Assembly: GCF_021029445.1 (NCBI RefSeq)
Contig: NZ_CP072610.1
Coordinates: forward strand, 1,798,001-1,862,000
Source: Pseudomonas wenzhouensis
Lineage (GTDB): Bacteria > Pseudomonadota > Gammaproteobacteria > Pseudomonadales > Pseudomonadaceae
Direction of reading: 5' to 3'
Length of the DNA: 64,000 bases
Position 1 is the first letter of the stretch; each line of letters starts with the position of its first letter. Both the position numbers and the translations under genes were made by a program. The notes under the pieces are model-generated. The model made no database searches, had not been told where the DNA came from, and was given only the letters and a program-made list of their open reading frames with translations. Positions 1-64,000 of this stretch are shown here, in pieces.

Positions 1-267
1 TTTGACCCTGCCCACCAAGCGGGTCAGGTCCTCACTCTGCAGTAGCAACAGCCAATGCAGATGATCAGGCATCACGACAAAGCAGAGCGTTTGGTGCGAT
101 CCAAGCAGCTCATCCTGGCGAATGATTTGTATGAGCGTGCGCGCCGCTGAGAAATCAGCAAAGACAGGGATGCGACCATTGGTTACGGTAGTGACAAGAT
201 AGATTTGCCCGCTACTGGACCAGCGTCCATCACGAAGCTTATGCGCGGCGTAGCGTTTCTCAGTCAT
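1..267 (-). CDS. REP-associated tyrosine transposase (RAYT), partial at window edge
   Basis: The reverse strand from an ATG at 265-267 stays open to the window edge (89 codons) and reads MTEKRYAAHKLRDGRW and onward, almost the same as the complete RAYT gene at 1914-2354. The HUH-type signature MPDHLHWLL is present; the C-terminal part with the catalytic tyrosine lies outside the window. RAYTs are single-domain HUH/Y1 proteins related to IS200 TnpA that are thought to mobilise REP elements, and REP elements follow directly upstream (305-530). Two nearly identical RAYT copies this close suggest a local duplication. Family assignment is firm; intactness of the gene cannot be judged. Confidence 0.8.
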   Translation of the reverse strand, partial: MTEKRYAAHKLRDGRWSSSGQIYLVTTVTNGRIPVFADFSAARTLIQIIRQDELLGSHQTLCFVVMPDHLHWLLLLQSEDLTRLVGRVK

Positions 268-304
268 CGGATTCCCTTCCGTTAGCGTTCGCCAGTTCAG
301 CTTA

Positions 305-530
305 GCTTACCGAGCCAGGCGCCAGAGAAAGCTTCGCCCCGAGACGGGGCTCCCACACCAAACCGCAAAACAACGCTCCCCCCTGTAGGAGCCGCGCCCC
401 GCGGCGAATGGCGGCGATCCCGCAATATCGAGCCCATACCTAAAAGCTTCGCCCCGAGTCGGGGCTCCTACGCGCATGCGCCGCCGACGCTCCCTCTGTA
501 GGAGTCGCGCCCCGCGGCGAACGGCGGCCA
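305..530. repeat. REP/REPIN cluster, four elements
   Basis: Four GC-rich palindromic elements alternate in orientation: AAGCTTCGCCCCGAGACGGG near 326, TGTAGGAGCCGCGCCCCGCG near 378, the first type again near 443, and the second type near 500. The two types are the two arms of Pseudomonas REP doublets (REPINs). They lie upstream of the RAYT at 1-267, the usual arrangement for REP and its transposase. Confidence 0.8.
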
Positions 531-556
531 TCCAGTAATACCGAACCAATACCTAA

Positions 557-1887
557 CAGGCCGTTGAAAAAAGCCAGAGCCCGCGTGGCTCTGGCAAAAT
601 GGCGGCCATCCTCTTCTGCCGAAGCCAGCCCAAGCCGATGCGTGGACTCGACCTCAAACAAAACGAGCTGTTCAGTTATACGACGCTGGAGCAGCGCATC
701 CCGAACGATCACCCGCTGCGTCCCCTGCGAGGCCTGGTCGATACCGTTCTGGCTTCGATGGATCGGGACTTCGACGGGCTGTACTCCACCCTGGGACGGG
801 CCTCGATTGCGCCGGAGCGGCTGCTGCGCGCCTCGTTGCTGCAGGTGATTTACACCATTCGCTCCGAGCGGCAGTTGGTCGAGCAGATTGATTTCAACCT
901 GCTGTTTCGCTGGTTCGTCGGCTTGTCGATGGACGAGCGCATGTGGGATCACTCGACCTTCAGCCAGAACCGTGACCGCTTGTTCAACCAGGATGTAGCG
1001 CGGCTGTTCTTCCAGCGCATCAAGTCGCTGGCCGCATGGTCCGAGTACGCCAGCAACGAGCATTTCAGCGTCGATGGCACGCTGATCGACGCCTGGGCCT
1101 CGCACAAGTCCTTTATCAAGAAGGATGGCGGCGACCCACCGGAGGATGGCACGCGCAACCCCGATGCCGACTTCAAGGGCGAGAAGCGCAGCAACGCGAC
1201 CCACCAATCGACCAGCGATCCCGAGGCCCGGCTGGCGCGCAAGAGCAATGGCGATGCCAGTCGTCTGGCGCACATGGCCCACACGATGATGGAGCACCGC
1301 AACGGTCTGATCGTGGATGTGGAATGCACCGAGTTCAATGGACGTGCCGAGGTAGAGGCGGCGCTGGAGATGCTGGAGCGCACGGCCAAGCCGGGCAGCA
1401 CGGTAGGTGCAGACAAGAATTACGACCAGAAGCGTTTCGTGCAGAGGGCGCGCGAGCTGAAAGTGACACCGCATGTGGCGCAGAAGCGCAAGGGCAGCGC
1501 CATCGATGGGCGCACCACGCGGCATCCGGGGTATGCCGCCAGCCAGAAGATCCGCAAGCGGATCGAAGAAGGTTTTGGCTGGCTGAAGACGGTTGGCGGC
1601 CTGCGCAAGACCAAGCTGATCGGTCGCGCCAAGCTGAGTGCTCAGTTATTGCTGGGTTTCTCGGTCTACAACCTGATCCGACTGGGTAGCCTGTCGGGTT
1701 GGTGGCGAGGATCGCATGTATAGGGCGAGTTACGCCCAAAAAACGCCGAAAGGCGTGAACGTGGTGCTGAAACCTGTCAAAAAGGCCTGAAGTCAGGCCT
1801 TGTGTGGACTCCGTTAGGCCAAAGCGCTTGAAAAAGCGCCAAACCGGACGGGTTGGGGCAGTTGAAGCCGAGTTTTTCAACGGCCTG
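557..1887 (+). mobile_element. IS5-family insertion sequence
   Basis: The element is bounded by perfect 15-bp inverted repeats: CAGGCCGTTGAAAAA at 557-571 and its complement at 1873-1887. The tetranucleotide CTAA occurs directly outside both ends (553-556 and 1888-1891) and fits the YTAR target duplication of many IS5 elements. It carries one transposase gene. It has inserted between a REP cluster and the 3' end of a RAYT gene. Ends, duplication and a full-length transposase suggest an intact, perhaps recent, insertion. Confidence 0.92.
638..1723 (+). CDS. IS5-family DDE transposase
   Basis: Transposase of the surrounding IS5-family element. The N-terminal part (ELFSYTTLEQRIPNDHPLR, then RLLRASLLQVIYTIRSERQL) is the IS5 N-terminal domain. 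The catalytic DDE fold follows, with the first Asp in HFSVDGTLIDAW, the second in STVGADKNYD and the Glu in KRIEEGFGWLKTVGG near the C-terminus. The start at 638 (MRGLDLKQ) is preferred because related proteins begin at a similar point; an in-frame ATG at 599 would add 13 residues. With 361 residues it is close to full length for the family. No frameshift is seen. Confidence 0.88.
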   Translation: MRGLDLKQNELFSYTTLEQRIPNDHPLRPLRGLVDTVLASMDRDFDGLYSTLGRASIAPERLLRASLLQVIYTIRSERQLVEQIDFNLLFRWFVGLSMDERMWDHSTFSQNRDRLFNQDVARLFFQRIKSLAAWSEYASNEHFSVDGTLIDAWASHKSFIKKDGGDPPEDGTRNPDADFKGEKRSNATHQSTSDPEARLARKSNGDASRLAHMAHTMMEHRNGLIVDVECTEFNGRAEVEAALEMLERTAKPGSTVGADKNYDQKRFVQRARELKVTPHVAQKRKGSAIDGRTTRHPGYAASQKIRKRIEEGFGWLKTVGGLRKTKLIGRAKLSAQLLLGFSVYNLIRLGSLSGWWRGSHV

Positions 1888-1910
1888 CTAAAGGCTTCGT
1901 CCTGCCACGC

Positions 1911-2354
1911 TCATATCCACACTGCATCCCAGTGTGGATAATCACCTGCGCGCTTCACAAGCCCGGCTCTCAAGGGGTTTGCCACCACATATCTCGCCAT
2001 ACTCCGAACATCCTCCTCCCGGCGTAGTGCGTGATCATGAAAGCCTTTTTGCCATATAGGCTGACCCAGGCGTTTGGCGGATATTGATTTAACTCTGCCC
2101 ACTAATCGGGGCAATGCTTCGTCATGTAGTTGCAGCAGCCAGTGCAGATGATCCGGCATCACAACAAAGCAAAGCGTTTGGTGCGACCCAAGCATCTCGT
2201 CCTGACGAATGATCTGGATGAGCGTGCGCGCTGCAGAGAGATCGGCAAACACAGGAACACGGTCCTTGGTCACGGTGGTGACAAGATAGATTTGCCCGCT
2301 ACTGGACCAGCGTCCATCGCGAAGCTTATGCGCGGCATAGCGTTTCTCAGTCAT
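1911..2354 (-). CDS. REP-associated tyrosine transposase (RAYT)
   Basis: Complete RAYT of 147 residues. Visible hallmarks are the His-hydrophobic-His metal-binding motif in VMPDHLHWLLQLH and the conserved C-terminal stretch MARYVVANPLRAGLVKRAGD, where the tyrosine is the likely catalytic nucleophile. The family makes single-strand cuts at REP hairpins. The start MTEKRYAAHK at 2354 is chosen because it matches the second copy at 267; a longer reading from 2456 runs through REP DNA. REP elements lie directly upstream (2410-2680). The IS5 element ends 24 bp beyond its stop codon. Confidence 0.88.
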   Translation of the reverse strand: MTEKRYAAHKLRDGRWSSSGQIYLVTTVTKDRVPVFADLSAARTLIQIIRQDEMLGSHQTLCFVVMPDHLHWLLQLHDEALPRLVGRVKSISAKRLGQPIWQKGFHDHALRREEDVRSMARYVVANPLRAGLVKRAGDYPHWDAVWI

Positions 2355-2409
2355 CGGATTCCCTTCCGTTAGCGTTCGCCAGTTCAGCATAGTCGAGCCA
2401 GAATCAGAG

Positions 2410-2680
2410 CCCGTGAAAGCTTCACCCCGATGCAGGGCCCCCACACCAAACCGCAAAACAATGCTCCCCCTGTAGGAGCCGCGCCCCGCGGCGAATAGCA
2501 GTCACCCCGCAATGTCGCGCTCATGCGCAAAAGCTTCGCCCCGAGGCTGGGCTCCTACACGAATGCGCCAGTCGGCGCTCTCTGTAGGAGCTGCGCCCCG
2601 CAGCGAATGGTGGCCATCCCGCAATATCGAACCAATACCCAAAAGCTTCACCCCAAGGTAGATCTCCTACGCAAAGCCCC
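2410..2680. repeat. REP/REPIN cluster between RAYT and ihfB
   Basis: Alternating REP arms again: CTGTAGGAGCCGCGCCCCGC near 2469, AAGCTTCGCCCCGAGGCTGG near 2530, TGTAGGAGCTGCGCCCCGCA near 2583 and a decayed arm (AAGCTTCACCCC) near 2642. The spacing resembles the cluster at 305-530. Apart from these repeats nothing gene-like is seen in the gap before ihfB. Confidence 0.78.
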
Positions 2681-2802
2681 TGTTATCACAACTAACTGCA
2701 AAACTCGCTAACACCTTGTTTTTTTGGGCTGTTCAAAAGCTGATCAGCGTGCTAAAACCGAGCCGTCGAGTCTTCTAGCCGCTTGAAAAAGAAGGGAAAA
2801 CC

Positions 2803-3087
2803 ATGACCAAGTCGGAGTTGATCGAAAGAATTGTCACCCATCAAGGTCAGCTGTCCTCCAAGGATGTCGAGCTGGCCATCAAGACCATGCTGGAACAAAT
2901 GTCCCAGGCGCTGGCGACGGGGGATCGCATCGAGATTCGCGGCTTTGGCAGCTTCTCGCTGCACTATCGTGCTCCGCGCGTAGGGCGTAACCCCAAAACC
3001 GGCCAGTCGGTGCGCCTGGATGGCAAGTTCGTACCGCACTTCAAGCCGGGCAAGGAGTTGCGCGATCGGGTCAATGAGGATGAGTGA
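2803..3087 (+). CDS. ihfB: Integration host factor beta subunit
   Basis: IHF-beta pairs with IHF-alpha to bind and sharply bend DNA, shaping nucleoid structure, recombination and sigma-54 promoters. The 94 residues show the full HU/IHF fold: N-terminal helices ([18 protein letters not shown]), the beta-arm region with [15 protein letters not shown], and the tip motif [10 protein letters not shown]. An AGGGA ribosome site lies just upstream of the ATG. In P. aeruginosa ihfB (himD) marks the left border of the O-antigen locus and follows rpsA; here RAYT/REP DNA sits where rpsA would be expected to end. Confidence 0.97.
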
Positions 3088-3291
3088 TGTTCGCGCAGAT
3101 GGAGTCGGCCTGGCGGCGTCAGAATTTCGTTATGCTTGCCAAGCAGAAAAAATCCGTCAAAATGTGCGGGCTTTCACGCTGGTGGCTTTTTGATGTTGCT
3201 TTAGGTTGGTTCTCGTTTAGTCGTGTGTGTACGTATTGCGCATTCTCGGCCTGAGTCCCTTTAGATAGAGCTAGTGTTAAGGGATTGACTC

Positions 3292-4767
3292 GTGCGGTAC
3301 CCCTCCATTGTTCATCACGGTGCCGTAACCGGCGTGACGGGTTCATGCCATCAGTTGCAGATGGACGATGAGCATGCGCTGCTGATTGACTGCGGCCTCT
3401 TTCAAGGCGCCGAAACTTCCCCTGAAGGCCGTGCAGGCGCAGACAAGCTCGCAATCGACTTCTCTCTGGACGGCATCAAGGCTCTGGTTGCGACTCATGT
3501 CCATATCGACCACGTGGGCCGCATACCCTACCTCCTTGCAGCCGGCTTCAAAGGCCCGATCCTCTGCAGCGAACCGTCTGCCAAGTTGTTGCCCATCGTC
3601 CTCGAGGATGCCTTCAAGCTCGGTTTTAGTCGCGATCAGAAACAAGTCGAGCGATACCTCAAGCTAATCGAGCAGCGCATCGTCGCTTTGCCCTACAGGC
3701 AATGGTTCAGCTTGATCGACACGCCACAACTCAACGCGCGGATTCGTCTACAGCGTGCTGGCCATATCCTTGGTTCGGCCTACGTCGAGGTAGACCTGCA
3801 CTACCCCGAGTCGGGCGAGAAGAAGCGCATTGTGTTTTCCGGCGACCTCGGCGCACCCCATGCGCCAATCCTGCCGGCGCCGAAAGCTCCCTACAAAGCC
3901 GATATTCTGGTTATCGAAAGCACTTACGGTGACCGCCTGCACGAAGACCGCCGCAGTCGTCGTGCGCGACTGGAAAAAGTGCTCGAGCACGCGCTGAGTA
4001 ACCAGGGCACAGTGCTGATACCCGCCTTCAGTATTGGTCGCACCCAAGAGTTGCTCTATGAGCTGGAAGACATCATCCATCGCAGAGCGCTGAAAGAATC
4101 TGCCAAAGCTCAGTCAAGTGCTTCAAAACCGGGCACCAGCAAAGTTGCAACGCTCGACTGGACGAATCTGCCCATCATTCTCGACTCTCCGCTGGCCAGC
4201 CGTTTTACAGCGGTGTACCGCGAGCTCGATCATTTCTGGGACGCAGAGGCGAGGGCGCGTTTGGCCAATGGCCGTAATCCATTGGCTTTCCGTAACCTGC
4301 TCACGGTCGACAGTCACCAGGCTCACCTGGCTATGGTCAACCGTCTGGCCCAAACCACTCAGCCGGCTATTGTTATCGCCGGTAACGGCATGTGCTCCAG
4401 CGGGCGTATCGTCAACTACCTAAAAGCGATGCTGGGTGACGAGCGGCATGACGTGCTCTTTGTCGGCTACCAGGCTGAAGGTACGCCCGGGCGACAGATC
4501 CAGCGCTTTGCTCCGCGTAGTGGCTATGTGGAATTTGACGGTCAGCGCTATGACATTCGGGCTCAGGTGCATACCATTGGCGGTTATTCTGCCCATGCAG
4601 ATCAAAAGGGTCTGGTGAGCTTTGTTACCCGGATGACTCACTGGCCGTCAGAAATTCGTATCGTGCATGGTGAACCTGAGGCCAAAGCACAGTTGGCCGA
4701 GTGTTTGCGAAAGTGCTATCAGGTACAGGGTCAGTTCGTGAAAACTGTAGTGCCAGAATCAATTTAA
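3292..4767 (+). CDS. Beta-CASP/RMMBL metallo-hydrolase (putative RNase)
   Basis: This is a 491-residue metallo-beta-lactamase-fold protein of the beta-CASP type, a family that includes RNA- and DNA-processing nucleases (CPSF/RNase J relatives). The zinc-binding signature THVHIDHVGR is at residues 68-77. Later hallmarks are ESTYGD, the beta-CASP glycine-rich GNGMCSSGRIVNYL and the RMMBL segment GGYSAHADQKGL. The start is a GTG at 3292 with AAGGGA upstream. It sits between ihfB and wzz, a position I recall for related genes in other Pseudomonas O-antigen loci. Its substrate is unknown; no signal peptide is seen, so it is probably cytoplasmic. Confidence 0.85.
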   Translation: MRYPSIVHHGAVTGVTGSCHQLQMDDEHALLIDCGLFQGAETSPEGRAGADKLAIDFSLDGIKALVATHVHIDHVGRIPYLLAAGFKGPILCSEPSAKLLPIVLEDAFKLGFSRDQKQVERYLKLIEQRIVALPYRQWFSLIDTPQLNARIRLQRAGHILGSAYVEVDLHYPESGEKKRIVFSGDLGAPHAPILPAPKAPYKADILVIESTYGDRLHEDRRSRRARLEKVLEHALSNQGTVLIPAFSIGRTQELLYELEDIIHRRALKESAKAQSSASKPGTSKVATLDWTNLPIILDSPLASRFTAVYRELDHFWDAEARARLANGRNPLAFRNLLTVDSHQAHLAMVNRLAQTTQPAIVIAGNGMCSSGRIVNYLKAMLGDERHDVLFVGYQAEGTPGRQIQRFAPRSGYVEFDGQRYDIRAQVHTIGGYSAHADQKGLVSFVTRMTHWPSEIRIVHGEPEAKAQLAECLRKCYQVQGQFVKTVVPESI

Positions 4768-4783
4768 TCAAGGCAGTTATTGA

Positions 4784-5485
4784 ATGAGTGAAAAGCAAAT
4801 ATCCCCTTTAAAACCAGGGAGAAATGATGATGAAATCGACTTGGTTGAATTGGTGCAAAAGCTATGGGCTCAGAAGTTTATAATTTTATTTATTACCTTC
4901 TGTGGCGTTGTCAGTGCTGCGGGCTATGCTTATCTCACTCCCCAGAAATTTGAATCAAAAACTATATTGGCGGCGCCATCGATTACTACTTTTGCACCAT
5001 TTGTGCAGGATGTGAAAGTTAGTTCAGACTCAACAGTTGATGTGCTAGGTGTTGCGTTGAAGTTAAGTGACAATGTTATGGTGCTCCTTAGTAGAAATCT
5101 GCTTGCACCAGCAACGCAGGCTGCTTTTATCTCAGAGAATCCGAGTTTCGCAGGCTGTGCGAGCGCAATCAGCCAAACTCGAAATAAAGTTGTTGTTTCA
5201 GTGACTTGTCCAGATAAAGGGGATTCACTCCTTGCACTTAGTGGTTATATTGAGCATGCATCAAAGATAACGGCGCAAGAATTTCAGTCCTTAATGATGG
5301 CCGTTGGCGTTAAGAGTTCAATAAAGGCGCGTGAATTTTACAGCGTGGAGTCACTACCAAGTACTGAAGCTATGCCCAATAAAAAACTTATTCTTGCATT
5401 GGGCTTGGTGCTCGGCGGTATGCTCGGCGTATTCGTCGCGCTGATTCGCAACGTATTTATCGAGAACCGTACGCGAAGCGCCTGA
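4784..5485 (+). CDS. wzz: O-antigen chain length determinant (Wzz family)
   Basis: Wzz proteins are inner-membrane polysaccharide co-polymerases that set the modal length of Wzy-made O-antigen. The protein has the family layout: a cytoplasmic N-terminus with [16 protein letters not shown], a first membrane helix at about residues 33-53, a periplasmic domain, and a second helix at about 200-222 followed by the basic end [12 protein letters not shown]. At 233 residues it is shorter than the usual 320-380, mainly in the periplasmic region, so it may give short chains or belong to a compact subfamily. Base composition is lower in GC than ihfB. Confidence 0.85.
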
Positions 5486-5553
5486 TTCACGTATCGCCCT
5501 GCTGCATGGCAATGCAGGGTGTTGCTGCACTCGATCGAGAAGCATTACTCACC

Positions 5554-6240
5554 GTGACCACGCTAACCTGCTTCAAAGCCTACGACATCCGCGGCCAGCT
5601 CGGCGCTGAGCTAAATGAGAACATCGCCTACCGCATTGGCCGTGCCTATGCGCAGTTCCTCGATGCCAACCGCATCGTGATCTGTGGCGATATGCGTCTA
5701 TCCACTGCAGGCCTCAAGCAGGCTCTGCCCAATGGTCTTATGGATGCTGGCTGCGATGTGATCGACCTGGGCATGACCGGTACCGAAGAAGTTTATTTCG
5801 CTGCCTTTCACCTCGATGTCGATGGTGGCATCGAGGTAACCGCCAGCCACAATCCCATCGACTTCAACGGCATGAAACTGGTGCTTCGTGGCGCCCAGCC
5901 GATCAGTGGTGACACCACCCGCAAAGACTTCATTGCTGAATCCATCATCCGCCGTAACCCCAAGGTAGTGGGCGTATACCGCCTGGTGATGAAAAGCGGC
6001 TCTGACAATTTCCGCGCTTCGGCCATACAGGGCGTAATGAAACGCATCAAAGACAAAGGCATTGAAGTGGTAGTGTACGAACCTGTATTGGAAGAAGAGC
6101 GCTTCTTTAATTCGCGGGTAATTAACGATTTAACGGAATTTAAACAGCTTGCAGACGTTATTGTGGCTAATCGCCCATCGGCAGAGCTGGAAGACGTAGC
6201 CAACAAGGTATACACCCGCGACCTGTTCGGTAGTGATTAA
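5554..6240 (+). pseudogene. Chimeric manB 5' part fused to ugd 3' part
   Basis: An open frame of 228 codons whose first 120 residues match the N-terminus of phosphomannomutase ManB (6340-7707), including the phosphoserine loop [13 protein letters not shown]. The remainder matches the C-terminal domain of UDP-glucose dehydrogenase (10236-11402): [20 protein letters not shown] and the closing KVYTRDLFG. The join lies near 5911-5920, where both parents encode an Asp-Thr. ManB's metal and sugar domains and Ugd's NAD domain are both absent, so neither activity is expected. The GTG at 5554 matches the ManB start; a longer frame opens at 5506. It looks like a deletion scar of an older manB...ugd cluster. 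Confidence 0.85.
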
Positions 6241-6284
6241 CTAACATCGCGCAGCGCTCAACCCGGAACGCCCAACGGATCTAT

Positions 6285-6317
6285 TGTAGGAGCGACATTT
6301 TTGTCGCGATCAGCGCT
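6285..6317. repeat. REP-like hairpin between scar and manB
   Basis: TGTAGGAGCGACATTTTTGT followed by CGCGATC forms a hairpin (GCGACA/TGTCGC) headed by the TGTAGGAGC start shared with the REP elements of this genome. It separates the chimeric gene from manB and may mark a recombination joint; it could also act as a weak terminator for the upstream genes. Confidence 0.55.
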
Positions 6318-6339
6318 TAGAAGTTAAACAAGGACACCC

Positions 6340-7707
6340 ATGACCCTCTCCTGTTTTAAAGCCTATGACATTCGTGGCCGCCTGGGCGAAGAACTCAACG
6401 AACAAATCGCCTACCGCATTGGCCGGGCCTACGCACAATACCTGAATGCCAAAAAGGTTGTTGTCGGTGGTGATGTACGTGCAACCAGCGAATCACTCAA
6501 ACAAGCATTGGCCCAAGGCATTATGGATGCTGGTTGTGACGTTATTGATTTAGGAATGACCGGCACCGAAGAAATCTACTTTGCTGCCTTTCATCTGGAT
6601 GTAGATGGTGGTATCGAAGTAACCGCCAGCCATAATCCTATCGACTTTAACGGCATGAAACTGGTAAAGCGGGGCGCACAGCCCATCAGTGGTGATACTG
6701 GGCTTAACGACATCAAAGCTTTGGCTGAAAACCAGACATTCACCCCTCCAGCTCGCCAAGGCAGAAAGTTACAGCACAACCTGCGCTCTGAATATGTGCA
6801 GCATTTGCTGGGCTACATTAGCCCTAGCAACATCAAGCCACTAACCATTGTGGTTAATGCGGGTAACGGTGCCGCAGGCCCGGTACTGGATGCCATAGAA
6901 GCTGAATTGCAACAAAATGGTGTACCCATCACCTTTATTAAGGTACACCACACGCCAGACCCAACTTTCCCCAATGGCATTCCTAATCCATTGTTGGAAG
7001 AAAATCGGGCAGCAACAGCCAACGCCGTTATAGAATACAACGCCGATATGGGCATTGCCTGGGATGGCGACTTCGACCGCTGCTTCCTGTTCGACGAACA
7101 AGGCGGTTTTATAGAAGGTTATTATATCGTTGGCTTATTGGCCGAAGCCTTCCTGAAAAAACATCCGGGCGAAAAAATTATCCACGACCCCCGTTTAACC
7201 TGGAACACCATCGATATTTGCCAGCAAAACGGCGGGCAGGCCATTCAAAGTAAAACGGGCCACGCCTTCATCAAAGAGCGGATGCGTAAAGAAAACGCCA
7301 TTTACGGCGGGGAAATGAGCGCACATCACTACTTCCGTGATTTTGCCTACTGCGACAGTGGCATGATTCCATGGTTATTAGTCGCTGAACTGATCAGTTT
7401 AGCCGGTAAGCCCTTATCGCAACTGGTAAGCGAACGCCAGCAAGCTTACCCATGTAGCGGTGAAATCAACTTTAAAGTAGCGGATGTAAAAGCCTGCATT
7501 CATGCTGTAAAAAATTACTATGCCAACCAAAATCCAACAATCGATGAAACCGATGGTGTGAGTATGGATTTTGGCAATTGGCGAATGAATATTCGTGGTT
7601 CCAATACAGAGCCGCTGCTTAGGCTGAATATTGAAACCAAAGCCGATTCAGCACTGGTACAACAACAGCTGCAAGCAATAACAACACTGCTACAGCAGAC
7701 TGCTTAG
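6340..7707 (+). CDS. manB: Phosphomannomutase/phosphoglucomutase
   Basis: Converts mannose-6-phosphate to mannose-1-phosphate for GDP-mannose synthesis. The 455-residue protein has the four-domain alpha-D-phosphohexomutase layout. The catalytic serine is in [13 protein letters not shown] (Ser97), the Mg-binding loop is WDGDFDRCF near residue 240, the sugar-binding loop is GEMSAHHYF near 325, and the phosphate-binding loop [12 protein letters not shown] lies near the C-terminus. It opens the low-GC part of the O-antigen operon; wzx starts 2 bp after its stop. With manC, gmd and fcl it supplies GDP-fucose. Confidence 0.93.
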
Positions 7708-7709
7708 AT

Positions 7710-9002
7710 ATGGCGATCATCAATAAAATAAAAAGCCTGGTTCAGCATCAGGGTTTCAGACGTTATGCTGCCAACACATCCTGGATGATGGCTGAGCAAA
7801 TGCTGCGTATCGTTGCCGGTTTGTTGGTCGGAATTTGGGTTGCCCGTTACCTTGGCCCAGAGCAGTTTGGCTTGTTCAGCTATGTGTTGGCCTTTACCGC
7901 CATTTTTGCCGGCATAGCCAAGTTAGGGTTGGACGGCATATTAGTTCGCGAGCTTATCAATCATCCTCAAGGGCGTGATGTTTATTTAGGCACCGCATTC
8001 TGGCTTAAAGTAATAGGTGCCTTTGTGGTGATGGCCATTATGGCTGCCGTTGTCCCCTTTACATCTAACGATTCCACTACCAATCTCTATATATTCATAA
8101 TCACAGCAGGCTTAGTTTTCCAAAGCTTTGAGGTGGTGGAGTTTTACTTTCAGTCCAAAGTCCTTGCCAAAATAGTATCCATCTGCAAAGTAACCCAGCT
8201 TATCCTTTCATCACTGATCAAAATTTACCTGGTTGTTACTCAGGCGGAACTTTTCTGGTTTGTATTTGTTACTGCGTTTGACACCTTCAGTCTTGGTGTT
8301 AGCTATTTTGTAGCCTACAAAATCAGAGGAAATGTTAGTTTTTTTAAATGCTTTAATATCAGTATTGCCAAGCAACTGCTCAAAGATTCGTGGCCTTTAA
8401 TTTTTAGTGCATTTAGTGTTGGTTTGGCTATGCGAATAGATCAGATTATGATATCAGAGTTTCAAGGTGATTACGAAGTCGGTATATATAGTGCTGGGGT
8501 AAGACTTGCAGAGGGGCTGGCAATACTCGCAGTTGTGGTCTCTACAAGCTTATATCCAATGATAATTAAACGGGTTTATTCGAAAAGCTATAATGATATT
8601 AAGATTCTAATTCGAGCAGGTTTTTACGGTCTAATTTTTTTGGCTGCCATAGTAGCATTTCTATCTTCAGAAATTATTTTTTTACTGTTTGGAATGGAGT
8701 ATAAAGAATCGGATGCAGTTCTTGCAATACTGATTTTCTCAATTCCATTTACATATTTGAATATAATTACATCAAAGGTCTTGACGGCAGAAAATAAGGC
8801 AGCTGATGTAATGTGGCGTCAGTTTGCATTGCTCCTCATAAATGTATCCCTAAATTTTATATTGATACCAAAATACGGTGTAATAGGGGCAGCTATAGCA
8901 ACATTGCTTTCAGATTTAATAATATCAGTTTTTATGGATATTATTTTCAAAAGAAACAGGGTGTTTGGTTTGTTAAAGGTGAAAGCAATAATAGGGTGGT
9001 GA
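7710..9002 (+). CDS. wzx: O-antigen flippase (Wzx family)
   Basis: A very hydrophobic 430-residue protein with about twelve predicted membrane helices, typical of Wzx/polysaccharide-synthase transporters of the MOP superfamily, which flip undecaprenyl-linked O-units to the periplasm. The N-terminus contains NTSWMMAEQMLRIVAGLLVGIWVARYLGP, split here as NTSWMMAEQMLRI and LLVGIWVARYLGP, a common Wzx opening; a second conserved piece is RIDQIMISEFQGDYEVGIYS. It follows manB by 2 bp and abuts the next gene. Strong AT bias in its second half differs from manB, which suggests a different recent origin. Confidence 0.9.
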   Translation: MAIINKIKSLVQHQGFRRYAANTSWMMAEQMLRIVAGLLVGIWVARYLGPEQFGLFSYVLAFTAIFAGIAKLGLDGILVRELINHPQGRDVYLGTAFWLKVIGAFVVMAIMAAVVPFTSNDSTTNLYIFIITAGLVFQSFEVVEFYFQSKVLAKIVSICKVTQLILSSLIKIYLVVTQAELFWFVFVTAFDTFSLGVSYFVAYKIRGNVSFFKCFNISIAKQLLKDSWPLIFSAFSVGLAMRIDQIMISEFQGDYEVGIYSAGVRLAEGLAILAVVVSTSLYPMIIKRVYSKSYNDIKILIRAGFYGLIFLAAIVAFLSSEIIFLLFGMEYKESDAVLAILIFSIPFTYLNIITSKVLTAENKAADVMWRQFALLLINVSLNFILIPKYGVIGAAIATLLSDLIISVFMDIIFKRNRVFGLLKVKAIIGW

Positions 9003-9003
9003 T

Positions 9004-10239
9004 TTGAAAATACTGACGGTTGTTTTAAATTTAGATAAGGGCGGTACGCAGAGAGCAGCACAAAATTTTGCTGAGGCTTATTGCTTACTTGATCATGATT
9101 CCCGTATTTTATCTTTATATGGGCTTGGCTCAAGGTATGAAGAAGTTAAAGAAAAATGTAAAGTATATGATGGAATTGGCACAATTAACGAAATTCAAGA
9201 CTGGGATCCAGATCTGATTCATATTCATAGTCATGGGCCCAAGTATGAAGATATTTTACTGTTGATAGAAAAGTGTAAAAAAGCAAAAATTATAGAAACT
9301 AATGTTTTCTCTGTTCCTTCGCCTTGGGCAAGTTTTGTAGATACAAGTTTTCAATTGTCATTCTGGGCAAATTGGATATTTAATCTGAGAGGCGGGTCAA
9401 AATATAAGTCGGCAATTGTTCCCTATCCCGTTAAAACAGAGAGCTTTGCTAACTTTGATAAGTTAGAATGTAGAGAGCTGTTTTGTGAAAAATATGATAT
9501 AGATAAGAGTGCTAAATTATTGGGACGTATTGGTCAGGCTTTTGATGGTAAGTGGTCCGTTGGTTTGATTAAAGTTTTTAATGAGCTAAAAAAAGAAGAC
9601 GATAGCTATCATTTAGTGGTAGTTAATCCGCCTAAATCCATTTTGCTTGCAATCGATGATTCGCCTTATAAAAAATCAATAACCGTAATTGATAAAATAA
9701 TCGGTGATGAGAATTTACAGCTTGCCTATTCTGCATTTGATCTTACAGTCGTTATTGTTGAACAGGGAGAAAGCTTTGGTATGGTAATACCTGAGTCAAT
9801 ACTTTGTGGAACACCTGTTGTAACATTAAGCACACCTTGGGCAGATAATAGTCAGCTCGAGGTCGTTGGTTTAGATCAAAAAGAGTTCTTGTGTAAAAAT
9901 ATAAAAGAAGTAGAGCTTTCTATTGTAAGCTATTTTAATAAATCTATACACGTCAGAAAAGAAATACAGGAAATAGGTGTTCAGCATATAAAAGACTCTT
10001 ATGACTATATTAAAGTTGCAAAATTGTCTTTGGCATCTAATTTTGAGGAAGTTAATTTTAGCAAGTGTAAATTTAACAGTATAAATAAAATGTTAAATTA
10101 TGACTTTTTTACGCAATTTTTAATTAAACTAAACTCGGAAAAGGCAAGAAAGCTAACTATTTACACGACAGGTTACAAGCCTTTATGTTTATTTCCCATT
10201 GATGTTATAAAGTTTTTATTTAGAAGGATTATAAAGTGA
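9004..10239 (+). CDS. Glycosyltransferase, GT4-like
   Basis: A 411-residue cytoplasmic protein that looks like a GT-B glycosyltransferase. The N-terminus ([20 protein letters not shown]) is the usual GT4 opening with a Gly-rich acceptor loop, and the donor-site region carries [20 protein letters not shown], the E-x7-E-type motif of retaining GT4 enzymes. The start is TTG at 9004 behind a GGTGAT-like ribosome site, overlapping wzx's end closely. Very AT-rich. It probably adds one sugar of the O-unit; donor and linkage cannot be read from sequence. Confidence 0.82.
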
Positions 10240-11402
10240 AAATAGCAGTAGCAGGTACAGGTTATGTGGGTCTTTCCATGGCTGTCTTGCTGTCTCAGAA
10301 CAACCAGGTTGTTGCTTTGGATTTGATTCCAGAAAAAATTGATCTGATCAATGCAGGCAAGTCACCCATTCATGATGCCGAGATTGAAGATTTTTTGCAG
10401 AGCAAGTCTTTGAACCTGGCTGCTACGCTGGATAAGCATAAAGCTTATGAGGGTGCAGAGTTTGTCATTATCGCCACCCCAACTGACTACGATCCTGAAA
10501 CCCATTACTTCAATACTCGTTCAATCGAAGCGGTGATTCAGGATGTGCTGGCAATCAATCCTGATGCGGTGATGGTGATAAAATCCACCATCCCTGTCGG
10601 TTATGTCAATCAAGTCAGAGCAAAGTTTGGTATTGATAACATAATTTTTTCACCAGAGTTCTTGCGGGAAGGCCAGGCACTTTACGACAACCTCTATCCA
10701 TCCCGAATTATTGTTGGTGAGCGTTCAGCACGCGCTGAAACGTTTGCGGGCTTATTGGTAGAGGGAGCCATCAAAAAGGATATGCCCGTACTCTTTACAG
10801 ACAGCACAGAAGCAGAAGCCATCAAGCTGTTTGCCAACACCTACTTGGCGATGCGCGTGGCCTACTTCAATGAACTGGACTCCTATGCAGAAGTGAACAA
10901 CCTGGATACCCGGCAGATTATTGAAGGAATGTCATTAGATCCGCGTATCGGCAATCACTACAACAACCCATCATTCGGTTATGGTGGTTATTGTCTACCC
11001 AAAGACACCAAACAACTCTTAGCCAATTTTGAACAGGTGCCTCAGAAAATCATTGAGGCTATCGTGCTAGCGAATGATACCCGTATGGATTTCATTACCC
11101 ACCAGATTCTGGAGCGCAACCCACATAAAGTGGGGGTGTATCGGCTGATCATGAAGGCAGGTTCCGACAACTTCAGAGCCTCTGCCATTCAGGGTGTTAT
11201 GCACCGCTTACAGGGCAAGGGCATTGAATTGGTGATCTATGAGCCGGAACTGGATGAAGCGCTGTTCCACGATGCTCAAGTCATCAATGACTTTGATGCC
11301 TTTGTAAGTCAGGCCGATGTCATCATTGCCAACCGTTCGGATGAAAGCCTGCTAGCGCATCAGCACAAAGTATATAGCCGCGATCTTTTTGGTAAGGACT
11401 GA
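10236..11402 (+). CDS. ugd: UDP-glucose 6-dehydrogenase
   Basis: Oxidises UDP-glucose to UDP-glucuronate with two NAD+. The protein (388 residues) has the N-terminal Rossmann motif [15 protein letters not shown], the substrate helix with [19 protein letters not shown], and the catalytic cysteine in [14 protein letters not shown] (Cys253). This is the shorter E. coli Ugd type. The GTG start overlaps the stop of the previous gene (GTGA), indicating translational coupling. The neighbouring epimerase-like gene probably acts on its product. Its last 100 residues recur in the chimeric scar at 5554-6240. Confidence 0.93.
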
Positions 11403-11405
11403 AAC

Positions 11406-12275
11406 ATGACTAATAAAATTCTTGTTACTGGCGGTGCTGGCTTTGTTGGTAGTCACCTGTGCGAGCGCCTGGCTCAAGACCCAAACAGCCTGGTAGTGTC
11501 ACTAGATAACTACTTTACAGGCAGTGAGGCCAATCACGTTCCTGGTGTCACCTATATTCGTGGCTCTACAGCACAAATTGATGAACTGATTGACTTCACA
11601 CCTGACTACATCTACCACCTGGGTGAATATTCGCGTGTAGAACAGAGCTTTGACGATATCGAAAAAGTCTGGGCATTCAACAAGCAGGGTATTTTTGCAG
11701 TTCTGCAGTTTTGTAGAAAAACAGGTGCCAAACTCATTTATGCTGGTAGCAGCACCAAGTTTGGTGATGGTGGTCTGGGTAGAAGCCAAAGCCCCTATGC
11801 CTGGACAAAAGCCAGCAATACTGAACTGGTCGAAAACTACGGCGACTGGTTCAACATTCCTTACGCCATTGTTTATTTTTACAATGTTTACGGTAAACGC
11901 GAGATTGCAACAGGTAAGTACGCCACCCTGATTGCCCTTTTTACCGAAAAAATGAAAGCTAACGAGACCCTTACCATTGTTAGCCCAGGTACGCAAAAGC
12001 GTAACTTCACCCATGTGGATGACATCGTCGATGGTTTGGTGATGGTCGGTGAGAATGGTTATGGTGATGAGTTTGGCATTGGTAGCCCTGAGTCCTTCAC
12101 CATCCTTGAAGTGGCTGAGCTATTCGGTGGCAAGATCGAAATGCTGCCAGAGCGTAAAGGCAACCGTATGACTGCCGACGTGGTCACAGACAAGACACAA
12201 GCATTAGGCTGGTCACCCAAAAGAAGACTGGCAGACTACATTGCACATTTGAAAGAAAACAACTGGATTAAATAA
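11406..12275 (+). CDS. NAD-dependent sugar-nucleotide epimerase/dehydratase
   Basis: An extended short-chain dehydrogenase of 289 residues. It shows the NAD-binding GGAGFVGSHLCERL at residues 9-22 and a YAWTKAS catalytic Tyr-x3-Lys, with GSSTKFG supplying the Ser/Thr. Located right after ugd and overlapping the next gene by one base, it most likely converts UDP-glucuronate (epimerisation to UDP-galacturonate or a similar step), but UDP-glucose 4-epimerase or decarboxylase activity cannot be excluded from the motifs alone. Confidence 0.82.
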   Translation: MTNKILVTGGAGFVGSHLCERLAQDPNSLVVSLDNYFTGSEANHVPGVTYIRGSTAQIDELIDFTPDYIYHLGEYSRVEQSFDDIEKVWAFNKQGIFAVLQFCRKTGAKLIYAGSSTKFGDGGLGRSQSPYAWTKASNTELVENYGDWFNIPYAIVYFYNVYGKREIATGKYATLIALFTEKMKANETLTIVSPGTQKRNFTHVDDIVDGLVMVGENGYGDEFGIGSPESFTILEVAELFGGKIEMLPERKGNRMTADVVTDKTQALGWSPKRRLADYIAHLKENNWIK

Positions 12276-13213
12276 TGACAACCCCTCAGCCGTTTACACC
12301 GCCGCATCCACTCAATACTGCTGTGCTTTTTCTCGTATTCAATCGCTTGGATACCACCAAACAAGTTTTTGAAGCGATTCGCCAAGCCAAACCACCCAGA
12401 CTCTACATAGCAGCAGACGGTGCCAGAGAAACAAAAGAAGGCGAAGCTGAAAAAGTACAGGCTGTACGTGAGTATGTGATGGAAAACATCGACTGGGACT
12501 GTGAAGTTAAAACTCTTTTCAGAGAAAAAAACCTCGGCTGCAAATATGCAGTAAGTGGTGCAATCACCTGGTTCTTTGAGAATGAAGAGCAAGGAATCAT
12601 TCTGGAAGATGACTGCCTGCCCAGCCAGAGTTTTTTCTGGTATTGCGAATCCTTACTGAATCATTATGGGGAAGAAAAAAGGGTATTTTCCATTTCAGGT
12701 AACCTGCGCGAAAATTATGAGGTTCTATCAGGTGGAGGTGTTTACAGAAGTCATTTTTTTAATATGTGGGGTTGGGCTACTTGGCGACACCAGTGGCAAA
12801 AATACAGTGTGGATTTTTTTGATCTAGAAGGAGATGAGTTTTTAAAGAACTATAGCTTTTTAAATTATAGGGGTGGCCTTCGGTATTGGATTGATATACT
12901 TAATAAAATGAAAGGGGCATCCATAAATACATGGGATTATCAAGCGATGTTTTTGAGCTTTTCTGAGTCTTTATATAATTTGTATCCGAGTGTGAATTTA
13001 GTCAAAAATCTAGGTTTTGGAGAGGATGCAACACATACTTTTGATAGTAAATCCCTTGCATCTCGTATTGGGAATTCTGATTTTATACTCACGGAACCTC
13101 TTATTCTACTTGATGAGATGGTATTGATAGATGATATTTTTTATGATGAGTATAGTGTCAAGTCTTATTTATATAGGGTTGTTAGAAGGTTAAAGCGAGT
13201 ACTTCGTTTTTAA
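12275..13213 (+). CDS. Glycosyltransferase of nucleotide-diphospho-sugar (GT-A) fold
   Basis: A 312-residue protein whose N-terminus TAVLFLVFNRLDTTKQVFEA and the acidic metal site GIILEDDCLPSQSFF identify a GT-A type sugar transferase, of the group often annotated as hemolytic-protein HlpA-like or GNT-I-like. The NMWGWATWRHQWQKY block is also typical. The gene starts on the last base of the preceding stop. Its first third has moderate GC and the rest is much more AT-rich, which suggests a mosaic. Its sugar donor is unknown. Confidence 0.78.
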   Translation: MTTPQPFTPPHPLNTAVLFLVFNRLDTTKQVFEAIRQAKPPRLYIAADGARETKEGEAEKVQAVREYVMENIDWDCEVKTLFREKNLGCKYAVSGAITWFFENEEQGIILEDDCLPSQSFFWYCESLLNHYGEEKRVFSISGNLRENYEVLSGGGVYRSHFFNMWGWATWRHQWQKYSVDFFDLEGDEFLKNYSFLNYRGGLRYWIDILNKMKGASINTWDYQAMFLSFSESLYNLYPSVNLVKNLGFGEDATHTFDSKSLASRIGNSDFILTEPLILLDEMVLIDDIFYDEYSVKSYLYRVVRRLKRVLRF

Positions 13214-13259
13214 CTTAAAATATATATAGATTTTTCATAAGTTTAACTGGATGGTTGAG

Positions 13260-14378
13260 ATGAAAAAAGCACTTATTACTGGTGTAACTGGCCAGGACGG
13301 TTCTTATCTGGCAGAGTTTCTGCTGGAAAAAGGTTACCAAGTTCATGGTATTAAGCGCCGTGCATCATTGTTTAATACACAGCGGGTAGATCATATTTAC
13401 CAGGATCCTCATGTTCATAATCAGAATTTTATTCTGCACTACGGTGATTTAACTGACTCTTCTAACCTCACCCGTATCTTGCAGGAAGTGCAGCCCGACG
13501 AAGTGTACAACCTGGGTGCACAGTCGCACGTAGCGGTTTCGTTTGAATCACCAGAATACACCGCCGATGTGGATGCGATGGGTACGCTGCGTATTCTGGA
13601 AGCCATTCGTTTGCTGGGCCTGGAAAAGAAAACAAAGTTCTATCAGGCTTCTACATCTGAACTCTATGGTTTGGTACAGGAAATTCCGCAAAAAGAGACT
13701 ACGCCTTTCTACCCGCGATCACCCTATGCGGTGGCAAAACTGTACGCCTATTGGATTACCGTGAACTACCGTGAAGCCTACGGCATGTATGCCTGTAACG
13801 GCATTTTGTTTAATCACGAATCCCCGCGCCGTGGTGAAACCTTTGTTACCCGTAAAATTACCCGTGGCTTGGCAAACATTGCTCAGGGTTTAGAACAGTG
13901 CTTGTTCATGGGGAATATGGATGCACTGCGTGACTGGGGCCATGCCAAAGATTACGTGCGTATGCAATGGATGATGCTGCAACAAGAAAAACCAGAAGAT
14001 TTTGTTATTGCCACCGGGGTGCAGTATTCAGTACGACAGTTTATTGAATGGTCCGCCAAAGAGCTTGGCATTACTCTGCGTTTTGATGGCAAAGGTGTCG
14101 ATGAAGTAGCAGTTATTACTGCCATTGAGGGCGATAAAGCACCGGCCTTGAAAGTAGGTGACACTATTGTACGGGTAGACCCGCGCTATTTCCGTCCGGC
14201 AGAAGTAGAAACCCTGTTAGGTGATCCAAGCAACGCCAAAGCCAAATTGGGTTGGGTACCGGAAATTACCGTGCAGGAAATGTGTGCCGAAATGGTCGCA
14301 GAAGACCTGAAAACCGCACAGCGCCATGCACTGCTTAAGCTGCACGGCTACGAAGTACCGGTATCGGTAGAGAACTGA
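13260..14378 (+). CDS. gmd: GDP-mannose 4,6-dehydratase
   Basis: First step from GDP-mannose to GDP-L-fucose: forms GDP-4-keto-6-deoxymannose. The protein carries the hallmark [19 protein letters not shown], a Gmd-specific [17 protein letters not shown], and the catalytic [11 protein letters not shown] chose the ATG at 13260 because Gmd proteins begin just before this motif; an in-frame ATG at 13251 would add three residues. Its stop overlaps the fcl start. Length (372 residues) is normal for Gmd. Confidence 0.94.
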
Positions 14379-15349
14379 TGGTTATGGCAAAACAACGTAT
14401 TTTTATTGCGGGCCATAATGGGATGGTTGGCTCTGCCCTGGTACGCCAGTTAGATAGAAGCCCGGAAATTCAGCTGGTAGTTCGTAATCGCAGCGAGTTG
14501 AACTTATTGGATCAGCAAGCTGTTCAGCAGTTTTTTAAGCACGAACGGATTGATCAGGTATACCTGGCTGCTGCCAAAGTAGGGGGCATTCACGCTAACA
14601 ATGAATACCCTGCTGAGTTTATTTACGAAAACCTGATGATTGAAGCCAACATCATTCATGCTGCGCACAAAGCGGGTGTGCAGAAGTTATTGTTTTTAGG
14701 CTCCTCCTGCATCTACCCCAAAATGGCCGAACAGCCGATGACAGAGGCGGCGTTATTAACCGGTACGCTGGAACCCACCAACGAACCCTATGCCATTGCT
14801 AAAATTACTGGGATTAAACTGTGTGAAAGTTACAACCGCCAATACGGGCGAGATTACCGTAGCGTAATGCCTACTAACCTGTATGGCGAAAATGATAACT
14901 TCCACCCGCAAAACAGCCATGTTATTCCTGCCATGATGCGCCGCTTCCACGAATCCAAGCAGGCGGGTGACAAGCAAGTGGTGGTGTGGGGTAGTGGTAA
15001 GCCGATGCGCGAGTTTCTGCATGTAAAAGATATGGCCGCTGCCAGTGTGCATGTAATGAACCTGGCGAACGATATTTATCAGGCCAATACGCAACCCATG
15101 CTATCGCACATTAACGTGGGCACAGGGGTTGACTGCACCATTCGCGAATTAGCAGAAACCATGCAAAAAGTGGTTGGCTTTGAAGGTGAAATAGTGTTTG
15201 ACACTACCAAACCCGATGGCACACCACGCAAATTAATGGATGTTAGCCGCCTTAAAGCGTTGGGCTGGCAAGCCCGCATCAGTTTAGAAGCTGGCCTTAC
15301 CGATACTTATGACTGGTTTTTACAACACCAGTCGCATTTACGCGGTTAA
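14378..15349 (+). CDS. fcl: GDP-L-fucose synthase
   Basis: Epimerises and reduces the Gmd product to GDP-L-fucose using NADPH. Visible features are [17 protein letters not shown] (nucleotide binding), [16 protein letters not shown] with the catalytic serine/cysteine region, and [16 protein letters not shown] with the Tyr-x3-Lys. At 323 residues it is full length. It starts on the last base of the gmd stop codon, so the two are probably translated together. A second in-frame ATG is at 14384. Confidence 0.94.
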
Positions 15350-15374
15350 TAAATAAGCTGTGAGCGGAACTATT

Positions 15375-15847
15375 ATGGACATTAATCCCCCAGGCTGGCT
15401 GGATGCCGATACCTTTGCAACAGTGGTGCATTCCACACCACTGATTTCAATTGACTTGCTGGTAGAAAATGAGCAAGGCGAATATCTGCTCGGTTTACGA
15501 AATAATCGTCCTGCTCAGGGTTATTGGTTTGTACCAGGGGGCGGGTTCAAAAAAATGAAACGTTGGATGCCGCCTTCCAGCGCTTAACCACCGAAGAGTT
15601 GGGTATAACGGTGGAAAGAAGACAGGCAATATTTAAAGGTGTGTACGAGCATTTTTATTCGGATTCTGTTTTCGGTGAACAGCCGTCAACGCACTATATT
15701 GCACTGGCTTACCAACTGGTACTGCCCGCTGAAAGCGTGCAGCTAAGTGCACAGCAGCACAACAATACGCAGTGGTTAAAAACCAATGCCATATTGGCTA
15801 ATCCAAATGTTCACCAATACACCAAACTCTATTTTAACGGGCTATAA
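15375..15847 (+). pseudogene. gmm: GDP-mannose mannosyl hydrolase (Nudix), frameshifted
   Basis: Two frames together give an almost complete Gmm/WcaH protein, which hydrolyses GDP-mannose and GDP-glucose. The first frame ends in [12 protein letters not shown]; the second continues [20 protein letters not shown], the modified Nudix box, and runs to LYFNGL. The break is at the five-G run 15537-15541, where six Gs would restore one frame. As it stands, translation from 15375 (or the GTG at 15360) stops at 15585-15587 before the Nudix helix. This may be a true mutation, slippage-controlled expression, or a sequencing error. It sits in the usual place between fcl and manC. Confidence 0.85.
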
Positions 15848-15851
15848 AATC

Positions 15852-17258
15852 ATGCTTACCCCTGTTGTTATGGCCGGTGGCACCGGCTCTCGGTTATGGC
15901 CGTTGTCACGTCAGTTAAACCCCAAGCAGTTTTTAAAACTTTGTGGCGATACAACCCTACTGCAACAAACACTGGCGCGCCTGGATGGGCTGGAGATAAC
16001 AGCACCTGCCATTATTTGTAATGAAGACCATCGTTTTTTAGTCGCCGAACAACTGCGTCAGGCCGGCGTAGCAAATTCCAGCATTATTCTGGAACCGGTA
16101 GGGCGCAATACGGCTCCGGCTATTGCACTGGCCGCCCTCAGCGCTACCGCAAAAGGGCATGACCCTGTTTTATTGGTATTGGCCGCAGACCATTACATTG
16201 CCGACCAGGCTGCCTTTCAAAAAGCCGTACAGGTAGCAACCAGCCTGGCCGAGGCTAACAAGTTAGTGACCTTTGGTATTGTGCCAACCCATGCTGAAAC
16301 AGGTTATGGCTATATTCAGCGGGGTAGCGTTCTGCCTGTTCAAGGCTACCAAGTCGCACGTTTTGTAGAGAAGCCAGATGCCAAAACGGCAGCAAATTAT
16401 TTGCAATCCGGTGATTACTACTGGAACAGCGGTATGTTTATGTTCAAAGCCAGTGTTTACCTGGCCGCGTTGAAAGAGTTTCGGCCGGATATTCTCGATT
16501 TCTGCACCCGCGCCTTTCAGGCTGGCACCCAAGATATGGATTTTACCCGTGTCGATGCCACCATTTTTAAAGATTGCCCGGAAGACTCTATCGACTATGC
16601 CGTAATGGAAAAAACCCAGGCCGCTGCCGTTGTGCCACTGGAAGCAGGCTGGAGCGATGTCGGTTCCTGGTCAGCCCTGTGGGATATTGGTACCAAAGAC
16701 GAGCACGGCAATGTTAGCAAAGGTGATGTACTGGCCATTAACACCACCAACAGCCTGATACATGCAGAACACAAACTGGTCGCCACAGTGGGGGTAGACA
16801 ACCTGGTGGTTGTAGAAACCAAAGACGCTGTTTTGGTTGTGCACAAAGACAAAGTGCAAGACGTTAAAAAAGTAGTGGATGCCATTAAAAAAGATGGCCG
16901 CCACGAACACATGAACCACCGCGAGGTTTATCGCCCTTGGGGGGTTTACGATTCTATTGAGTCAGGAGAGCGCTACCAGGTAAAACGCATTACAGTAAAG
17001 CCAGGTGCCAAGCTGTCTGTACAAATGCATCACCACCGTGCTGAACACTGGGTAGTAGTAAGCGGTACAGCTAAAGTAACCAATGGCGACAAGACTTTTT
17101 TGGTAACTGAAAATGAATCCACCTATATTCCGATTGGTGAAATACACGCCTTGGAAAACCCCGGTAAAATTCCATTAGAGCTGATTGAAGTTCAGTCAGG
17201 TTCTTACTTGGGAGAGGATGATATTGTAAGGCTGAAGGATAGTTATGGGCGCTGCTAG
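15852..17258 (+). CDS. manC: Mannose-1-phosphate guanylyltransferase / mannose-6-phosphate isomerase
   Basis: Bifunctional type II enzyme making GDP-mannose; the C-terminal cupin can also interconvert fructose-6-P and mannose-6-P. Features: pyrophosphorylase signature [22 protein letters not shown], split here as [12 protein letters not shown] and [11 protein letters not shown], near the start; [10 protein letters not shown]; and the isomerase motif [20 protein letters not shown] near residue 390. The start at 15852 gives 468 residues, normal for ManC; an upstream ATG at 15786 would overlap gmm and add unrelated sequence. Confidence 0.94.
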
Positions 17259-17294
17259 TGTGTGATTTTTGTTTAAAGGAGTGATAAATAAATA

Positions 17295-18020
17295 ATGAAA
17301 TTAAGTGTTATAACAGCAACCTATAATGCTATACAGCATTTACCAGATTTGGTTGAAAGCTTAAGAAAACAGACAGACAAAGATTTTGAATGGGTAGTGG
17401 CTGACGGCGCTTCAACTGATGGTACGGTTGATTATCTAAAATCAATTACCGATCTTAATTTGAAGCTTATATCCCAAGAGGATTTTGGTATTTATGATGC
17501 ACTGAATCGCGGAATAAAGGCGTCATCTGGTGAGTTTTATTTGGTTTTAGGTGCTGATGATTCTTTAACAGTAGATGCAGTTTCAGAATATAAGAAAGCG
17601 ATAAATAATAATATTGATATAATAACATCAAATTTTTATCATGCGGGAAAGCTCTTTAAAGCTAATCGTGGCCCTATGTGGTTGACTGCCTCTGCTGCAT
17701 TTTGTTCAGGCCATGCTGTTGGTTCCATTTTCAGGAAATCTCTTCATGAAAAGTTTGGCTATTATTCAAAAAGGTTTCCAATTGCTGCTGATCAATACTT
17801 TATGATCAAGGCTTATCTAGGTGGGGCTGTTGTTAAAGAGATAAATGTTGTTACTGGAGTATTCGGTGATGGTGGAGTTAGCTCCCTAGATGCCATTGGA
17901 ATAATAACGGAGTTATATCGTATTTTGTTAGAGTTGGGAGTCAATAAATACCTTTTAACATTTATTTTTTATATTAGGATTTTGAAGGCATTGCTTCAAG
18001 CGAAAAGAACCCTTAAATGA
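17295..18020 (+). CDS. Family 2 glycosyltransferase
   Basis: A 241-residue GT-A (GT2) transferase. It opens with KLSVITATYNAIQHLPDLVE and has DFEWVVADGASTDGTVDYL, then the metal-binding acidic motif in YLVLGADDSL. It is similar in build to WcaA/WbaG-type enzymes found in colanic acid and O-antigen clusters. It lies in a strongly AT-rich block with wzy and two other transferases (17.3-20.5 kb). A GGAG ribosome site sits about a dozen bases before the ATG. Donor and acceptor are unknown. Confidence 0.82.
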   Translation: MKLSVITATYNAIQHLPDLVESLRKQTDKDFEWVVADGASTDGTVDYLKSITDLNLKLISQEDFGIYDALNRGIKASSGEFYLVLGADDSLTVDAVSEYKKAINNNIDIITSNFYHAGKLFKANRGPMWLTASAAFCSGHAVGSIFRKSLHEKFGYYSKRFPIAADQYFMIKAYLGGAVVKEINVVTGVFGDGGVSSLDAIGIITELYRILLELGVNKYLLTFIFYIRILKALLQAKRTLK

Positions 18021-18034
18021 TGCTGAGGTTTTAA

Positions 18035-19082
18035 TTGTATTTAGATGCTTTTTTGTACTATTTTCTTCCGTATATGGCTGTTGTACCTCTGGGTTTTTTG
18101 GCGCCCAAGATAGAGCTAAATTCTTTAAGGGTAATTCTATTTATTTTGCTTATTCCATCATTTGTGATAGTTGTTTTTAGGGGGGGCTGTTGGTGTAGAT
18201 ACCGCTACATATGAAAGTATAATATCTAATATTATATTGGGTGAATCAGTCGGTGTGGAAACCGGTTTTGTGTTTTTGGTCCGGTTTTTAAGTGTTGTTT
18301 TTAGTGACCCAGTATATATATTGCGATGTATAACTTTTTTAATTTTTTTGATTTTTTATTTTTTATTTTCGCGAACGAAGTGTTCTGTTCAGATTTTTTC
18401 GTTGTTGGTTTTTCCGGTTTTTTTTCATGATTTTACAATGAATGGTGTTCGTTATGGCTTGTCGTTCTTAATTGCTTCTTTTGCGATCGCATATATTTAT
18501 GGGTTAAATTATATCAAGTCAGTTTTTCCTGCGTTTTCTTCAGTGTTTATACACAGTTCTTCTTTAATTATTATTCTTTTGTCGTTTGTTAGGAATATGT
18601 CTTTCCACATTGTTGTTTTTGGCATTTGTCTAGTAGGCATTTTTCTTTTTATGTTTCAGGAGCATCTCCTTGTTAAATACTATGCATATCTTCAATATGA
18701 GTCACCAAATTTGTATTCGGGGTTTTTGAGGGTTTTTATTTCAATAGCGCTCGTTTTGATATTGCGTAATGTATATTCGATTTCAAACCTAGAGTTTTTT
18801 GTTCTTATATCTTCTGTTATTGCTTTTGTTTTTATTTCCTCGTTTAGTTACGCTGGTTTAAGAATGACTGGTGCAATTTTATATTTTCTTATGTTTAGAA
18901 TTGTGCTGTTTTCATTATCTGAAACCCGATTTTTTGTCATAAAAAATATCTGGTTGTTGATGTTTATTTTTTTTCTTGGTTTTTTGGAGTTTGTTAATAT
19001 TTTGAGAATAATGATTTCATTATATGATGTTGGTGATAGCCCCTATTTACCGTTCTACTTTATCTGGCAGGTGTATTATTAA
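18035..19082 (+). pseudogene. wzy: O-antigen polymerase (Wzy, EpsG-like), frameshifted at a G7 run
   Basis: The frame at 18171-19082 encodes 303 residues with many membrane helices but has no ribosome site and begins in mid-protein at GGAVGVDTATYESI. Reading back in another frame from a TTG at 18035 (preceded by TGAGGT) gives YLDAFLYYFLPYMAVV and continues to VIVVFRG; the two join if the seven-G run at 18180-18186 had six Gs. The restored FRG-x-VGVDT-x-x-Y segment resembles the loop of EpsG/Wzy-type polymerases. Wzy joins O-units in the periplasm. Whether the frameshift is real is open. Confidence 0.75.
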
Positions 19083-19885
19083 TGTTTGGTATTTCAGTTG
19101 TTATTCCAATGTACAACTCACACGATACAATCGTTTCCTGTGTGCAGTCTGTAGTTGATCAAACATATAAGGATTTGATTAATATTATTGTTGTAAATGA
19201 TGGGTCTAAAGATAACAGCTTGGCGGTTTTAGAGGCTGCATTTAAAGAGCTTCCAGCAAATAGGGTTTTAACCATATTTAATAAAGAAAATGGTGGTGTA
19301 TCTTCCGCTCGTAATATGGGGATTAAGGCAGCGCAGACGGAATGGGTGGCGCTACTAGATTCTGATGATTTTTGGTATCCTGAAAAACTCGAGCGTCAGT
19401 TCTTAGAAATATCGAAACTTCCACATATAGAATTTCTTGGTGCAAATGTTGACGATGAAAGATACCCTTTCTTTGGTAAGAATAAGTTATCATTGTTCAA
19501 GCTTAATGCTAATGAATTGATTTTGAAATGGTACCCTCCGACATCAACAATTATTGCAAAAAAAGATATTTTTATCAGGGCTGGTTTATTTGATGTTAAA
19601 AAAAGGCGTGGTGAGGATTGTGATCTTTGGCTACGTTGCTTGTTGTTTACGCCGATATATATATTGAACAGCGGTCTTGTTTCAATGGGGTTTGGTAAGC
19701 AACGATTTGGTGAAAAGGGGCTGTCCTCTGATTTAAAAAAAATGTTCGTTGGTGAAATTTATATTGTTAAATCTGCCCTTGAACGTAATCAGATAAGTCG
19801 CGCATTTTTTATTTTTTCCTGTTGCTGGCTATTTTCTAAATACTTGCGTCGTGTTTTTATTACTGGTGTGAGAAAGTTATTATGA
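19082..19885 (+). CDS. Family 2 glycosyltransferase
   Basis: A 267-residue GT2 enzyme with all usual marks: ISVVIPMYNSHDTIVSCVQS at the N-terminus, IIVVNDGSKDNSLAVL (first Asp motif), GGVSSARNMGIKAA, and WVALLDSDDFWYPEKLERQF with the DxD metal site. The ATG overlaps the stop of the wzy frame and its own end overlaps the acyltransferase start by 4 bp. AT-rich like its neighbours. It probably adds one sugar to the growing O-unit. Confidence 0.87.
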   Translation: MFGISVVIPMYNSHDTIVSCVQSVVDQTYKDLINIIVVNDGSKDNSLAVLEAAFKELPANRVLTIFNKENGGVSSARNMGIKAAQTEWVALLDSDDFWYPEKLERQFLEISKLPHIEFLGANVDDERYPFFGKNKLSLFKLNANELILKWYPPTSTIIAKKDIFIRAGLFDVKKRRGEDCDLWLRCLLFTPIYILNSGLVSMGFGKQRFGEKGLSSDLKKMFVGEIYIVKSALERNQISRAFFIFSCCWLFSKYLRRVFITGVRKLL

Positions 19886-20466
19886 GAGGTTATGGATTTT
19901 TTACATTTATATATTTATTATTTAGCAAAGTCTCAACATTACTGATTTCTCCACAATCCAGATTGATAAGAATTCCATTTTTTATAAGGAACAAAAATAA
20001 TATTTCGTTCGGAAGAAATTTGACAACAGGTGTTGGTTGTAGAATTGATGCTTTTGTTGAAGACGCTGATGAGACTAAAATTTATTTCGGTGATAATGTC
20101 CAGATTAATGACTATGTTCATATTGCATCTATGGAGAAAGTTGTTATTGGAAATAATGTTTTGATTGCAAGTAAGGTGTTTATATCTGATCATAATCATG
20201 GTGGTTATTCAGGTGATATTCATTCGTCACCACTTACTGCGCCAGCTAGTAGACCTATTATTTCGAGCCCAGTAATTATTGAAGACAATGTCTGGATTGG
20301 TGAGTTCGTTAGTGTTTTACCCGGTGTAACAATTGGCAAGGGGGCAGTAATAGGTGCTAATTCAGTTGTTACTACCGACATTCCTGCAAATTCTATCGCG
20401 GTCGGTGCACCTGCTAGAGTTATTAAAAGATTTGATTTTGAAATTTCTAAATGGGTCCGTGTATGA
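19882..20466 (+). CDS. O-acyltransferase, left-handed beta-helix (hexapeptide) family
   Basis: A 194-residue protein of the maltose/galactoside O-acetyltransferase type (WbbJ-like). Hexapeptide repeats are visible: [20 protein letters not shown] split as [11 protein letters not shown] and [14 protein letters not shown], then [18 protein letters not shown] and [15 protein letters not shown]. The catalytic-His segment is [12 protein letters not shown]. It likely acetylates an O-antigen sugar from acetyl-CoA. The start overlaps the previous gene and its stop overlaps the rmlB start (ATGA). Confidence 0.86.
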
Positions 20467-21530
20467 AGTTGTTAGTAACTGGTGGCGCAGGCTTTATTGG
20501 CTCTGCTGTTATTCGCTACCTAATTGAAAGCACCAACCATGTTGTCGCAAACGTCGACAAGCTCACTTACGCAGGCAATTTGGATTCTGTTGCTACAGTA
20601 AGTAGTTCAGGTCGCTATCGTTTTTATCAGGTGGATATCTGCGATCGTGTGGCGTTAGATAAGGTGTTTGCTGAATTTCAACCTGATGCGGTTATGCACC
20701 TGGCTGCTGAAAGCCATGTTGACCGTTCAATTGATGGCCCGGCCGATTTCATTGAAACCAACATTGTTGGTACTTACACATTACTGGAAGCGGCACGCAG
20801 CTATTGGCAATGCTTACCGGCTGAGCGTAAAGCCGCTTTCCGCTTTCATCATATTTCGACGGATGAAGTGTACGGTGACCTGCATGGCACAGACGATCTG
20901 TTCACCGAAACCACACCATACGCGCCCAGCTCGCCGTATTCAGCTTCTAAAGCCAGTTCCGACCATTTGGTTCGTGCCTGGCAGCGTACCTATGGCTTGC
21001 CCACACTGGTAACCAACTGTTCCAATAACTACGGTCCGTATCACTTCCCAGAAAAACTGTTACCGCACATGATATTGAATGCGCTGGCTGGTAAGCCGCT
21101 GCCTGTGTATGGCGATGGTAGCCAGATTCGGGATTGGTTGTACGTAGAAGACCATGCCCGCGCATTGGTGAAAGTGGTAACCGAAGGTGTAGTGGGGGAA
21201 ACCTACAACATCGGTGGTCATAACGAAAAACGTAATATTGAAGTTGTACGTACACTGTGCAGTTTGCTGGAAGAGCTGGCAGCAGATAAGAAGCCTGCTG
21301 GTGTTACCCGTTATGAAGATTTAATTACTTTTGTGAAAGACCGCCCCGGTCACGATGTGCGTTACGCCATTGATGCCAGCAAGATTGAACGTGAACTGGG
21401 CTGGAAGCCAGAGGAAACTTTTGAAACCGGCCTGCGTAAGACTGTTACGTGGTACTTAAATAACCGCGAATGGTGGCAGCGTGTTTTGAATGGTGATTAT
21501 CAGCTAGGCCGTTTAGGGGAAAAGGCATGA
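20463..21530 (+). CDS. rmlB: dTDP-glucose 4,6-dehydratase
   Basis: Second step of dTDP-L-rhamnose synthesis. Motifs: [18 protein letters not shown] for NAD binding, [26 protein letters not shown] with the active-site Asp-Glu pair, and [14 protein letters not shown] with Tyr-x3-Lys. The ATG at 20463 is preferred over 20451, since RmlB proteins begin just before the Gly-rich loop and this ATG forms an ATGA overlap with the acyltransferase stop. The protein is 355 residues, as expected. GC content rises again from here onward. Confidence 0.96.
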
Positions 21531-22402
21531 AAGGCATTATTTTAGCCGGTGGTTCTGGCACTCGTTTGTACCCCATTACTAAGGGTGTTTCTAAACAGCT
21601 GTTGCCTATTTACGATAAGCCGATGATCTACTATCCGCTGTCAGTCCTTATGCTGGCTGGCATTCGGGAAGTTCTGGTTATCTCCACACCTGAAGATTTA
21701 CCCAATTTTAAAAAGTTGCTGGGTGATGGCAGTGAATACGGTATTGAACTGAGTTATGCCGAACAACCGTCACCGGATGGCTTGGCACAAGCCTTTATTA
21801 TTGGAGAGGAGTTTATCGGCACTGATTCTGTATGTTTGGTGTTGGGTGATAACATTTTTTATGGCCAGAGCTTTAGCCGGCAATTAAAACATGCAGCATC
21901 AATGGAGAGGGGCGCAACGGTTTTTGGGTACCTAGTGAGTGACCCTAACCGTTTTGGTGTGGTTGAGTTTGACGCTAATGGCCGTGCGTTAAGTATTGAA
22001 GAAAAACCCGCTAAGCCAAAATCTAACTATGCCGTTACCGGGCTGTATTTTTACGACAATGATGTCGTTCAGATTGCCAAGGCCGTTAAGCCTTCACACA
22101 GGGGCGAGCTGGAGATTACCAGTGTGAACCAGGCTTACCTGGAACGTGGCGACTTAAACGTAGAACTGTTAGGTCGTGGTTTTGCCTGGCTGGATACTGG
22201 TACCCACGAAAGCCTGTTGGAAGCAGGTATGTTTGTACAAACAGTAGAGCATCGTCAGGGGCTTAAAATTGCCTGTTTAGAAGAAATTGGTTTTCACAAT
22301 GGCTGGCTAAGCCGTGAAGCGCTTCTTGCGCAGGGTAACAAACTGGCGAAAACCGGCTATGGTCAATACTTGCTTCGTTTAGCTGAAGAGCACAAGGGGT
22401 AA
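21527..22402 (+). CDS. rmlA: Glucose-1-phosphate thymidylyltransferase
   Basis: Makes dTDP-glucose from dTTP and glucose-1-phosphate, the entry to dTDP-rhamnose. The N-terminus [17 protein letters not shown] is the nucleotidyltransferase signature; [12 protein letters not shown] carries the metal-binding Asp, and [20 protein letters not shown] and [17 protein letters not shown] are RmlA-specific. The 291-residue length is standard. The start overlaps the rmlB stop by 4 bp; rmlC follows after 2 bp. Confidence 0.97.
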
Positions 22403-22404
22403 GT

Positions 22405-22941
22405 ATGAAAGTTATTGATACAGCATTAGCCGGTGTGAAAATTATTGAGCCAAAAGTGTTTGGTGATGCGCGCGGGTTCTTTATGGAAACCTTCAGCGCC
22501 CAGCGTTACCGCGATGAAGCGGGTATTGAGTTAGCCTTTGTGCAAGATAACCACTCACGTTCGCGTAAGGGCGTTTTACGCGGACTGCATTTTCAGAAAA
22601 CCAAGCCGCAAGGAAAACTGGTTAGCGTAGTGCGTGGTGCGGTGTATGACGTAGCTGCTGATATTAACCCGGCATCGCCCACTTACGGCCAATACGTTGG
22701 GGTAGAGTTGTCGGAAGATAACCACCGCCAGTTGTGGGTGCCACCAGGTTATGCCCATGGCTTTGTGGTATTAACCGATGCAGTCGATTTTGTGTACAAA
22801 TGCACCGACTACTACGACCCTACTGATGAAGGTGGTGTAGCCTGGAACTGCCCCACGCTAAACATTGCCTGGCCGCTTACTGACGTTCAGCTTTCTGAAA
22901 AAGACCAACGCTACCCGGGGTTAAAAGACTTACATGGTTAA
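22405..22941 (+). CDS. rmlC: dTDP-4-dehydrorhamnose 3,5-epimerase
   Basis: Double epimerase of the rhamnose pathway, a cupin-fold dimer. Seen: GDARGFFMETFSAQRY, DNHSRSRKGVLRGLHFQ with the catalytic His, and WVPPGYAHGFVVLTD. The 178 residues match the family length. The coding region overlaps rmlD by 8 bp, which keeps the four rml genes in one tight block in the order B-A-C-D. Confidence 0.97.
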   Translation: MKVIDTALAGVKIIEPKVFGDARGFFMETFSAQRYRDEAGIELAFVQDNHSRSRKGVLRGLHFQKTKPQGKLVSVVRGAVYDVAADINPASPTYGQYVGVELSEDNHRQLWVPPGYAHGFVVLTDAVDFVYKCTDYYDPTDEGGVAWNCPTLNIAWPLTDVQLSEKDQRYPGLKDLHG

Positions 22942-23812
22942 GGTATTAATTACGGGTGCAGCCGGGCAGGTTGGCAGTGAACTGGTTAAGCTGGCCCCGG
23001 CTGGTTTTGATGCTGTGGGTTACAACTCAAGCGAGTTGGATATTACCAATGCCCAGCAGGTTCAGCGGATAGTAGCTGAGCAAGTACCGGCGCTTATTAT
23101 TAACGCCGCTGCGTACACTGCTGTAGACAAAGCCGAAAGCGATGCTGACCGTGCTTATGTCGTAAATGAGATTGGCGTTAAAAACCTGGCTCAAGCAGCC
23201 TTGGCTTTGGGTATCCCGGTTTTCCATATTTCTACCGACTATGTGTTTGACGGTACAGCGACTGCCCCCTACAAAGAAACCGATCCGGTTGGCCCAACCG
23301 GCGTTTACGGTGCCAGCAAGCTGGCTGGTGAGCAGGTAATAATCAGCAGTGGTGTTAAGCACATTATTCTGCGTACCAGCTGGGTGTTTGGTGCAGAAGG
23401 CAATAACTTTGTTACAACCATGATTCGCATCGGTAAAGAGCGCGATACGTTGGGCGTAGTTGCAGACCAGCATGGTTGCCCTACCAGTGCTGCCAGTATT
23501 GCTAATGTGCTGTGGCAGTTAGCGAAAAAATTTATCGAAGCGGGTGAATTACCTTGGGGTGTTTACCATTTCAGTAATTCACCAGCAACTACTTGGTATG
23601 GTTTTGCCTGTGAGATATTTAAACAAGCAGTAGCGGCTAGGTTGCTTGAGAAGGCTCCAGTGGTAAATCCCATTAAAACCAGTGATCACCCAACACCGGC
23701 TAAACGCCCGGCTTGGTCTGTTATGGATGGTTCTATCTTGGTGAACTTACTAGGTTGTGCTGTTCCTGGTTGGCAGCAAGAGCTTTCAGCGGTGCTGCAC
23801 CAGCTGAAATAA
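22934..23812 (+). CDS. rmlD: dTDP-4-dehydrorhamnose reductase
   Basis: Last step to dTDP-L-rhamnose, NADPH dependent. Motifs: VLITGAAGQVGSELVKLA at the N-terminus, NAAAYTAVDKAESDADRAY, HISTDYVFDGTATAPY and YGASKLAGEQVI with the catalytic Tyr-Lys. It has 292 residues, normal for RmlD. Overlap with rmlC suggests translational coupling. Confidence 0.96.
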   Translation: MVKVLITGAAGQVGSELVKLAPAGFDAVGYNSSELDITNAQQVQRIVAEQVPALIINAAAYTAVDKAESDADRAYVVNEIGVKNLAQAALALGIPVFHISTDYVFDGTATAPYKETDPVGPTGVYGASKLAGEQVIISSGVKHIILRTSWVFGAEGNNFVTTMIRIGKERDTLGVVADQHGCPTSAASIANVLWQLAKKFIEAGELPWGVYHFSNSPATTWYGFACEIFKQAVAARLLEKAPVVNPIKTSDHPTPAKRPAWSVMDGSILVNLLGCAVPGWQQELSAVLHQLK

Positions 23813-23828
23813 TACATTCTGGATGATT

Positions 23829-24713
23829 ATGAAAACCGATAATTTTCCTAAGGTTGCTGTGTTAGTAGCAGCCTATAACGGCATGAAATGGATAGAAGAA
23901 CAGGTAAACAGCATTCTTAACCAGCAGGGCGTCGATGTTACTTTGTTTGTCAGTGTGGACTTTTCTTCCGATGGTACAGACCAGTGGGTTCAGAAATTAG
24001 CTGAGAAACACAGTAATGTGGTTATGTTGCCTTATGGTCAGCGTTTTGGTGGTGCCGGCCCTAATTTTTTTCGCTTGATCAGGGATGTTGATTTCTCTGG
24101 TTTTGATGCGGTTTCTTTTGCTGATCAGGATGATATTTGGTTTTCGGACAAGCTGCACCGTGCTTGTACATTGTTGCAGGCTGGGCAATCTGATGTTTAT
24201 TCGTCCAATGTGACGGCCTTTTGGCCCGACGGTAAGCAAGTGCTTATTGATAAAGCACAGCCTCAGAAGCGATTCGATTATTTTTTTGAAGCAGCAGGCC
24301 CGGGCTGTACTTATGTGTTCAATATTGATGCAGCATTAGCGTTTAAGCGTTTTTTAATAGGGCTGGGTGAACGGATTCAAGCCGTTTCGTTGCACGACTG
24401 GTTGGCTTATGCGTTTTGTCGACACAATGCTTTTAGGTGGTATATAGACCCCGCGCCTTCGATGCTTTACCGGCAGCACGCTAATAATCAAGTAGGTACT
24501 AATGCAGGCTTCACGGCTTATAAGAAACGCATTGAGTTAGTCACTAAGCATTGGTATCGGAATCAGGTTAATTTGATTTTATCTGTTGTTGCTCCAGATC
24601 ATCTAAAGGATTTTAATCGATACGTTTTTCGGATTTACAATTTTCGTGCGCTGCGAAGACGGCCCCGTGATGCTTTTGCCTTGCTAGCCATGTTTGCATT
24701 AGGGGTTTATTAA
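23829..24713 (+). CDS. Family 2 glycosyltransferase (rhamnosyltransferase-like)
   Basis: A GT2 enzyme of 294 residues directly after the rml genes. It opens with KVAVLVAAYNGMKWIEEQVN and has the acidic metal motif AVSFADQDDIWFSDKL, and a late SLHDWLAYAF, a pattern common in rhamnosyltransferases. Its position after rmlD fits a role in adding rhamnose, but this is inference. The ATG at 23829 has GGA at suitable spacing; an ATG at 23823 would add two residues. Confidence 0.8.
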   Translation: MKTDNFPKVAVLVAAYNGMKWIEEQVNSILNQQGVDVTLFVSVDFSSDGTDQWVQKLAEKHSNVVMLPYGQRFGGAGPNFFRLIRDVDFSGFDAVSFADQDDIWFSDKLHRACTLLQAGQSDVYSSNVTAFWPDGKQVLIDKAQPQKRFDYFFEAAGPGCTYVFNIDAALAFKRFLIGLGERIQAVSLHDWLAYAFCRHNAFRWYIDPAPSMLYRQHANNQVGTNAGFTAYKKRIELVTKHWYRNQVNLILSVVAPDHLKDFNRYVFRIYNFRALRRRPRDAFALLAMFALGVY

Positions 24714-25679
24714 ATGTCCAATCAAAATTTGGTTTTTCTAACAGGCTCTACTGGCTTTGTCGGCTCAGCTTTGCTTGCTGAACTTAAAAAATTACCTGAT
24801 TTTCGAGTGGTTTCTGCAGTTCGTTCTGCTGTTTCGCCTGCGTCTGATGATGTTGTTGTGGTTGGCGATATTGACGGCACTACGGATTATTCCTCGGCAC
24901 TTAACGGTGTTGATGTAGTGGTTCACTCTGCTGCGCGTGCGCACATTATGCGTGATGAAGTAGCAGACCCACTGGCGGAATACCGTAAGGTAAACGTAGA
25001 AGGTACATTGAACCTTGCTAAGCAGGCTGTTGCTGCGGGTGTTAAGCGGTTTGTTTACATCAGCTCTATTAAGGTTAATGGCGAAAGCACAACCGGGTTG
25101 TCGGCCTTTACTGAAGCCGATGCAGCGAAACCAGAGGATCCTTACGGTATTTCTAAGCACGAAGCGGAGCAAGGCTTGCGTTTGCTGGCTGAGGAAACCG
25201 GTTTAGATGTGGTGATTATCCGCCCGCCGCTGGTGTATGGGCCGGGTGTTAAAGCCAATTTTTTAAGTTTGCTTAAGTTATCAGCTACCGGGTTGCCTTT
25301 GCCTTTTGGCTCTGTGAATAACAACCGCAGTATGGTGTATGTGGGTAATTTGGTCAGTTTTATTATTCGCTGCATTCAGCACCCTATGGCTGCCAACCAT
25401 ACCTTTTTGGTGTCTGACGGTGAAGATGTTTCACTGTGTAAGCTGGTTACTTTCATTCGCTTGTGCCTGGGCCGTTCGCCGCGTTTGCTGCCGGTGCCAT
25501 TGTGGTTGTTTAAGTTAGCGGGTGCGGTTACTGGTAAGCAGGGTGTGGTAGACCGTTTAGTGGGTGATTTGCAGGTGGATTCCTCCAAGGCCCGTACGTT
25601 GCTAGAATGGGTGCCGCCGTTTACGGTAAGCCAGGGTATTGAAGCGACCGTAGCCGATTTTATGAGTAAGGAACAATAA
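24714..25679 (+). CDS. NAD-dependent epimerase/reductase (WbpV-like)
   Basis: An extended SDR of 321 residues with FLTGSTGFVGSALLAELKKL, HSAARAHIM, ISSIKVNGE and YGISKHEAEQGLRLLAEETG. The sequence style matches WbpV-type enzymes, which in P. aeruginosa act on the 4-keto-6-deoxy-GlcNAc product of WbpM to give UDP-QuiNAc (or an epimer). The following gene is an initiating sugar-phosphate transferase and the next is wbpM, the same trio seen at the end of P. aeruginosa loci. UDP-glucose 4-epimerase activity is the alternative. Confidence 0.82.
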   Translation: MSNQNLVFLTGSTGFVGSALLAELKKLPDFRVVSAVRSAVSPASDDVVVVGDIDGTTDYSSALNGVDVVVHSAARAHIMRDEVADPLAEYRKVNVEGTLNLAKQAVAAGVKRFVYISSIKVNGESTTGLSAFTEADAAKPEDPYGISKHEAEQGLRLLAEETGLDVVIIRPPLVYGPGVKANFLSLLKLSATGLPLPFGSVNNNRSMVYVGNLVSFIIRCIQHPMAANHTFLVSDGEDVSLCKLVTFIRLCLGRSPRLLPVPLWLFKLAGAVTGKQGVVDRLVGDLQVDSSKARTLLEWVPPFTVSQGIEATVADFMSKEQ

Positions 25680-25680
25680 C

Positions 25681-26235
25681 GTGTTACGCATTTTTGATTT
25701 TACCTTTGCCTTGCTAGGGCTGATTATTGCTTTCCCGGTGTTGTTGGTTATTTATGTACTTGGTCTTTTCGATACCGGCTCGCCGTTGTTTCGTCAGGAG
25801 CGAGTAGGGCGACACCAGAAGCCATTTGTGTTGGTTAAGTTTCGTACGATGAAGATCGATACCGCGTCGGTAGCCAGTCATTTGGCGTCCAGTGCTTCGA
25901 TTACCCGCATGGGTGCCTTCCTGCGTAAAACCAAGCTCGATGAGTTGCCTCAGTTGTGGAATGTGCTCAAAGGCGAAATGAGTCTGGTCGGCCCCCGCCC
26001 AGGGCTGTTTAATCAACAGGAGTTAACGACTGAGCGTGCTCAGCGTGGTGTGTTCGATGTGCGCCCGGGTATCACCGGGTTGGCACAGCTTAGCGATATT
26101 GATATGTCGACGCCAAAACTGTTGGCTGAAACCGATCAGCGTATGATTCGTGAGCTTACCCTGGCTCATTATTTTAAATATATCCTGATGACGGTGCTTG
26201 GTAAGGGCGCGGGTGATCGGGTACGCCCGTCTTAG
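25681..26235 (+). CDS. Initiating sugar-phosphate transferase (PglC/WbaP C-terminal family)
   Basis: Transfers a sugar-1-phosphate to undecaprenyl phosphate, starting O-unit assembly. The 184-residue protein has one N-terminal hydrophobic (re-entrant) helix and the family core: GSPLFRQERVGRHQKPFVLV, KFRTM, TKLDELPQLWNVLKGEMSLV, GPRPGL. It is the small single-domain PglC form rather than the six-helix WbpL/WecA type of P. aeruginosa. The start is GTG at 25681. Its TAG stop straddles the left edge of a MITE (26235-26375). With WbpM and the WbpV-like enzyme next to it, a 6-deoxy-HexNAc such as QuiNAc is the likely first sugar. Confidence 0.88.
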   Translation: MLRIFDFTFALLGLIIAFPVLLVIYVLGLFDTGSPLFRQERVGRHQKPFVLVKFRTMKIDTASVASHLASSASITRMGAFLRKTKLDELPQLWNVLKGEMSLVGPRPGLFNQQELTTERAQRGVFDVRPGITGLAQLSDIDMSTPKLLAETDQRMIRELTLAHYFKYILMTVLGKGAGDRVRPS

Positions 26236-26375
26236 GTTCTGTACGAAAAGTGCCTGCGCTCGGTGATGCTTCGTTAAAAATAGGTTCGGAATGCTCATTT
26301 ACAGCTCGTAAACTCCGCTTCCTCACCCATTTTTGCCTCGCCTGACCTTCGCTCGACGACTTTTCGTACAGAACC
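26235..26375. mobile_element. MITE-like element with 17-bp terminal inverted repeats
   Basis: A 141-bp non-coding segment bounded by GGTTCTGTACGAAAAGT (26235-26251) and its exact complement (26359-26375), flanked on both sides by TA. Inner sequence has no gene. Such a structure is typical of a miniature element moved in trans by a DDE transposase. The TA duplication suggests an IS630/Tc1-type parent, though IS5-type elements with short TA-containing targets are possible. Removing it and one TA leaves the upstream stop codon unchanged. Confidence 0.78.
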
Positions 26376-26450
26376 TAGTTAGTGGCAGCGGCTTGTGCGG
26401 GAATCAGTTATTGCCACGCAGTACGGTATGTGAAGGATTGGGAGGTTTTG

Positions 26451-28460
26451 ATGTTAAGGACTGCAGATCGCCTGCGTGAGCGTTTGATCCGTTTGCCACG
26501 GCGTTCGAAGCGTGTGCTGCAGGTCATTGTCGATGTACTGTTGCTTTGGTGTGCGCTGTGGCTGGCGTTTATTGTGCGCTTGGGTGACTTCAAAGCAGTT
26601 GATCCTTTAGGCCATCACGCCTGGATCTTTGTAATTGTGCCCTTGATTTCAGTGCCCATTTTCATCCGTATGGGCATGTATCGCGCGGTGATGCGCTTTT
26701 TCGGTAACGATGCGCTCAAGAGCATTTTTAAGGCAATTTCCCTCTCTGCGTTATTCCTGGCGTTGACGATCTATTGGTATCGCGACGCGCCTGCGCTGAT
26801 TCCACGTTCGATGGTGCTGAATTTCTGGTGGCTTAGCCTGACGTTGATTGGCGGGGTGCGTTTGCTGATGCGTCAGTACTTTATGGGTAATTGGTATTCG
26901 GCTGAGCATCCCCGTCTTCTTACAGGGGACCGTGGTTTGCCCCGCGTTGCGATTTATGGGGCCGGTGCGGCGGGGAATCAGTTACTGGCCGCCCTGCGTT
27001 TGGGGCGTTCGCTGGCGCCCGTTGCCTTTATTGATGATGATGCAACCATCGCCAACCGGGTGATTGCCGGGTTGCGGGTGTACAAGCCCAAGCACACCCA
27101 ACAGATGATCGAAGAAACTGGCGCCCAGGAAATTCTGCTTGCGGTGCCTTCTGCCTCGCGTGCGCGTCGCAGGGAGATCCTCGAATTGCTTGGCCAGTAC
27201 AACCTGCACGTACGTAGCGTGCCAGGTTTAATGGACTTGGCCAGTGGGCGGGTTAAGGTAGATGAGGTGCAGGAGGTCGATATTGCTGACCTGCTGGGAC
27301 GTGATCCGGTACCGCCGCAGAAGGCCTTGTTTGAGCGTTGCATACGTAGCCAGGTGGTCATGGTGACTGGCGCGGGTGGCTCGATTGGCTCGGAGCTATG
27401 CCGACAGATCCTGTCCAATGAGCCGAAGACCCTGTTGCTGTTCGAGCACAGCGAATTCAATCTTTACAACATTCATTCCGAGCTAGTAAGCCGCACCAAG
27501 CGTGAGTCCTTGGCCATTCAGTTGATTCCAATTCTGGGCTCAATTCGCAACCCGGAGCGGCTCGAGGAGGTGATGTCGAGCTGGGCGGTGAATACGGTCT
27601 ATCACGCGGCAGCTTACAAGCATGTGCCGATGGTCGAGCACAATATTGCTGAAGGTGTGCTGAATAATGTATTCGGCACCCTGTTTACCGCTCAGGCAGC
27701 TCTAAAGGCTGGAGTTGCGCATTTCGTGCTGATCTCGACCGACAAGGCTGTGCGGCCCACCAATGTGATGGGCAGCACCAAGCGTTTGGCTGAGATGGTA
27801 CTGCAGGCGCTTAGCCGCGAACAGGCTCCGGTACTTTTTGGTAAAGGCGAGCTGCTCAAGGAGGTCAACAAAACCCGCTTCACAATGGTGCGCTTTGGCA
27901 ATGTGCTTGGATCGTCCGGTTCGGTCATACCCCTGTTTCATGAGCAAATCCGGCGTGGTGGGCCTGTGACGGTTACGCACCCAAATATTACACGTTATTT
28001 CATGACTATCCCTGAGGCTGCCCAGTTGGTGATTCAGGCGGGGTCGATGGGGGAGGGCGGAGACGTCTTCGTGTTGGATATGGGGGAGCCGGTGAAGATC
28101 GCCGAGTTAGCAGAGAAGATGATTCATCTCAGTGGCTTGAGTGTGCGTTCTGCTGAAAACCCGCAGGGTGATATTGCTATCGAGTTCACAGGGCTCCGGC
28201 CGGGAGAGAAGCTCTATGAGGAGTTGCTGATTGGCGATAACGTCAGCCCGACCGAGCATCCGATGATCATGCGTGCCAACGAAGAAATGCTGTCTTGGGA
28301 GGAGTACAGGAAAGTGCTTCTTGCTTTGGAGGATGCAGTTGGGCGTGAGGACTACGAGCGGGTTCGGGCGTTATTGCGCGAAACCGTGAGTGGTTATCGG
28401 CCTGACGGTGAGATTGTGGATTGGTTGTACTTACAGAGACGTTTAGTAAGCGCTCCATAA
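26451..28460 (+). CDS. wbpM: UDP-N-acetylglucosamine 4,6-dehydratase, membrane-bound
   Basis: WbpM converts UDP-GlcNAc to UDP-4-keto-6-deoxy-HexNAc, used for QuiNAc/FucNAc in Pseudomonas O-antigens. About four N-terminal membrane helices (residues 15-130) are followed by a CoA-binding-like Rossmann region (VAIYGAGAAGNQLLAALRLG) and the catalytic SDR domain with VMVTGAGGSIGSELCRQIL and ISTDKAVRPTNVMGSTKR, where Met-Lys replaces the usual Tyr-Lys. The start at 26451 has GGAGG at good spacing and gives 669 residues, close to the P. aeruginosa protein. The final four codons (VSAP) and stop lie inside the terminal repeat of an IS66 element. Confidence 0.95.
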   Translation: MLRTADRLRERLIRLPRRSKRVLQVIVDVLLLWCALWLAFIVRLGDFKAVDPLGHHAWIFVIVPLISVPIFIRMGMYRAVMRFFGNDALKSIFKAISLSALFLALTIYWYRDAPALIPRSMVLNFWWLSLTLIGGVRLLMRQYFMGNWYSAEHPRLLTGDRGLPRVAIYGAGAAGNQLLAALRLGRSLAPVAFIDDDATIANRVIAGLRVYKPKHTQQMIEETGAQEILLAVPSASRARRREILELLGQYNLHVRSVPGLMDLASGRVKVDEVQEVDIADLLGRDPVPPQKALFERCIRSQVVMVTGAGGSIGSELCRQILSNEPKTLLLFEHSEFNLYNIHSELVSRTKRESLAIQLIPILGSIRNPERLEEVMSSWAVNTVYHAAAYKHVPMVEHNIAEGVLNNVFGTLFTAQAALKAGVAHFVLISTDKAVRPTNVMGSTKRLAEMVLQALSREQAPVLFGKGELLKEVNKTRFTMVRFGNVLGSSGSVIPLFHEQIRRGGPVTVTHPNITRYFMTIPEAAQLVIQAGSMGEGGDVFVLDMGEPVKIAELAEKMIHLSGLSVRSAENPQGDIAIEFTGLRPGEKLYEELLIGDNVSPTEHPMIMRANEEMLSWEEYRKVLLALEDAVGREDYERVRALLRETVSGYRPDGEIVDWLYLQRRLVSAP

Positions 28461-28488
28461 ACCCCGCCCGTCAGGACGGGATTTATTT

Positions 28489-29131
28489 TCAGGAAGCAGG
28501 AGCAGAAGAAGCCAGCGAGCAGTTCCAAGGCAGCAGCGCTTCGTATTCCTCAACGTTCTGTGCTGTTGGCAGGCGTTCGAGGATGTGACACAGCCAGGCG
28601 TAAGGCTCCTGGCCATTGGCCTTGGCGGTTTCGATCAGGCTGTAGATCTGCGCGCTGGCCGTGACCCCCTTGGGCGTGTCGCTGAACAGCCAGTTCTTGC
28701 GCCCGATGACGAAGGGGCGGATGGCGTTCTCGGCACGGTTTCGGCAGTGATCGGCAGTGATCGGCGCCGCTTCGCAGGCCTTGCAGGCGTAGGTCTTGCC
28801 GATATGGCGGATGACCCGCACCTGCATCGGGATGATCTCCAGCTGTTCGCTGGTCTCCTCGCCGATGAGCTGTTTGCAGGCGCCGCAGGCGCAAGTCAGC
28901 TCGTGCTCGGGCAGGTCGTGGATGACCTCGACACGCGGCAGGTTGGCCGGCAACGGCTTGCGCTTGCCACGGCGCTTGACCGGTGCCACGACTTCTTCGG
29001 CTTCGGCTTCGGCTTCGGCTTCGGCTGGTGCTGCGGACAGCGCTTCGATCAGCTCTTCGGCCTCGTTGAACATGGCCAACTGCGGCGAGTCGGTATCTTC
29101 AGGGCTGCGCTCGGACTTGGGCGAGAACAAC
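28489..29131 (-). pseudogene. IS66 TnpC remnant (element C), 3' part with internal deletion
   Basis: The reverse-strand frame reads [20 protein letters not shown] and the zinc-finger segment [20 protein letters not shown], then jumps from EAAPITAD directly to [17 protein letters not shown]. Compared with the intact TnpC copies nearby, some 270 residues including the first two catalytic aspartates are missing, so it cannot be active. The Glu-Ala repeat has fewer units than in elements A and B. Its 5' continuation lies at 33326-33404 beyond element B. Confidence 0.9.
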
Positions 29132-29243
29132 GTAAGCGCTCCATAAACCCCGTCCTAGCGTAACCGCTCCATAAACCCCACCTTCAACTGACCTGTCCGT
29201 TCCCGGATGCTGGGCTCCCCATTTTTTCCCGTGGAGCTCCGTC

Positions 29244-29603
29244 ATGATGCGTCCCGACGCCAAGGTGCAGAAGGTCTATCTCTACCCAAAGCCCGTCGAT
29301 TTCCGCAAATCCATCAACGGCCTGGCCGCTCTGGTCGAGCTGGACATCAAGGTGGAAGTGTTCAACCCCGTGCTGTTCGTGTTCCTCAACCGCACCCGCA
29401 GTCAGGTCAAGATCCTCTACTGGGAGCGCAATGGCTTCTGCCTGTGGCTCAAGCGTTTGGAAGCCGAACGCTTCAAGACCAAGCCCGATGCCGGCGACGA
29501 GGCCATCGAGCTGACGGTCGATGAGTTGAACTGGCTGCTCGACGGCATCGACCTGTGGCGCAACCGTCCGCACCAGATACTGACGCCGCGTTTCGTGACC
29601 TGA
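29244..29603 (+). CDS. IS66 accessory protein TnpB (element A)
   Basis: A 119-residue IS66 Orf2-like protein, required for transposition of IS66 elements but without known catalysis. The family core is visible: KVYLYPKPVDFRKSINGLAA, VFNPVLFVFLNRTRSQVKIL and YWERNGFCLWLKRLE. It is followed 19 bp later by tnpC. The element-B copy (32874-33233) gives the same protein. Confidence 0.92.
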   Translation: MMRPDAKVQKVYLYPKPVDFRKSINGLAALVELDIKVEVFNPVLFVFLNRTRSQVKILYWERNGFCLWLKRLEAERFKTKPDAGDEAIELTVDELNWLLDGIDLWRNRPHQILTPRFVT

Positions 29604-29622
29604 GCCGGTATAATCCACGGCC

Positions 29623-31206
29623 ATGATCGCCGTGCCCGCCCCCCTTCCTGACGACCCAATCCTGCTCAAGCATTTACTGCTGCTGGCCAGTGAACAGGCG
29701 GCTGCGAAAGATGCTCGCATAGAACAACTTCAGGAACAGGTCGCCCTGCTGCGCCACAAGTTGTTCTCGCCCAAGTCCGAGCGCAGCCCTGAAGATACCG
29801 ACTCGCCGCAGTTGGCCATGTTCAACGAGGCCGAAGAGCTGATCGAAGCGCTGTCCGCCGCGCCAAGCGAAGCCGAAGCCGAAGCCGAAGCCGAAGCCGA
29901 AGCCGAAGCCGAAGCCGAAGAAATCGTTGCGCCGGTCAAGCGCCGTGGCAAGCGCAAGCCGTTGCCGGCCAACCTGCCGCGTGTCGAGGTCATCCACGAC
30001 CTGCCCGAGCACGAGCTGACTTGCGCCTGTGGCGCCTGCAAACAGCTCATCGGCGAGGAGACCAGCGAGCAGCTGGAGATCATCCCGATGCAGGTGCGGG
30101 TCATCCGCCATATCCGCAAGACCTACGCCTGCAAGGCCTGCGAAGCGGCGCCGATCACTGCCGACAAGCCGGCCCAACTGATCGAGAAGAGCCTGGCCAG
30201 CCCCAGTGTGCTGGCGATGCTGCTGACCACCAAATACGCCGACGGCATCCCGCTGTACCGCTTCGAGAAGATGCTCAGCCGCCACGGCGTCGAGATCCCG
30301 CGCCAGACCCTGGCGCGCTGGGTGATCCAGAGCGGCGAGCAACTGCAACCGCTGCTCAACCTGCTGCGCGACAAGTTGCTCGAATACCCCGTTTTGCACT
30401 GCGACGAAACGCGCTTGCAGGTACTGCATGAACCGGGACGCGATCCCACCGCGCAGTCCTGGATGTGGGTACAAAGCGGTGGACCACCGGATAAGCCGGT
30501 GATCCTCTTCGACTACACCGCCAGCCGCGCGCAGGAGGTGCCGCTGCGCCTGCTCGATGGTTATCGCGGCTACCTGATGACCGACGACTACGCCGGCTAC
30601 AACGCCGTGGCCGCGCAAGAAGGCATCGAACGCCTCGGCTGCTGGGCGCATGCGCGGCGCAAGTTCGTCGAGGCGCAGAAAGTGCAACCCAAGGGCAAAA
30701 CCGGCCGTGCCGACATGGCGTTGAACCTGATCAACAAGCTCTACGGCATCGAGCGGGACCTGAAGGACGCTTGCGATACCGAGCGCCTGGTCGCCCGTCA
30801 GCAACGCAGCCAGCCGCTGCTCGATCAACTTAAGACCTGGCTGGACAAGACCCAGCCGCAGGTCGTCGGGCAGACGGCGCTGGGCAGGGCGGTGAACTAC
30901 CTGGCCAGCAACTGGAGAAAGCTGGTGCGCTACGTCGAAGGTGGACATCTCCCGATCGACAACAACCGCGCGGAGAACGCCATCCGCCCGTTCGTTATCG
31001 GGCGCAAGAACTGGCTGTTCAGCGACACGCCCAAGGGGGCCACGGCCAGCGCGCAGATCTACAGCCTGATCGAAACCGCCAAGGCCAATGGCCAGGAGCC
31101 TTACGCCTGGCTGCGCCACATCCTCGAACGCCTGCCGGCCGCCAATAGCGTCGAGGATTACGAAGCGCTGCTGCCGTGGAATTGCTCGCCAGTGAGCGCA
31201 TCCTGA
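29623..31206 (+). CDS. IS66 transposase TnpC (element A)
   Basis: A 527-residue IS66 transposase. Order of parts: N-terminal leucine-zipper-like helix (residues 10-50), an acidic Glu-Ala repeat around 85-105 encoded by GAAGCC units, a zinc finger (CACGACKQ and [10 protein letters not shown]), and the DDE domain with Asp261 in HCDETR, Asp321/322 in MTDDYAGYN and Glu451 in [11 protein letters not shown]. It looks complete. The first half is nearly identical to element B's TnpC, whereas the catalytic half differs at many positions. Confidence 0.94.
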
Positions 31207-31273
31207 CAGACCCGCTCCATCAGCAGTAGGTGGGGTTTATGGAGCGGTTACGTCCTAGCGGACGGGGTTGTTT

Positions 31274-32854
31274 TCAGGAAGCAGCTGGCGCTGGCGAGCA
31301 GTTCCACGGCAACAGCGCTTCGTAGCCTTCGACGCTGTTGACCTGAGGCAGGCGCTCAAGGATGTGGCGCAGGTAGGCGTAGGGCTCCTGGCCATTGGCT
31401 TTGGCGGTTTCGATCAGACTATAGATCTGTGCGCTGGCCGTGGCGCCTTTGGGTGTGTCGCTGAACAGCCAGTTTTTGCGGCCGATGACGAACGGGCGGA
31501 TGGCGTTCTCGGCGCGGTTGTTGTCGATGGGCAGGTTTCCGCCTTCGATGTAGCGCTCCAGGCGGCTCCAGTTGTTGGCCAAGTAGTTCACCGCCTTGCC
31601 CAGGGAGGTCTGTCCGGCGACCTGCGGCTGAGCTTTGTCGAGCCAGGCTTTGAGCTGGTCGAGCACGGGTTGACTGCGCTGTTGGCGGGCGCTCAGGCGT
31701 TCAGCGTCGCTGGCGTCTTTCAGCTCGCGCTCGATACCGTAGAGTTTGTTGATCAGGTTCAGGGCCATGTCGGCTCGCCCAGTTTTGCCTTTAGGCTGCA
31801 CCTTCTGCGCCTCGATAAATTTGCGCCTCGCATGGGCCCAGCAGGCCAGCCGCTCGATGCCCGCTTGCGCGGCCACGGCGTTGTAGCCGGAGTAGTCGTC
31901 GGTCATTAAATAACCGCAATAGCCGGTGAGCAGGCGCAAGGGTACGTCCTGCGCACGACTGGTTGTGTAGTCGAAGAGGACCACCGGCCTGTCTGGCGGG
32001 CCGCCGGTTTGCACCCACATCCAGGATTGGCTGCTCGGGTCGCGCCCCGGTTCTTTGAGCACCTGCACCCGGGTTTCGTCGCAGTGCAACACCGGATAAT
32101 CCAGCAGCGTGTCGCGCATCAAGTTGAGCAAGGGTTGCAGATAGTCACCGCATTGGATCACCCAGCGAGCCAGGGTCTGGCGCGGGATCTCGACGCCGTG
32201 GCGGCTGAGCATCTTCTCGAAGCGGTACAGCGGGATGCCGTCGGCGTATTTGGTGGTCAGCAGCATCGCCAGCACACTGGGGCTGGCCAGGCTCTTCTCG
32301 ATCAGTTGGGCCGGCTTGTCGGCAGTGATCGGCGCCGCTTCGCAGGCCTTGCAGGCGTAGGTCTTGCGGATATGGCGGATGACCCGCACCTGCATCGGGA
32401 TGATCTCCAGCTGCTCGCTGGTCTCCTCGCCGATGACTTGTTTGCAGGCGCCACAGGCGCAAGTCAGCTCGTGCTCGGGCAGGTCGTGGATGACCTCGAC
32501 ACGCGGCAGGTTGGCCGGCAACGGCTTGCGCTTGCCACGGCGCTTGACCGGCGCAACGATTTCTTCGGCTTCGGCTTCGGCTTCGGCTTCGGCTTCGGCT
32601 TCGGCTTCGCTTGGCGCGGCGGACAGCGCTTCGATCAGCTCTTCGGCCTCGTTGAACATGGCCAACTGCGGCGAGTCGGTATCTTCAGGGCTGCGCTCGG
32701 ACTTGGGCGAGAACAACTTGTGGCGCAGCAGGGCGACCTGTTCCTGAAGTTGTTCTATGCGAGCATCTTTCGCAGCCGCCTGTTCACTGGCCAGCAGCAG
32801 TAAATGCTTGAGCAGGATTGGGTCGTCAGGAAGGGGGGCGGGCACGGCGATCAT
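31274..32854 (-). CDS. IS66 transposase TnpC (element B)
   Basis: Reverse-strand TnpC of 526 residues with the same domain order as the element-A copy: coiled-coil N-terminus, Glu-Ala repeat (one unit fewer than A), zinc finger, and DDE domain with [21 protein letters not shown] and [11 protein letters not shown]. Residues 1 to about 245 match copy A apart from one Leu/Val change and the repeat number; after WVIQ the two diverge. The gene appears intact. Confidence 0.94.
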
Positions 32855-32873
32855 GGCCGTGGATTATACCGGC

Positions 32874-33233
32874 TCAGGTCACGAAACGCGGCGTCAGTAT
32901 CTGGTGCGGACGGTTGCGCCACAGGTCGATGCCGTCGAGCAGCCAGTTCAACTCATCGACCGTCAGCTCGATGGCCTCGTCGCCGGCATCGGGCTTGGTC
33001 TTGAAGCGTTCGGCTTCCAAACGCTTGAGCCACAGGCAGAAGCCATTGCGCTCCCAGTAGAGGATCTTGACCTGACTGCGGGTGCGGTTGAGGAACACGA
33101 ACAGCACGGGGTTGAACACTTCCACCTTGATGTCCAGCTCGACCAGAGCGGCCAGGCCGTTGATGGATTTGCGGAAATCGACGGGCTTTGGGTAGAGATA
33201 GACCTTCTGCACCTTGGCGTCGGGACGCATCAT
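32874..33233 (-). CDS. IS66 accessory protein TnpB (element B)
   Basis: A 119-residue IS66 Orf2-like protein identical by eye to the element-A copy, beginning MMRPDAKVQKVYLYPKP. It lies 19 bp upstream of the element-B tnpC on the same (reverse) strand. Its function in the family is as an essential transposition partner of TnpC. Confidence 0.92.
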   Translation of the reverse strand: MMRPDAKVQKVYLYPKPVDFRKSINGLAALVELDIKVEVFNPVLFVFLNRTRSQVKILYWERNGFCLWLKRLEAERFKTKPDAGDEAIELTVDELNWLLDGIDLWRNRPHQILTPRFVT

Positions 33234-33317
33234 GACGGAGCTCCACGGGAAAAAATGGGGAGCCCAGCATCCGGGAACGGACAGGTCAGTTGAAGGTGGG
33301 GTTTATGGAGCGGTTAC

Positions 33318-33404
33318 AGAACAACTTGTGGTGCAGCAGGGCGTTCTCTTCCTGCAATTGCAGAATCAGAGCCTTGAGCAGGACAAGATCAGCCGAGGCT
33401 TTTG
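33318..33404 (-). pseudogene. IS66 TnpC remnant (element C), 5' coding fragment
   Basis: After the second copy of AGAACAAC, the reverse strand encodes ADLVLLKALILQLQEENALL and HHKLF, the N-terminal coiled coil of an IS66 TnpC. It joins in frame to the fragment ending at 29131. The start codon, tnpB and terminal repeat are missing; the sequence breaks off at a repeat of the tRNA-Asn 3' end near 33404. Confidence 0.82.
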
Positions 33405-33408
33405 AATT

Positions 33409-33725
33409 TGGCTCCGCGATCTGGACTCGACAGCGCAGCTGAACGCGCTTCAGCGCGGCCCCGGAGGGGCAAACGAAGCGAATAGCCTGGGACGTTGTCC
33501 CTGGTGAGAGTCTGCAGGCAATAAAAAAACCAGCGGTTAGGCTGGGCTCTTGAATTTGGCTCCGCGACCTGGACTCGACAGCGCAGCTGAGCGCGCTTCA
33601 GCGCGGCCCCGAAGGGGTGAGCGAAGCGAATAACCTGGGACGTGGTCCCTGGTGAGAGTCCGCAGGTAATAAAAAACCCAGCACTAGGCTGGGTTCTTGA
33701 ATTTGGCTCCGCGACCTGGACTCGA
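33409..33725. repeat. Three direct repeats of the tRNA-Asn 3' end with ~147-bp period
   Basis: The 22 bases at 33704-33725, the 3' end of tRNA-Asn, recur at 33557-33578 (identical) and 33409-33430 (one change). The DNA between them is also repeated: a GC-rich hairpin (CGCGCTTCAGCGCGG) and a terminator-like stretch of As followed by CCAGC..GCTGG. The pattern could result from tandem duplication or from repeated integration at the tRNA 3' end. No gene is seen in it. Confidence 0.85.
33671..33696 (-). terminator. Rho-independent terminator of tRNA-Asn
   Basis: On the reverse strand AACCCAGCCTAGTGCTGGGT is followed by a run of Ts: a strong hairpin with U-tract just downstream of the tRNA 3' end. 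A decayed copy lies at about 33523-33550 in the upstream repeat unit. Confidence 0.82.
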
Positions 33726-33779
33726 ACCAGGGACCCAATGATTAACAGTCATTTGCTCTACCGACTGAGCTATCGCGGA
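33704..33779 (-). tRNA. tRNA-Asn (GTT)
   Basis: A 76-nt cloverleaf on the reverse strand. The acceptor stem begins TCCGCGA, the anticodon arm is GACTGTTAATC with GTT, the T-arm has GGTTCGAGTCC, and CCA is encoded. In P. aeruginosa a tRNA-Asn also lies between the O-antigen locus and the aromatic aminotransferase gene, so it marks the right border here. Confidence 0.97.
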
Positions 33780-33791
33780 ACAACGTTGCGT

Positions 33792-33819
33792 ATGTTACTG
33801 ATTAAAAAGGGGAAGTCAA
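33792..33819 (-). promoter_or_regulatory. Predicted sigma-70 promoter of tRNA-Asn
   Basis: Reverse strand: TTGACT (33819-33814), 16-bp spacer, TAACAT (33797-33792), ending 12 bp before the tRNA 5' end. The -35 box overlaps a GAAGTCA/TGACTTC inverted repeat at 33812-33836 of unknown meaning. Confidence 0.6.
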
Positions 33820-34013
33820 CACTTTGCGGTGACTTCTATCTGGCCACGACGCGTTTGGTTTGGTGGGCGAGGCTTTGGCCGCGACAGCGCTGGTAGAGCC
33901 CATGCGCAATACCGCTGTCCGGGTATTGGTGTAATTACATGGACTCGCCCACGCCGAGGCGTCAATGCGCCACGGTGGCAGTCTAAGAAGCCAACGGCAG
34001 CGAGGGCGAGTCC

Positions 34014-35117
34014 ATGAAAAAGCATACAGCAACTAATCAATCCCAGGCCTTAAACGATCTATCGGCCTGCACGACAGTGGCAGTCGATCTTGCCAAGCGG
34101 GTCTTTCAGGTGGCGGGAGAAGACGTTCTTGGTCAGGTGCGTTACGAGGCGCGGATCAAGTCGCGTGAGGCGTTCTACGAGTTTCTGTGCAAGTTGCCGC
34201 CGAGTGTCGTCGTGCTGGTTGAAACTGGCCCAGGTGCTCAGGCGTGGGCACGGCAGCTACAGGGGCAAGGCAACCTGGCGCGGATTCTTCCGGCTCGTCT
34301 CGTCGAGGGTCACCGCAGCGGTGCGAAGAATGATCGTAACGATGCCCTGTCGATCTTGCGCGCCGGTCGCGATAGCAAGATTTCAGCCGTGCCCATCAAA
34401 AGCGCTGCCTCGCTGGCCATGCAGGCGCTGCATCGCGCTCGGCAGGGTTATGTGCGTCGGCGTACGGCGATGAGTAATCAGATGCGCGGTTTGCTGCTGG
34501 AGCACGGCGTGGCTCTGGCGCAAGGCGATGCGGCTATCAGCCACGTGATACCGAGGGTGCTGGAAGATGCAACGCAGCCACTGCCGGAGATACTGCGGGA
34601 GTTGATCGACGAATTGCTGGGTGAATGGCGGCAATTGGGCGAACGCATCAACGTCTTGAGCGGGCGCTTGGAAGCTGCTGCGAACGCGGACAAGACCGCG
34701 AAACGACTGATGACGGTGCGCGGAGTCGGCCCGATCATCGCCACCGCGCTGCTGGCCAAGCAAACCGAACCTGAACGTTTCGCCAATGCCCGCTTATATG
34801 CGGCTTACTTCGGCATGGTGCCTGATCAGCACAGCAGCGGAGAAAAGATCCGCCTGGGCAAGATGAGCAAGCGAGGCGATGGCTACATGCGCAGCCTGAT
34901 GATCCAGGGCGCGCATCCGGTCCTCCGACAACTACGGCCTGATTCGCAGCAACCGGATGATCGCCGCTTGCTGGGCTGGCTGAGTCGCCTGGGGCGCAAA
35001 GAGGCGGCGGTGAGGTTAGCCAACCGCAACCTACGGATCGCCTGGGTGCTGCTACAGAATGAACAGACTTATCAACGCCAGCCAGTTAATGACAGGCAGG
35101 CGGAAATGAGTCACTGA
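34014..35117 (+). CDS. IS110-family transposase (DEDD, IS1111 group)
   Basis: A 367-residue recombinase. The N-terminal RuvC-like DEDD domain shows VAVDLAKRVFQV, a Glu in VLVETGPGAQAW, and KNDRNDALSIL; the C-terminal serine-containing Tnp20 domain includes LMTVRGVGPIIATALLA and YAAYFGMVPDQHSSGEKIRLG. Enzymes of this family act with an IS-encoded guide RNA. The ATG at 34014 is embedded in a third copy of the 12-bp terminal repeat (34004-34015), and GAGGG just upstream can act as ribosome site. The gene is intact. Confidence 0.93.
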   Translation: MKKHTATNQSQALNDLSACTTVAVDLAKRVFQVAGEDVLGQVRYEARIKSREAFYEFLCKLPPSVVVLVETGPGAQAWARQLQGQGNLARILPARLVEGHRSGAKNDRNDALSILRAGRDSKISAVPIKSAASLAMQALHRARQGYVRRRTAMSNQMRGLLLEHGVALAQGDAAISHVIPRVLEDATQPLPEILRELIDELLGEWRQLGERINVLSGRLEAAANADKTAKRLMTVRGVGPIIATALLAKQTEPERFANARLYAAYFGMVPDQHSSGEKIRLGKMSKRGDGYMRSLMIQGAHPVLRQLRPDSQQPDDRRLLGWLSRLGRKEAAVRLANRNLRIAWVLLQNEQTYQRQPVNDRQAEMSH

Positions 35118-35355
35118 TCCACCGAGTTCTGCCACCGGGGCGCGAAGTCGCTCCAACCTCTGCTAGAAAACATTGACCCCAGGTAAGACCGTTGCGGATT
35201 GATGCCTTGGCTCCTACTGGCCTTCGAGGTCTGAATGTAATAGGCATACCGCAAGCTCACACAATGTTGGCCAGAAGCTGATGACAGCTTCCTCGAATAG
35301 GCCTGATACATAGATGCAGCCGGGTAGCAGTGTTGAAAAGCAGGTTTGACAGTGG
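35118..35355 (+). ncRNA. Putative seek/bridge RNA region of the IS1111-type element
   Basis: IS1111-group elements carry their guide RNA in the 3' non-coding end. This 238-bp gene-free stretch contains GGCTCCTAC at 35209-35217, the exact reverse complement of GTAGGAGCC, the sequence spanning the insertion point, and ATTGATG at 35198-35204, which matches the left flank ATTGGTG at six of seven bases. Further along, TGTAATA (35236-35242) and GATACATAG (near 35296) resemble the element's own junction ends, as expected for a donor loop. RNA boundaries are not determined; the role is inferred from published IS110/IS1111 biology. Confidence 0.65.
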
Positions 35356-35370
35356 GGGCGAGTCCATACA

Positions 35371-35651
35371 TAGGAGCCCCGCCCCGGGGCGAAGCGTTTG
35401 GTTGTGCGGTGTTCTTGTGATCCGCCGCGAGGCGCGGCTCCTACAGGGGGAGGCGGTGCCTGTGGTGCTTGCGTAGGAGCCCCGCCCCGGGGCGAAGCTT
35501 TTGGTTTGCGGTGTTCTTGCGATTCGCCGCGAGGCGCTGCTCCTACAGGGGGAGGTGGTGCCTGTGGTGCTTGCGTAGGAGCCCCGCCCCGGGGCGAAGC
35601 GTTTGGTTGTGCGGTGCTCTACCGAATGATTCGCGGCGGGGCGCCGCTCCA
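35371..35651. repeat. REP/REPIN array, three doublets
   Basis: Three alternating pairs of GTAGGAGCCCCGCCCCGGGG and the opposite arm CGCCGCGAGGCGCGGCTCCT occur with a period near 110 bp. The first arm is the one split by the IS1111-type element. Together with the non-coding IS tail, these fill the gap between the transposase and the aminotransferase gene. Confidence 0.85.
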
Positions 35652-35672
35652 CAGTTATTTGATGCATACAAA

Positions 35673-35700
35673 AACGCCGGCTTATGGGCCGGCGTTCTTG
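35673..35700 (-). terminator. Terminator of the aminotransferase gene
   Basis: Reverse strand: AACGCCGGCCCATAAGCCGG followed by CGTTTTTG, a strong GC hairpin with a T-run, 15-40 bp downstream of the aminotransferase stop codon. Confidence 0.82.
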
Positions 35701-35714
35701 TTTATTGCAGAGGC

Positions 35715-36911
35715 TTACAGCACGGCGTGGATCGCGCGGGTGACGCTGTCCAGGTTGCCCTTGTTCAGCGCAGCGACGCAGATGCGGCCGGTGCCGACGG
35801 CGTAGATGCCGAATTCTTCCTTGAGGCGTTCCACTTGCTCCACGGTGAGGCCGGAGTAGGAGAACATGCCGCGCTGCTGCGCGACGAAGCCGAAGTCACG
35901 CTTGGCGCCCAGTGCGGCCAGTTGCTCGACCATGGCCAGGCGCATGCTGCGAATGCGGTCGCGCATTTCGCCCAGTTCGGCTTCCCACATGGCGCGCAGC
36001 TCGGGGCTGTTGAGCACGCTGGCGACCACGGTGGCGCCGTGGGTCGGCGGGTTGGAGTAGTTGGTACGGATCACGCGCTTGAGCTGCGACAGGACGCGAG
36101 TCGATTCTTCGCGGCTGCTGGTGACCAGCGACAGAGCGCCCACGCGTTCGCCATACAGCGAGAACGACTTGGAGAAGGAGCTGGACACGAAGAACTCCAG
36201 GCCCGACTCGGCGAACAGACGCACGGCTTCGGCGTCCTGGTCGATGCCGTCACCGAAGCCCTGGTAGGCGATGTCGAGGAAGGGCACGTGCTCGCGCTCG
36301 CGCAGCACGTCCAGCACGGCCTTCCAGTCTTCCAATTGCAGGTCGACGCCGGTCGGGTTATGGCAGCAGGCGTGCAGCACGACGATGGAACGGGCCGGCA
36401 GGTTACGCAGGTCTTCGAGCATGCCGCCGCGGTTCACACCGTTGCTGAACGGATCGTAGTAGCGGTAGTTCTGCACTGGGAAACCGGCGGATTCGAACAG
36501 GGCGCGGTGGTTTTCCCAGCTCGGGTCGCTGATGGCCACGGTGGCGTCCGGCAGCAGGCGCTTGAGGAAGTCGGCGCCGATCTTCAGTGCGCCGGTACCG
36601 CCCAGGGCTTGCGTGGTGATCACACGGCCGGCTTCGATCAGGGCTGCGCCCTTGCCGAACAGCAGCTCCTGCACGGCCTTGTCATAGGCCGCGATGCCTT
36701 CGATGGGTAGGTAGCCACGTGGCGCGTGCGCCTCGATACGCGCTTTTTCGGCTTCTGCGACGGCGCGCAGCAGCGGAATCCGTCCCTCCTCGTTGTAGTA
36801 GACGCCCACGCCAAGGTTGACCTTGGTCGCGCGGGTGTCGGCGTTGAATGCTTCGTTGAGGCCCAGGATGGGATCGCGCGGAGCCATTTCGACGGCAGAG
36901 AAGAGACTCAT
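35715..36911 (-). CDS. Aromatic-amino-acid / aspartate aminotransferase (class I)
   Basis: PLP-dependent transaminase of 398 residues, interconverting aromatic amino acids (or aspartate) and their keto acids. The N-terminus MSLFSAVEMAPRDPILGLNE matches TyrB/PhhC-type enzymes. NLGVGVYYNEEG, HACCHNPTGVDL and the PLP-lysine region FVSSSFSKSFSLYGERVGAL are visible. The start at 36911 is preferred; an upstream extension to 37034 has no family resemblance. P. aeruginosa has an equivalent gene between tRNA-Asn and uvrB, so this marks return to conserved backbone. Confidence 0.92.
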   Translation of the reverse strand: MSLFSAVEMAPRDPILGLNEAFNADTRATKVNLGVGVYYNEEGRIPLLRAVAEAEKARIEAHAPRGYLPIEGIAAYDKAVQELLFGKGAALIEAGRVITTQALGGTGALKIGADFLKRLLPDATVAISDPSWENHRALFESAGFPVQNYRYYDPFSNGVNRGGMLEDLRNLPARSIVVLHACCHNPTGVDLQLEDWKAVLDVLREREHVPFLDIAYQGFGDGIDQDAEAVRLFAESGLEFFVSSSFSKSFSLYGERVGALSLVTSSREESTRVLSQLKRVIRTNYSNPPTHGATVVASVLNSPELRAMWEAELGEMRDRIRSMRLAMVEQLAALGAKRDFGFVAQQRGMFSYSGLTVEQVERLKEEFGIYAVGTGRICVAALNKGNLDSVTRAIHAVL

Positions 36912-37051
36912 GATGGATGCGGCAACTCGAGTGAGGGGTGGGTGGCCAGGCGTCCCCGACAAAAGCGCTAGGGGGCGCGTAAACGGGGCGTTAGTATAAC
37001 GACCCTGTATCCAGGGGGCGACAGCGCAAAGCACTGAATTAAGGCCTTTTG

Positions 37052-37074
37052 CCAGGTAATTCGACTCTACCTGG
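37052..37074. promoter_or_regulatory. Inverted repeat in the aminotransferase-uvrB divergent region
   Basis: CCAGGTA and TACCTGG, separated by 9 bp, form a perfect 7-bp palindrome in the divergent promoter region. It could bind a dimeric regulator. No LexA box (CTG-N10-CAG type) was found nearby, so SOS control of uvrB is not supported by what I see. The rest of the 244-bp gap shows no gene. Confidence 0.4.
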
Positions 37075-37155
37075 AGCTATTGCCGAGTCGCCCCGCAATT
37101 CATGGCTTTGACGCCGCCCGGCAGGGCGCGTCACAGTCGTTTGTCGAGGTGCTGC

Positions 37156-39171
<2,016 letters not shown>

Positions 39172-39194
39172 TGTTGCTGCATGGGGCCGAGGTG

Positions 39195-39582
39195 CCGGTG
39201 TAGGAGCCCCGCCCCGAGGCGAAGCTTTTGGCTTTGCGGCGTTCTCTCGATTCGCCGCGGGGCGCGGCTCCTACAGGGTGGGCGGTGCTTGCGGTATGCG
39301 TGTAGGAGCCCTGCCTCGGGGCGAAGCTTTTGGCTTTGTTGCGTTCTCTCGATTCGCCGCGGGGCGCGGCTCCTACGGGGTGGTGCGGTGTCTGCGGCAT
39401 GCGTGTAGGAGCCCCGCCCCGGGGTGAAGCTTTTGGTTTAGCGGCGTTCTCTCGATTCGCCGCGGGGTGCGGCTCCTGCGGGGTGGTACGGTGTCTGCGG
39501 CATTTGTGTAGGAGCCCTGCCTCGGGGCGAAGCTTTTGGCTTTGTGGCGTTCTCTCGATTCGCCGCGAGGCGCGGCTACGTC
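39195..39582. repeat. REP/REPIN array downstream of uvrB
   Basis: Four alternating doublets: arms of type TGTAGGAGCCCCGCCCCGAG begin near 39199, 39300, 39404 and 39508, each followed by TTCGCCGCGGGGCGCGGCTC-type arms near 39251, 39353, 39456 and 39557. The period is close to 104 bp. The 490-bp gap between uvrB and the nitroreductase holds essentially only these repeats. Confidence 0.87.
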
Positions 39583-39661
39583 ACCCGGATGTAGCCGAGC
39601 TTGCAGCGTGCCGCTTGCAGCATTGAGAATGCGCCCTCTTTAAGTCCTCCGGAGATGGCTG

Positions 39662-40222
39662 ATGGATGCCCTCGATGCTCTGCTCAATCGTGTTTCCGTT
39701 CCGCGTCTGGTCGAGCCTGCTCCGAATGCGGCGCAGCGGGAGCTGCTGTTTCGTGCGGCCTTGCGGGCGCCGGATCATGGGCAGCTACGGCCATGGCGTT
39801 TTCTGACCATCGAAGGCGCTGCGCGTGAGCGTATGGGCGAGTTGTTCGCCGAAGCGTTGCAGGTGGCCGATGCCCAGGCATCTGCCGAAGCTCTGAGCAA
39901 GGCGCGTGGCATGCCGCTGCGTGCGCCGCTGCTGGTGGTGGTGATCGCCCGCGTTCAGGAGCATCCCAAGGTGCCGGCGTCCGAGCAGGTGATCGCAGCT
40001 GGCTGCGCCGTGCATGGCATGCTGCTGGCTGCGCATGCTCAGGGTATCGGCGCGGTCTGGCGCACCGGTGACATGGCCTATAACGCCCATGTGGCAAAAG
40101 GGCTGGGATTGGCTGCGCACGAGCAGGTCATCGCCTATCTCTATCTCGGTACGCCGGAGCGCGAGCTGCGCCGGGTGCCGGACGTCAGCGTCGAGGCGTT
40201 TGTCAGCGCCTGGGAGGGCTGA
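39662..40222 (+). CDS. NAD(P)H nitroreductase, YdjA-like
   Basis: FMN-dependent oxidoreductase of 186 residues. The N-terminus (LLNRVSVPRLVEPAPNAAQ) and LRAPDHGQLRPWRFLTI with FMN-binding Arg/Pro residues resemble E. coli YdjA, and AVWRTGDMAYNAHVAKGLGL matches the C-terminal FMN site. The minimal size is typical of YdjA. GGAG lies 8 bp before the ATG. The physiological substrate is not known. Its 3' end meets the convergent histidine-kinase gene directly. Confidence 0.88.
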   Translation: MDALDALLNRVSVPRLVEPAPNAAQRELLFRAALRAPDHGQLRPWRFLTIEGAARERMGELFAEALQVADAQASAEALSKARGMPLRAPLLVVVIARVQEHPKVPASEQVIAAGCAVHGMLLAAHAQGIGAVWRTGDMAYNAHVAKGLGLAAHEQVIAYLYLGTPERELRRVPDVSVEAFVSAWEG

Positions 40223-41551
40223 TCAGGCGGTCTGTGGGGTGATCGGCACGCTTAGCGTGGCCACGAAACCGCCCTCTGGGTGATTGGCCAGCAGCAAGTC
40301 GCCGCCATGACGCTGCGCCGCCCGTCGCGCGATGGCCAGACCAAGGCCGTGGCCTGAGCCGCTTTGGCCCGGTGCGCGGAAAAATGGCTTGCCCAACTGC
40401 TCCAGGTATTCGCTGGCCACGCCCGGGCCGTGATCACGCACGCTGAGCATCAGCCGGTTTCCCCGGCGTTGTACGCTGAGCAGCACAGGTTGATCCGGCG
40501 GGCTGAAGCGCAGGGCGTTGCGAAGCAGATTGTCCAGTGCGCGCTCGAGCATATCCGGCCAGCCTTGCAGTCGTGCATCCTGGTCCAGCTCGATGCGTAG
40601 CTGGTGGTGCGGTGCAGTCAGGCGGGCGTATTCCTCTAGTTTGCCGATCAGTGCGGCCAGGTCGACCGGCTGTGCGGCGCCGGGATCGGCATCCAGGCGA
40701 GCGAGGGCGAGAATTTCGCTGATCAGCGCTTCCAGTCGATCGCATTCCTGATTCAGGCGCGGCCAGAGTTTTTCCCGCTCGACGGCGTCGGCACGCTCGG
40801 CCAGCGCCAGGGCGATGCGCAGACGCGCCAGGGGCGAGCGCAGTTCGTGCGAGACATCGCGCAGCAACTGGCGCTGGCTGCCGATCAGCCCTTGCAGGCG
40901 CTCGCCCATGCGGTTGAAGTCCTTGGCCAGCAGGCCCAGTTCGTCACGCCGGGTGGCCAGGCGTGCCAGGGTGTTTTGCTGGTAAGCGGTCTGCCCGAGG
41001 TCGTGCACGGCGCTGCGCAGGCGGTCGAGTGGGCGGGTGATCGACAGGGTCAGCATCAGACTGAAGAAGGTCAGCACCACCAGGGCGATGGTGATGGCGC
41101 TAAGTGGCCAGAACAGGCTGCCGCGATGCCAGGCGGCCAGCTCCGGGTGCGGAATACGGTAGATGAACAGGTAGCTTTCGCCACTTGTCGGGCTGGTGTA
41201 TTCGCTGGTCAGGCGGCGCCAGGGCAGGCGTCGGTCATCACCATGACGCGCCTCGAAGGCAGCAGCACGCGACGGAAAGGTACCTTTGCCCAGCAACTGA
41301 CCGCTTTCGCCGAGTACCTGAGTGTCGATACGGTATTTGCGTTTGCGCTGCTCGAGAAAGTCCTGAGCGGCTGCCGGCCCCTGTTGCTCGTAGCGCTTGA
41401 CCCATTTGCTATCCAGACCATCAAGCCCCGGGTGCAGGTTCAGAATCCAGGCGTCCTGGTTGAGGGCGCGGCCGAGCAATAGCGACAGGCCAGCCACCAG
41501 GGCAATGGCCAGCCAGAATGTCGCCAGGATGCGCCAGAACAGTGAACGCAC
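40223..41551 (-). CDS. Sensor histidine kinase (CpxA/CpxS-like)
   Basis: A 442-residue inner-membrane kinase. Membrane helix 1 is at residues 6-28, a periplasmic sensor domain follows, helix 2 is near 148-170, then HAMP (RPLDRLRSAV), the phospho-acceptor DVSHELRSPLARLRIAL, N-box NLLRNALRFSPP, and G-boxes RDHGPGV and GHGLGLAIARRAAQ. The neighbouring response regulator and Spy/CpxP-like gene give the set seen in P. aeruginosa (PA3204-PA3206 as I recall), so it probably senses envelope stress. Confidence 0.9.
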   Translation of the reverse strand: MRSLFWRILATFWLAIALVAGLSLLLGRALNQDAWILNLHPGLDGLDSKWVKRYEQQGPAAAQDFLEQRKRKYRIDTQVLGESGQLLGKGTFPSRAAAFEARHGDDRRLPWRRLTSEYTSPTSGESYLFIYRIPHPELAAWHRGSLFWPLSAITIALVVLTFFSLMLTLSITRPLDRLRSAVHDLGQTAYQQNTLARLATRRDELGLLAKDFNRMGERLQGLIGSQRQLLRDVSHELRSPLARLRIALALAERADAVEREKLWPRLNQECDRLEALISEILALARLDADPGAAQPVDLAALIGKLEEYARLTAPHHQLRIELDQDARLQGWPDMLERALDNLLRNALRFSPPDQPVLLSVQRRGNRLMLSVRDHGPGVASEYLEQLGKPFFRAPGQSGSGHGLGLAIARRAAQRHGGDLLLANHPEGGFVATLSVPITPQTA

Positions 41552-41616
41552 GGTGATTCCTCATGCAAAAGCCGCCGGGCTCAGCGAGCGCGGCGGCGGG
41601 TCAACAGGGCAGTGGA

Positions 41617-42030
41617 TCAGTTGCTTTTGCTGTCCTTTTCGGCTTTCCAGGCCTTGAATTCGGCCATTTCGGCGCGGCGAGCTTCCATTTTCTTCTGGTG
41701 CTCGTCGAAGGCTTTCTGCTGTTCGGGGTTGAGCAGGTCACGCAGCGCCTTGTGTTGGTCGGCGCGGGCCTTGTCCAGTTCCTTCTTCATGGCCTGCTTT
41801 TCGGCTTCCGGCAGTTTGTCCAGGTAGCGCTTGGTGATGTCGCGATGGGTCTTCATCTGTTCGCCCATCAGCGTGCGAAACGCCTGGCGCTGCTCCTTGC
41901 TCAGGTTCAGCTCCTTGAACATGCCGTGGTCACGGTCATGATGACGTGGGCCGCCGTCTTTCATGGGCATGGCGAAGGCCAGTGTCGGCAGGGTGGCAGC
42001 GAGCAGCAGGGCGGTGAGGGTCTTGCGCAT
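41617..42030 (-). CDS. Spy/CpxP-family periplasmic protein
   Basis: A 137-residue protein with a clear signal peptide (MRKTLTALLLAATLPTLAFA) and a charged helical body containing LNLSKEQRQAFRTLM and LLNPEQQKAFDEHQKKMEAR, the LTxxQ-like repeats of Spy/CpxP proteins. These act as periplasmic chaperones and can damp the Cpx kinase. It lies between regulator and kinase genes on the same strand, a setting that supports feedback on the two-component pair. The His/Asp-rich stretch PRHHDRDHG might bind metal. Confidence 0.88.
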   Translation of the reverse strand: MRKTLTALLLAATLPTLAFAMPMKDGGPRHHDRDHGMFKELNLSKEQRQAFRTLMGEQMKTHRDITKRYLDKLPEAEKQAMKKELDKARADQHKALRDLLNPEQQKAFDEHQKKMEARRAEMAEFKAWKAEKDSKSN

Positions 42031-42168
42031 GGTGATTCTCCTTGTCTCGAAACCGGTAACGACCGGATGGGCTCATTATGCGGCGCTCAAGGTCAAGGGC
42101 GGTCAGGTGTGGGTAAAGCCTGGGTAAAGGCGATGTTGCAGGCTGTTTACGTAAGGGCCAGGTAGCAC

Positions 42169-42846
42169 TCACTGCGCGTAGTAATAGCCACGACTGCGCA
42201 GGGCGAGAATGCGTGGGCGACCGTCCGGGTGCGGGCCGAGCTTCTTGCGCAGGTTGCTGACGTGCATGTCCAGGCTGCGATCGTAGAGGGTCAGTTTGCG
42301 ACCCAGAGCCAGTTGTGCCAGTGCCTGCTTGTCGACCGGCTCACCAGGCTGGCGCAGCAGGGCTTCCAGCAGGCGGCTTTCCGAGAGGGTCAGGGGAATG
42401 TCATGTTCGCCGATGCTGACCACGCCGCGATTGGGGCTGAAGCTCAGGTCGCCCAGTTGCAACTGGCTGCTCGCCGGTGCAGGCGTGCTGCGCCGCAGTA
42501 CGGCACGCAGGCGCGCAGTCAGCTCACGCGGATCACAGGGTTTGGCCAGGTAATCATCGGCGCCAAGCTCCAGGCCGAGGATGCGGTCGAGCGGCTCGCC
42601 TCGGGCGGAGAGCATCAGTACGGGCAAGTCCGGGTGCTCGCCGCGCAGTTGCTTGAGCAGCTCCAGGCCACTGCCGTCTGGCAGCATCACGTCGAGCACC
42701 ACGGCCTCGGGAGGCAGAGCTGCAAGCGCCTGTCGAGCACTACCCGTTTCATGACAGGCCGTGACCTGGAAGCCTTCCTGGGTCAGCCAACTGCCCAGCA
42801 GTTCACAGAGTTCCTGATCATCGTCGATCAGCAGTAAGCGGCTCAT
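42169..42846 (-). CDS. Response regulator, OmpR/CpxR-like
   Basis: A 225-residue DNA-binding regulator. The receiver domain shows LLIDDDQELCELLGSWL, the phospho-Asp in VVLDVMLPDGSGLELL, and the switch Lys in DDYLAKPCDPREL. The C-terminal winged helix ends with LYDRSLDMHVSNLRKKLGPH and ILALRSRGYYYAQ. The ATG at 42846 gives the standard MSRLLLIDDD start. It begins 4 bp after the stop of the upstream coiled-coil gene and probably shares its transcript; partner kinase is the gene at 40223-41551. Confidence 0.93.
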   Translation of the reverse strand: MSRLLLIDDDQELCELLGSWLTQEGFQVTACHETGSARQALAALPPEAVVLDVMLPDGSGLELLKQLRGEHPDLPVLMLSARGEPLDRILGLELGADDYLAKPCDPRELTARLRAVLRRSTPAPASSQLQLGDLSFSPNRGVVSIGEHDIPLTLSESRLLEALLRQPGEPVDKQALAQLALGRKLTLYDRSLDMHVSNLRKKLGPHPDGRPRILALRSRGYYYAQ

Positions 42847-42850
42847 GGTA

Positions 42851-43231
42851 CTAGTTGATCCACTCGCGACGGCTCTTGCGTCGCCCGCGCAGCAGGGCAC
42901 CGAATACCATGGAAACCAGGCTCAGGGCCGCCCCCAGGGCAAACCAGGTCTGCTCCTCACTGAGCAGTCGCGGCTGAGCCTGCGCCTGGCTTTCCTTGAG
43001 TTGCAGGCGCAGGCGCTGGTTTTCCTGGCGCAGGCGCTGCAGTTGCACGGCGCTGCTGGCTTGTTGCTCGTTGCGTAGCTGCTCGCTTTGCTCCAGGCGC
43101 TGTTGCAGCACCTGACTTTGACTGTCGACTGCAGGTGCAGCAGCTGCGGGCTGAGCAATCTCTTCTTCGGCCTGGGCCATCGCGCAAGTCAGCATCACGG
43201 TGGCCAGCAGGGACAGCGGGAGTGAGCGCAT
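42851..43231 (-). CDS. Hypothetical secreted coiled-coil protein with C-terminal membrane anchor
   Basis: A 126-residue protein I cannot name. It has a signal peptide (PLSLLATVMLTCAMAQA), a long Gln/Glu/Arg-rich coiled coil (residues 40-85, with QLQRLRQENQRLRLQLKESQ), and a C-terminal membrane helix ALGAALSLVSMVFGALL followed by the basic tail RGRRKSRREWIN. This layout recalls SH3-plus-coiled-coil envelope proteins (YgiM type) without the SH3 domain. It is closely coupled to the CpxR-like gene, so an envelope role is plausible. Confidence 0.75.
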   Translation of the reverse strand: MRSLPLSLLATVMLTCAMAQAEEEIAQPAAAAPAVDSQSQVLQQRLEQSEQLRNEQQASSAVQLQRLRQENQRLRLQLKESQAQAQPRLLSEEQTWFALGAALSLVSMVFGALLRGRRKSRREWIN

Positions 43232-43273
43232 TGCGATTCCTTATAGGACGAAAGGGGCGTGGATGGCAGCAGA

Positions 43274-43573
43274 TCAGGGCAACACTTTCTTGAACGGTTT
43301 GACCAACACGCTGGCATACACGCCGGCACTGCGATAGGGATCTGCGTCGGCCCATTTCTGTGCCGCGTCCAGCGAGTCGAACTCGGCGACCACCAGGCTG
43401 CCACTGAAACCTGCCGGGCCTGGGTCGTTGCTGTCGATGGCCGGGTGTGGTCCGGCCAGCAGCAGGCGACCTTCCTGCTTCAACTGTTCCAGGCGGGCGA
43501 GGTGAGCGGGGCGGATAGCCAGGCGATTTTCCAGGGAGTTTTCGACGTCGGTGGCGATGATGGCGTAGAGCAT
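43274..43573 (-). CDS. YciI-family protein
   Basis: A 99-residue dimeric ferredoxin-like alpha/beta protein. It starts [20 protein letters not shown] and includes [20 protein letters not shown] with the conserved His, and [21 protein letters not shown]. The start at 43573 matches E. coli YciI; the upstream 39 codons in frame are not family-like. The biochemical role of YciI is not established. It is the likely first gene of the reverse-strand group that runs into cpxR. Confidence 0.9.
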
Positions 43574-43688
43574 CTCAATCCTTATGTGGGGTCGAAGCGA
43601 GGGCGGGGAGCATTTGCGCGATGCGGTAACAGCCTTGGCGCAGATGTGAGGCATAATAACAAACATCAATGTCAACGAAAGCGCCGCC

Positions 43689-44555
43689 ATGATTGTCGAT
43701 CTGCACTGCCACAGTACCGCCTCCGATGGCGTCCTGGCGCCCGCTGTTCTGGTGGCCAGAGCCCATGAACGTGGCGTACGGCTGCTGGCGCTGACCGATC
43801 ATGACACGCTGGAAGGGCTCGATGAAGCGCGCCAGGCGGCAGCGCCATTGGGCGTGAAGCTGGTCAATGGTATCGAGCTGTCCTGTACCTGGGGTGGTGC
43901 CACCATCCATGTCTTGGGCTATGCCTTCGAACGCGAGGCGCCGGCGCTCTGTGCGGCCATCGAGGCCCTGCATCACGGGCGCTGGCAGCGTGCCGAGGAG
44001 ATCGACCGACGCCTCGCCGCCAAGGGTATGCCCGGTGCTCTGGAGGGCGCGCGCGCTGTCCAGCAGGCGTTGGGCGACAGCGGTAACGCGCCGGCACGTC
44101 CACATTTCGCTGAGTTTCTGGTGCGTGCCGGACATGTGCGCGACCGTGCCGAGGCGTTTCGCAAGTGGCTGGGTTCGGGCAAATTGGGTGACGTCAAGCA
44201 GCATTGGCCTATGCTGGAAGAAACCGTTGCCACTTTGCGCGCGGCCGGGGCCTGGATCAGCCTGGCGCATCCGTGGCAATACGATTTCACGCGCAGTAAG
44301 CGTCGCCGTCTGGTGGCCGACTTCGCGGCAGCCGGTGGCCACGCGCTGGAAGTGGTCAACGGCATGCAGCCGGCCGAGCAGGTCGGCGGCCTGGCGATTC
44401 TGGCCCGTGAGTTTGGTTTGATGGCCAGCGTCGGCAGTGATTTTCATGCGCCGGGCGACTGGTCCGAGCTGGGTATGTACCGGCCGCTGCCCGACGATCT
44501 GACTGCGCTCTGGGAGCGTTTCGAGCATGCACAGCCATCCGCTGTCACTTCATGA
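43689..44555 (+). CDS. PHP-domain phosphoesterase (RNase AM / YciV-like)
   Basis: A 288-residue PHP-family metal-dependent phosphoesterase. The trinuclear metal site is visible: [11 protein letters not shown] near the N-terminus, [30 protein letters not shown] and [12 protein letters not shown]. coli YciV (RNase AM) has this length and degrades 5' ends of RNA and nucleoside 3',5'-bisphosphates. It is divergent from the yciI gene and its end overlaps the ribosome site region of yciO. Confidence 0.92.
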
Positions 44556-44568
44556 GCAGGAAGCAAAC

Positions 44569-45195
44569 GTGAGTCAATTCTTCCAGATTCATCCGGAAAA
44601 CCCGCAGGCGCGCCTGGTAAAACAGGCCGTGGAAATCATTCGTGGTGGCGGCGTGGTGGTCTATCCGACCGATTCCTCCTATGCAGTGGGTTGCGCGACC
44701 GGCGACAAGAATGCGGTAGAGCGCATTCGTCGTCTGCGTCAGCTCGATGACAAGCACAACTTCACCCTGGTTTGCCGCGATCTGTCGCAGATCGGACTGT
44801 TTGCCAAGGTCGACACCGCTGCCTTTCGCCTGCTGAAAAATCACACGCCCGGCCCTTACACCTTCATCCTCAATGCCACCCGCGAAGTGCCGCGCATGCT
44901 GCTGCATCCCAAGCGCCGTACCATCGGTATTCGCGTGCCCAGCCATCCCATCGCGCTGGCGCTGCTGGAGCAGTTGGGTGAGCCGCTGATGAGCGTCAGC
45001 CTGATCATGCCGGGCGATGAACTGCCGATGTCCGACCCTTACGAAATGCGCCAGGTGCTCGAGCATCAGGTCGATCTGATCATCGACGGCGGTTTTGGCG
45101 GGCTGGAAGCGTCCACCGTGGTCAGTCTGGCTGATGAGAGCCCGCAAGTGCTGCGCGTCGGTTGCGGTGATGCGACGCCGTTCAGTGATCTCTGA
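44569..45195 (+). CDS. yciO: YciO, YrdC/Sua5-domain protein
   Basis: A 208-residue single-domain YrdC/Sua5 protein, close to E. coli YciO by eye: SQFFQIHPENPQARLVKQAV at the N-terminus, VVVYPTDSSYAVGCATGDKN, HNFTLVCRDLSQ and PHK-type RRTIGIRVPSHPIALALL. Sua5/YrdC make threonylcarbamoyl-AMP for tRNA t6A; YciO shares the fold but its role is less clear. The GTG at 44569 with GGAAG upstream gives the family start; an ATG at 44527 would add 14 residues inside the previous gene. Confidence 0.92.
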   Translation: MSQFFQIHPENPQARLVKQAVEIIRGGGVVVYPTDSSYAVGCATGDKNAVERIRRLRQLDDKHNFTLVCRDLSQIGLFAKVDTAAFRLLKNHTPGPYTFILNATREVPRMLLHPKRRTIGIRVPSHPIALALLEQLGEPLMSVSLIMPGDELPMSDPYEMRQVLEHQVDLIIDGGFGGLEASTVVSLADESPQVLRVGCGDATPFSDL

Positions 45196-45266
45196 CGGCG
45201 GATTTTCCGCCTGGGGCGCAGCTGTCCTATACTGCCAGGCCTCGTCTGGACTTTGGATGGAACGGT

Positions 45267-46481
45267 TTGAGCCTTAACGACTCCGAGCGTCGGGTGCTGT
45301 CAGGGATGCGTCCGAGCGGTCGTCTTCACCTTGGGCACTATCACGGCGTGCTGAAGAACTGGGTCAAGTTGCAGCACGAGTACGACTGCTTCTTCTGCAT
45401 TGTCGACTGGCATGCGCTGACCACCGATTACGCCGAGGCCAGCCAGCTTTCCCAACATGTCATGGACATGGCGGTGGATTGGTTGGCCGCTGGCGTCAGT
45501 CCCAGCTCGGCGACACTGTTCGTGCAGTCGCAGGTGCCGGAGCATGCCGAGCTGCACCTGCTGCTGTCGATGATCTGTCCGCTCAGCTGGCTCGAGCGCG
45601 TGCCGTCCTACAAGGAGCAGCAGGAGCGACAGAGCGGCAAGGATCTTTCCACCTACGGGTTTCTTGGCTACCCGCTGCTGCAGGCGGCGGACATCCTGCT
45701 CTATCACGCCGGCCAGGTGCCGGTCGGTGCGGATCAGTTGCCGCACATCGAATTTGCCCGCGACGTGGCGCGCCGCTTCAACCACCTGTATGGCAGCGAG
45801 CCGGATTTCGAGCTGAAGGCCGAGGCGGCCATCGGCAAGCTGGGCAAGAAGCTCGGTAAGCTCTACAGCAACCTGCGCAAGGCCTATCAGGAGCAGGGTG
45901 ACGTCCAGGCGCTGGAGACGGCGCGGGCTTTGCTCAAGGAGCAGACCAGCCTCACCCTCGGCGACCAGGAACGCCTTTACGGCTATCTGGAAGGTGGCGG
46001 CAAGGTGATTCTGAGCGAGCCGCAGCCGATTCTTGCCGAGTTTTCGCGGGTGCCTGGCCTGGATGGACAGAAGATGGCCAAATCCAGCGGTAATGCCATA
46101 TTCCTGCGCGACAGCGATGCCGAGCTCGAGGAAAAACTGCGGCGCATGCCCACCGATCCCGCGCGTGTACACCGTGATGATCCAGGTGAGCCGCAGCGTT
46201 GTCCGGTGTGGTCGCTGCACCAGCTGTATTCCAGTGACGAGCAGTTGCACTGGGTGATCGAGGGCTGTCGCAGCGCCTCGATTGGTTGCCTCGACTGCAA
46301 AAACGCACTGTGCTCAGCCCTGCAAGCCGAGCTGGCGCCACTGCAGCAGCGCGCCATCGATTACGAGGACAGCCCCGACCTGGTGCGCAGCATCCTCGCC
46401 GAAGGCGCCGAACGCGCGCGTGACGAAGCGCGCGAAACCCTGGCCGAAGTACGCATGGCCATGGGCCTGAATTACCGCTGA
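45267..46481 (+). CDS. trpS: Tryptophanyl-tRNA synthetase
   Basis: Class Ic aminoacyl-tRNA synthetase charging tRNA-Trp. The HIGH-type motif is GMRPSGRLHLGHYHGVL near residue 12; Trp/adenylate-site residues follow in LGYPLLQAADILLY and VPVGADQLPHIEFARD; the KMSKS loop is DGQKMAKSSGNAIFL. At 404 residues it belongs to the longer of the two bacterial TrpS forms. The start appears to be TTG at 45267 with GGATGGA upstream, since no ATG in frame precedes the HIGH motif. Confidence 0.93.
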   Translation: MSLNDSERRVLSGMRPSGRLHLGHYHGVLKNWVKLQHEYDCFFCIVDWHALTTDYAEASQLSQHVMDMAVDWLAAGVSPSSATLFVQSQVPEHAELHLLLSMICPLSWLERVPSYKEQQERQSGKDLSTYGFLGYPLLQAADILLYHAGQVPVGADQLPHIEFARDVARRFNHLYGSEPDFELKAEAAIGKLGKKLGKLYSNLRKAYQEQGDVQALETARALLKEQTSLTLGDQERLYGYLEGGGKVILSEPQPILAEFSRVPGLDGQKMAKSSGNAIFLRDSDAELEEKLRRMPTDPARVHRDDPGEPQRCPVWSLHQLYSSDEQLHWVIEGCRSASIGCLDCKNALCSALQAELAPLQQRAIDYEDSPDLVRSILAEGAERARDEARETLAEVRMAMGLNYR

Positions 46482-46495
46482 AGGAGCCCCAGTCG

Positions 46496-47320
46496 ATGAG
46501 CGAGCCCGTCACGCCACCCCCGGACAGCCAGGCCGGCGCCCAGCAGGAGCTGCCGTTCGCCCTGGTTTACGGCGAGGCGGTCACCGAACTGCCGCTCGAC
46601 CTGTACATTCCTCCGGATGCGCTGGAGGTCTTCCTCGAAGCCTTCGAGGGGCCGCTGGATCTGCTGCTGTATCTGATTCGCAAGCAGAACATCGACATCC
46701 TCGACATTCCCGTAGCCGAGATCACCAAACAGTACATGGGCTATGTCGAGCTTATGCATTCGGTGCGCCTGGAGCTGGCAGCTGAATACCTGGTGATGGC
46801 CGCCATGCTCGCCGAGATCAAGTCGCGCATGCTGCTGCCGCGCTCGGCAGAGGCCGAAGAGGAAGAGGACGATCCGCGCGCCGAGCTGATTCGCCGTCTG
46901 CAGGAGTACGAGCGCTTCAAGGCCGCTGCCGAAGGTATCGACGAGCTGCCGCGCGTCGGCCGTGATGTCACCGTACCCAAACTGGATGCGCCCGAAGCCC
47001 GCGCGCGCAAGCTGCTGCCGGACGTCAGCCTGGAAGAGGTATTGCTGTCCATGGCCGAGGTGCTGCGCCGCGCCGACATGTTCGAGAGCCACCAGGTTAC
47101 CCGCGAGGCATTGTCCACCCGCGAGCGCATGAGCGAAGTGCTGGAGCGTCTCAAGGGTGGGGCGTTTGTACCGTTCGTCGAGCTGTTCAGCGCCGAGGAA
47201 GGGCGCCTTGGTGTGGTGGTGACCTTCATGGCAGTGCTCGAATTGATCAAGGAATCCCTGGTCGAGCTGGTGCAGAATGAGCCCTTCGCCGTTATCCATG
47301 TCCGAGCCCGTGCCGAATGA
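46496..47320 (+). CDS. scpA: Segregation and condensation protein A
   Basis: Kleisin subunit that links Smc heads and binds ScpB dimers for chromosome condensation. Family marks: VFLEAFEGPLDLLLYLIRKQ, NIDILDIPVAEITKQYMGYV, YLVMAAMLAEIKSRMLLPR, and a C-terminal winged-helix region VVVTFMAVLELIKESLVELV. It has 274 residues. The GGAG site lies just upstream, and the stop overlaps the scpB start by 4 bp. Confidence 0.95.
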   Translation: MSEPVTPPPDSQAGAQQELPFALVYGEAVTELPLDLYIPPDALEVFLEAFEGPLDLLLYLIRKQNIDILDIPVAEITKQYMGYVELMHSVRLELAAEYLVMAAMLAEIKSRMLLPRSAEAEEEEDDPRAELIRRLQEYERFKAAAEGIDELPRVGRDVTVPKLDAPEARARKLLPDVSLEEVLLSMAEVLRRADMFESHQVTREALSTRERMSEVLERLKGGAFVPFVELFSAEEGRLGVVVTFMAVLELIKESLVELVQNEPFAVIHVRARAE

Positions 47321-48117
47321 ACCTGAACGACCCCAAAGACCTAGCCCAGTTGCTCGAAGCCTTTCTGCTGGCTTCCGGCAAGGCGCAGTCGCTCGAGCGC
47401 CTCTTCGAGCTGTTCGAGGAGGGCGAGCGGCCCGAGCCTGAGCAGTTCAAGGCGGCACTGGAGGTGCTTCGTCAGTCCTGTGAAGGCCGCGCCTTCGAGC
47501 TGAAGGAGGTGGCCTCGGGGTATCGCCTGCAGGTGCGTGAGCGCTTCGCGCCCTGGGTGGGCCGGCTCTGGGAGGAGCGCCCGCAGCGCTACTCCCGTGC
47601 GCTGCTGGAAACCCTGGCGCTGATCGCCTATCGCCAGCCCATCACCCGTGGCGAGATCGAGGACGTGCGCGGCGTGGCGGTCAACAGCAACATCACCAAG
47701 ACGCTGCTCGAGCGCGAGTGGATTCGCGTGGTGGGTTATCGCGATGTGCCGGGGCGCCCGGCGATGTTCGCCACCACCAAGGGCTTTCTCGATCACTTCA
47801 ACCTGAAAAGTCTCGACGAACTGCCACCGCTCGCTGCCTTGCGCGAACTGGAGTCGGAGCCCGAACTGGCGCTGGATGACGACGCCGAGGTGCCGGCCGG
47901 TCTGCAAGCACGCGCCGATCTGGCCTTGCAGGAAGATGGTGAAGCCGCTGAGCCGCGCGAGGAAACCAGCTTCCGCAGCCTGCTGGCCGAGCTGGACGAC
48001 ATGGAGCAGGGGCTCAAGACCGATTTCGATGACTTGCGCCTGGTCGAAGACGCCGAGGCAGAGGCGGTTCGCGAAGACGACATGGCCGACCTCGAAGGCG
48101 ATCAGCCGTTGCATTGA
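47317..48117 (+). CDS. scpB: Segregation and condensation protein B
   Basis: Partner of ScpA in the Smc complex. The two winged-helix domains are seen as AQLLEAFLLASGKAQSLERL, then ALLETLALIAYRQPITRGEI and TLLEREWIRVVGYRDVPGRP. At 266 residues it has an acidic C-terminal tail (residues 185-266) typical of Pseudomonas ScpB. Overlap with scpA implies coupled translation. Confidence 0.95.
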   Translation: MNLNDPKDLAQLLEAFLLASGKAQSLERLFELFEEGERPEPEQFKAALEVLRQSCEGRAFELKEVASGYRLQVRERFAPWVGRLWEERPQRYSRALLETLALIAYRQPITRGEIEDVRGVAVNSNITKTLLEREWIRVVGYRDVPGRPAMFATTKGFLDHFNLKSLDELPPLAALRELESEPELALDDDAEVPAGLQARADLALQEDGEAAEPREETSFRSLLAELDDMEQGLKTDFDDLRLVEDAEAEAVREDDMADLEGDQPLH

Positions 48118-48213
48118 GCGTGTTTAAGCCTTTCATCGAATACTTCAATCTCGCGGTTTGCCGTTCGGCCCTTAAGCTGCCTGCATTCGATTCCCGGTGG
48201 TTCAGGAGGTCCA

Positions 48214-48399
48214 GTGAGCAAGAGTCCGTGCATCAAGGTCTGCGAGTTCGACAAGGATATCTGCCTCGGTTGTGGTCGTAGCCGAGCACAAATCAAGGGT
48301 TGGAAGCGCCTGGACAAAGGCGAGCGTCTGGCTGTGCTGGCTGAAGCGGATATGCGTTTGCTGGCACTCGAGGTCACGGGGCGGCGCAGATATCGGTAG
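48214..48399 (+). CDS. DUF1289 small Cys-rich protein
   Basis: A 61-residue protein with the DUF1289 pattern: SPCIKVCEFDKDICLGCGR, where four cysteines could bind a metal, followed by EIxGW-like QIKGWKRLDKGERLAVL. Function of the family is unknown. The start is GTG with AGGAGG at ideal spacing. It is the last gene before the tRNA array. Confidence 0.88.
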   Translation: MSKSPCIKVCEFDKDICLGCGRSRAQIKGWKRLDKGERLAVLAEADMRLLALEVTGRRRYR

Positions 48400-48551
48400 C
48401 GGCCTGGCTGGATTCGCTTACAGGCGAGCCTGTAGACGCTGCGAATCACCTGTCTACCGCTTGCGTGGGCGCGACACTTGATGGTTTTTCCAGAACATCC
48501 CTAAGTAATTGTTCTAGTGGTAAAAACTTTTGGGTGGCAGGAAAAATTTGG

Positions 48552-48580
48552 TTGACAGCCAATCGGGGCGCTCTTAACAT
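48552..48580 (+). promoter_or_regulatory. Sigma-70 promoter of the tRNA-Ala/Glu operon
   Basis: TTGACA (48552-48557), a 17-bp spacer and TAACAT (48575-48580), followed by a GC-rich discriminator (GCGCCCC), which is typical of stringently controlled stable-RNA promoters. The first tRNA begins 19 bp downstream. Confidence 0.8.
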
Positions 48581-48598
48581 GCGCCCCGTCCTCGAGAT

Positions 48599-48674
<76 letters not shown>

Positions 48675-48734
48675 ATCTCGACTCCTTCGGGAGTGCCAGA
48701 ATCGATGTGAATCGGTTCGCGATAAGGGTCTTGC

Positions 48735-48810
48735 GTCCCCTTCGTCTAGTGGCCTAGGACACCGCCCTTTCACGGCGGTAACAGGGGTTCGAGTCCCCTA
48801 GGGGACGCCA
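48735..48810 (+). tRNA. tRNA-Glu (TTC), copy 1
   Basis: A 76-nt cloverleaf: acceptor GTCCCCT/AGGGGAC, anticodon arm CCGCCCTTTCACGGCGG with TTC, T-arm AGGGGTTCGAGTCCCCT, encoded CCA. Confidence 0.97.
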
Positions 48811-48859
48811 TTTATTCCAGCCGTAACGCTCAGGCGTTGCGGCCAGACCGCAAGGTTTC

Positions 48860-48935
<76 letters not shown>

Positions 48936-48983
48936 AACACTGACCAGGCCAGCCATGTGCTGGCCTTGTTCTTCGAAGGTTTT

Positions 48984-49059
48984 GTCCCCTTCGTCTAGTG
49001 GCCTAGGACACCGCCCTTTCACGGCGGTAACAGGGGTTCGAGTCCCCTAGGGGACGCCA
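48984..49059 (+). tRNA. tRNA-Glu (TTC), copy 2
   Basis: Identical to copy 1 over the whole cloverleaf, with TTC anticodon and encoded CCA. Confidence 0.97.
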
Positions 49060-49106
49060 TTTTCCAGTCGCTGCACGCAAGTGTTGCGAGCCGACCGCAA
49101 GGTTTC

Positions 49107-49182
<76 letters not shown>

Positions 49183-49189
49183 TACACAA

Positions 49190-49220
49190 GGGCCCGGATA
49201 ATCTCCGGGCCCTTTTTTTT
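49190..49220 (+). terminator. Terminator of the tRNA array
   Basis: GGGCCCGGATAATCTCCGGG followed by CCC and eight Ts: a near-perfect hairpin and T-tract ending the tRNA transcript. The 250 bp after it, up to the first toxin gene, show no gene apart from a second GC hairpin near 49229. Confidence 0.88.
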
Positions 49221-49439
49221 CGTCTGCGATCCCCGCACCACGCGGGGTTCCGGCCACCTGTGCTGCGGGTGGCCATCAGCCGAAACGCTCGAAATCGGCC
49301 ACTTTCTCGGCCAGAGCCGTCTCTGTTCTCCGTTTGGCCTGCGGGTAGGCGCAGATGGGGCTCTCGCAAAATCAACAACTTACGCGCGCCGGTTCACCGT
49401 CAACCAAGGCCGCCAGTCAGGCATCGAACCTGTCACACT

Positions 49440-49472
49440 GGTGAAATGGAAACTTATACGTTACCATTCACC
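49440..49472 (+). promoter_or_regulatory. Predicted promoter/operator of toxin-antitoxin module 1
   Basis: GGTGAAATGGAAAC and GTTACCATTCACC form an imperfect inverted repeat around TTATAC, which could be the -10 box. It ends 3 bp before the toxin ATG. Autoregulation by the antitoxin through such an operator is usual for type II modules. Confidence 0.5.
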
Positions 49473-49474
49473 TC

Positions 49475-49813
49475 ATGAGCTACCAGATCAAAGAACTCCT
49501 GCTGGACGATGGAGGCAACCCCTTCGCAGAGTGGTTCGGGTCGCTGGATGCCGTTGCCGCCGCCAAGGTGCGCGTAGCCGTCAGCCGGATGGAACAGGGC
49601 AACCTGTCCAACGTTGAGTGGTTTCGCGGCATTGGGGAATACAAGATCGACTGGGGGCCGGGCTTGCGCATCTACCTGGCCAAGGACGGTCTGAAGATCA
49701 TCATCCTGATCGGCGGCGGCACCAAGAAGCGTCAACAGCAGGACATCGACCAAGCGGTGACGCTGTGGGAAGACTACAAGCGCCGCAAGGCATCAACCCA
49801 GAAAGGAAAGTGA
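49475..49813 (+). CDS. Type II toxin, RelE/ParE superfamily (HigB/Gp49-like)
   Basis: A 112-residue toxin of the phage Gp49/addiction-module-killer group, placed before its antitoxin as in higBA. Seen: NPFAEWFGSLDAVAAAKVRV, the conserved core NVEWFRGIGEYKIDWGPGLR and IYLAKDGLKIIILIGGGTKK, split as LRIYLAKDG and KIIILIGGGTKKRQQQDI. Members act as ribosome-dependent mRNA nucleases or gyrase poisons; the target of this one cannot be deduced. The antitoxin gene begins 2 bp after its stop. Confidence 0.88.
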   Translation: MSYQIKELLLDDGGNPFAEWFGSLDAVAAAKVRVAVSRMEQGNLSNVEWFRGIGEYKIDWGPGLRIYLAKDGLKIIILIGGGTKKRQQQDIDQAVTLWEDYKRRKASTQKGK

Positions 49814-49815
49814 AC

Positions 49816-50136
49816 ATGGCACTGACCCGTGATTTCAAAGAGACCGTGGCCGCGCGCGTGCAGAACGATCCGGCCTTTGCGCAGGCGCTTCTGGACGAGG
49901 CCATCACCCTGTTTGTCAATGGCGAGCCGGAATCGGCCAAGCTGATCCTGCGTGACCTGGTGAACGCCACGCTCGGCTTCGAGGCGCTGGCCGAGGAAAT
50001 CCACAAGCCTGCCAAGAGCCTGCATCGGATGCTGTCGCAATCGGGCAACCCGACCATGAGCAACATCTCGGCTGTGTTTGCGGCCATCAAGCGTGCGCTC
50101 AAGGTCGAGGTGCACACTCAGATCGTGATGGCCTGA
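49816..50136 (+). CDS. Antitoxin with HTH, addiction-module antidote family (HigA-like)
   Basis: A 106-residue partner of the preceding toxin. It begins MALTRDFKETVAARVQNDPA and has an HTH segment near residues 57-90 (LAEEIHKPAKSLHRMLSQSG followed by NPTMSNISAVFAAIKRAL), matching the probable addiction module antidote family. GGAAAG lies 6 bp upstream of the ATG. It presumably neutralises the toxin and represses the operon at the inverted repeat 49440-49472. Confidence 0.88.
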   Translation: MALTRDFKETVAARVQNDPAFAQALLDEAITLFVNGEPESAKLILRDLVNATLGFEALAEEIHKPAKSLHRMLSQSGNPTMSNISAVFAAIKRALKVEVHTQIVMA

Positions 50137-50138
50137 TT

Positions 50139-50591
50139 TCAGGCATCAAACCCCGCCACCACCTCCCGCTGCGCCATCCAGTTGGTTGGCAGCGGATTGC
50201 GCTGGAACCACAGCGGGCTCATGCACCGGGGCTGCTGGCCAGCCAAGATGGCCTGGATGATGGCAGGCTCAAGCAGCGTCAGGCGCAGAAGTTCGTTGAC
50301 CGTCGAGTGGTGCAGGCCTTCGCGCTGGACGATCTCGCTGCCACTGCCCACCACTCCATCGTCAAGCAATTGCTGCCAGTAGAAGGCCCGCGTCAGAGCC
50401 ACCAGCAGGGGCTGGTCGATTTGGGTGACCACTTTGCCCGGCGCGTCGAGCTGGCCGTCCGGCCTCACCACCACCTTGCTGCCGCCTCGCTTCCTGATCT
50501 TCAGCGGGATGAAGGTCGATAGTTTCACCTGCCCGCCATCCCGGCGTTCGCGGGCGATGGCTGCGCCCAAGGTCTGCACTTTCGGTTTCAT
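50139..50591 (-). CDS. Recombinase-associated HTH protein (orphan)
   Basis: A 150-residue protein of a type that I recall as the small partner of large serine recombinases in mobile modules. FIPLKIRKRGGSKVVVRPDG is the beta-rich start; LVALTRAFYWQQLLDDGVVG and REGLHHSTVNELLRLTLLEP form an HTH; AIIQAILAGQQPRCMSPLWF closes it. The ATG at 50591 has GGAGGGAG upstream. No recombinase gene is next to it here, so the module appears truncated. Function is not established. Confidence 0.7.
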   Translation of the reverse strand: MKPKVQTLGAAIARERRDGGQVKLSTFIPLKIRKRGGSKVVVRPDGQLDAPGKVVTQIDQPLLVALTRAFYWQQLLDDGVVGSGSEIVQREGLHHSTVNELLRLTLLEPAIIQAILAGQQPRCMSPLWFQRNPLPTNWMAQREVVAGFDA

Positions 50592-50740
50592 ACAGCTCCC
50601 TCCATCCTTCTTTCCGCAGGGTACCCACACCGAAGGAGGTGTGGGGTGAATGCGGCGCAGGGCGTCAGCCCAGCTCGATTTCACCATTGCCGCACTCTTA
50701 TTATGCTGTATGAATGAACAGTATTTGTTATGATTGTCTC

Positions 50741-51973
50741 ATGATCATCCGCCAGGGCTTCAAATACCGACTGGACACCAACGAGGCGCAAAGCGCCCGC
50801 TTGCGTGTGCTGTGTGGTCATGCCCGGTATGTCTGGAATAAAGCCCTGAGCGAGTGCAATCAGATGCTGGCCACCGAAGGCCAGTTCGTGCCCCGCTACG
50901 AAACGATGGCCAAGTGGGTCACCGCCTGGAAGCGCAACGCCAATACCGAGTGGCTGAAAGACGCCTACACCGACAACCTGCAGCAGAAGCTCAAAGACCT
51001 CGACACCGCCTGGCAGCGCTTCTTCAAGAAGGTCGCCGACGCCGGCAGGCCGCAATTCAAGAAAAAAAGTCGTTGCCGTGACAGCGTGCGCTTTGTCAAT
51101 TTCGCAAAATACTGCGCCCTTGACGGCAACCGGGTAAAACTTCCAGCCGGTATCGGCTGGGTTAAGTTTCGCCAGTCCCGCGCCATCCTGGGTGAGGTAA
51201 AGAACTGCACCGTAGACTTCGATGCCGGCCACTGGTTTATCAGTTTCCAGACCGAACGGGAAGTTGATAACCCGCTGCCGAAATCAACCAGCGCTGTCGG
51301 TATCGACATGGGCATTCAGCGCTTCGCCACCCTATCCGATGGCACCTATTGCGAGCCACTGAACAGCTTCAAGCGCCACCAGGATCAACTGGCTAAAGCC
51401 CAGCGGCAGATGAGCCGCAAAACCAAGTACAGCAGCAACTGGACGAAGGCCAAGGCCCGCGTTCAGCGCATCCATCACCGTATCGCCAACGTGCGCCGTG
51501 ATTTCCTGCACAAGGCTTCAACGATCATCAGCAAAAACCACGCGATGGTCTGTATCGAAGACTTGCAGGTCAGCAACATGAGCGCATCGGCTGTCGGTAC
51601 GGCTGAGCAACCAGGTCGCAATGTGAAAGCCAAGTCAGGCCTTAACAAAGCGATCCTTGACCAGGGATGGTACGAGTTTCGCCGCCAACTGGATTACAAG
51701 CTGGCCTGGAACGGTGGCTGGCTGATTGCTGTACCCGCCCACAATACCAGCCGCACCTGTCCGTGCTGTGGTCACGTCAGTGCAGACAGCCGCAAGACCC
51801 AAGCGCAGTTCCTGTGCGTACAGTGTGGCTATGCGAACAACGCGGACGTGGTTGGCGCAATCAACGTGCTTCGCCGTGGCGAGGCACACTTGAGTAACGA
51901 AGGGCTGGACGTAGCCCGGTTCGCCTGTGAAGTGAACGGCGCTGTAAGGCCGTCAGCAGCAGGAACCTGTTAG
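50741..51973 (+). CDS. tnpB: IS200/IS605-type TnpB RNA-guided nuclease, stand-alone
   Basis: A 410-residue TnpB, the ancestor-like relative of Cas12. The N-terminus (IIRQGFKYRLDTNEAQSARL) is the OrfB helix-turn-helix region. The RuvC residues are in SAVGIDMGIQRFATLSDG (Asp), MVCIEDLQVSNM (Glu) and NNADVVGAINVL (Asp), with a zinc ribbon CPCCGHVS/CVQCGY between the last two. All catalytic residues are kept. No tnpA is adjacent, so it cannot transpose by itself. The start at 50741 is the family start; the ATG at 50714 would add 9 residues. Confidence 0.92.
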   Translation: MIIRQGFKYRLDTNEAQSARLRVLCGHARYVWNKALSECNQMLATEGQFVPRYETMAKWVTAWKRNANTEWLKDAYTDNLQQKLKDLDTAWQRFFKKVADAGRPQFKKKSRCRDSVRFVNFAKYCALDGNRVKLPAGIGWVKFRQSRAILGEVKNCTVDFDAGHWFISFQTEREVDNPLPKSTSAVGIDMGIQRFATLSDGTYCEPLNSFKRHQDQLAKAQRQMSRKTKYSSNWTKAKARVQRIHHRIANVRRDFLHKASTIISKNHAMVCIEDLQVSNMSASAVGTAEQPGRNVKAKSGLNKAILDQGWYEFRRQLDYKLAWNGGWLIAVPAHNTSRTCPCCGHVSADSRKTQAQFLCVQCGYANNADVVGAINVLRRGEAHLSNEGLDVARFACEVNGAVRPSAAGTC

Positions 51974-51974
51974 C

Positions 51975-52047
51975 CGAGTGATCGGCTAACACCTGAAAAG
52001 GAATCCCCTTCCTGAGCGCAAAGCGCGAAGGTGGGGGAGGATGTCAA
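51975..52047 (+). ncRNA. Right end and probable omega-RNA scaffold of the tnpB element
   Basis: Downstream of the stop, GTTAGCCGAGTGATCGGCTA forms a hairpin, and GGAATCCCCTTCC...GGTGGGGGAGGATGTCAA is the classical right end of this IS family with a second hairpin. In known TnpB systems the guide RNA covers the tnpB 3' end and this structure and then reads into the flank, so the guide here would begin about 52048 (AGCACTGGCACATCC). Boundaries are inferred from the family. Confidence 0.6.
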
Positions 52048-52074
52048 AGCACTGGCACATCCAATTCAGCCGCC

Positions 52075-52110
52075 TTGCTATGAGACTAAAAAAGGACTAT
52101 ATTCAGTCTT
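52075..52110 (+). promoter_or_regulatory. Promoter and operator of toxin-antitoxin module 2
   Basis: TTGCTA (52075-52080), 17-bp spacer, TATATT (52098-52103). The -10 lies inside the palindrome GACT-N6-AGTC (52095-52108), a probable antitoxin-binding site. Start of the antitoxin gene is 21 bp further on. Confidence 0.7.
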
Positions 52111-52130
52111 GTTAAAACTGGAGCACAGCC

Positions 52131-52406
52131 ATGCGCTACTCATCACAAGTCAAGCCGATCAGCTATCTCAAAGCCAACGCAGCCGAGGTCCTGACGCACC
52201 TCGCGGAGCAGCGTGAACCGATGGTCATAACCCAAAACGGCGAAGCCAAGGCTGTCCTGCAGGACGTCGCTTCGTTCGAGGAGACGCAAGAAACACTCGC
52301 CTTGCTAAAGATCCTCGCGTTGGGCAATCAGGATATGGCTGCTGGCAAGGTCAAGCCTGTCGCTGACGTAGTTGCCCGCCTCCGCGCCAAGCGAGCCTCA
52401 GTCTGA
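52131..52406 (+). CDS. Antitoxin, Phd/YefM family
   Basis: A 91-residue type II antitoxin. The N-terminal DNA-binding Phd/YefM fold is seen in SQVKPISYLKANAAEVLTHL and PMVITQNGEAKAVLQDVASF; the C-terminal tail (ALLKILALGNQDMAAGKVKP) would wrap the toxin. GGAG lies 8 bp before the ATG. The stop overlaps the toxin start by 1-4 bp. Confidence 0.92.
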   Translation: MRYSSQVKPISYLKANAAEVLTHLAEQREPMVITQNGEAKAVLQDVASFEETQETLALLKILALGNQDMAAGKVKPVADVVARLRAKRASV

Positions 52407-52747
52407 TGGCAGGCTCATCAGCCAAGTTTGAGGTCCTGCTCACCGAGGGAGCGGAGCAGGATCTGGAGGCCATCCACGACTACATCTCCGAATTCGACTG
52501 CGTCGCCAACGCCAACTATGTATTGGATGAGTTGATGGACGTTGTGGAGAGTCTGTCGAAATTCCCGGAACGCGGCAGTTATCCGAAGGAACTAGTCGGC
52601 CTTGGGATCAAAGAATACCGCCAGACATTTTTCAAACCCTACCGCGTGATCTATCGTGTCACAGGCAACCAGGTCCTTATTTACTTGATTGCGGGCGGAC
52701 GTCGTGACATGCAATCCGTACTCGCTCGCCGCCTGTTAGGCGCTTGA
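52406..52747 (+). CDS. Toxin, RelE/ParE family
   Basis: A 113-residue type II toxin paired with the Phd/YefM antitoxin. Family core: VLLTEGAEQDLEAIHDYISE, LSKFPERGSYPKELVGLGIK, YRQTFFKPYRVIYRVTGNQV and LIAGGRRDMQSVLARRLL. The C-terminal GGRRDMQ-LLxRRL pattern is ParE/RelE2-like. It could be a gyrase poison or mRNase; sequence does not decide. It is the last gene before the third tRNA-Glu. Confidence 0.92.
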   Translation: MAGSSAKFEVLLTEGAEQDLEAIHDYISEFDCVANANYVLDELMDVVESLSKFPERGSYPKELVGLGIKEYRQTFFKPYRVIYRVTGNQVLIYLIAGGRRDMQSVLARRLLGA

Positions 52748-52867
52748 CCCCCCTGCAGCCCTCGCCAGTCCTCATAAGCTCGGGAGGCCAGTCGGCACAT
52801 GGTCAACCATCCGCCACCAATCACACGCAAGGCCAGCCGAGTGCTGGCCTTGTCGTTCGAAGGTTTC

Positions 52868-52943
52868 GTCCCCTTCGTCTAGTGGCCTAGGACACCGCCC
52901 TTTCACGGCGGTAACAGGGGTTCGAGTCCCCTAGGGGACGCCA
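52868..52943 (+). tRNA. tRNA-Glu (TTC), copy 3
   Basis: Identical to the other two tRNA-Glu genes. Its upstream spacer (GCCAGCCGAGTGCTGGCC...GTTCGAAGGTTT) closely resembles the spacer before copy 2, so it belongs to the same array, from which it is separated by the 3.6-kb cassette. Confidence 0.97.
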
Positions 52944-52968
52944 TTTTCTTGCCGCAATTGCGGAACCA

Positions 52969-52999
52969 GGGGCTGCTTCTCAGGAAGCGGCCCCTTTTT
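52969..52999 (+). terminator. Terminator after tRNA-Glu copy 3
   Basis: GGGGCTGCTTCTCAGGAAGC followed by GGCCCCTTTTTG forms a stable hairpin with a T-tract. Confidence 0.85.
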
Positions 53000-53053
53000 G
53001 TTGGTGCGCCAGGCATGGCGCGTAGCGCCGTGACTGGCGCTGTTCGGTTCACT

Positions 53054-53685
53054 GTGGTGGTGAGCTGGACGACTAGGAGGTGAAAGTCCTCTACACACCC
53101 GGCAAGGGGAAGTGTTAGCCAGAGGCAAGGGTGTCGTGGGTGACTGCGAATCTGAAGGAAGCCCGAGGCAAAATGCTGGCCTGACGAACAGGAAGCGGAT
53201 TAGGCGGTGCAGCGGGGTAAGGTAGCCAAAATTGCCAAAGCCCAATACTTGCACGGAACGCTGTGACGTAGATCCGACAGGCATAAGCAGGAAAGTCGCG
53301 CGAATTACCCTGGGAGATCTGTTTGACCTGCCATGTGCTACCGGCGCCGCGAGGTGACGGGATGGGCGAACAGAAGTCAGCAGAGGCCGTAGTAGTTGCT
53401 CGCAACCGGAGCAATGAAGGGCTGAACCTGTCATGAGTGGATAGTCAGGTGTGCTCTCTGTTGGAGCGTAAAGCAGAAACGTCGTGAACAGCGGCGGTCG
53501 AGACCATCAGGAGGTAGGAGTCGGAAACTCCGAGGGCCGGTCTGGGCGCTTAGTTACCACAGGCGACACATCAACGGAACCAAGCTCGCTGACGCAGTCT
53601 GTCAGTAGGCAGGAACCGCCGTATACGGAACCGTATGTACGGTGGTGTGGGAGGACGGCGGGGGTGACCCCGCCTCCTACCCGAT
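53054..53685 (+). mobile_element. ORF-less group II intron
   Basis: The segment has the look of a bacterial group II intron RNA without its reverse transcriptase. The 5' part contains GACTAGGAGGTGAAAGTCCT and GCCTGACGAACAGGAAGCGG-type conserved pieces. Domain V is at 53615-53646: CCGCCGTA, TACG-GAAC-CGTA, 2-nt bulge, TACGGTGG, with the CGC catalytic triad. Domain VI follows with GGCGGGGGTGACCCCGCC and a bulged A in CTCCTACCC, ending CCGAT at 53685. The 5' boundary (a GTG at 53054 or 53060) is uncertain. About 630 nt is too short for the maturase, so splicing or mobility would need one in trans. Confidence 0.8.
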
Positions 53686-53721
53686 TGTGCCTGATTGGCA
53701 GGCAATACCGGGCTCTTGCTC

Positions 53722-54128
53722 TCAAGCGTCGTCGCAGGTGTTGTCCTGATAGCCGATAACGCGATTACGGCCTTCTGCCTTGGCGCGATAGAGCGCGCGG
53801 TCAGCCAGTTCGAGCCAGTGTTCGATGCAGTTGGGGGTGCTCGGTATGCCGGCATGCAGGCCGATACTCAGGCTTAGTGGTATCGAGTGTTGCTGGTAGT
53901 GGCAGGGGTGACGGGCGATGTCTTCGCGCAGTTGTTCGGCGAGGTCGAGTGCGCCGGTAAGGTCGGTGCCTTCAAGCAGTACCACGAACTCCTCGCCGCC
54001 GAAACGTGCCAGCAGGTCACTGCTACGCAGGCGTTGCTGGATGCGCTGGCTGGCATGACGCAGGCAGGCATCGCCGGCCAGGTGGCCATAGTGGTCATTG
54101 ACCTGCTTGAAGTGATCCAGATCCAGCT
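53722..54128 (-). pseudogene. Diguanylate cyclase, GGDEF-domain 3' fragment
   Basis: The reverse-strand frame gives the later part of a GGDEF domain: LDLDHFKQVNDHYGHLAGDA, the active-site ARFGGEEFVVLLEG and ADRALYRAKAEGRNRVI. The N-terminal part, including the first conserved helix and any sensor domain, is missing because the right end of an IS605-type element (boundary about 54129) lies directly upstream. No matching 5' part is seen beyond the element, so a deletion accompanied or followed the insertion. Not expected to be functional. An open frame continuing to 54183 runs into IS DNA. Confidence 0.88.
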
Positions 54129-54170
54129 TGACATCCTCCCCGGCCTGAAGGCCGGAGATTCCTACGGCGC

Positions 54171-55391
54171 TCAGGCGCGGCATTGAGCCGCCCCTGAGTC
54201 GCTTCGGTGGGTTCCTGCTGCTGGCGGCATTACCTCACCGCTCACTTCACAGGCGAACCGGGCGTGTCCCGCCCTTAGCACATTGATCGCGCCGACCACA
54301 TCGGCGTTGTCCTCGAAGCCACATTCCACACACGCGAACCGGGCCTGTGTCTGGCGGTTGTCCGCCGACACATGGCCGCAGCACGGACAGGTGCGGCTCG
54401 TGTTCTGTGGCGGCACCGTCACCAACCAGCCGCCCCGCCATGCCAGCTTGTAGTCCAGTTGGCGGCGGAACTCGAACCAGCCTTGATCGAGGATGGCCTT
54501 GTTCAGGCCAGACTTGGCCCGAACGTTTCTACCCGGTTGTTCGGTCGTGCCTGCTGCTGATTTGGACATGTTCCGTACCTGCAAGTCCTCGATACACACC
54601 ATCGCGTGGTTTTGGCTGATCGCGGTCGAGGTCTTGTGCAGGTAGTCGCGCCGGGCGTTGCCGATGCGGGCGTGAAGGCGCTGGATTCGGGCCTTGGCCT
54701 TCTTCCAGTTGACGCTGAATTTCACCTTGCGGCTCATGGCCTGCTGCGCCTTGCGCAGCGCGGTTTCGTGGCGTTTGAAGCTATTGAGCGGTGCGTAGAC
54801 CGTGCCATCGCTCAGGGTGGCGAAGCGGGCAATACCGAGGTCGATGCCAACGGCTCTGCCCTGCGGCAGCGGGGTTTCCACTTCACGGCGGGTCTGGATC
54901 GAGACATGCCATTTGCCCGCGCTCAGGCTGACGGTGACGTTGCGCAGCTCGCCGAGCACCGGCCGACTGTTGCGATAGCGCAGCCAGCCCAGCTTGGGCA
55001 GAAAGATCCGGCAGTTGGCCTGATCCAGCTTGATTTGCTTCGGGTCGGGGTAACGGAAGCTGTCGCGCTGGCCCTTGCGCTTGAAGCGTGGGAAGTCGGC
55101 GCGCTGCTCGAAGAAGTTCCTGTAGGCTTTTTCGAGGTCTTTGAGGGCATGTTGCAGCGGATGAACGGGCGCTTCTTTCAGCCAGACCGTTTCGGTGCTG
55201 TTGCGCCAGGCGGTCAGCTGCCTGGCCATCGCCACATAGCCGATGAACTTGCCGCCGGCTTCGCGGTTGGCTTGCTGCAACGCCAAGGCCTGGTTGAACA
55301 CGAACCGACAGGAGCCGGCGAAGCGGTGCATCAGGCGCTGCTGTTCGCCGGTCGGCATCAGTTCGTATTTGAAAGCTTGGAGTCGCTGCAT
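54171..55391 (-). CDS. tnpB: TnpB RNA-guided nuclease of the IS605-type element
   Basis: A 406-residue TnpB related to the stand-alone copy at 50741. RuvC residues: AVGIDLGIARFATLSDGTVY (Asp), MVCIEDLQVRNM (Glu), DNADVVGAINVL (Asp); zinc ribbon CPCCGHVS/CVECGF. The start MQRLQAFKYELMPTGEQQ at 55391 is the usual one; a GTG at 55400 is possible. The C-terminus runs into the right-end region, so the guide RNA would overlap the 3' end of the gene and read into the diguanylate cyclase remnant. Confidence 0.93.
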   Translation of the reverse strand: MQRLQAFKYELMPTGEQQRLMHRFAGSCRFVFNQALALQQANREAGGKFIGYVAMARQLTAWRNSTETVWLKEAPVHPLQHALKDLEKAYRNFFEQRADFPRFKRKGQRDSFRYPDPKQIKLDQANCRIFLPKLGWLRYRNSRPVLGELRNVTVSLSAGKWHVSIQTRREVETPLPQGRAVGIDLGIARFATLSDGTVYAPLNSFKRHETALRKAQQAMSRKVKFSVNWKKAKARIQRLHARIGNARRDYLHKTSTAISQNHAMVCIEDLQVRNMSKSAAGTTEQPGRNVRAKSGLNKAILDQGWFEFRRQLDYKLAWRGGWLVTVPPQNTSRTCPCCGHVSADNRQTQARFACVECGFEDNADVVGAINVLRAGHARFACEVSGEVMPPAAGTHRSDSGAAQCRA

Positions 55392-55414
55392 GCCCAGCAC
55401 TATACTCTTGGTCT

Positions 55415-55831
55415 ATGGGCATTGAAAACGATATTAGACGCGGTAGACACTGCGTCTTCCTGATGCATGTAAATTTGGTCTTCGTGACGAAATATCGGCG
55501 CGAGGTCTTCACCCAAGCCATTCTCGACGACCTTCGCGTCGTCTTCGCCAGCGTATGCGCCGACTTCGGAGCGGAACTCGTTGAGTTAGATGGAGAGGAT
55601 GACCATGTGCACCTACTGGTGAACTATCCGCCGAAGGTGGCCATCTCCAACCTCGTGAATAGCCTGAAAGGCGTCTCCAGCCGCATGATCCGCAGGAAAA
55701 ATTACCCCAGCATCCGCAAAAAGCTGTGGGGCGGCGCGCTGTGGTCGCCCAGCTACTTTGCCGGCAGCTGCGGAGGTGCGCCCATCGAAGTCATCCGCCA
55801 GTACATCGAACAGCAGCAGACGCCTCATTAA
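55415..55831 (+). CDS. tnpA: IS200/IS605 TnpA tyrosine (Y1) transposase
   Basis: A 138-residue HUH single-strand transposase. It shows HVNLVFVTKYRREVFTQAIL, the metal-binding HUH motif GEDDHVHLLVNYPP, and the catalytic tyrosine in EVIRQYIEQQQ near the C-terminus. It starts 24 bp from the divergent tnpB start. It looks intact, and could in principle also mobilise the stand-alone tnpB element if ends are compatible. Confidence 0.94.
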   Translation: MGIENDIRRGRHCVFLMHVNLVFVTKYRREVFTQAILDDLRVVFASVCADFGAELVELDGEDDHVHLLVNYPPKVAISNLVNSLKGVSSRMIRRKNYPSIRKKLWGGALWSPSYFAGSCGGAPIEVIRQYIEQQQTPH

Positions 55832-56076
55832 AGGCAAAAACGGGGACGGCTACGCCGTCCGCGCTATCCTTCCCCGCCCTGAAGGGCGAGGTTTGCCGCG
55901 CACTGGATCAATTGCTCGTTCTCGGGCTCTCAGGCGAATGCACGGCATTATGGCGTGCTGCGCGGGTGCGATCAAAGCCTGGCGCTGCAGGGATCGTCCG
56001 TGCGGCGTATGCTAACGGCCCTCATGTTCGGGGCGGCCCGGCCTGAAGCATGATCGGTAAATCTGGAGAAATAGCC

Positions 56077-56523
56077 ATGCAGTGGGAATTGCCCAGCCCG
56101 TTCGTCATCGATATCGAGGTGAGCGCCGAGGACATCGATGGCCTTGGCCATGCCAACAACGCCGTATACGTCAGTTGGTTGGAGCGCTGCGCCTGGCGTC
56201 ATTCGCAGTTTCTGGGGCTGGATCTGGTCGAGTATCGCCGTCTCGACCGGGCCATGGCCGTAGTGCGCCATGAGATCGATTATCTGGCCAGTGCCTATGA
56301 AGGGCAGCAACTGCAGATGGCTACCTGGATCGTCGAGTCGGACCAGCGTTTGAAGATGGATCGGCGTTTTCAACTGGTGCGCCCGGAAGACGGTGCAACC
56401 TTGCTGCGTGCCAGAACCACCTTCGTGTGTATCGAGCTGTCCAGTGGTCGCCCCAAGCGCATGCCGCCGGAGTTCGTCGAGGGCTATGGCAAGGCGCTGA
56501 TGCCGCCTTATTCGCAGTTGTAA
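56077..56523 (+). CDS. Acyl-CoA thioesterase, hotdog fold (4HBT family)
   Basis: A 148-residue thioesterase of the 4-hydroxybenzoyl-CoA type. The active-site segment EDIDGLGHANNAVYVSWLER holds the catalytic Asp region, and VVRHEIDYLASAYEGQQL is the second conserved strand pair. GGAG sits 10 bp before the ATG at 56077, so this start is preferred over 56050. Likely acts on short acyl-CoAs; real substrate unknown. Confidence 0.88.
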   Translation: MQWELPSPFVIDIEVSAEDIDGLGHANNAVYVSWLERCAWRHSQFLGLDLVEYRRLDRAMAVVRHEIDYLASAYEGQQLQMATWIVESDQRLKMDRRFQLVRPEDGATLLRARTTFVCIELSSGRPKRMPPEFVEGYGKALMPPYSQL

Positions 56524-56849
56524 GGCGGCTCAATCGGTCAGTGGCGCGAGAAAGACCTGCTGCCCTCCGATCGTCACCGCAAAAATGGCAGGTTTCACCG
56601 GGGCGCAATAACACCGATTGCGTGACAGCCGATCCGCTACCGGCGCAATAGCCATCGGGCGACATGGCCGTGGTGAAGCTTCGTTCGCCGTTGGTCAGAT
56701 CCAGGCAGGTGTGCACGCCAGGGCTGAGCCTGGCAAGTATGCTCCGGCACATGGTCAGGCCTCTATTTTGGCGTCTGTAGCCGTGTCGGCGATCTTGCGC
56801 GGCGCGTGCGACCCCTTAAACTGTGCGCCCCATTTATCCGGACAAGCTC
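56524..56849. other. Gene gap with no confident feature
   Basis: This 326-bp stretch has no recognised gene. The reverse strand carries two overlapping open frames with protein-like wording (one ending PAIFAVTIGGQQVFLAPLTD near 56528), but neither has a convincing ribosome site or family resemblance. It could be a small decayed or unannotated protein. Confidence 0.35.
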
Positions 56850-57800
56850 ATGCAAATCGCCCTGGCGCCCATGGAGGGGCTGGTCGACGATATTCTGCGC
56901 GACGTACTGACCCGTATTGGCGGCATCGATTGGTGCGTCACCGAGTTCATCCGTGTCAGCGAGCGATTGTTGCCGGCAGCCACCTACCACAAGCTCGCCC
57001 CCGAGTTGTTCAACGGCTCGCGCACGCGCGCTGGTACGCCCATGCGTGTGCAGTTCCTGGGTTCCGATCCAAGGTGCCTGGCCGACAACGCTGCTTTTGC
57101 CTGCACGCTCGGCGCGCCGGTGATCGATCTCAACTTCGGCTGCCCGGCCAAGACGGTGAACAAATCGCGCGGTGGTGCGGTGCTGCTCAAGGAACCGGAG
57201 CTGCTGCATGCCATCGTTCGTGAAGTGCGCCGTACGGTGCCGGCCGAGATTCCGGTAACGGCGAAGATGCGCCTGGGCTTCGAAGGCAAGGAGGGTGCAC
57301 TGGATTGCGCGCGGGCACTGGCCGAGGGTGGGGCGAGCCAGATCGTCGTGCACGCGCGCACCAAGGTCGAAGGCTACAAGCCGCCGGCGCACTGGGAATG
57401 GGTGGCGCGGGTGCAGGATGTCGTCAGCGTGCCGGTGTTCGCCAATGGCGAAGTGTGGACGCTGGACGATTGGCGTCGCTGCCGTGAGATCAGTGGTGTG
57501 GATGACATCATGCTGGGGCGTGGGCTGGTGTCGCGTCCCGGTTTGGCCCGGCAGGTCGCCGCAGTCCGGGCGGGCGTGGAGCCTGAGGATATGAGCTGGG
57601 CAGAGCTGCAGCCTCTGTTGCTCGATTTCTGGCAGCAGGCGCGGCGCAAGCTGGCTCCGCGCTATGCGCCGGGGCGCCTGAAGCAATGGCTGGCCATGCT
57701 GACCCGAACCTACCCGGAGGCGGTGGCGCTGTTCGCCGAAGTTCGCCGCGAGCAGGATTGCGAGCGTATCGACCGCCTGCTCGCCGCATCTGCCCGGTAG
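56850..57800 (+). CDS. dusC: tRNA-dihydrouridine(16) synthase
   Basis: FMN enzyme that reduces U16 in the tRNA D-loop. The 316-residue TIM barrel starts [20 protein letters not shown], the DusC signature (APMEG rather than APMAG). The catalytic cysteine is Cys98 in [40 protein letters not shown] and [18 protein letters not shown] follow. The start at 56850 is preferred over 56823, which would add nine residues not typical of Dus. Confidence 0.93.
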
Positions 57801-58019
57801 CGTCGCCTTCTTGCGCGTCTCGCCTGCTGCGAGTGATCAACGGTAGAAATAGCCTTCAGGCAGGCCCTTGTTCAGGGGTAGGGCTTGCGCGCTGCAGGCG
57901 GCAATTGGCCGGACTGGCCTTGCCGCTTGTTTGCCTGAGGGCGGTAAGTCCTTGCCGCTTTGCCCTTCTGTTTGCCTGGATTAATCACTAATCAGTTGAT
58001 TTATATGTGATTTTTTATA

Positions 58020-58035
58020 TGGCACAGCCTTTGCT
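58020..58035 (+). promoter_or_regulatory. Sigma-54 promoter of flgBCDE
   Basis: TGGCACAGCCTTTGCT has the invariant GG and GC separated by ten bases, matching the -24/-12 consensus. It lies 51 bp before flgB. Pseudomonas flagellar rod/hook operons are RpoN-dependent and activated by FleQ/FleR. Confidence 0.88.
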
Positions 58036-58085
58036 TTATCTCTGGCAACAGTGATCAGACGGCCCCTGCGGCAAAGGTTCAGAGC

Positions 58086-58493
58086 ATGAGCATCAACTTC
58101 GGTAGAGCACTCGGTATCCATGAACAGGCTCTCGGTTTCCGCGCCCAGCGCGCCGAGGTGCTGGCCAACAATATCGCCAATGCCGATACGCCTAACTACA
58201 AGGCGCGTGATCTCGACTTTGCCAGCGTGCTGGCCGCCGAAAGCGCGCGTCAGCAGCGTGGCCCGGTATCGCTGAACCGTACCGACAGCCGTCATATCGC
58301 CGCCGACGGTGTACTCAGTGGCGAGGCCGAGCTGCCTTACCGCACGCCGTTCCATGCCTCGCTGGATCAGAACACCGTCGACCTGCAGATCGAGCAGTCG
58401 AACTACGCCGAGAACGCGGTGCAGTTCCAGGCCAGTTTTACCTTTCTCAACAGCAAATTCAAAGGGCTGACTGCAGCCCTGCGCGGCGAATAA
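58086..58493 (+). CDS. flgB: Flagellar basal-body rod protein FlgB
   Basis: Proximal rod protein, exported by the flagellar type III system. The 135 residues include the rod-family N-terminus ALGIHEQALGFRAQRAEVLA and NNIANADTPNYKARDLDFAS (ANNIANADTP signature), plus the C-terminal helix NYAENAVQFQASFTFLNSKF. First gene of flgBCDE behind a sigma-54 promoter. Confidence 0.96.
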   Translation: MSINFGRALGIHEQALGFRAQRAEVLANNIANADTPNYKARDLDFASVLAAESARQQRGPVSLNRTDSRHIAADGVLSGEAELPYRTPFHASLDQNTVDLQIEQSNYAENAVQFQASFTFLNSKFKGLTAALRGE

Positions 58494-58504
58494 GGAGTCA
58501 GGCC

Positions 58505-58948
58505 ATGTCCCTTGCCAGTGTTTTCAATATCGCCGGAACCGGCATGAGTGCCCAGAGCACGCGTCTCAATACCATTTCCAGCAACATCGCCAATGCCGAG
58601 ACCGTGTCGTCGAGTCTTGAGCAGACCTATCGCGCCCGTCATCCGGTATTCGCCACCGTGTTTCAGCAAGCGCAGGGTGGTGACCGGGGTTCGCTGTTCG
58701 CCGAGCAGGACGAGGCCGGGCGTGGTGTTCAGGTGCTGGGCGTGATCGAGGATCAGAGCAGCCTGATGCCGCGCTATGAGCCGGATCACCCGATGGCCAA
58801 CGGCGATGGCTACGTTTACTACCCGAACGTCAACGTGGTCGAGGAAATGGCCGACATGATCTCTGCCAGCCGTGCCTTTCAGACCAACGTGGAAATGATG
58901 AATACCGCCAAACAGATGCTGCAGCGCGTGCTGACCCTGGGTCAGTAA
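58505..58948 (+). CDS. flgC: Flagellar basal-body rod protein FlgC
   Basis: Proximal rod protein of 147 residues. N-terminal FNIAGTGMSAQSTRLNTISS and NIANAETVSSS and the C-terminal YYPNVNVVEEMADMISASRA, FQTNVEMMNTAKQMLQRVL, are the FlgC signatures. It follows flgB by 11 bp with AAGGAG upstream. Confidence 0.96.
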   Translation: MSLASVFNIAGTGMSAQSTRLNTISSNIANAETVSSSLEQTYRARHPVFATVFQQAQGGDRGSLFAEQDEAGRGVQVLGVIEDQSSLMPRYEPDHPMANGDGYVYYPNVNVVEEMADMISASRAFQTNVEMMNTAKQMLQRVLTLGQ

Positions 58949-58967
58949 CGTATCGAGGAGACGAGGG

Positions 58968-59633
58968 ATGAGCACAGTAAGCGGCACGAGTTCGGTACTC
59001 GATCAGTACCAGATCAAGCAGGAAACCACTCAGAAAAAGGAGCTTGGCAAGAACGAGTTCCTCAACCTGCTGGTGGCGCAGTTGAATAACCAGAACCCGC
59101 TGGAGCCGCAGGGCAACGGTGAGTTCATTGCTCAGTTGGCGCAGTTCAGTCAGGTAGAGGGGATCGAGAAGCTCAATACCAGCATGGGCTCGATGCTTTC
59201 CAGCTTCCAGTCTTCGCAGGCGTTGCAGGCCTCTTCATTGGTCGGGCGCAAGGTCATCATCCCGAGCGACAAGGCGGTAGTCGACACCAGCGAGAGCTTC
59301 AAGGCCAGCACCGTGCTGCCGGTGAGCAGTAGCAACGTGTACGTCAATGTCTACAACAACGCCGGTGCACTGGTTAACCGGGTCAATCTGGGTGAGCAGG
59401 CGGCGGGGAATGTCAGCTTCATCTGGGACGGCAAGGACTCCAGCGGAAACGTGGCACCGCCGGGCACCTACAAATTCGAGGCGCAGGCGACCTACGGCAG
59501 TGAAACCAAGGCGCTGTACACCATGCTGCCGGCCAACGTCGACAGCGTCACCCTGGGCGGCAATGAGCTGATGCTCAACCTGGCCGGCCTGGGCAGTGTT
59601 CCGCTTTCCCAAGTGCAGGTCATCGGCCAGTAA
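58968..59633 (+). CDS. flgD: Flagellar hook cap / assembly protein FlgD
   Basis: Scaffold that caps the growing hook and is discarded later. The 221-residue protein has the conserved N-terminal export part KELGKNEFLNLLVAQLNNQN, PLEPQGNGEFIAQLAQFSQV, and a C-terminal FlgD Ig-like/tudor region with VSFIWDGKDSSGNVAPPGTY. GAGGAGA precedes the ATG. Confidence 0.95.
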   Translation: MSTVSGTSSVLDQYQIKQETTQKKELGKNEFLNLLVAQLNNQNPLEPQGNGEFIAQLAQFSQVEGIEKLNTSMGSMLSSFQSSQALQASSLVGRKVIIPSDKAVVDTSESFKASTVLPVSSSNVYVNVYNNAGALVNRVNLGEQAAGNVSFIWDGKDSSGNVAPPGTYKFEAQATYGSETKALYTMLPANVDSVTLGGNELMLNLAGLGSVPLSQVQVIGQ

Positions 59634-59669
59634 TTATTGCCGCCGGGCGTTCCGGCAAAGGAGTCTTCC

Positions 59670-61040
59670 ATGTCGTTCAATATTGGTCTCAGTGGTCTGC
59701 GTGCCGCGACCAGCGACCTCAACGTTACCGGTAATAACATTGCCAACGCCGGGACTGCCGGCTTCAAGCAGTCGCGTGCCGAGTTCGCCGATGTCTATGC
59801 GGCCTCCGTATTGGGTACCGGCAAGAATGCGCAGGGCAGCGGCGTGTTGCTGGCGGACGTATCGCAGCTGTTCAACCAGGGCAATATCAACTACACCAAC
59901 AACGCCCTGGACCTGGCGATCAACGGTAATGGCTTTTTCGTGACCAGCAACAACGGAGAGATTGGTTATACCCGTGCTGGTTACTTCGGCACTGATCGCG
60001 ACGGCTACCTGGTCAATAATTTCGGTTACCGCCTGCAGGGCTATGCAGCGGATGAAAGTGGCAACATCTTGCCGGTTCAGGCTGATCTGCGAGTCAGCTC
60101 TGGCCAGCAAGAGCCCAGGGCGACCACGACAGTCACTCAGGTGACCAACCTCAACTCCAACGCCGTACGTCCGGTCAATGCCGGGCCTGCAGCAGCTCCT
60201 ACGTTTGACCCTAGCGATTCGCGGTCTTTCAACTGGTCTACTTCGACCAACATTTACGATACCCAGGGCAATGCCCATGTGATGACTCAGTATTTCGTCA
60301 AGAACGAAGCACCGGCCAATAATGGCTGGGTCATGCATGTGCTGATCGATGGCGTCAATCCACGGGAACCCAGCAGCACCCAGCCGTTCAGTTATGCGGT
60401 GAACTACGATGCATCAGGGCAGTTGGCCACGCCAGCGATCACGCCTTTGGCGAGCACGCCTCCCAACGCGGCCCTTGATGCGCCTTTAATCCCTGCCTTG
60501 ACACCTAACGGCATCTTTGCGCTGGCGGATACCGATTGGATCCCTGCTGAGGAAGACCCTCTGAATCCCGGTACCCTGGTGCCCAACGGCGCTGACAGCG
60601 AGTCCTTCACGTTCGACATGCGCGGTTCGACCCAGTATGCGGCGTCTTTCGGTGTCAATGCTGTCAGTCAGGATGGCTATACCACCGGGCAACTGGCCGG
60701 TATCGAGATCGATGACACCGGCGTGATCTTCGCCCGTTACACCAATGGCCAGTCCAAGGTGCAGGGGCAGGTGCTGCTGGCGAACTTTGCCAACGTCCAG
60801 GGTCTGACTCCGGTGGGCAAGACGGCCTGGGCGCAGTCGTTCGAGTCCGGTGAGCCGGTGATCGGTACGCCGCGTAGCAGTACGCTGGGTGCTCTGCAGG
60901 CCGGCGCGCTGGAGGATTCCAACGTCGAGCTGTCCGATCAACTGGTGAACCTGATCGTCGCCCAGCGTAACTATCAGGCCAACGCCAAGACCATCGAAAC
61001 CGAAAGCGCCATTACCCAGACCATCATCAACCTGCGTTGA
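59670..61040 (+). CDS. flgE: Flagellar hook protein FlgE
   Basis: Main hook subunit, 456 residues. N-terminal MSFNIGLSGLRAATSDLNVT and GNNIANAGTAGFKQSRAEFA, and C-terminal LSDQLVNLIVAQRNYQANAK with TIETESAITQTIINLR, form the D0 coiled coil; the middle is the variable surface region. AAAGGAG sits 8 bp upstream of the ATG at 59670. It ends the first transcription unit before a hairpin at 61058. Confidence 0.95.
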   Translation: MSFNIGLSGLRAATSDLNVTGNNIANAGTAGFKQSRAEFADVYAASVLGTGKNAQGSGVLLADVSQLFNQGNINYTNNALDLAINGNGFFVTSNNGEIGYTRAGYFGTDRDGYLVNNFGYRLQGYAADESGNILPVQADLRVSSGQQEPRATTTVTQVTNLNSNAVRPVNAGPAAAPTFDPSDSRSFNWSTSTNIYDTQGNAHVMTQYFVKNEAPANNGWVMHVLIDGVNPREPSSTQPFSYAVNYDASGQLATPAITPLASTPPNAALDAPLIPALTPNGIFALADTDWIPAEEDPLNPGTLVPNGADSESFTFDMRGSTQYAASFGVNAVSQDGYTTGQLAGIEIDDTGVIFARYTNGQSKVQGQVLLANFANVQGLTPVGKTAWAQSFESGEPVIGTPRSSTLGALQAGALEDSNVELSDQLVNLIVAQRNYQANAKTIETESAITQTIINLR

Positions 61041-61057
61041 TGATCCTCTGGAGAGAC

Positions 61058-61084
61058 AAAGCGGCAAGCCTGGCTTGCCGCTTT
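61058..61084 (+). terminator. Hairpin after flgE
   Basis: AAAGCGGCAAGCC and GGCTTGCCGCTTT form a 13-bp perfect stem around a single T, at the end of flgBCDE and before the next sigma-54 promoter. The following T-tract is weak, so it may terminate only partly or protect the mRNA end. Confidence 0.7.
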
Positions 61085-61188
61085 GCCGTTTCGGGGGCGG
61101 CAAAACCCCGCCGTCGAGAGATTCGGATGCCCTTTCCGGGTCAATAAAAATTCTTTTAAATCAGTATCTTGTTGTTATTTTTCGTATG

Positions 61189-61204
61189 TGGCACAGGGCT
61201 TGCT
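61189..61204 (+). promoter_or_regulatory. Sigma-54 promoter of flgFGHI
   Basis: TGGCACAGGGCTTGCT fits the -24/-12 consensus exactly in spacing (GG-N10-GC) and lies 50 bp before flgF. This defines flgFGH(I...) as a second RpoN-dependent unit, separate from flgBCDE. Confidence 0.9.
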
Positions 61205-61253
61205 TAATTGCTTGCAAAGAGCCAAGGGCGTGTCGCCCACTCGGAGAATGACC

Positions 61254-61994
61254 ATGGACAAGATGCTGTACGTCGCCATGACCGGAGCGCAGAACAACAC
61301 CCTGGGTCTGCGCGCCCATGCCAACAACCTGGCGAACGTTTCCACCTCGGGTTTTCGTCGTGATTTCGAGCAGGCGCGGTCCATGCCGCTGTTCGGTGAA
61401 ACCTTTCCGGCGCGTGTGTTCGCCATGAGTGAACGGCCGGCTACTGACTTTCGTTCGGGTTCGCTGCAGGAAACCGGGCGTGATCTGGATGTGGCCGTCG
61501 GTGGCAAGGGCTGGATCGCCGTGCAGGCGCCCGATGGCAGCGAAGCCTATGTGCGTACCGCCAGCCTGAATATCGACGCGCTGGGTGTGCTGCGCACCGG
61601 CAACGGTTTGCCGGTGATAGGCAATGCCGGGCCGATTGCCGTGCCACCGGAGCAAAAGGTGGAGATCGGCCAGGACGGCACCATCAGCATCCGTGCGCTG
61701 GGCGAAGACCCCAATGTGCTCGCCGAAGTCGATCGCATCAAGCTGGTCAACCCTGATCCCAAAAGCATGGAGAAGGGCACTGATGGCCTGATCCGCGTCA
61801 AAAGTCAGCCCGAGGTGGCGGCCGATGCCACTGTTCAGGTCACCTCCGGTTTTCTCGAGGCGAGCAATGTCAACGCCGTGGAAGAGATGACCGCGATGCT
61901 TTCCCTGTCCCGTCAGTTCGAGCTGTCGGTGAAGATGATGCGCACGGCTGAAGACAATTCGTCGGCCATGGCGCGGGTTTTGCAGATTAGCTAA
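61254..61994 (+). CDS. flgF: Flagellar basal-body rod protein FlgF
   Basis: Proximal rod protein of 246 residues: MDKMLYVAMTGAQNNTLGLR, ANNLANVSTSGFRRDFEQAR and C-terminal SNVNAVEEMTAMLSLSRQFE with LSVKMMRTAEDNSSAMARVL. The ATG at 61254 follows GGAGA and gives the family start; an in-frame ATG lies at 61248. Confidence 0.95.
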   Translation: MDKMLYVAMTGAQNNTLGLRAHANNLANVSTSGFRRDFEQARSMPLFGETFPARVFAMSERPATDFRSGSLQETGRDLDVAVGGKGWIAVQAPDGSEAYVRTASLNIDALGVLRTGNGLPVIGNAGPIAVPPEQKVEIGQDGTISIRALGEDPNVLAEVDRIKLVNPDPKSMEKGTDGLIRVKSQPEVAADATVQVTSGFLEASNVNAVEEMTAMLSLSRQFELSVKMMRTAEDNSSAMARVLQIS

Positions 61995-62040
61995 TTACCA
62001 GCACGCGGCGCCGTAAAACCGGCGCCCGAGGAGAAACGAT

Positions 62041-62826
62041 ATGCTTCCGGCACTGTGGGTCAGCAAGACCGGTTTGTCCGCTCAGGACATGAACCTGACC
62101 ACCATTTCCAACAACCTGGCCAACGTCTCGACCACCGGCTTCAAGCGCGACCGTGCCGAGTTCGAGGATCTGCTGTATCAGATCCGTCGCCAGCCGGGTG
62201 GTCAGTCCACCCAGGACAGTCAGCTGCCCTCCGGCCTGCAGCTCGGCACGGGTGTGCGTGTGGTGGGGACGCAGAAGATCTTCACCGCCGGCAGTCTGCA
62301 AACCACCGAGCAGCCGCTGGACATGGCCGTCAATGGCCGTGGTTTCTTCCAGATTCTGCAGCCGGATGGCACCGTTTCCTACACCCGCGATGGCAGTTTC
62401 CACCTGAACTCCGATGGTCAGATCGTTACCTCTCAGGGGTTCGCCCTGGAGCCTGCCATCGTCCTGCCGGCTGAAGTACGTACCTTCACCGTGGGTGAGG
62501 ACGGCACCGTGTCGGTCACCACTGCAGGTAACCCGCAGCCGCAAATCATCGGCAATATCCAGCTGGCTGACTTCGTCAACCCGGCAGGTCTCGAGGCCAT
62601 CGGCAACAACCTGTTCCTCGAGACCGGTTCCAGTGGTGCGCCGCAGGTGGGAGCGCCAGGCCTGAACGGTCTGGGCACCACGCTGCAGAACACCCTGGAG
62701 AACTCCAACGTCAGCGTGGTGGAGGAGTTGGTGAACATGATCACCACCCAGCGCGCTTACGAAATGAACTCCAAGGTGATTTCCACCGCTGATCAGATGC
62801 TGTCCTTCGTGACGCAGAACCTCTGA
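62041..62826 (+). CDS. flgG: Flagellar distal rod protein FlgG
   Basis: Distal rod subunit with 261 residues, the standard length. MLPALWVSKTGLSAQDMNLT, SNNLANVSTTGFKRDRAEFE, DLLYQIRRQPGGQS and C-terminal NSNVSVVEELVNMITTQRAY with EMNSKVISTADQMLSFVTQN are all FlgG-specific. GAGGAG precedes the ATG. Confidence 0.97.
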   Translation: MLPALWVSKTGLSAQDMNLTTISNNLANVSTTGFKRDRAEFEDLLYQIRRQPGGQSTQDSQLPSGLQLGTGVRVVGTQKIFTAGSLQTTEQPLDMAVNGRGFFQILQPDGTVSYTRDGSFHLNSDGQIVTSQGFALEPAIVLPAEVRTFTVGEDGTVSVTTAGNPQPQIIGNIQLADFVNPAGLEAIGNNLFLETGSSGAPQVGAPGLNGLGTTLQNTLENSNVSVVEELVNMITTQRAYEMNSKVISTADQMLSFVTQNL

Positions 62827-62864
62827 TTTATTGACTCTGTTGTGAACGCCGCGAGGTAGTGGTT

Positions 62865-63587
62865 ATGAACCGGCAATTAGTGTGCTTCCCCCTGTTGGCT
62901 GGCTTGCTGCTCAGTAGCGGCTGCATGGCGCCGACAGCCAAGCCGGACGACCCTTATTACGCACCTGTATTGCCACGTACGCCGCTGCCGGCCGCGCAGA
63001 ACAATGGTTCGATCTATCAGGCAGGCTTCGAGAACGGCCTGTATGACGACCGCAAGGCATTTCGTGTCGGCGACATCATCACTATCACGCTCAATGAGCG
63101 CACCCAGGCCAGCAAGAACGCCAACAGCAATCTGCAGAAAGACAGCAGCGCAAGTCTCGGTGCCCCCAATCTGTTCGGCATGGCGGTGAGCCCTGACAAT
63201 CCGCTGCGAAGTCTTGGCGCCCTGGGCATGGGTAACCCCAATCTGAGTCTGGAAGCGAGCTGGGACGCCGAACGTGCGGCGAGCGGTTCCGGCCAGGCCG
63301 GGCAGAGCAACAGTCTGACCGGTTCGATCACCGTAACCGTCGCCGAGGTGCTGCCCAATGGCATTCTCGCCGTGCGCGGCGAAAAGTGGATGACCCTCAA
63401 TACCGGTGACGAGCTGGTGCGTATTTCCGGTCTGGTGCGTGCCGACGATATCGCCACCGATAACACCGTGGCCTCCACCCGTATTGCCGATGCGCGCATC
63501 ACGTATTCGGGCACTGGCGCCTTTGCCGATGCCAGTCAGCCGGGTTGGTTGAGCCGCTTCTTCCTCAGCCCGATGTGGCCGTTCTGA
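62865..63587 (+). CDS. flgH: Flagellar L-ring lipoprotein FlgH
   Basis: Outer-membrane L-ring protein, a lipoprotein: signal peptide [16 protein letters not shown] with lipobox LSSGC, acylated Cys. Later [39 protein letters not shown] and [20 protein letters not shown] are FlgH hallmarks. GAGG lies 8 bp upstream of the ATG at 62865; the ATG-containing frame also opens at a GTG at 62859. The length is 240 residues. Confidence 0.95.
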
Positions 63588-63603
63588 TCTCGGGGTGTCG
63601 CAG

Positions 63604-64000
63604 ATGAAAGCCTGGATGAATCAATCACCGTCCTTCTTGCTCGTGCAATGGTCCCGCTGGTGTGCGCGGCTGACAGCCGGTAGCTCGGCGCGCAAGGCCT
63701 TTGCCGTCACCTCGGCAGCCAAGCCGGCGGCGCGTGGGCGCGGGCGTGATGCAGCTCATGCCGGCGCATGCCGCCGACAGTTCGCGGTTGCGCATCGGGG
63801 CTACCGTCGTCGTGGTGCCAATGACTGGCTGTTGCTGGCGACCCTGCTCGGTTGCCTGCTGCTGAGCCTGCCGACTCAGGCCGAGCGTCTCAAGGATCTG
63901 GCCTCCATCCAGGGCGTGCGCAGTAACCAGTTGATTGGCTACGGCCTGGTGGTCGGTCTCAACGGTACCGGTGACCAGACCACCCAGACTCCGTTCACCG
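63604..64000 (+). CDS. flgI: Flagellar P-ring protein FlgI, 5' part with long N-terminal extension
   Basis: The frame is open to the window end and encodes the mature FlgI start [20 protein letters not shown] and [18 protein letters not shown] after the signal-peptide core [18 protein letters not shown]. Only from the ATG at 63604 does an ordinary start codon occur in frame, which puts about 75 basic, Ala/Arg-rich residues before the signal sequence. FlgI normally has a signal peptide of about 20 residues, so either the start is an unusual codon further in, or this strain has an extended n-region. The P-ring is assembled in the periplasm. Confidence 0.85.

Follow-up and report, generated by a model that had tools for sequence, protein, structure and literature searches.

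The insertion sequence described here is very probably (probability of about 0.92) an IS1111-type, RNA-guided element that chooses its targets through the right guide of a two-loop RNA encoded downstream of its transposase gene. It lies in the window, the whole stretch of 64,000 nucleotides that was analysed. This reading is based on the positions of the copies, on guides and targets that change together, on a covarying fold, and on a preference for the repeat variant that the guide matches. Guidance by seekRNA or bridge RNA is already known, including that of the REP-targeting ISPa11, and the present element belongs to such systems. What it adds is a record of guides that have changed several times in nature in step with the repeats of their hosts, in one case a repeat other than a REP, together with an apparent one-sidedness of the target. 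The element and its boundaries, in window coordinates, are as follows:

33932 to 35370, + strand: IS1111-type insertion sequence, 1439 bp, one of seven copies in the genome
33931 to 33933, + strand: left junction G-TA (flank G and core TA), with the G invariant across copies
33939 to 33950, + strand: left subterminal inverted repeat ATGGACTCGCCC, 12 bp
35356 to 35367, + strand: right subterminal inverted repeat GGGCGAGTCCAT
35356 to 35370, + strand: right repeat with the ACA terminal extension
35371 to 35395, + strand: REP arm adjoined by the element (core TA, then GGAGCCCCGCCCCGGGGCGAAGC)

The original prediction recognised the IS1111-type element correctly, as its transposase ORF (34014-35117) and its subterminal repeats confirm. 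It placed the end at 35378, which takes in eight REP bases; the true end is 35370, followed by the core TA. Rejoining the flanks, G|TAGGAGCC, recreates the start of a REP as at 39200, as had also been proposed. The features of IS1111-group membership, namely the transposase domains, the subterminal repeats and a long downstream non-coding region, are all present: the 12-bp repeats fall within the 7-17 bp range given for IS1111 elements in the text cited (PMC11208160), and the 253 nt of non-coding DNA downstream of tnp, compared with 82 nt upstream, is the IS1111 layout. Each of the six other genome copies differs from the window copy at one to four positions. All seven have G^TA^GGAGCC as their insertion site and turn their right end toward the REP, and the core TA is found at both junctions of each. 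Copies with the same guide at unrelated sites had been named as evidence that would count against guidance; among the genome's own copies, all seven lie at GTAGGAGCC.

The window copy lies between a tRNA-Asn gene and an ORF whose product looks, by eye, like an aminotransferase. An IS66-family transposase is found near the tRNA-Asn gene (31274-33233, minus strand), adjoined upstream by a 119-aa ORF that is possibly an IS66 accessory gene. REPs are arrayed in tandem, one unit about every 102 bp, at 35473-35583, beside the IS, and at 39200-39516, after uvrB. An Rfam search of 33500-39600 gave matches over the tRNA only and none over the IS element, and a scan of the element for promoter- and terminator-like sites found none. 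A search of a plasmid collection returned two matches, both partial. The joined flanks of a copy in a related genome (G254) align without a break to a locus of the window's genome (L021) over 149 nt at 97.3%, of which 40 nt are the left side of the join; this uninterrupted match may represent a repeat rather than the same locus, because similar sites elsewhere in the window's genome match too.

The transposase and the region around its start are:

34014 to 35117, + strand: IS110/IS1111 RNA-guided transposase, 367 aa (PF01548, PF02371; NF033542)
34004 to 34015, + strand: third copy of the subterminal repeat, inverted and overlapping the tnp start codon, in a predicted stem with the left end

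Both PF01548 and PF02371 are present, as expected of a DEDD transposase of the IS1111 group, and the protein scores 264.9 bits against NF033542 ('IS110 family RNA-guided transposase'; cut-off 140). The motif G--P----SG, which the cited text gives for the IS1111 group (PMC11187229), is seen by eye as GMVPDQHSSG, and the C-terminal region is similar to 8wt6 (E 3.9e-5), a point of likeness to the IS621 system. The left end and the third repeat copy (33932-34040) are predicted to form a 13-bp stem (-45.9 kcal/mol, z -6.46), which would hide the tnp start codon in transcripts arriving from outside.

The non-coding region downstream of tnp contains the following:

35168 to 35335, + strand: predicted ncRNA core of seekRNA/bridge type, for which the consensus fold of 16 relatives has two internal loops
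35209 to 35217, + strand: right target guide GGCTCCTAC, which pairs with the top strand GTAGGAGCC
35234 to 35241, + strand: left target guide position AATGTAAT, of which only GTA fits the target (G and core)
35261 to 35266, + strand: possible right donor guide ACAATG, which pairs with the left IS end (three bases here)
35306 to 35312, + strand: possible left donor guide ATACATA, the same by eye as the right end plus core (ATACA-TA)

As the original prediction held, GGCTCCTAC is the exact reverse complement of GTAGGAGCC; within the element's last 215 nt, no other 9-mer on either strand matches the target at two or fewer mismatches. The right guide is a predicted RNA segment complementary to the top strand of the target, as is required of a seekRNA or bridge RNA. 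The target word occurs 14 times in the window, including the guide itself, against 0.30 expected. Genome-wide it occurs 141 times and the reversed pattern 146 times, so that the raw count alone is not above the control; about 27 of the first 30 genome sites begin short palindromes, as judged by eye.

Guides and targets were compared at 85 distinct junctions of this element and its relatives, which represent nine guide types. Over 9 nt, 81 of the 85 agree exactly and the remaining four have one mismatch. Because the search expression required a guide with TAC and a target with TA, only the six positions left free test the match. At these positions the agreement is 0.992, compared with a mean of 0.638 when guides are swapped among types, and none of 10000 permutations was as high. 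The tenth base of the guide matches the target at a single junction (1/85), which indicates that the guide ends sharply. That frequency is lower than a quarter; it may reflect chance among few guide types, or the avoidance of longer matches. For the right guide, these comparisons of sequence lend strong support both to RNA guidance and to the targeting of REPs.

The junctions were drawn from a DNA search of 298 genomes of the genus (at least one match at E <= 0.001 in 86 of them, often a short or weak one), a full search of nine carriers, 33 named loci, and the RNA model, which matched 19 of the 298. There were 121 junction rows, of which 35 were dropped as duplicates by the 60-nt right flank. 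One further row was excluded, the inner right end of L119, which was taken as a partial right-end duplication and would show four mismatches if treated as an insertion. Among the unique right junctions (n=94), five were cut by contig ends, one was in fact a left end in reverse and two had no guide within reach. Copies may spread by recombination between element-carrying repeats, and the sites are not strictly independent.

The nine guide types are GTAGGAGCC, -CT, -CG, GTAGCAGCT, GTAAGAGCG, GTAGGAGGG, GTAGGGTGG, GTAGGCTGG and GTAGGTTGG, and the natural guide/target pairs observed include GTAGGAGCC, GTAGCAGCT, GTAGGAGCT and GTAAGAGCG. The type GTAGGGTGG is from Stutzerimonas, and GTAGGCTGG and GTAGGTTGG are from Burkholderiaceae MAGs, each of the three with one junction. 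On a tree of 17 elements bearing eight guide types, the labels require eight changes. Two elements that are 95% identical overall (L070 and L071) have guides one base apart, and their repeats differ at that same base. The REP identity of the relatives' targets was judged from short palindromes beside the junction; a crude stem scan of the flanks was only modestly above shuffled flanks.

The 12 copies in one genome, G263, lie at the end of a non-REP repeat some 700 bp long. This end has 128 matches at two or fewer mismatches, compared with none for the control pattern, and GTAAGGGCG is found in 82 of the 100 uninterrupted ends listed. The guide's own variant, GTAAGAGCG, is present at 11 of the 12 occupied ends but at only 11 of these 100 (Fisher p 1.5e-8). 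A similar preference was observed in two further genomes: the guide's variant is at 12 of 13 occupied sites versus 10 of 50 listed uninterrupted sites in G274 (p 2.6e-6), and at 6 of 6 versus 21 of 100 in G128 (p 1.7e-4, or 0.004 with contig C1 alone as background). These p values are indicative, because the uninterrupted sites listed are partial and non-random (100 of 128 in G263, 50 of 1079 in G274, and 100 of 917 in G128, there from two contigs with the guide's variant at 18 of 51 and 3 of 49) and because recombination between repeats is possible. The repeat in G263, of which three copies were read (L211-L213), has inverted ends and, by eye, a REP pair inside.

Outside the genus, the RNA-model search of 390 genomes of the order and 398 of the phylum, under strict filters, gave two weak distant matches beyond the window's genome, one of them common to both draws. 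At locus L171 (G357), on the reverse strand, an ORF resembles, by eye, a portion of an IS110 transposase. The RNA of this distant IS1111-like element, a single copy, matches, again by eye, the left flank (TAGGTCGAT) and the right flank (TAATCCG complement). Among the ORFs of at least 150 aa at L172, no transposase was recognised by eye. Two kinds of derivative were also seen. Palindromic mini-elements of about 90 bp (L214, L215 and L150, in G268 and G086) consist of two left ends of the IS, with neither a transposase nor a guide region; their exact pattern occurs in 2 of the 298 genus genomes, and the third copy was found by eye. At L122 (G254), a 73-bp tandem duplication of the right end is joined at TA|GGCC in the element's own non-coding region, and is possibly a trace of off-target self-insertion.

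The consensus fold of the 16 relatives comprises an outer stem, a target loop and a donor loop. In the fold, 97.5% of cells pair and nine pairs are changed on both sides; when the stem partners are slid, the pairing falls to 32-44%. Four of five covariation measures were reached by 0 of 500 shuffles, and the fifth, which counts further pair types, by 36 of 500, in a control that favours the fold because the structure was derived from the same alignment. The folding energy of the single sequence is not unusual (z 0.13), and the case for the fold therefore rests on covariation. In the target loop, the right guide occupies the 5' side, and nnnGTAAT lies on the 3' side, at the place expected for a left guide.

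The donor loop is likely, from its sequence, to pair with the element's own ends. On its 5' side, LE3-LE5 of the left end are paired in all 16 relatives, pairing is missing at LE6 in 2 of the 16 and at LE7 in 6, and left-end changes at LE5/LE6 are matched by the RNA in L046/L118 (one genome) and in L077. For the other end, L084 has ATATATA with a right end of ATATA-TA, and L082 has one base different, as compared by eye. Since this pairing comprises only three bases in the window element, it counts as likely rather than demonstrated.

The left side of the target behaves differently from the right. GTA is found at the left-guide position in all 16 aligned relatives, and a G precedes the left end in every full copy whose flank is long enough (75 of 75), as it does at all 91 of the unique left ends that the search expression caught. 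Before this invariant G, the left flanks of the seven own copies read ggt, gca, agt, gct, ttc, ctt and ccc. Agreement between the left guide and the left flank at positions -5 to -2 (n=74) was 4, 6, 31 and 56, against shuffled means of 5.5, 11.4, 31.9 and 56.2. A T stands before the invariant G in 64 of 75 copies, and also in 17 of 30 sampled GTAGGAGCC sites of the own genome. Targeting in this element's family thus appears to be one-sided, since across the copy positions the left-guide bases are not associated with the left flank.

In the proposed mechanism, RNA transcribed from the region 3' of the transposase gene would fold into two internal loops and be bound by the transposase. The second loop would pair with the element's own ends in a circular donor, and recombination would proceed by strand exchange at the core TA, so that a TA remains at each junction. 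The right guide, consisting of the core and six bases, would hold almost all of the target choice, and the left side would require only a G before the core. The REP palindrome itself need not be read, because the 9-mer is found mostly in REPs.

Other explanations were weighed against this mechanism. The downstream RNA could mainly regulate transposase expression, as proposed for Ssr9 of ISPpu9; there, in another REP-inserted IS, the text cited describes a transcribed downstream sRNA (PMC8450116). Such a role would leave the joint change of guide and target unexplained and is very unlikely to be the main one, although regulation could be an extra role. That the transposase protein itself recognises the REP palindrome, with the guide-like 9-mer incidental, is slightly less credible still. 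Recognition of REPs by transposase proteins is an older proposal (PMC1525189), and all seven own targets are, by eye, REP edges; however, targets differ where guides differ, even between the 95% identical elements, G263 uses a non-REP repeat, and the guide-swap test contradicts this explanation.

Even less can be said for the 9-mer as a captured REP fragment, or as a product of gene conversion with flanking REPs, that has no guide function. In most hosts the guide and the target are both REP-edge sequence, but the match is inverted, occupies one fixed place in the loop across the nine guide types, stops after 9 nt, and also holds for the non-REP target of G263. The chance of a two-sided guide of the kind first proposed, in which ATTGATG (35198-35204) matches the left flank ATTGGTG, is close to nil. 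Six of the seven bases do match at the window copy; the other own copies, however, have unrelated left flanks that share only one G, and the last three bases, ATG, sit in a conserved stem, the pairs of which 14-16 of the 16 relatives retain. The actual left-guide position lies across the same loop, at 35234-35241. From the idea of a two-guide RNA that targets REPs, the right guide therefore stands, since guide and target change together, and the left guide does not, since it fails to predict the flank.

It is reasonably likely, with room for doubt, that these elements form an IS1111 subfamily with a one-sided target. In such a subfamily, the right guide (core and six bases) would read inward from the repeat edge while the left reads G and core, and one to a few guide bases would suffice to switch between repeat families. 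In Pseudomonas, Stutzerimonas and Burkholderiaceae alike, the guide would then follow the REP family of its host over time, and would once have jumped to the end of the non-REP repeat some 700 bp long. The nine guides, which share a conserved RNA scaffold and in some cases differ from one another at just one base, form with their matched genomic targets a natural panel, in genomes that contain many near-miss sites. The panel makes the mismatch tolerance of the IS1111 recombinase, one-sided specificity and the natural route of retargeting directly testable. REP sequences can serve as a docking site that is followed by a mobile element as the REPs evolve.

In the titles and abstract beginnings of the literature searched on IS1111/IS110 with REP, seekRNA or bridge RNA, which includes few subscription papers, no report on this subfamily and none on guides that track host REPs was found. 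The comparisons below follow the excerpted text of the papers cited. That IS110-type elements target REPs was reported in 2006 (PMC1525189). RNA guidance was shown experimentally in 2024 for IS1111 elements, including ISPa11 on REP (PMC11187229), and so was the two-loop bridge RNA of IS621 (PMC11208160), in a paper where an extended figure legend gives predictions for ISPa11 and ISPpu10. ISPpu9 and ISPpu10 of P. putida are likewise IS110-family elements, with seven of seven copies each in REPs and 2-bp junction repeats, but they insert between REP bases 9 and 10 (PMC1525189). ISPa11, which targets the REP of P. aeruginosa, shares with the present element the IS1111 layout, a downstream non-coding RNA and a REP target, and in its seekRNA, too, the complement of the top strand comes first (PMC11187229). 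Compared by description only, ISPa11 inserts between REP bases 6 and 7 (PMC1525189), whereas the conserved target here starts one base before the core. IS621 resembles the present element in its two internal loops, its target and donor guides and a dinucleotide core inside the guides (PMC11208160); IS621, of the IS110 group, has its RNA upstream and not downstream. Its target guides have nine bases on the left and four on the right (PMC11208160), in contrast to the nine-base right guide here and a left side that specifies only G and core. Unlike those of ISEc11 and IS621, the present left guide does not predict the left flank. In the related elements ISEc11 and ISXne4, altered guides go with targets altered to match (PMC11187229); the present family extends this to nine guide types, some one base apart, that are tied to host repeat families.
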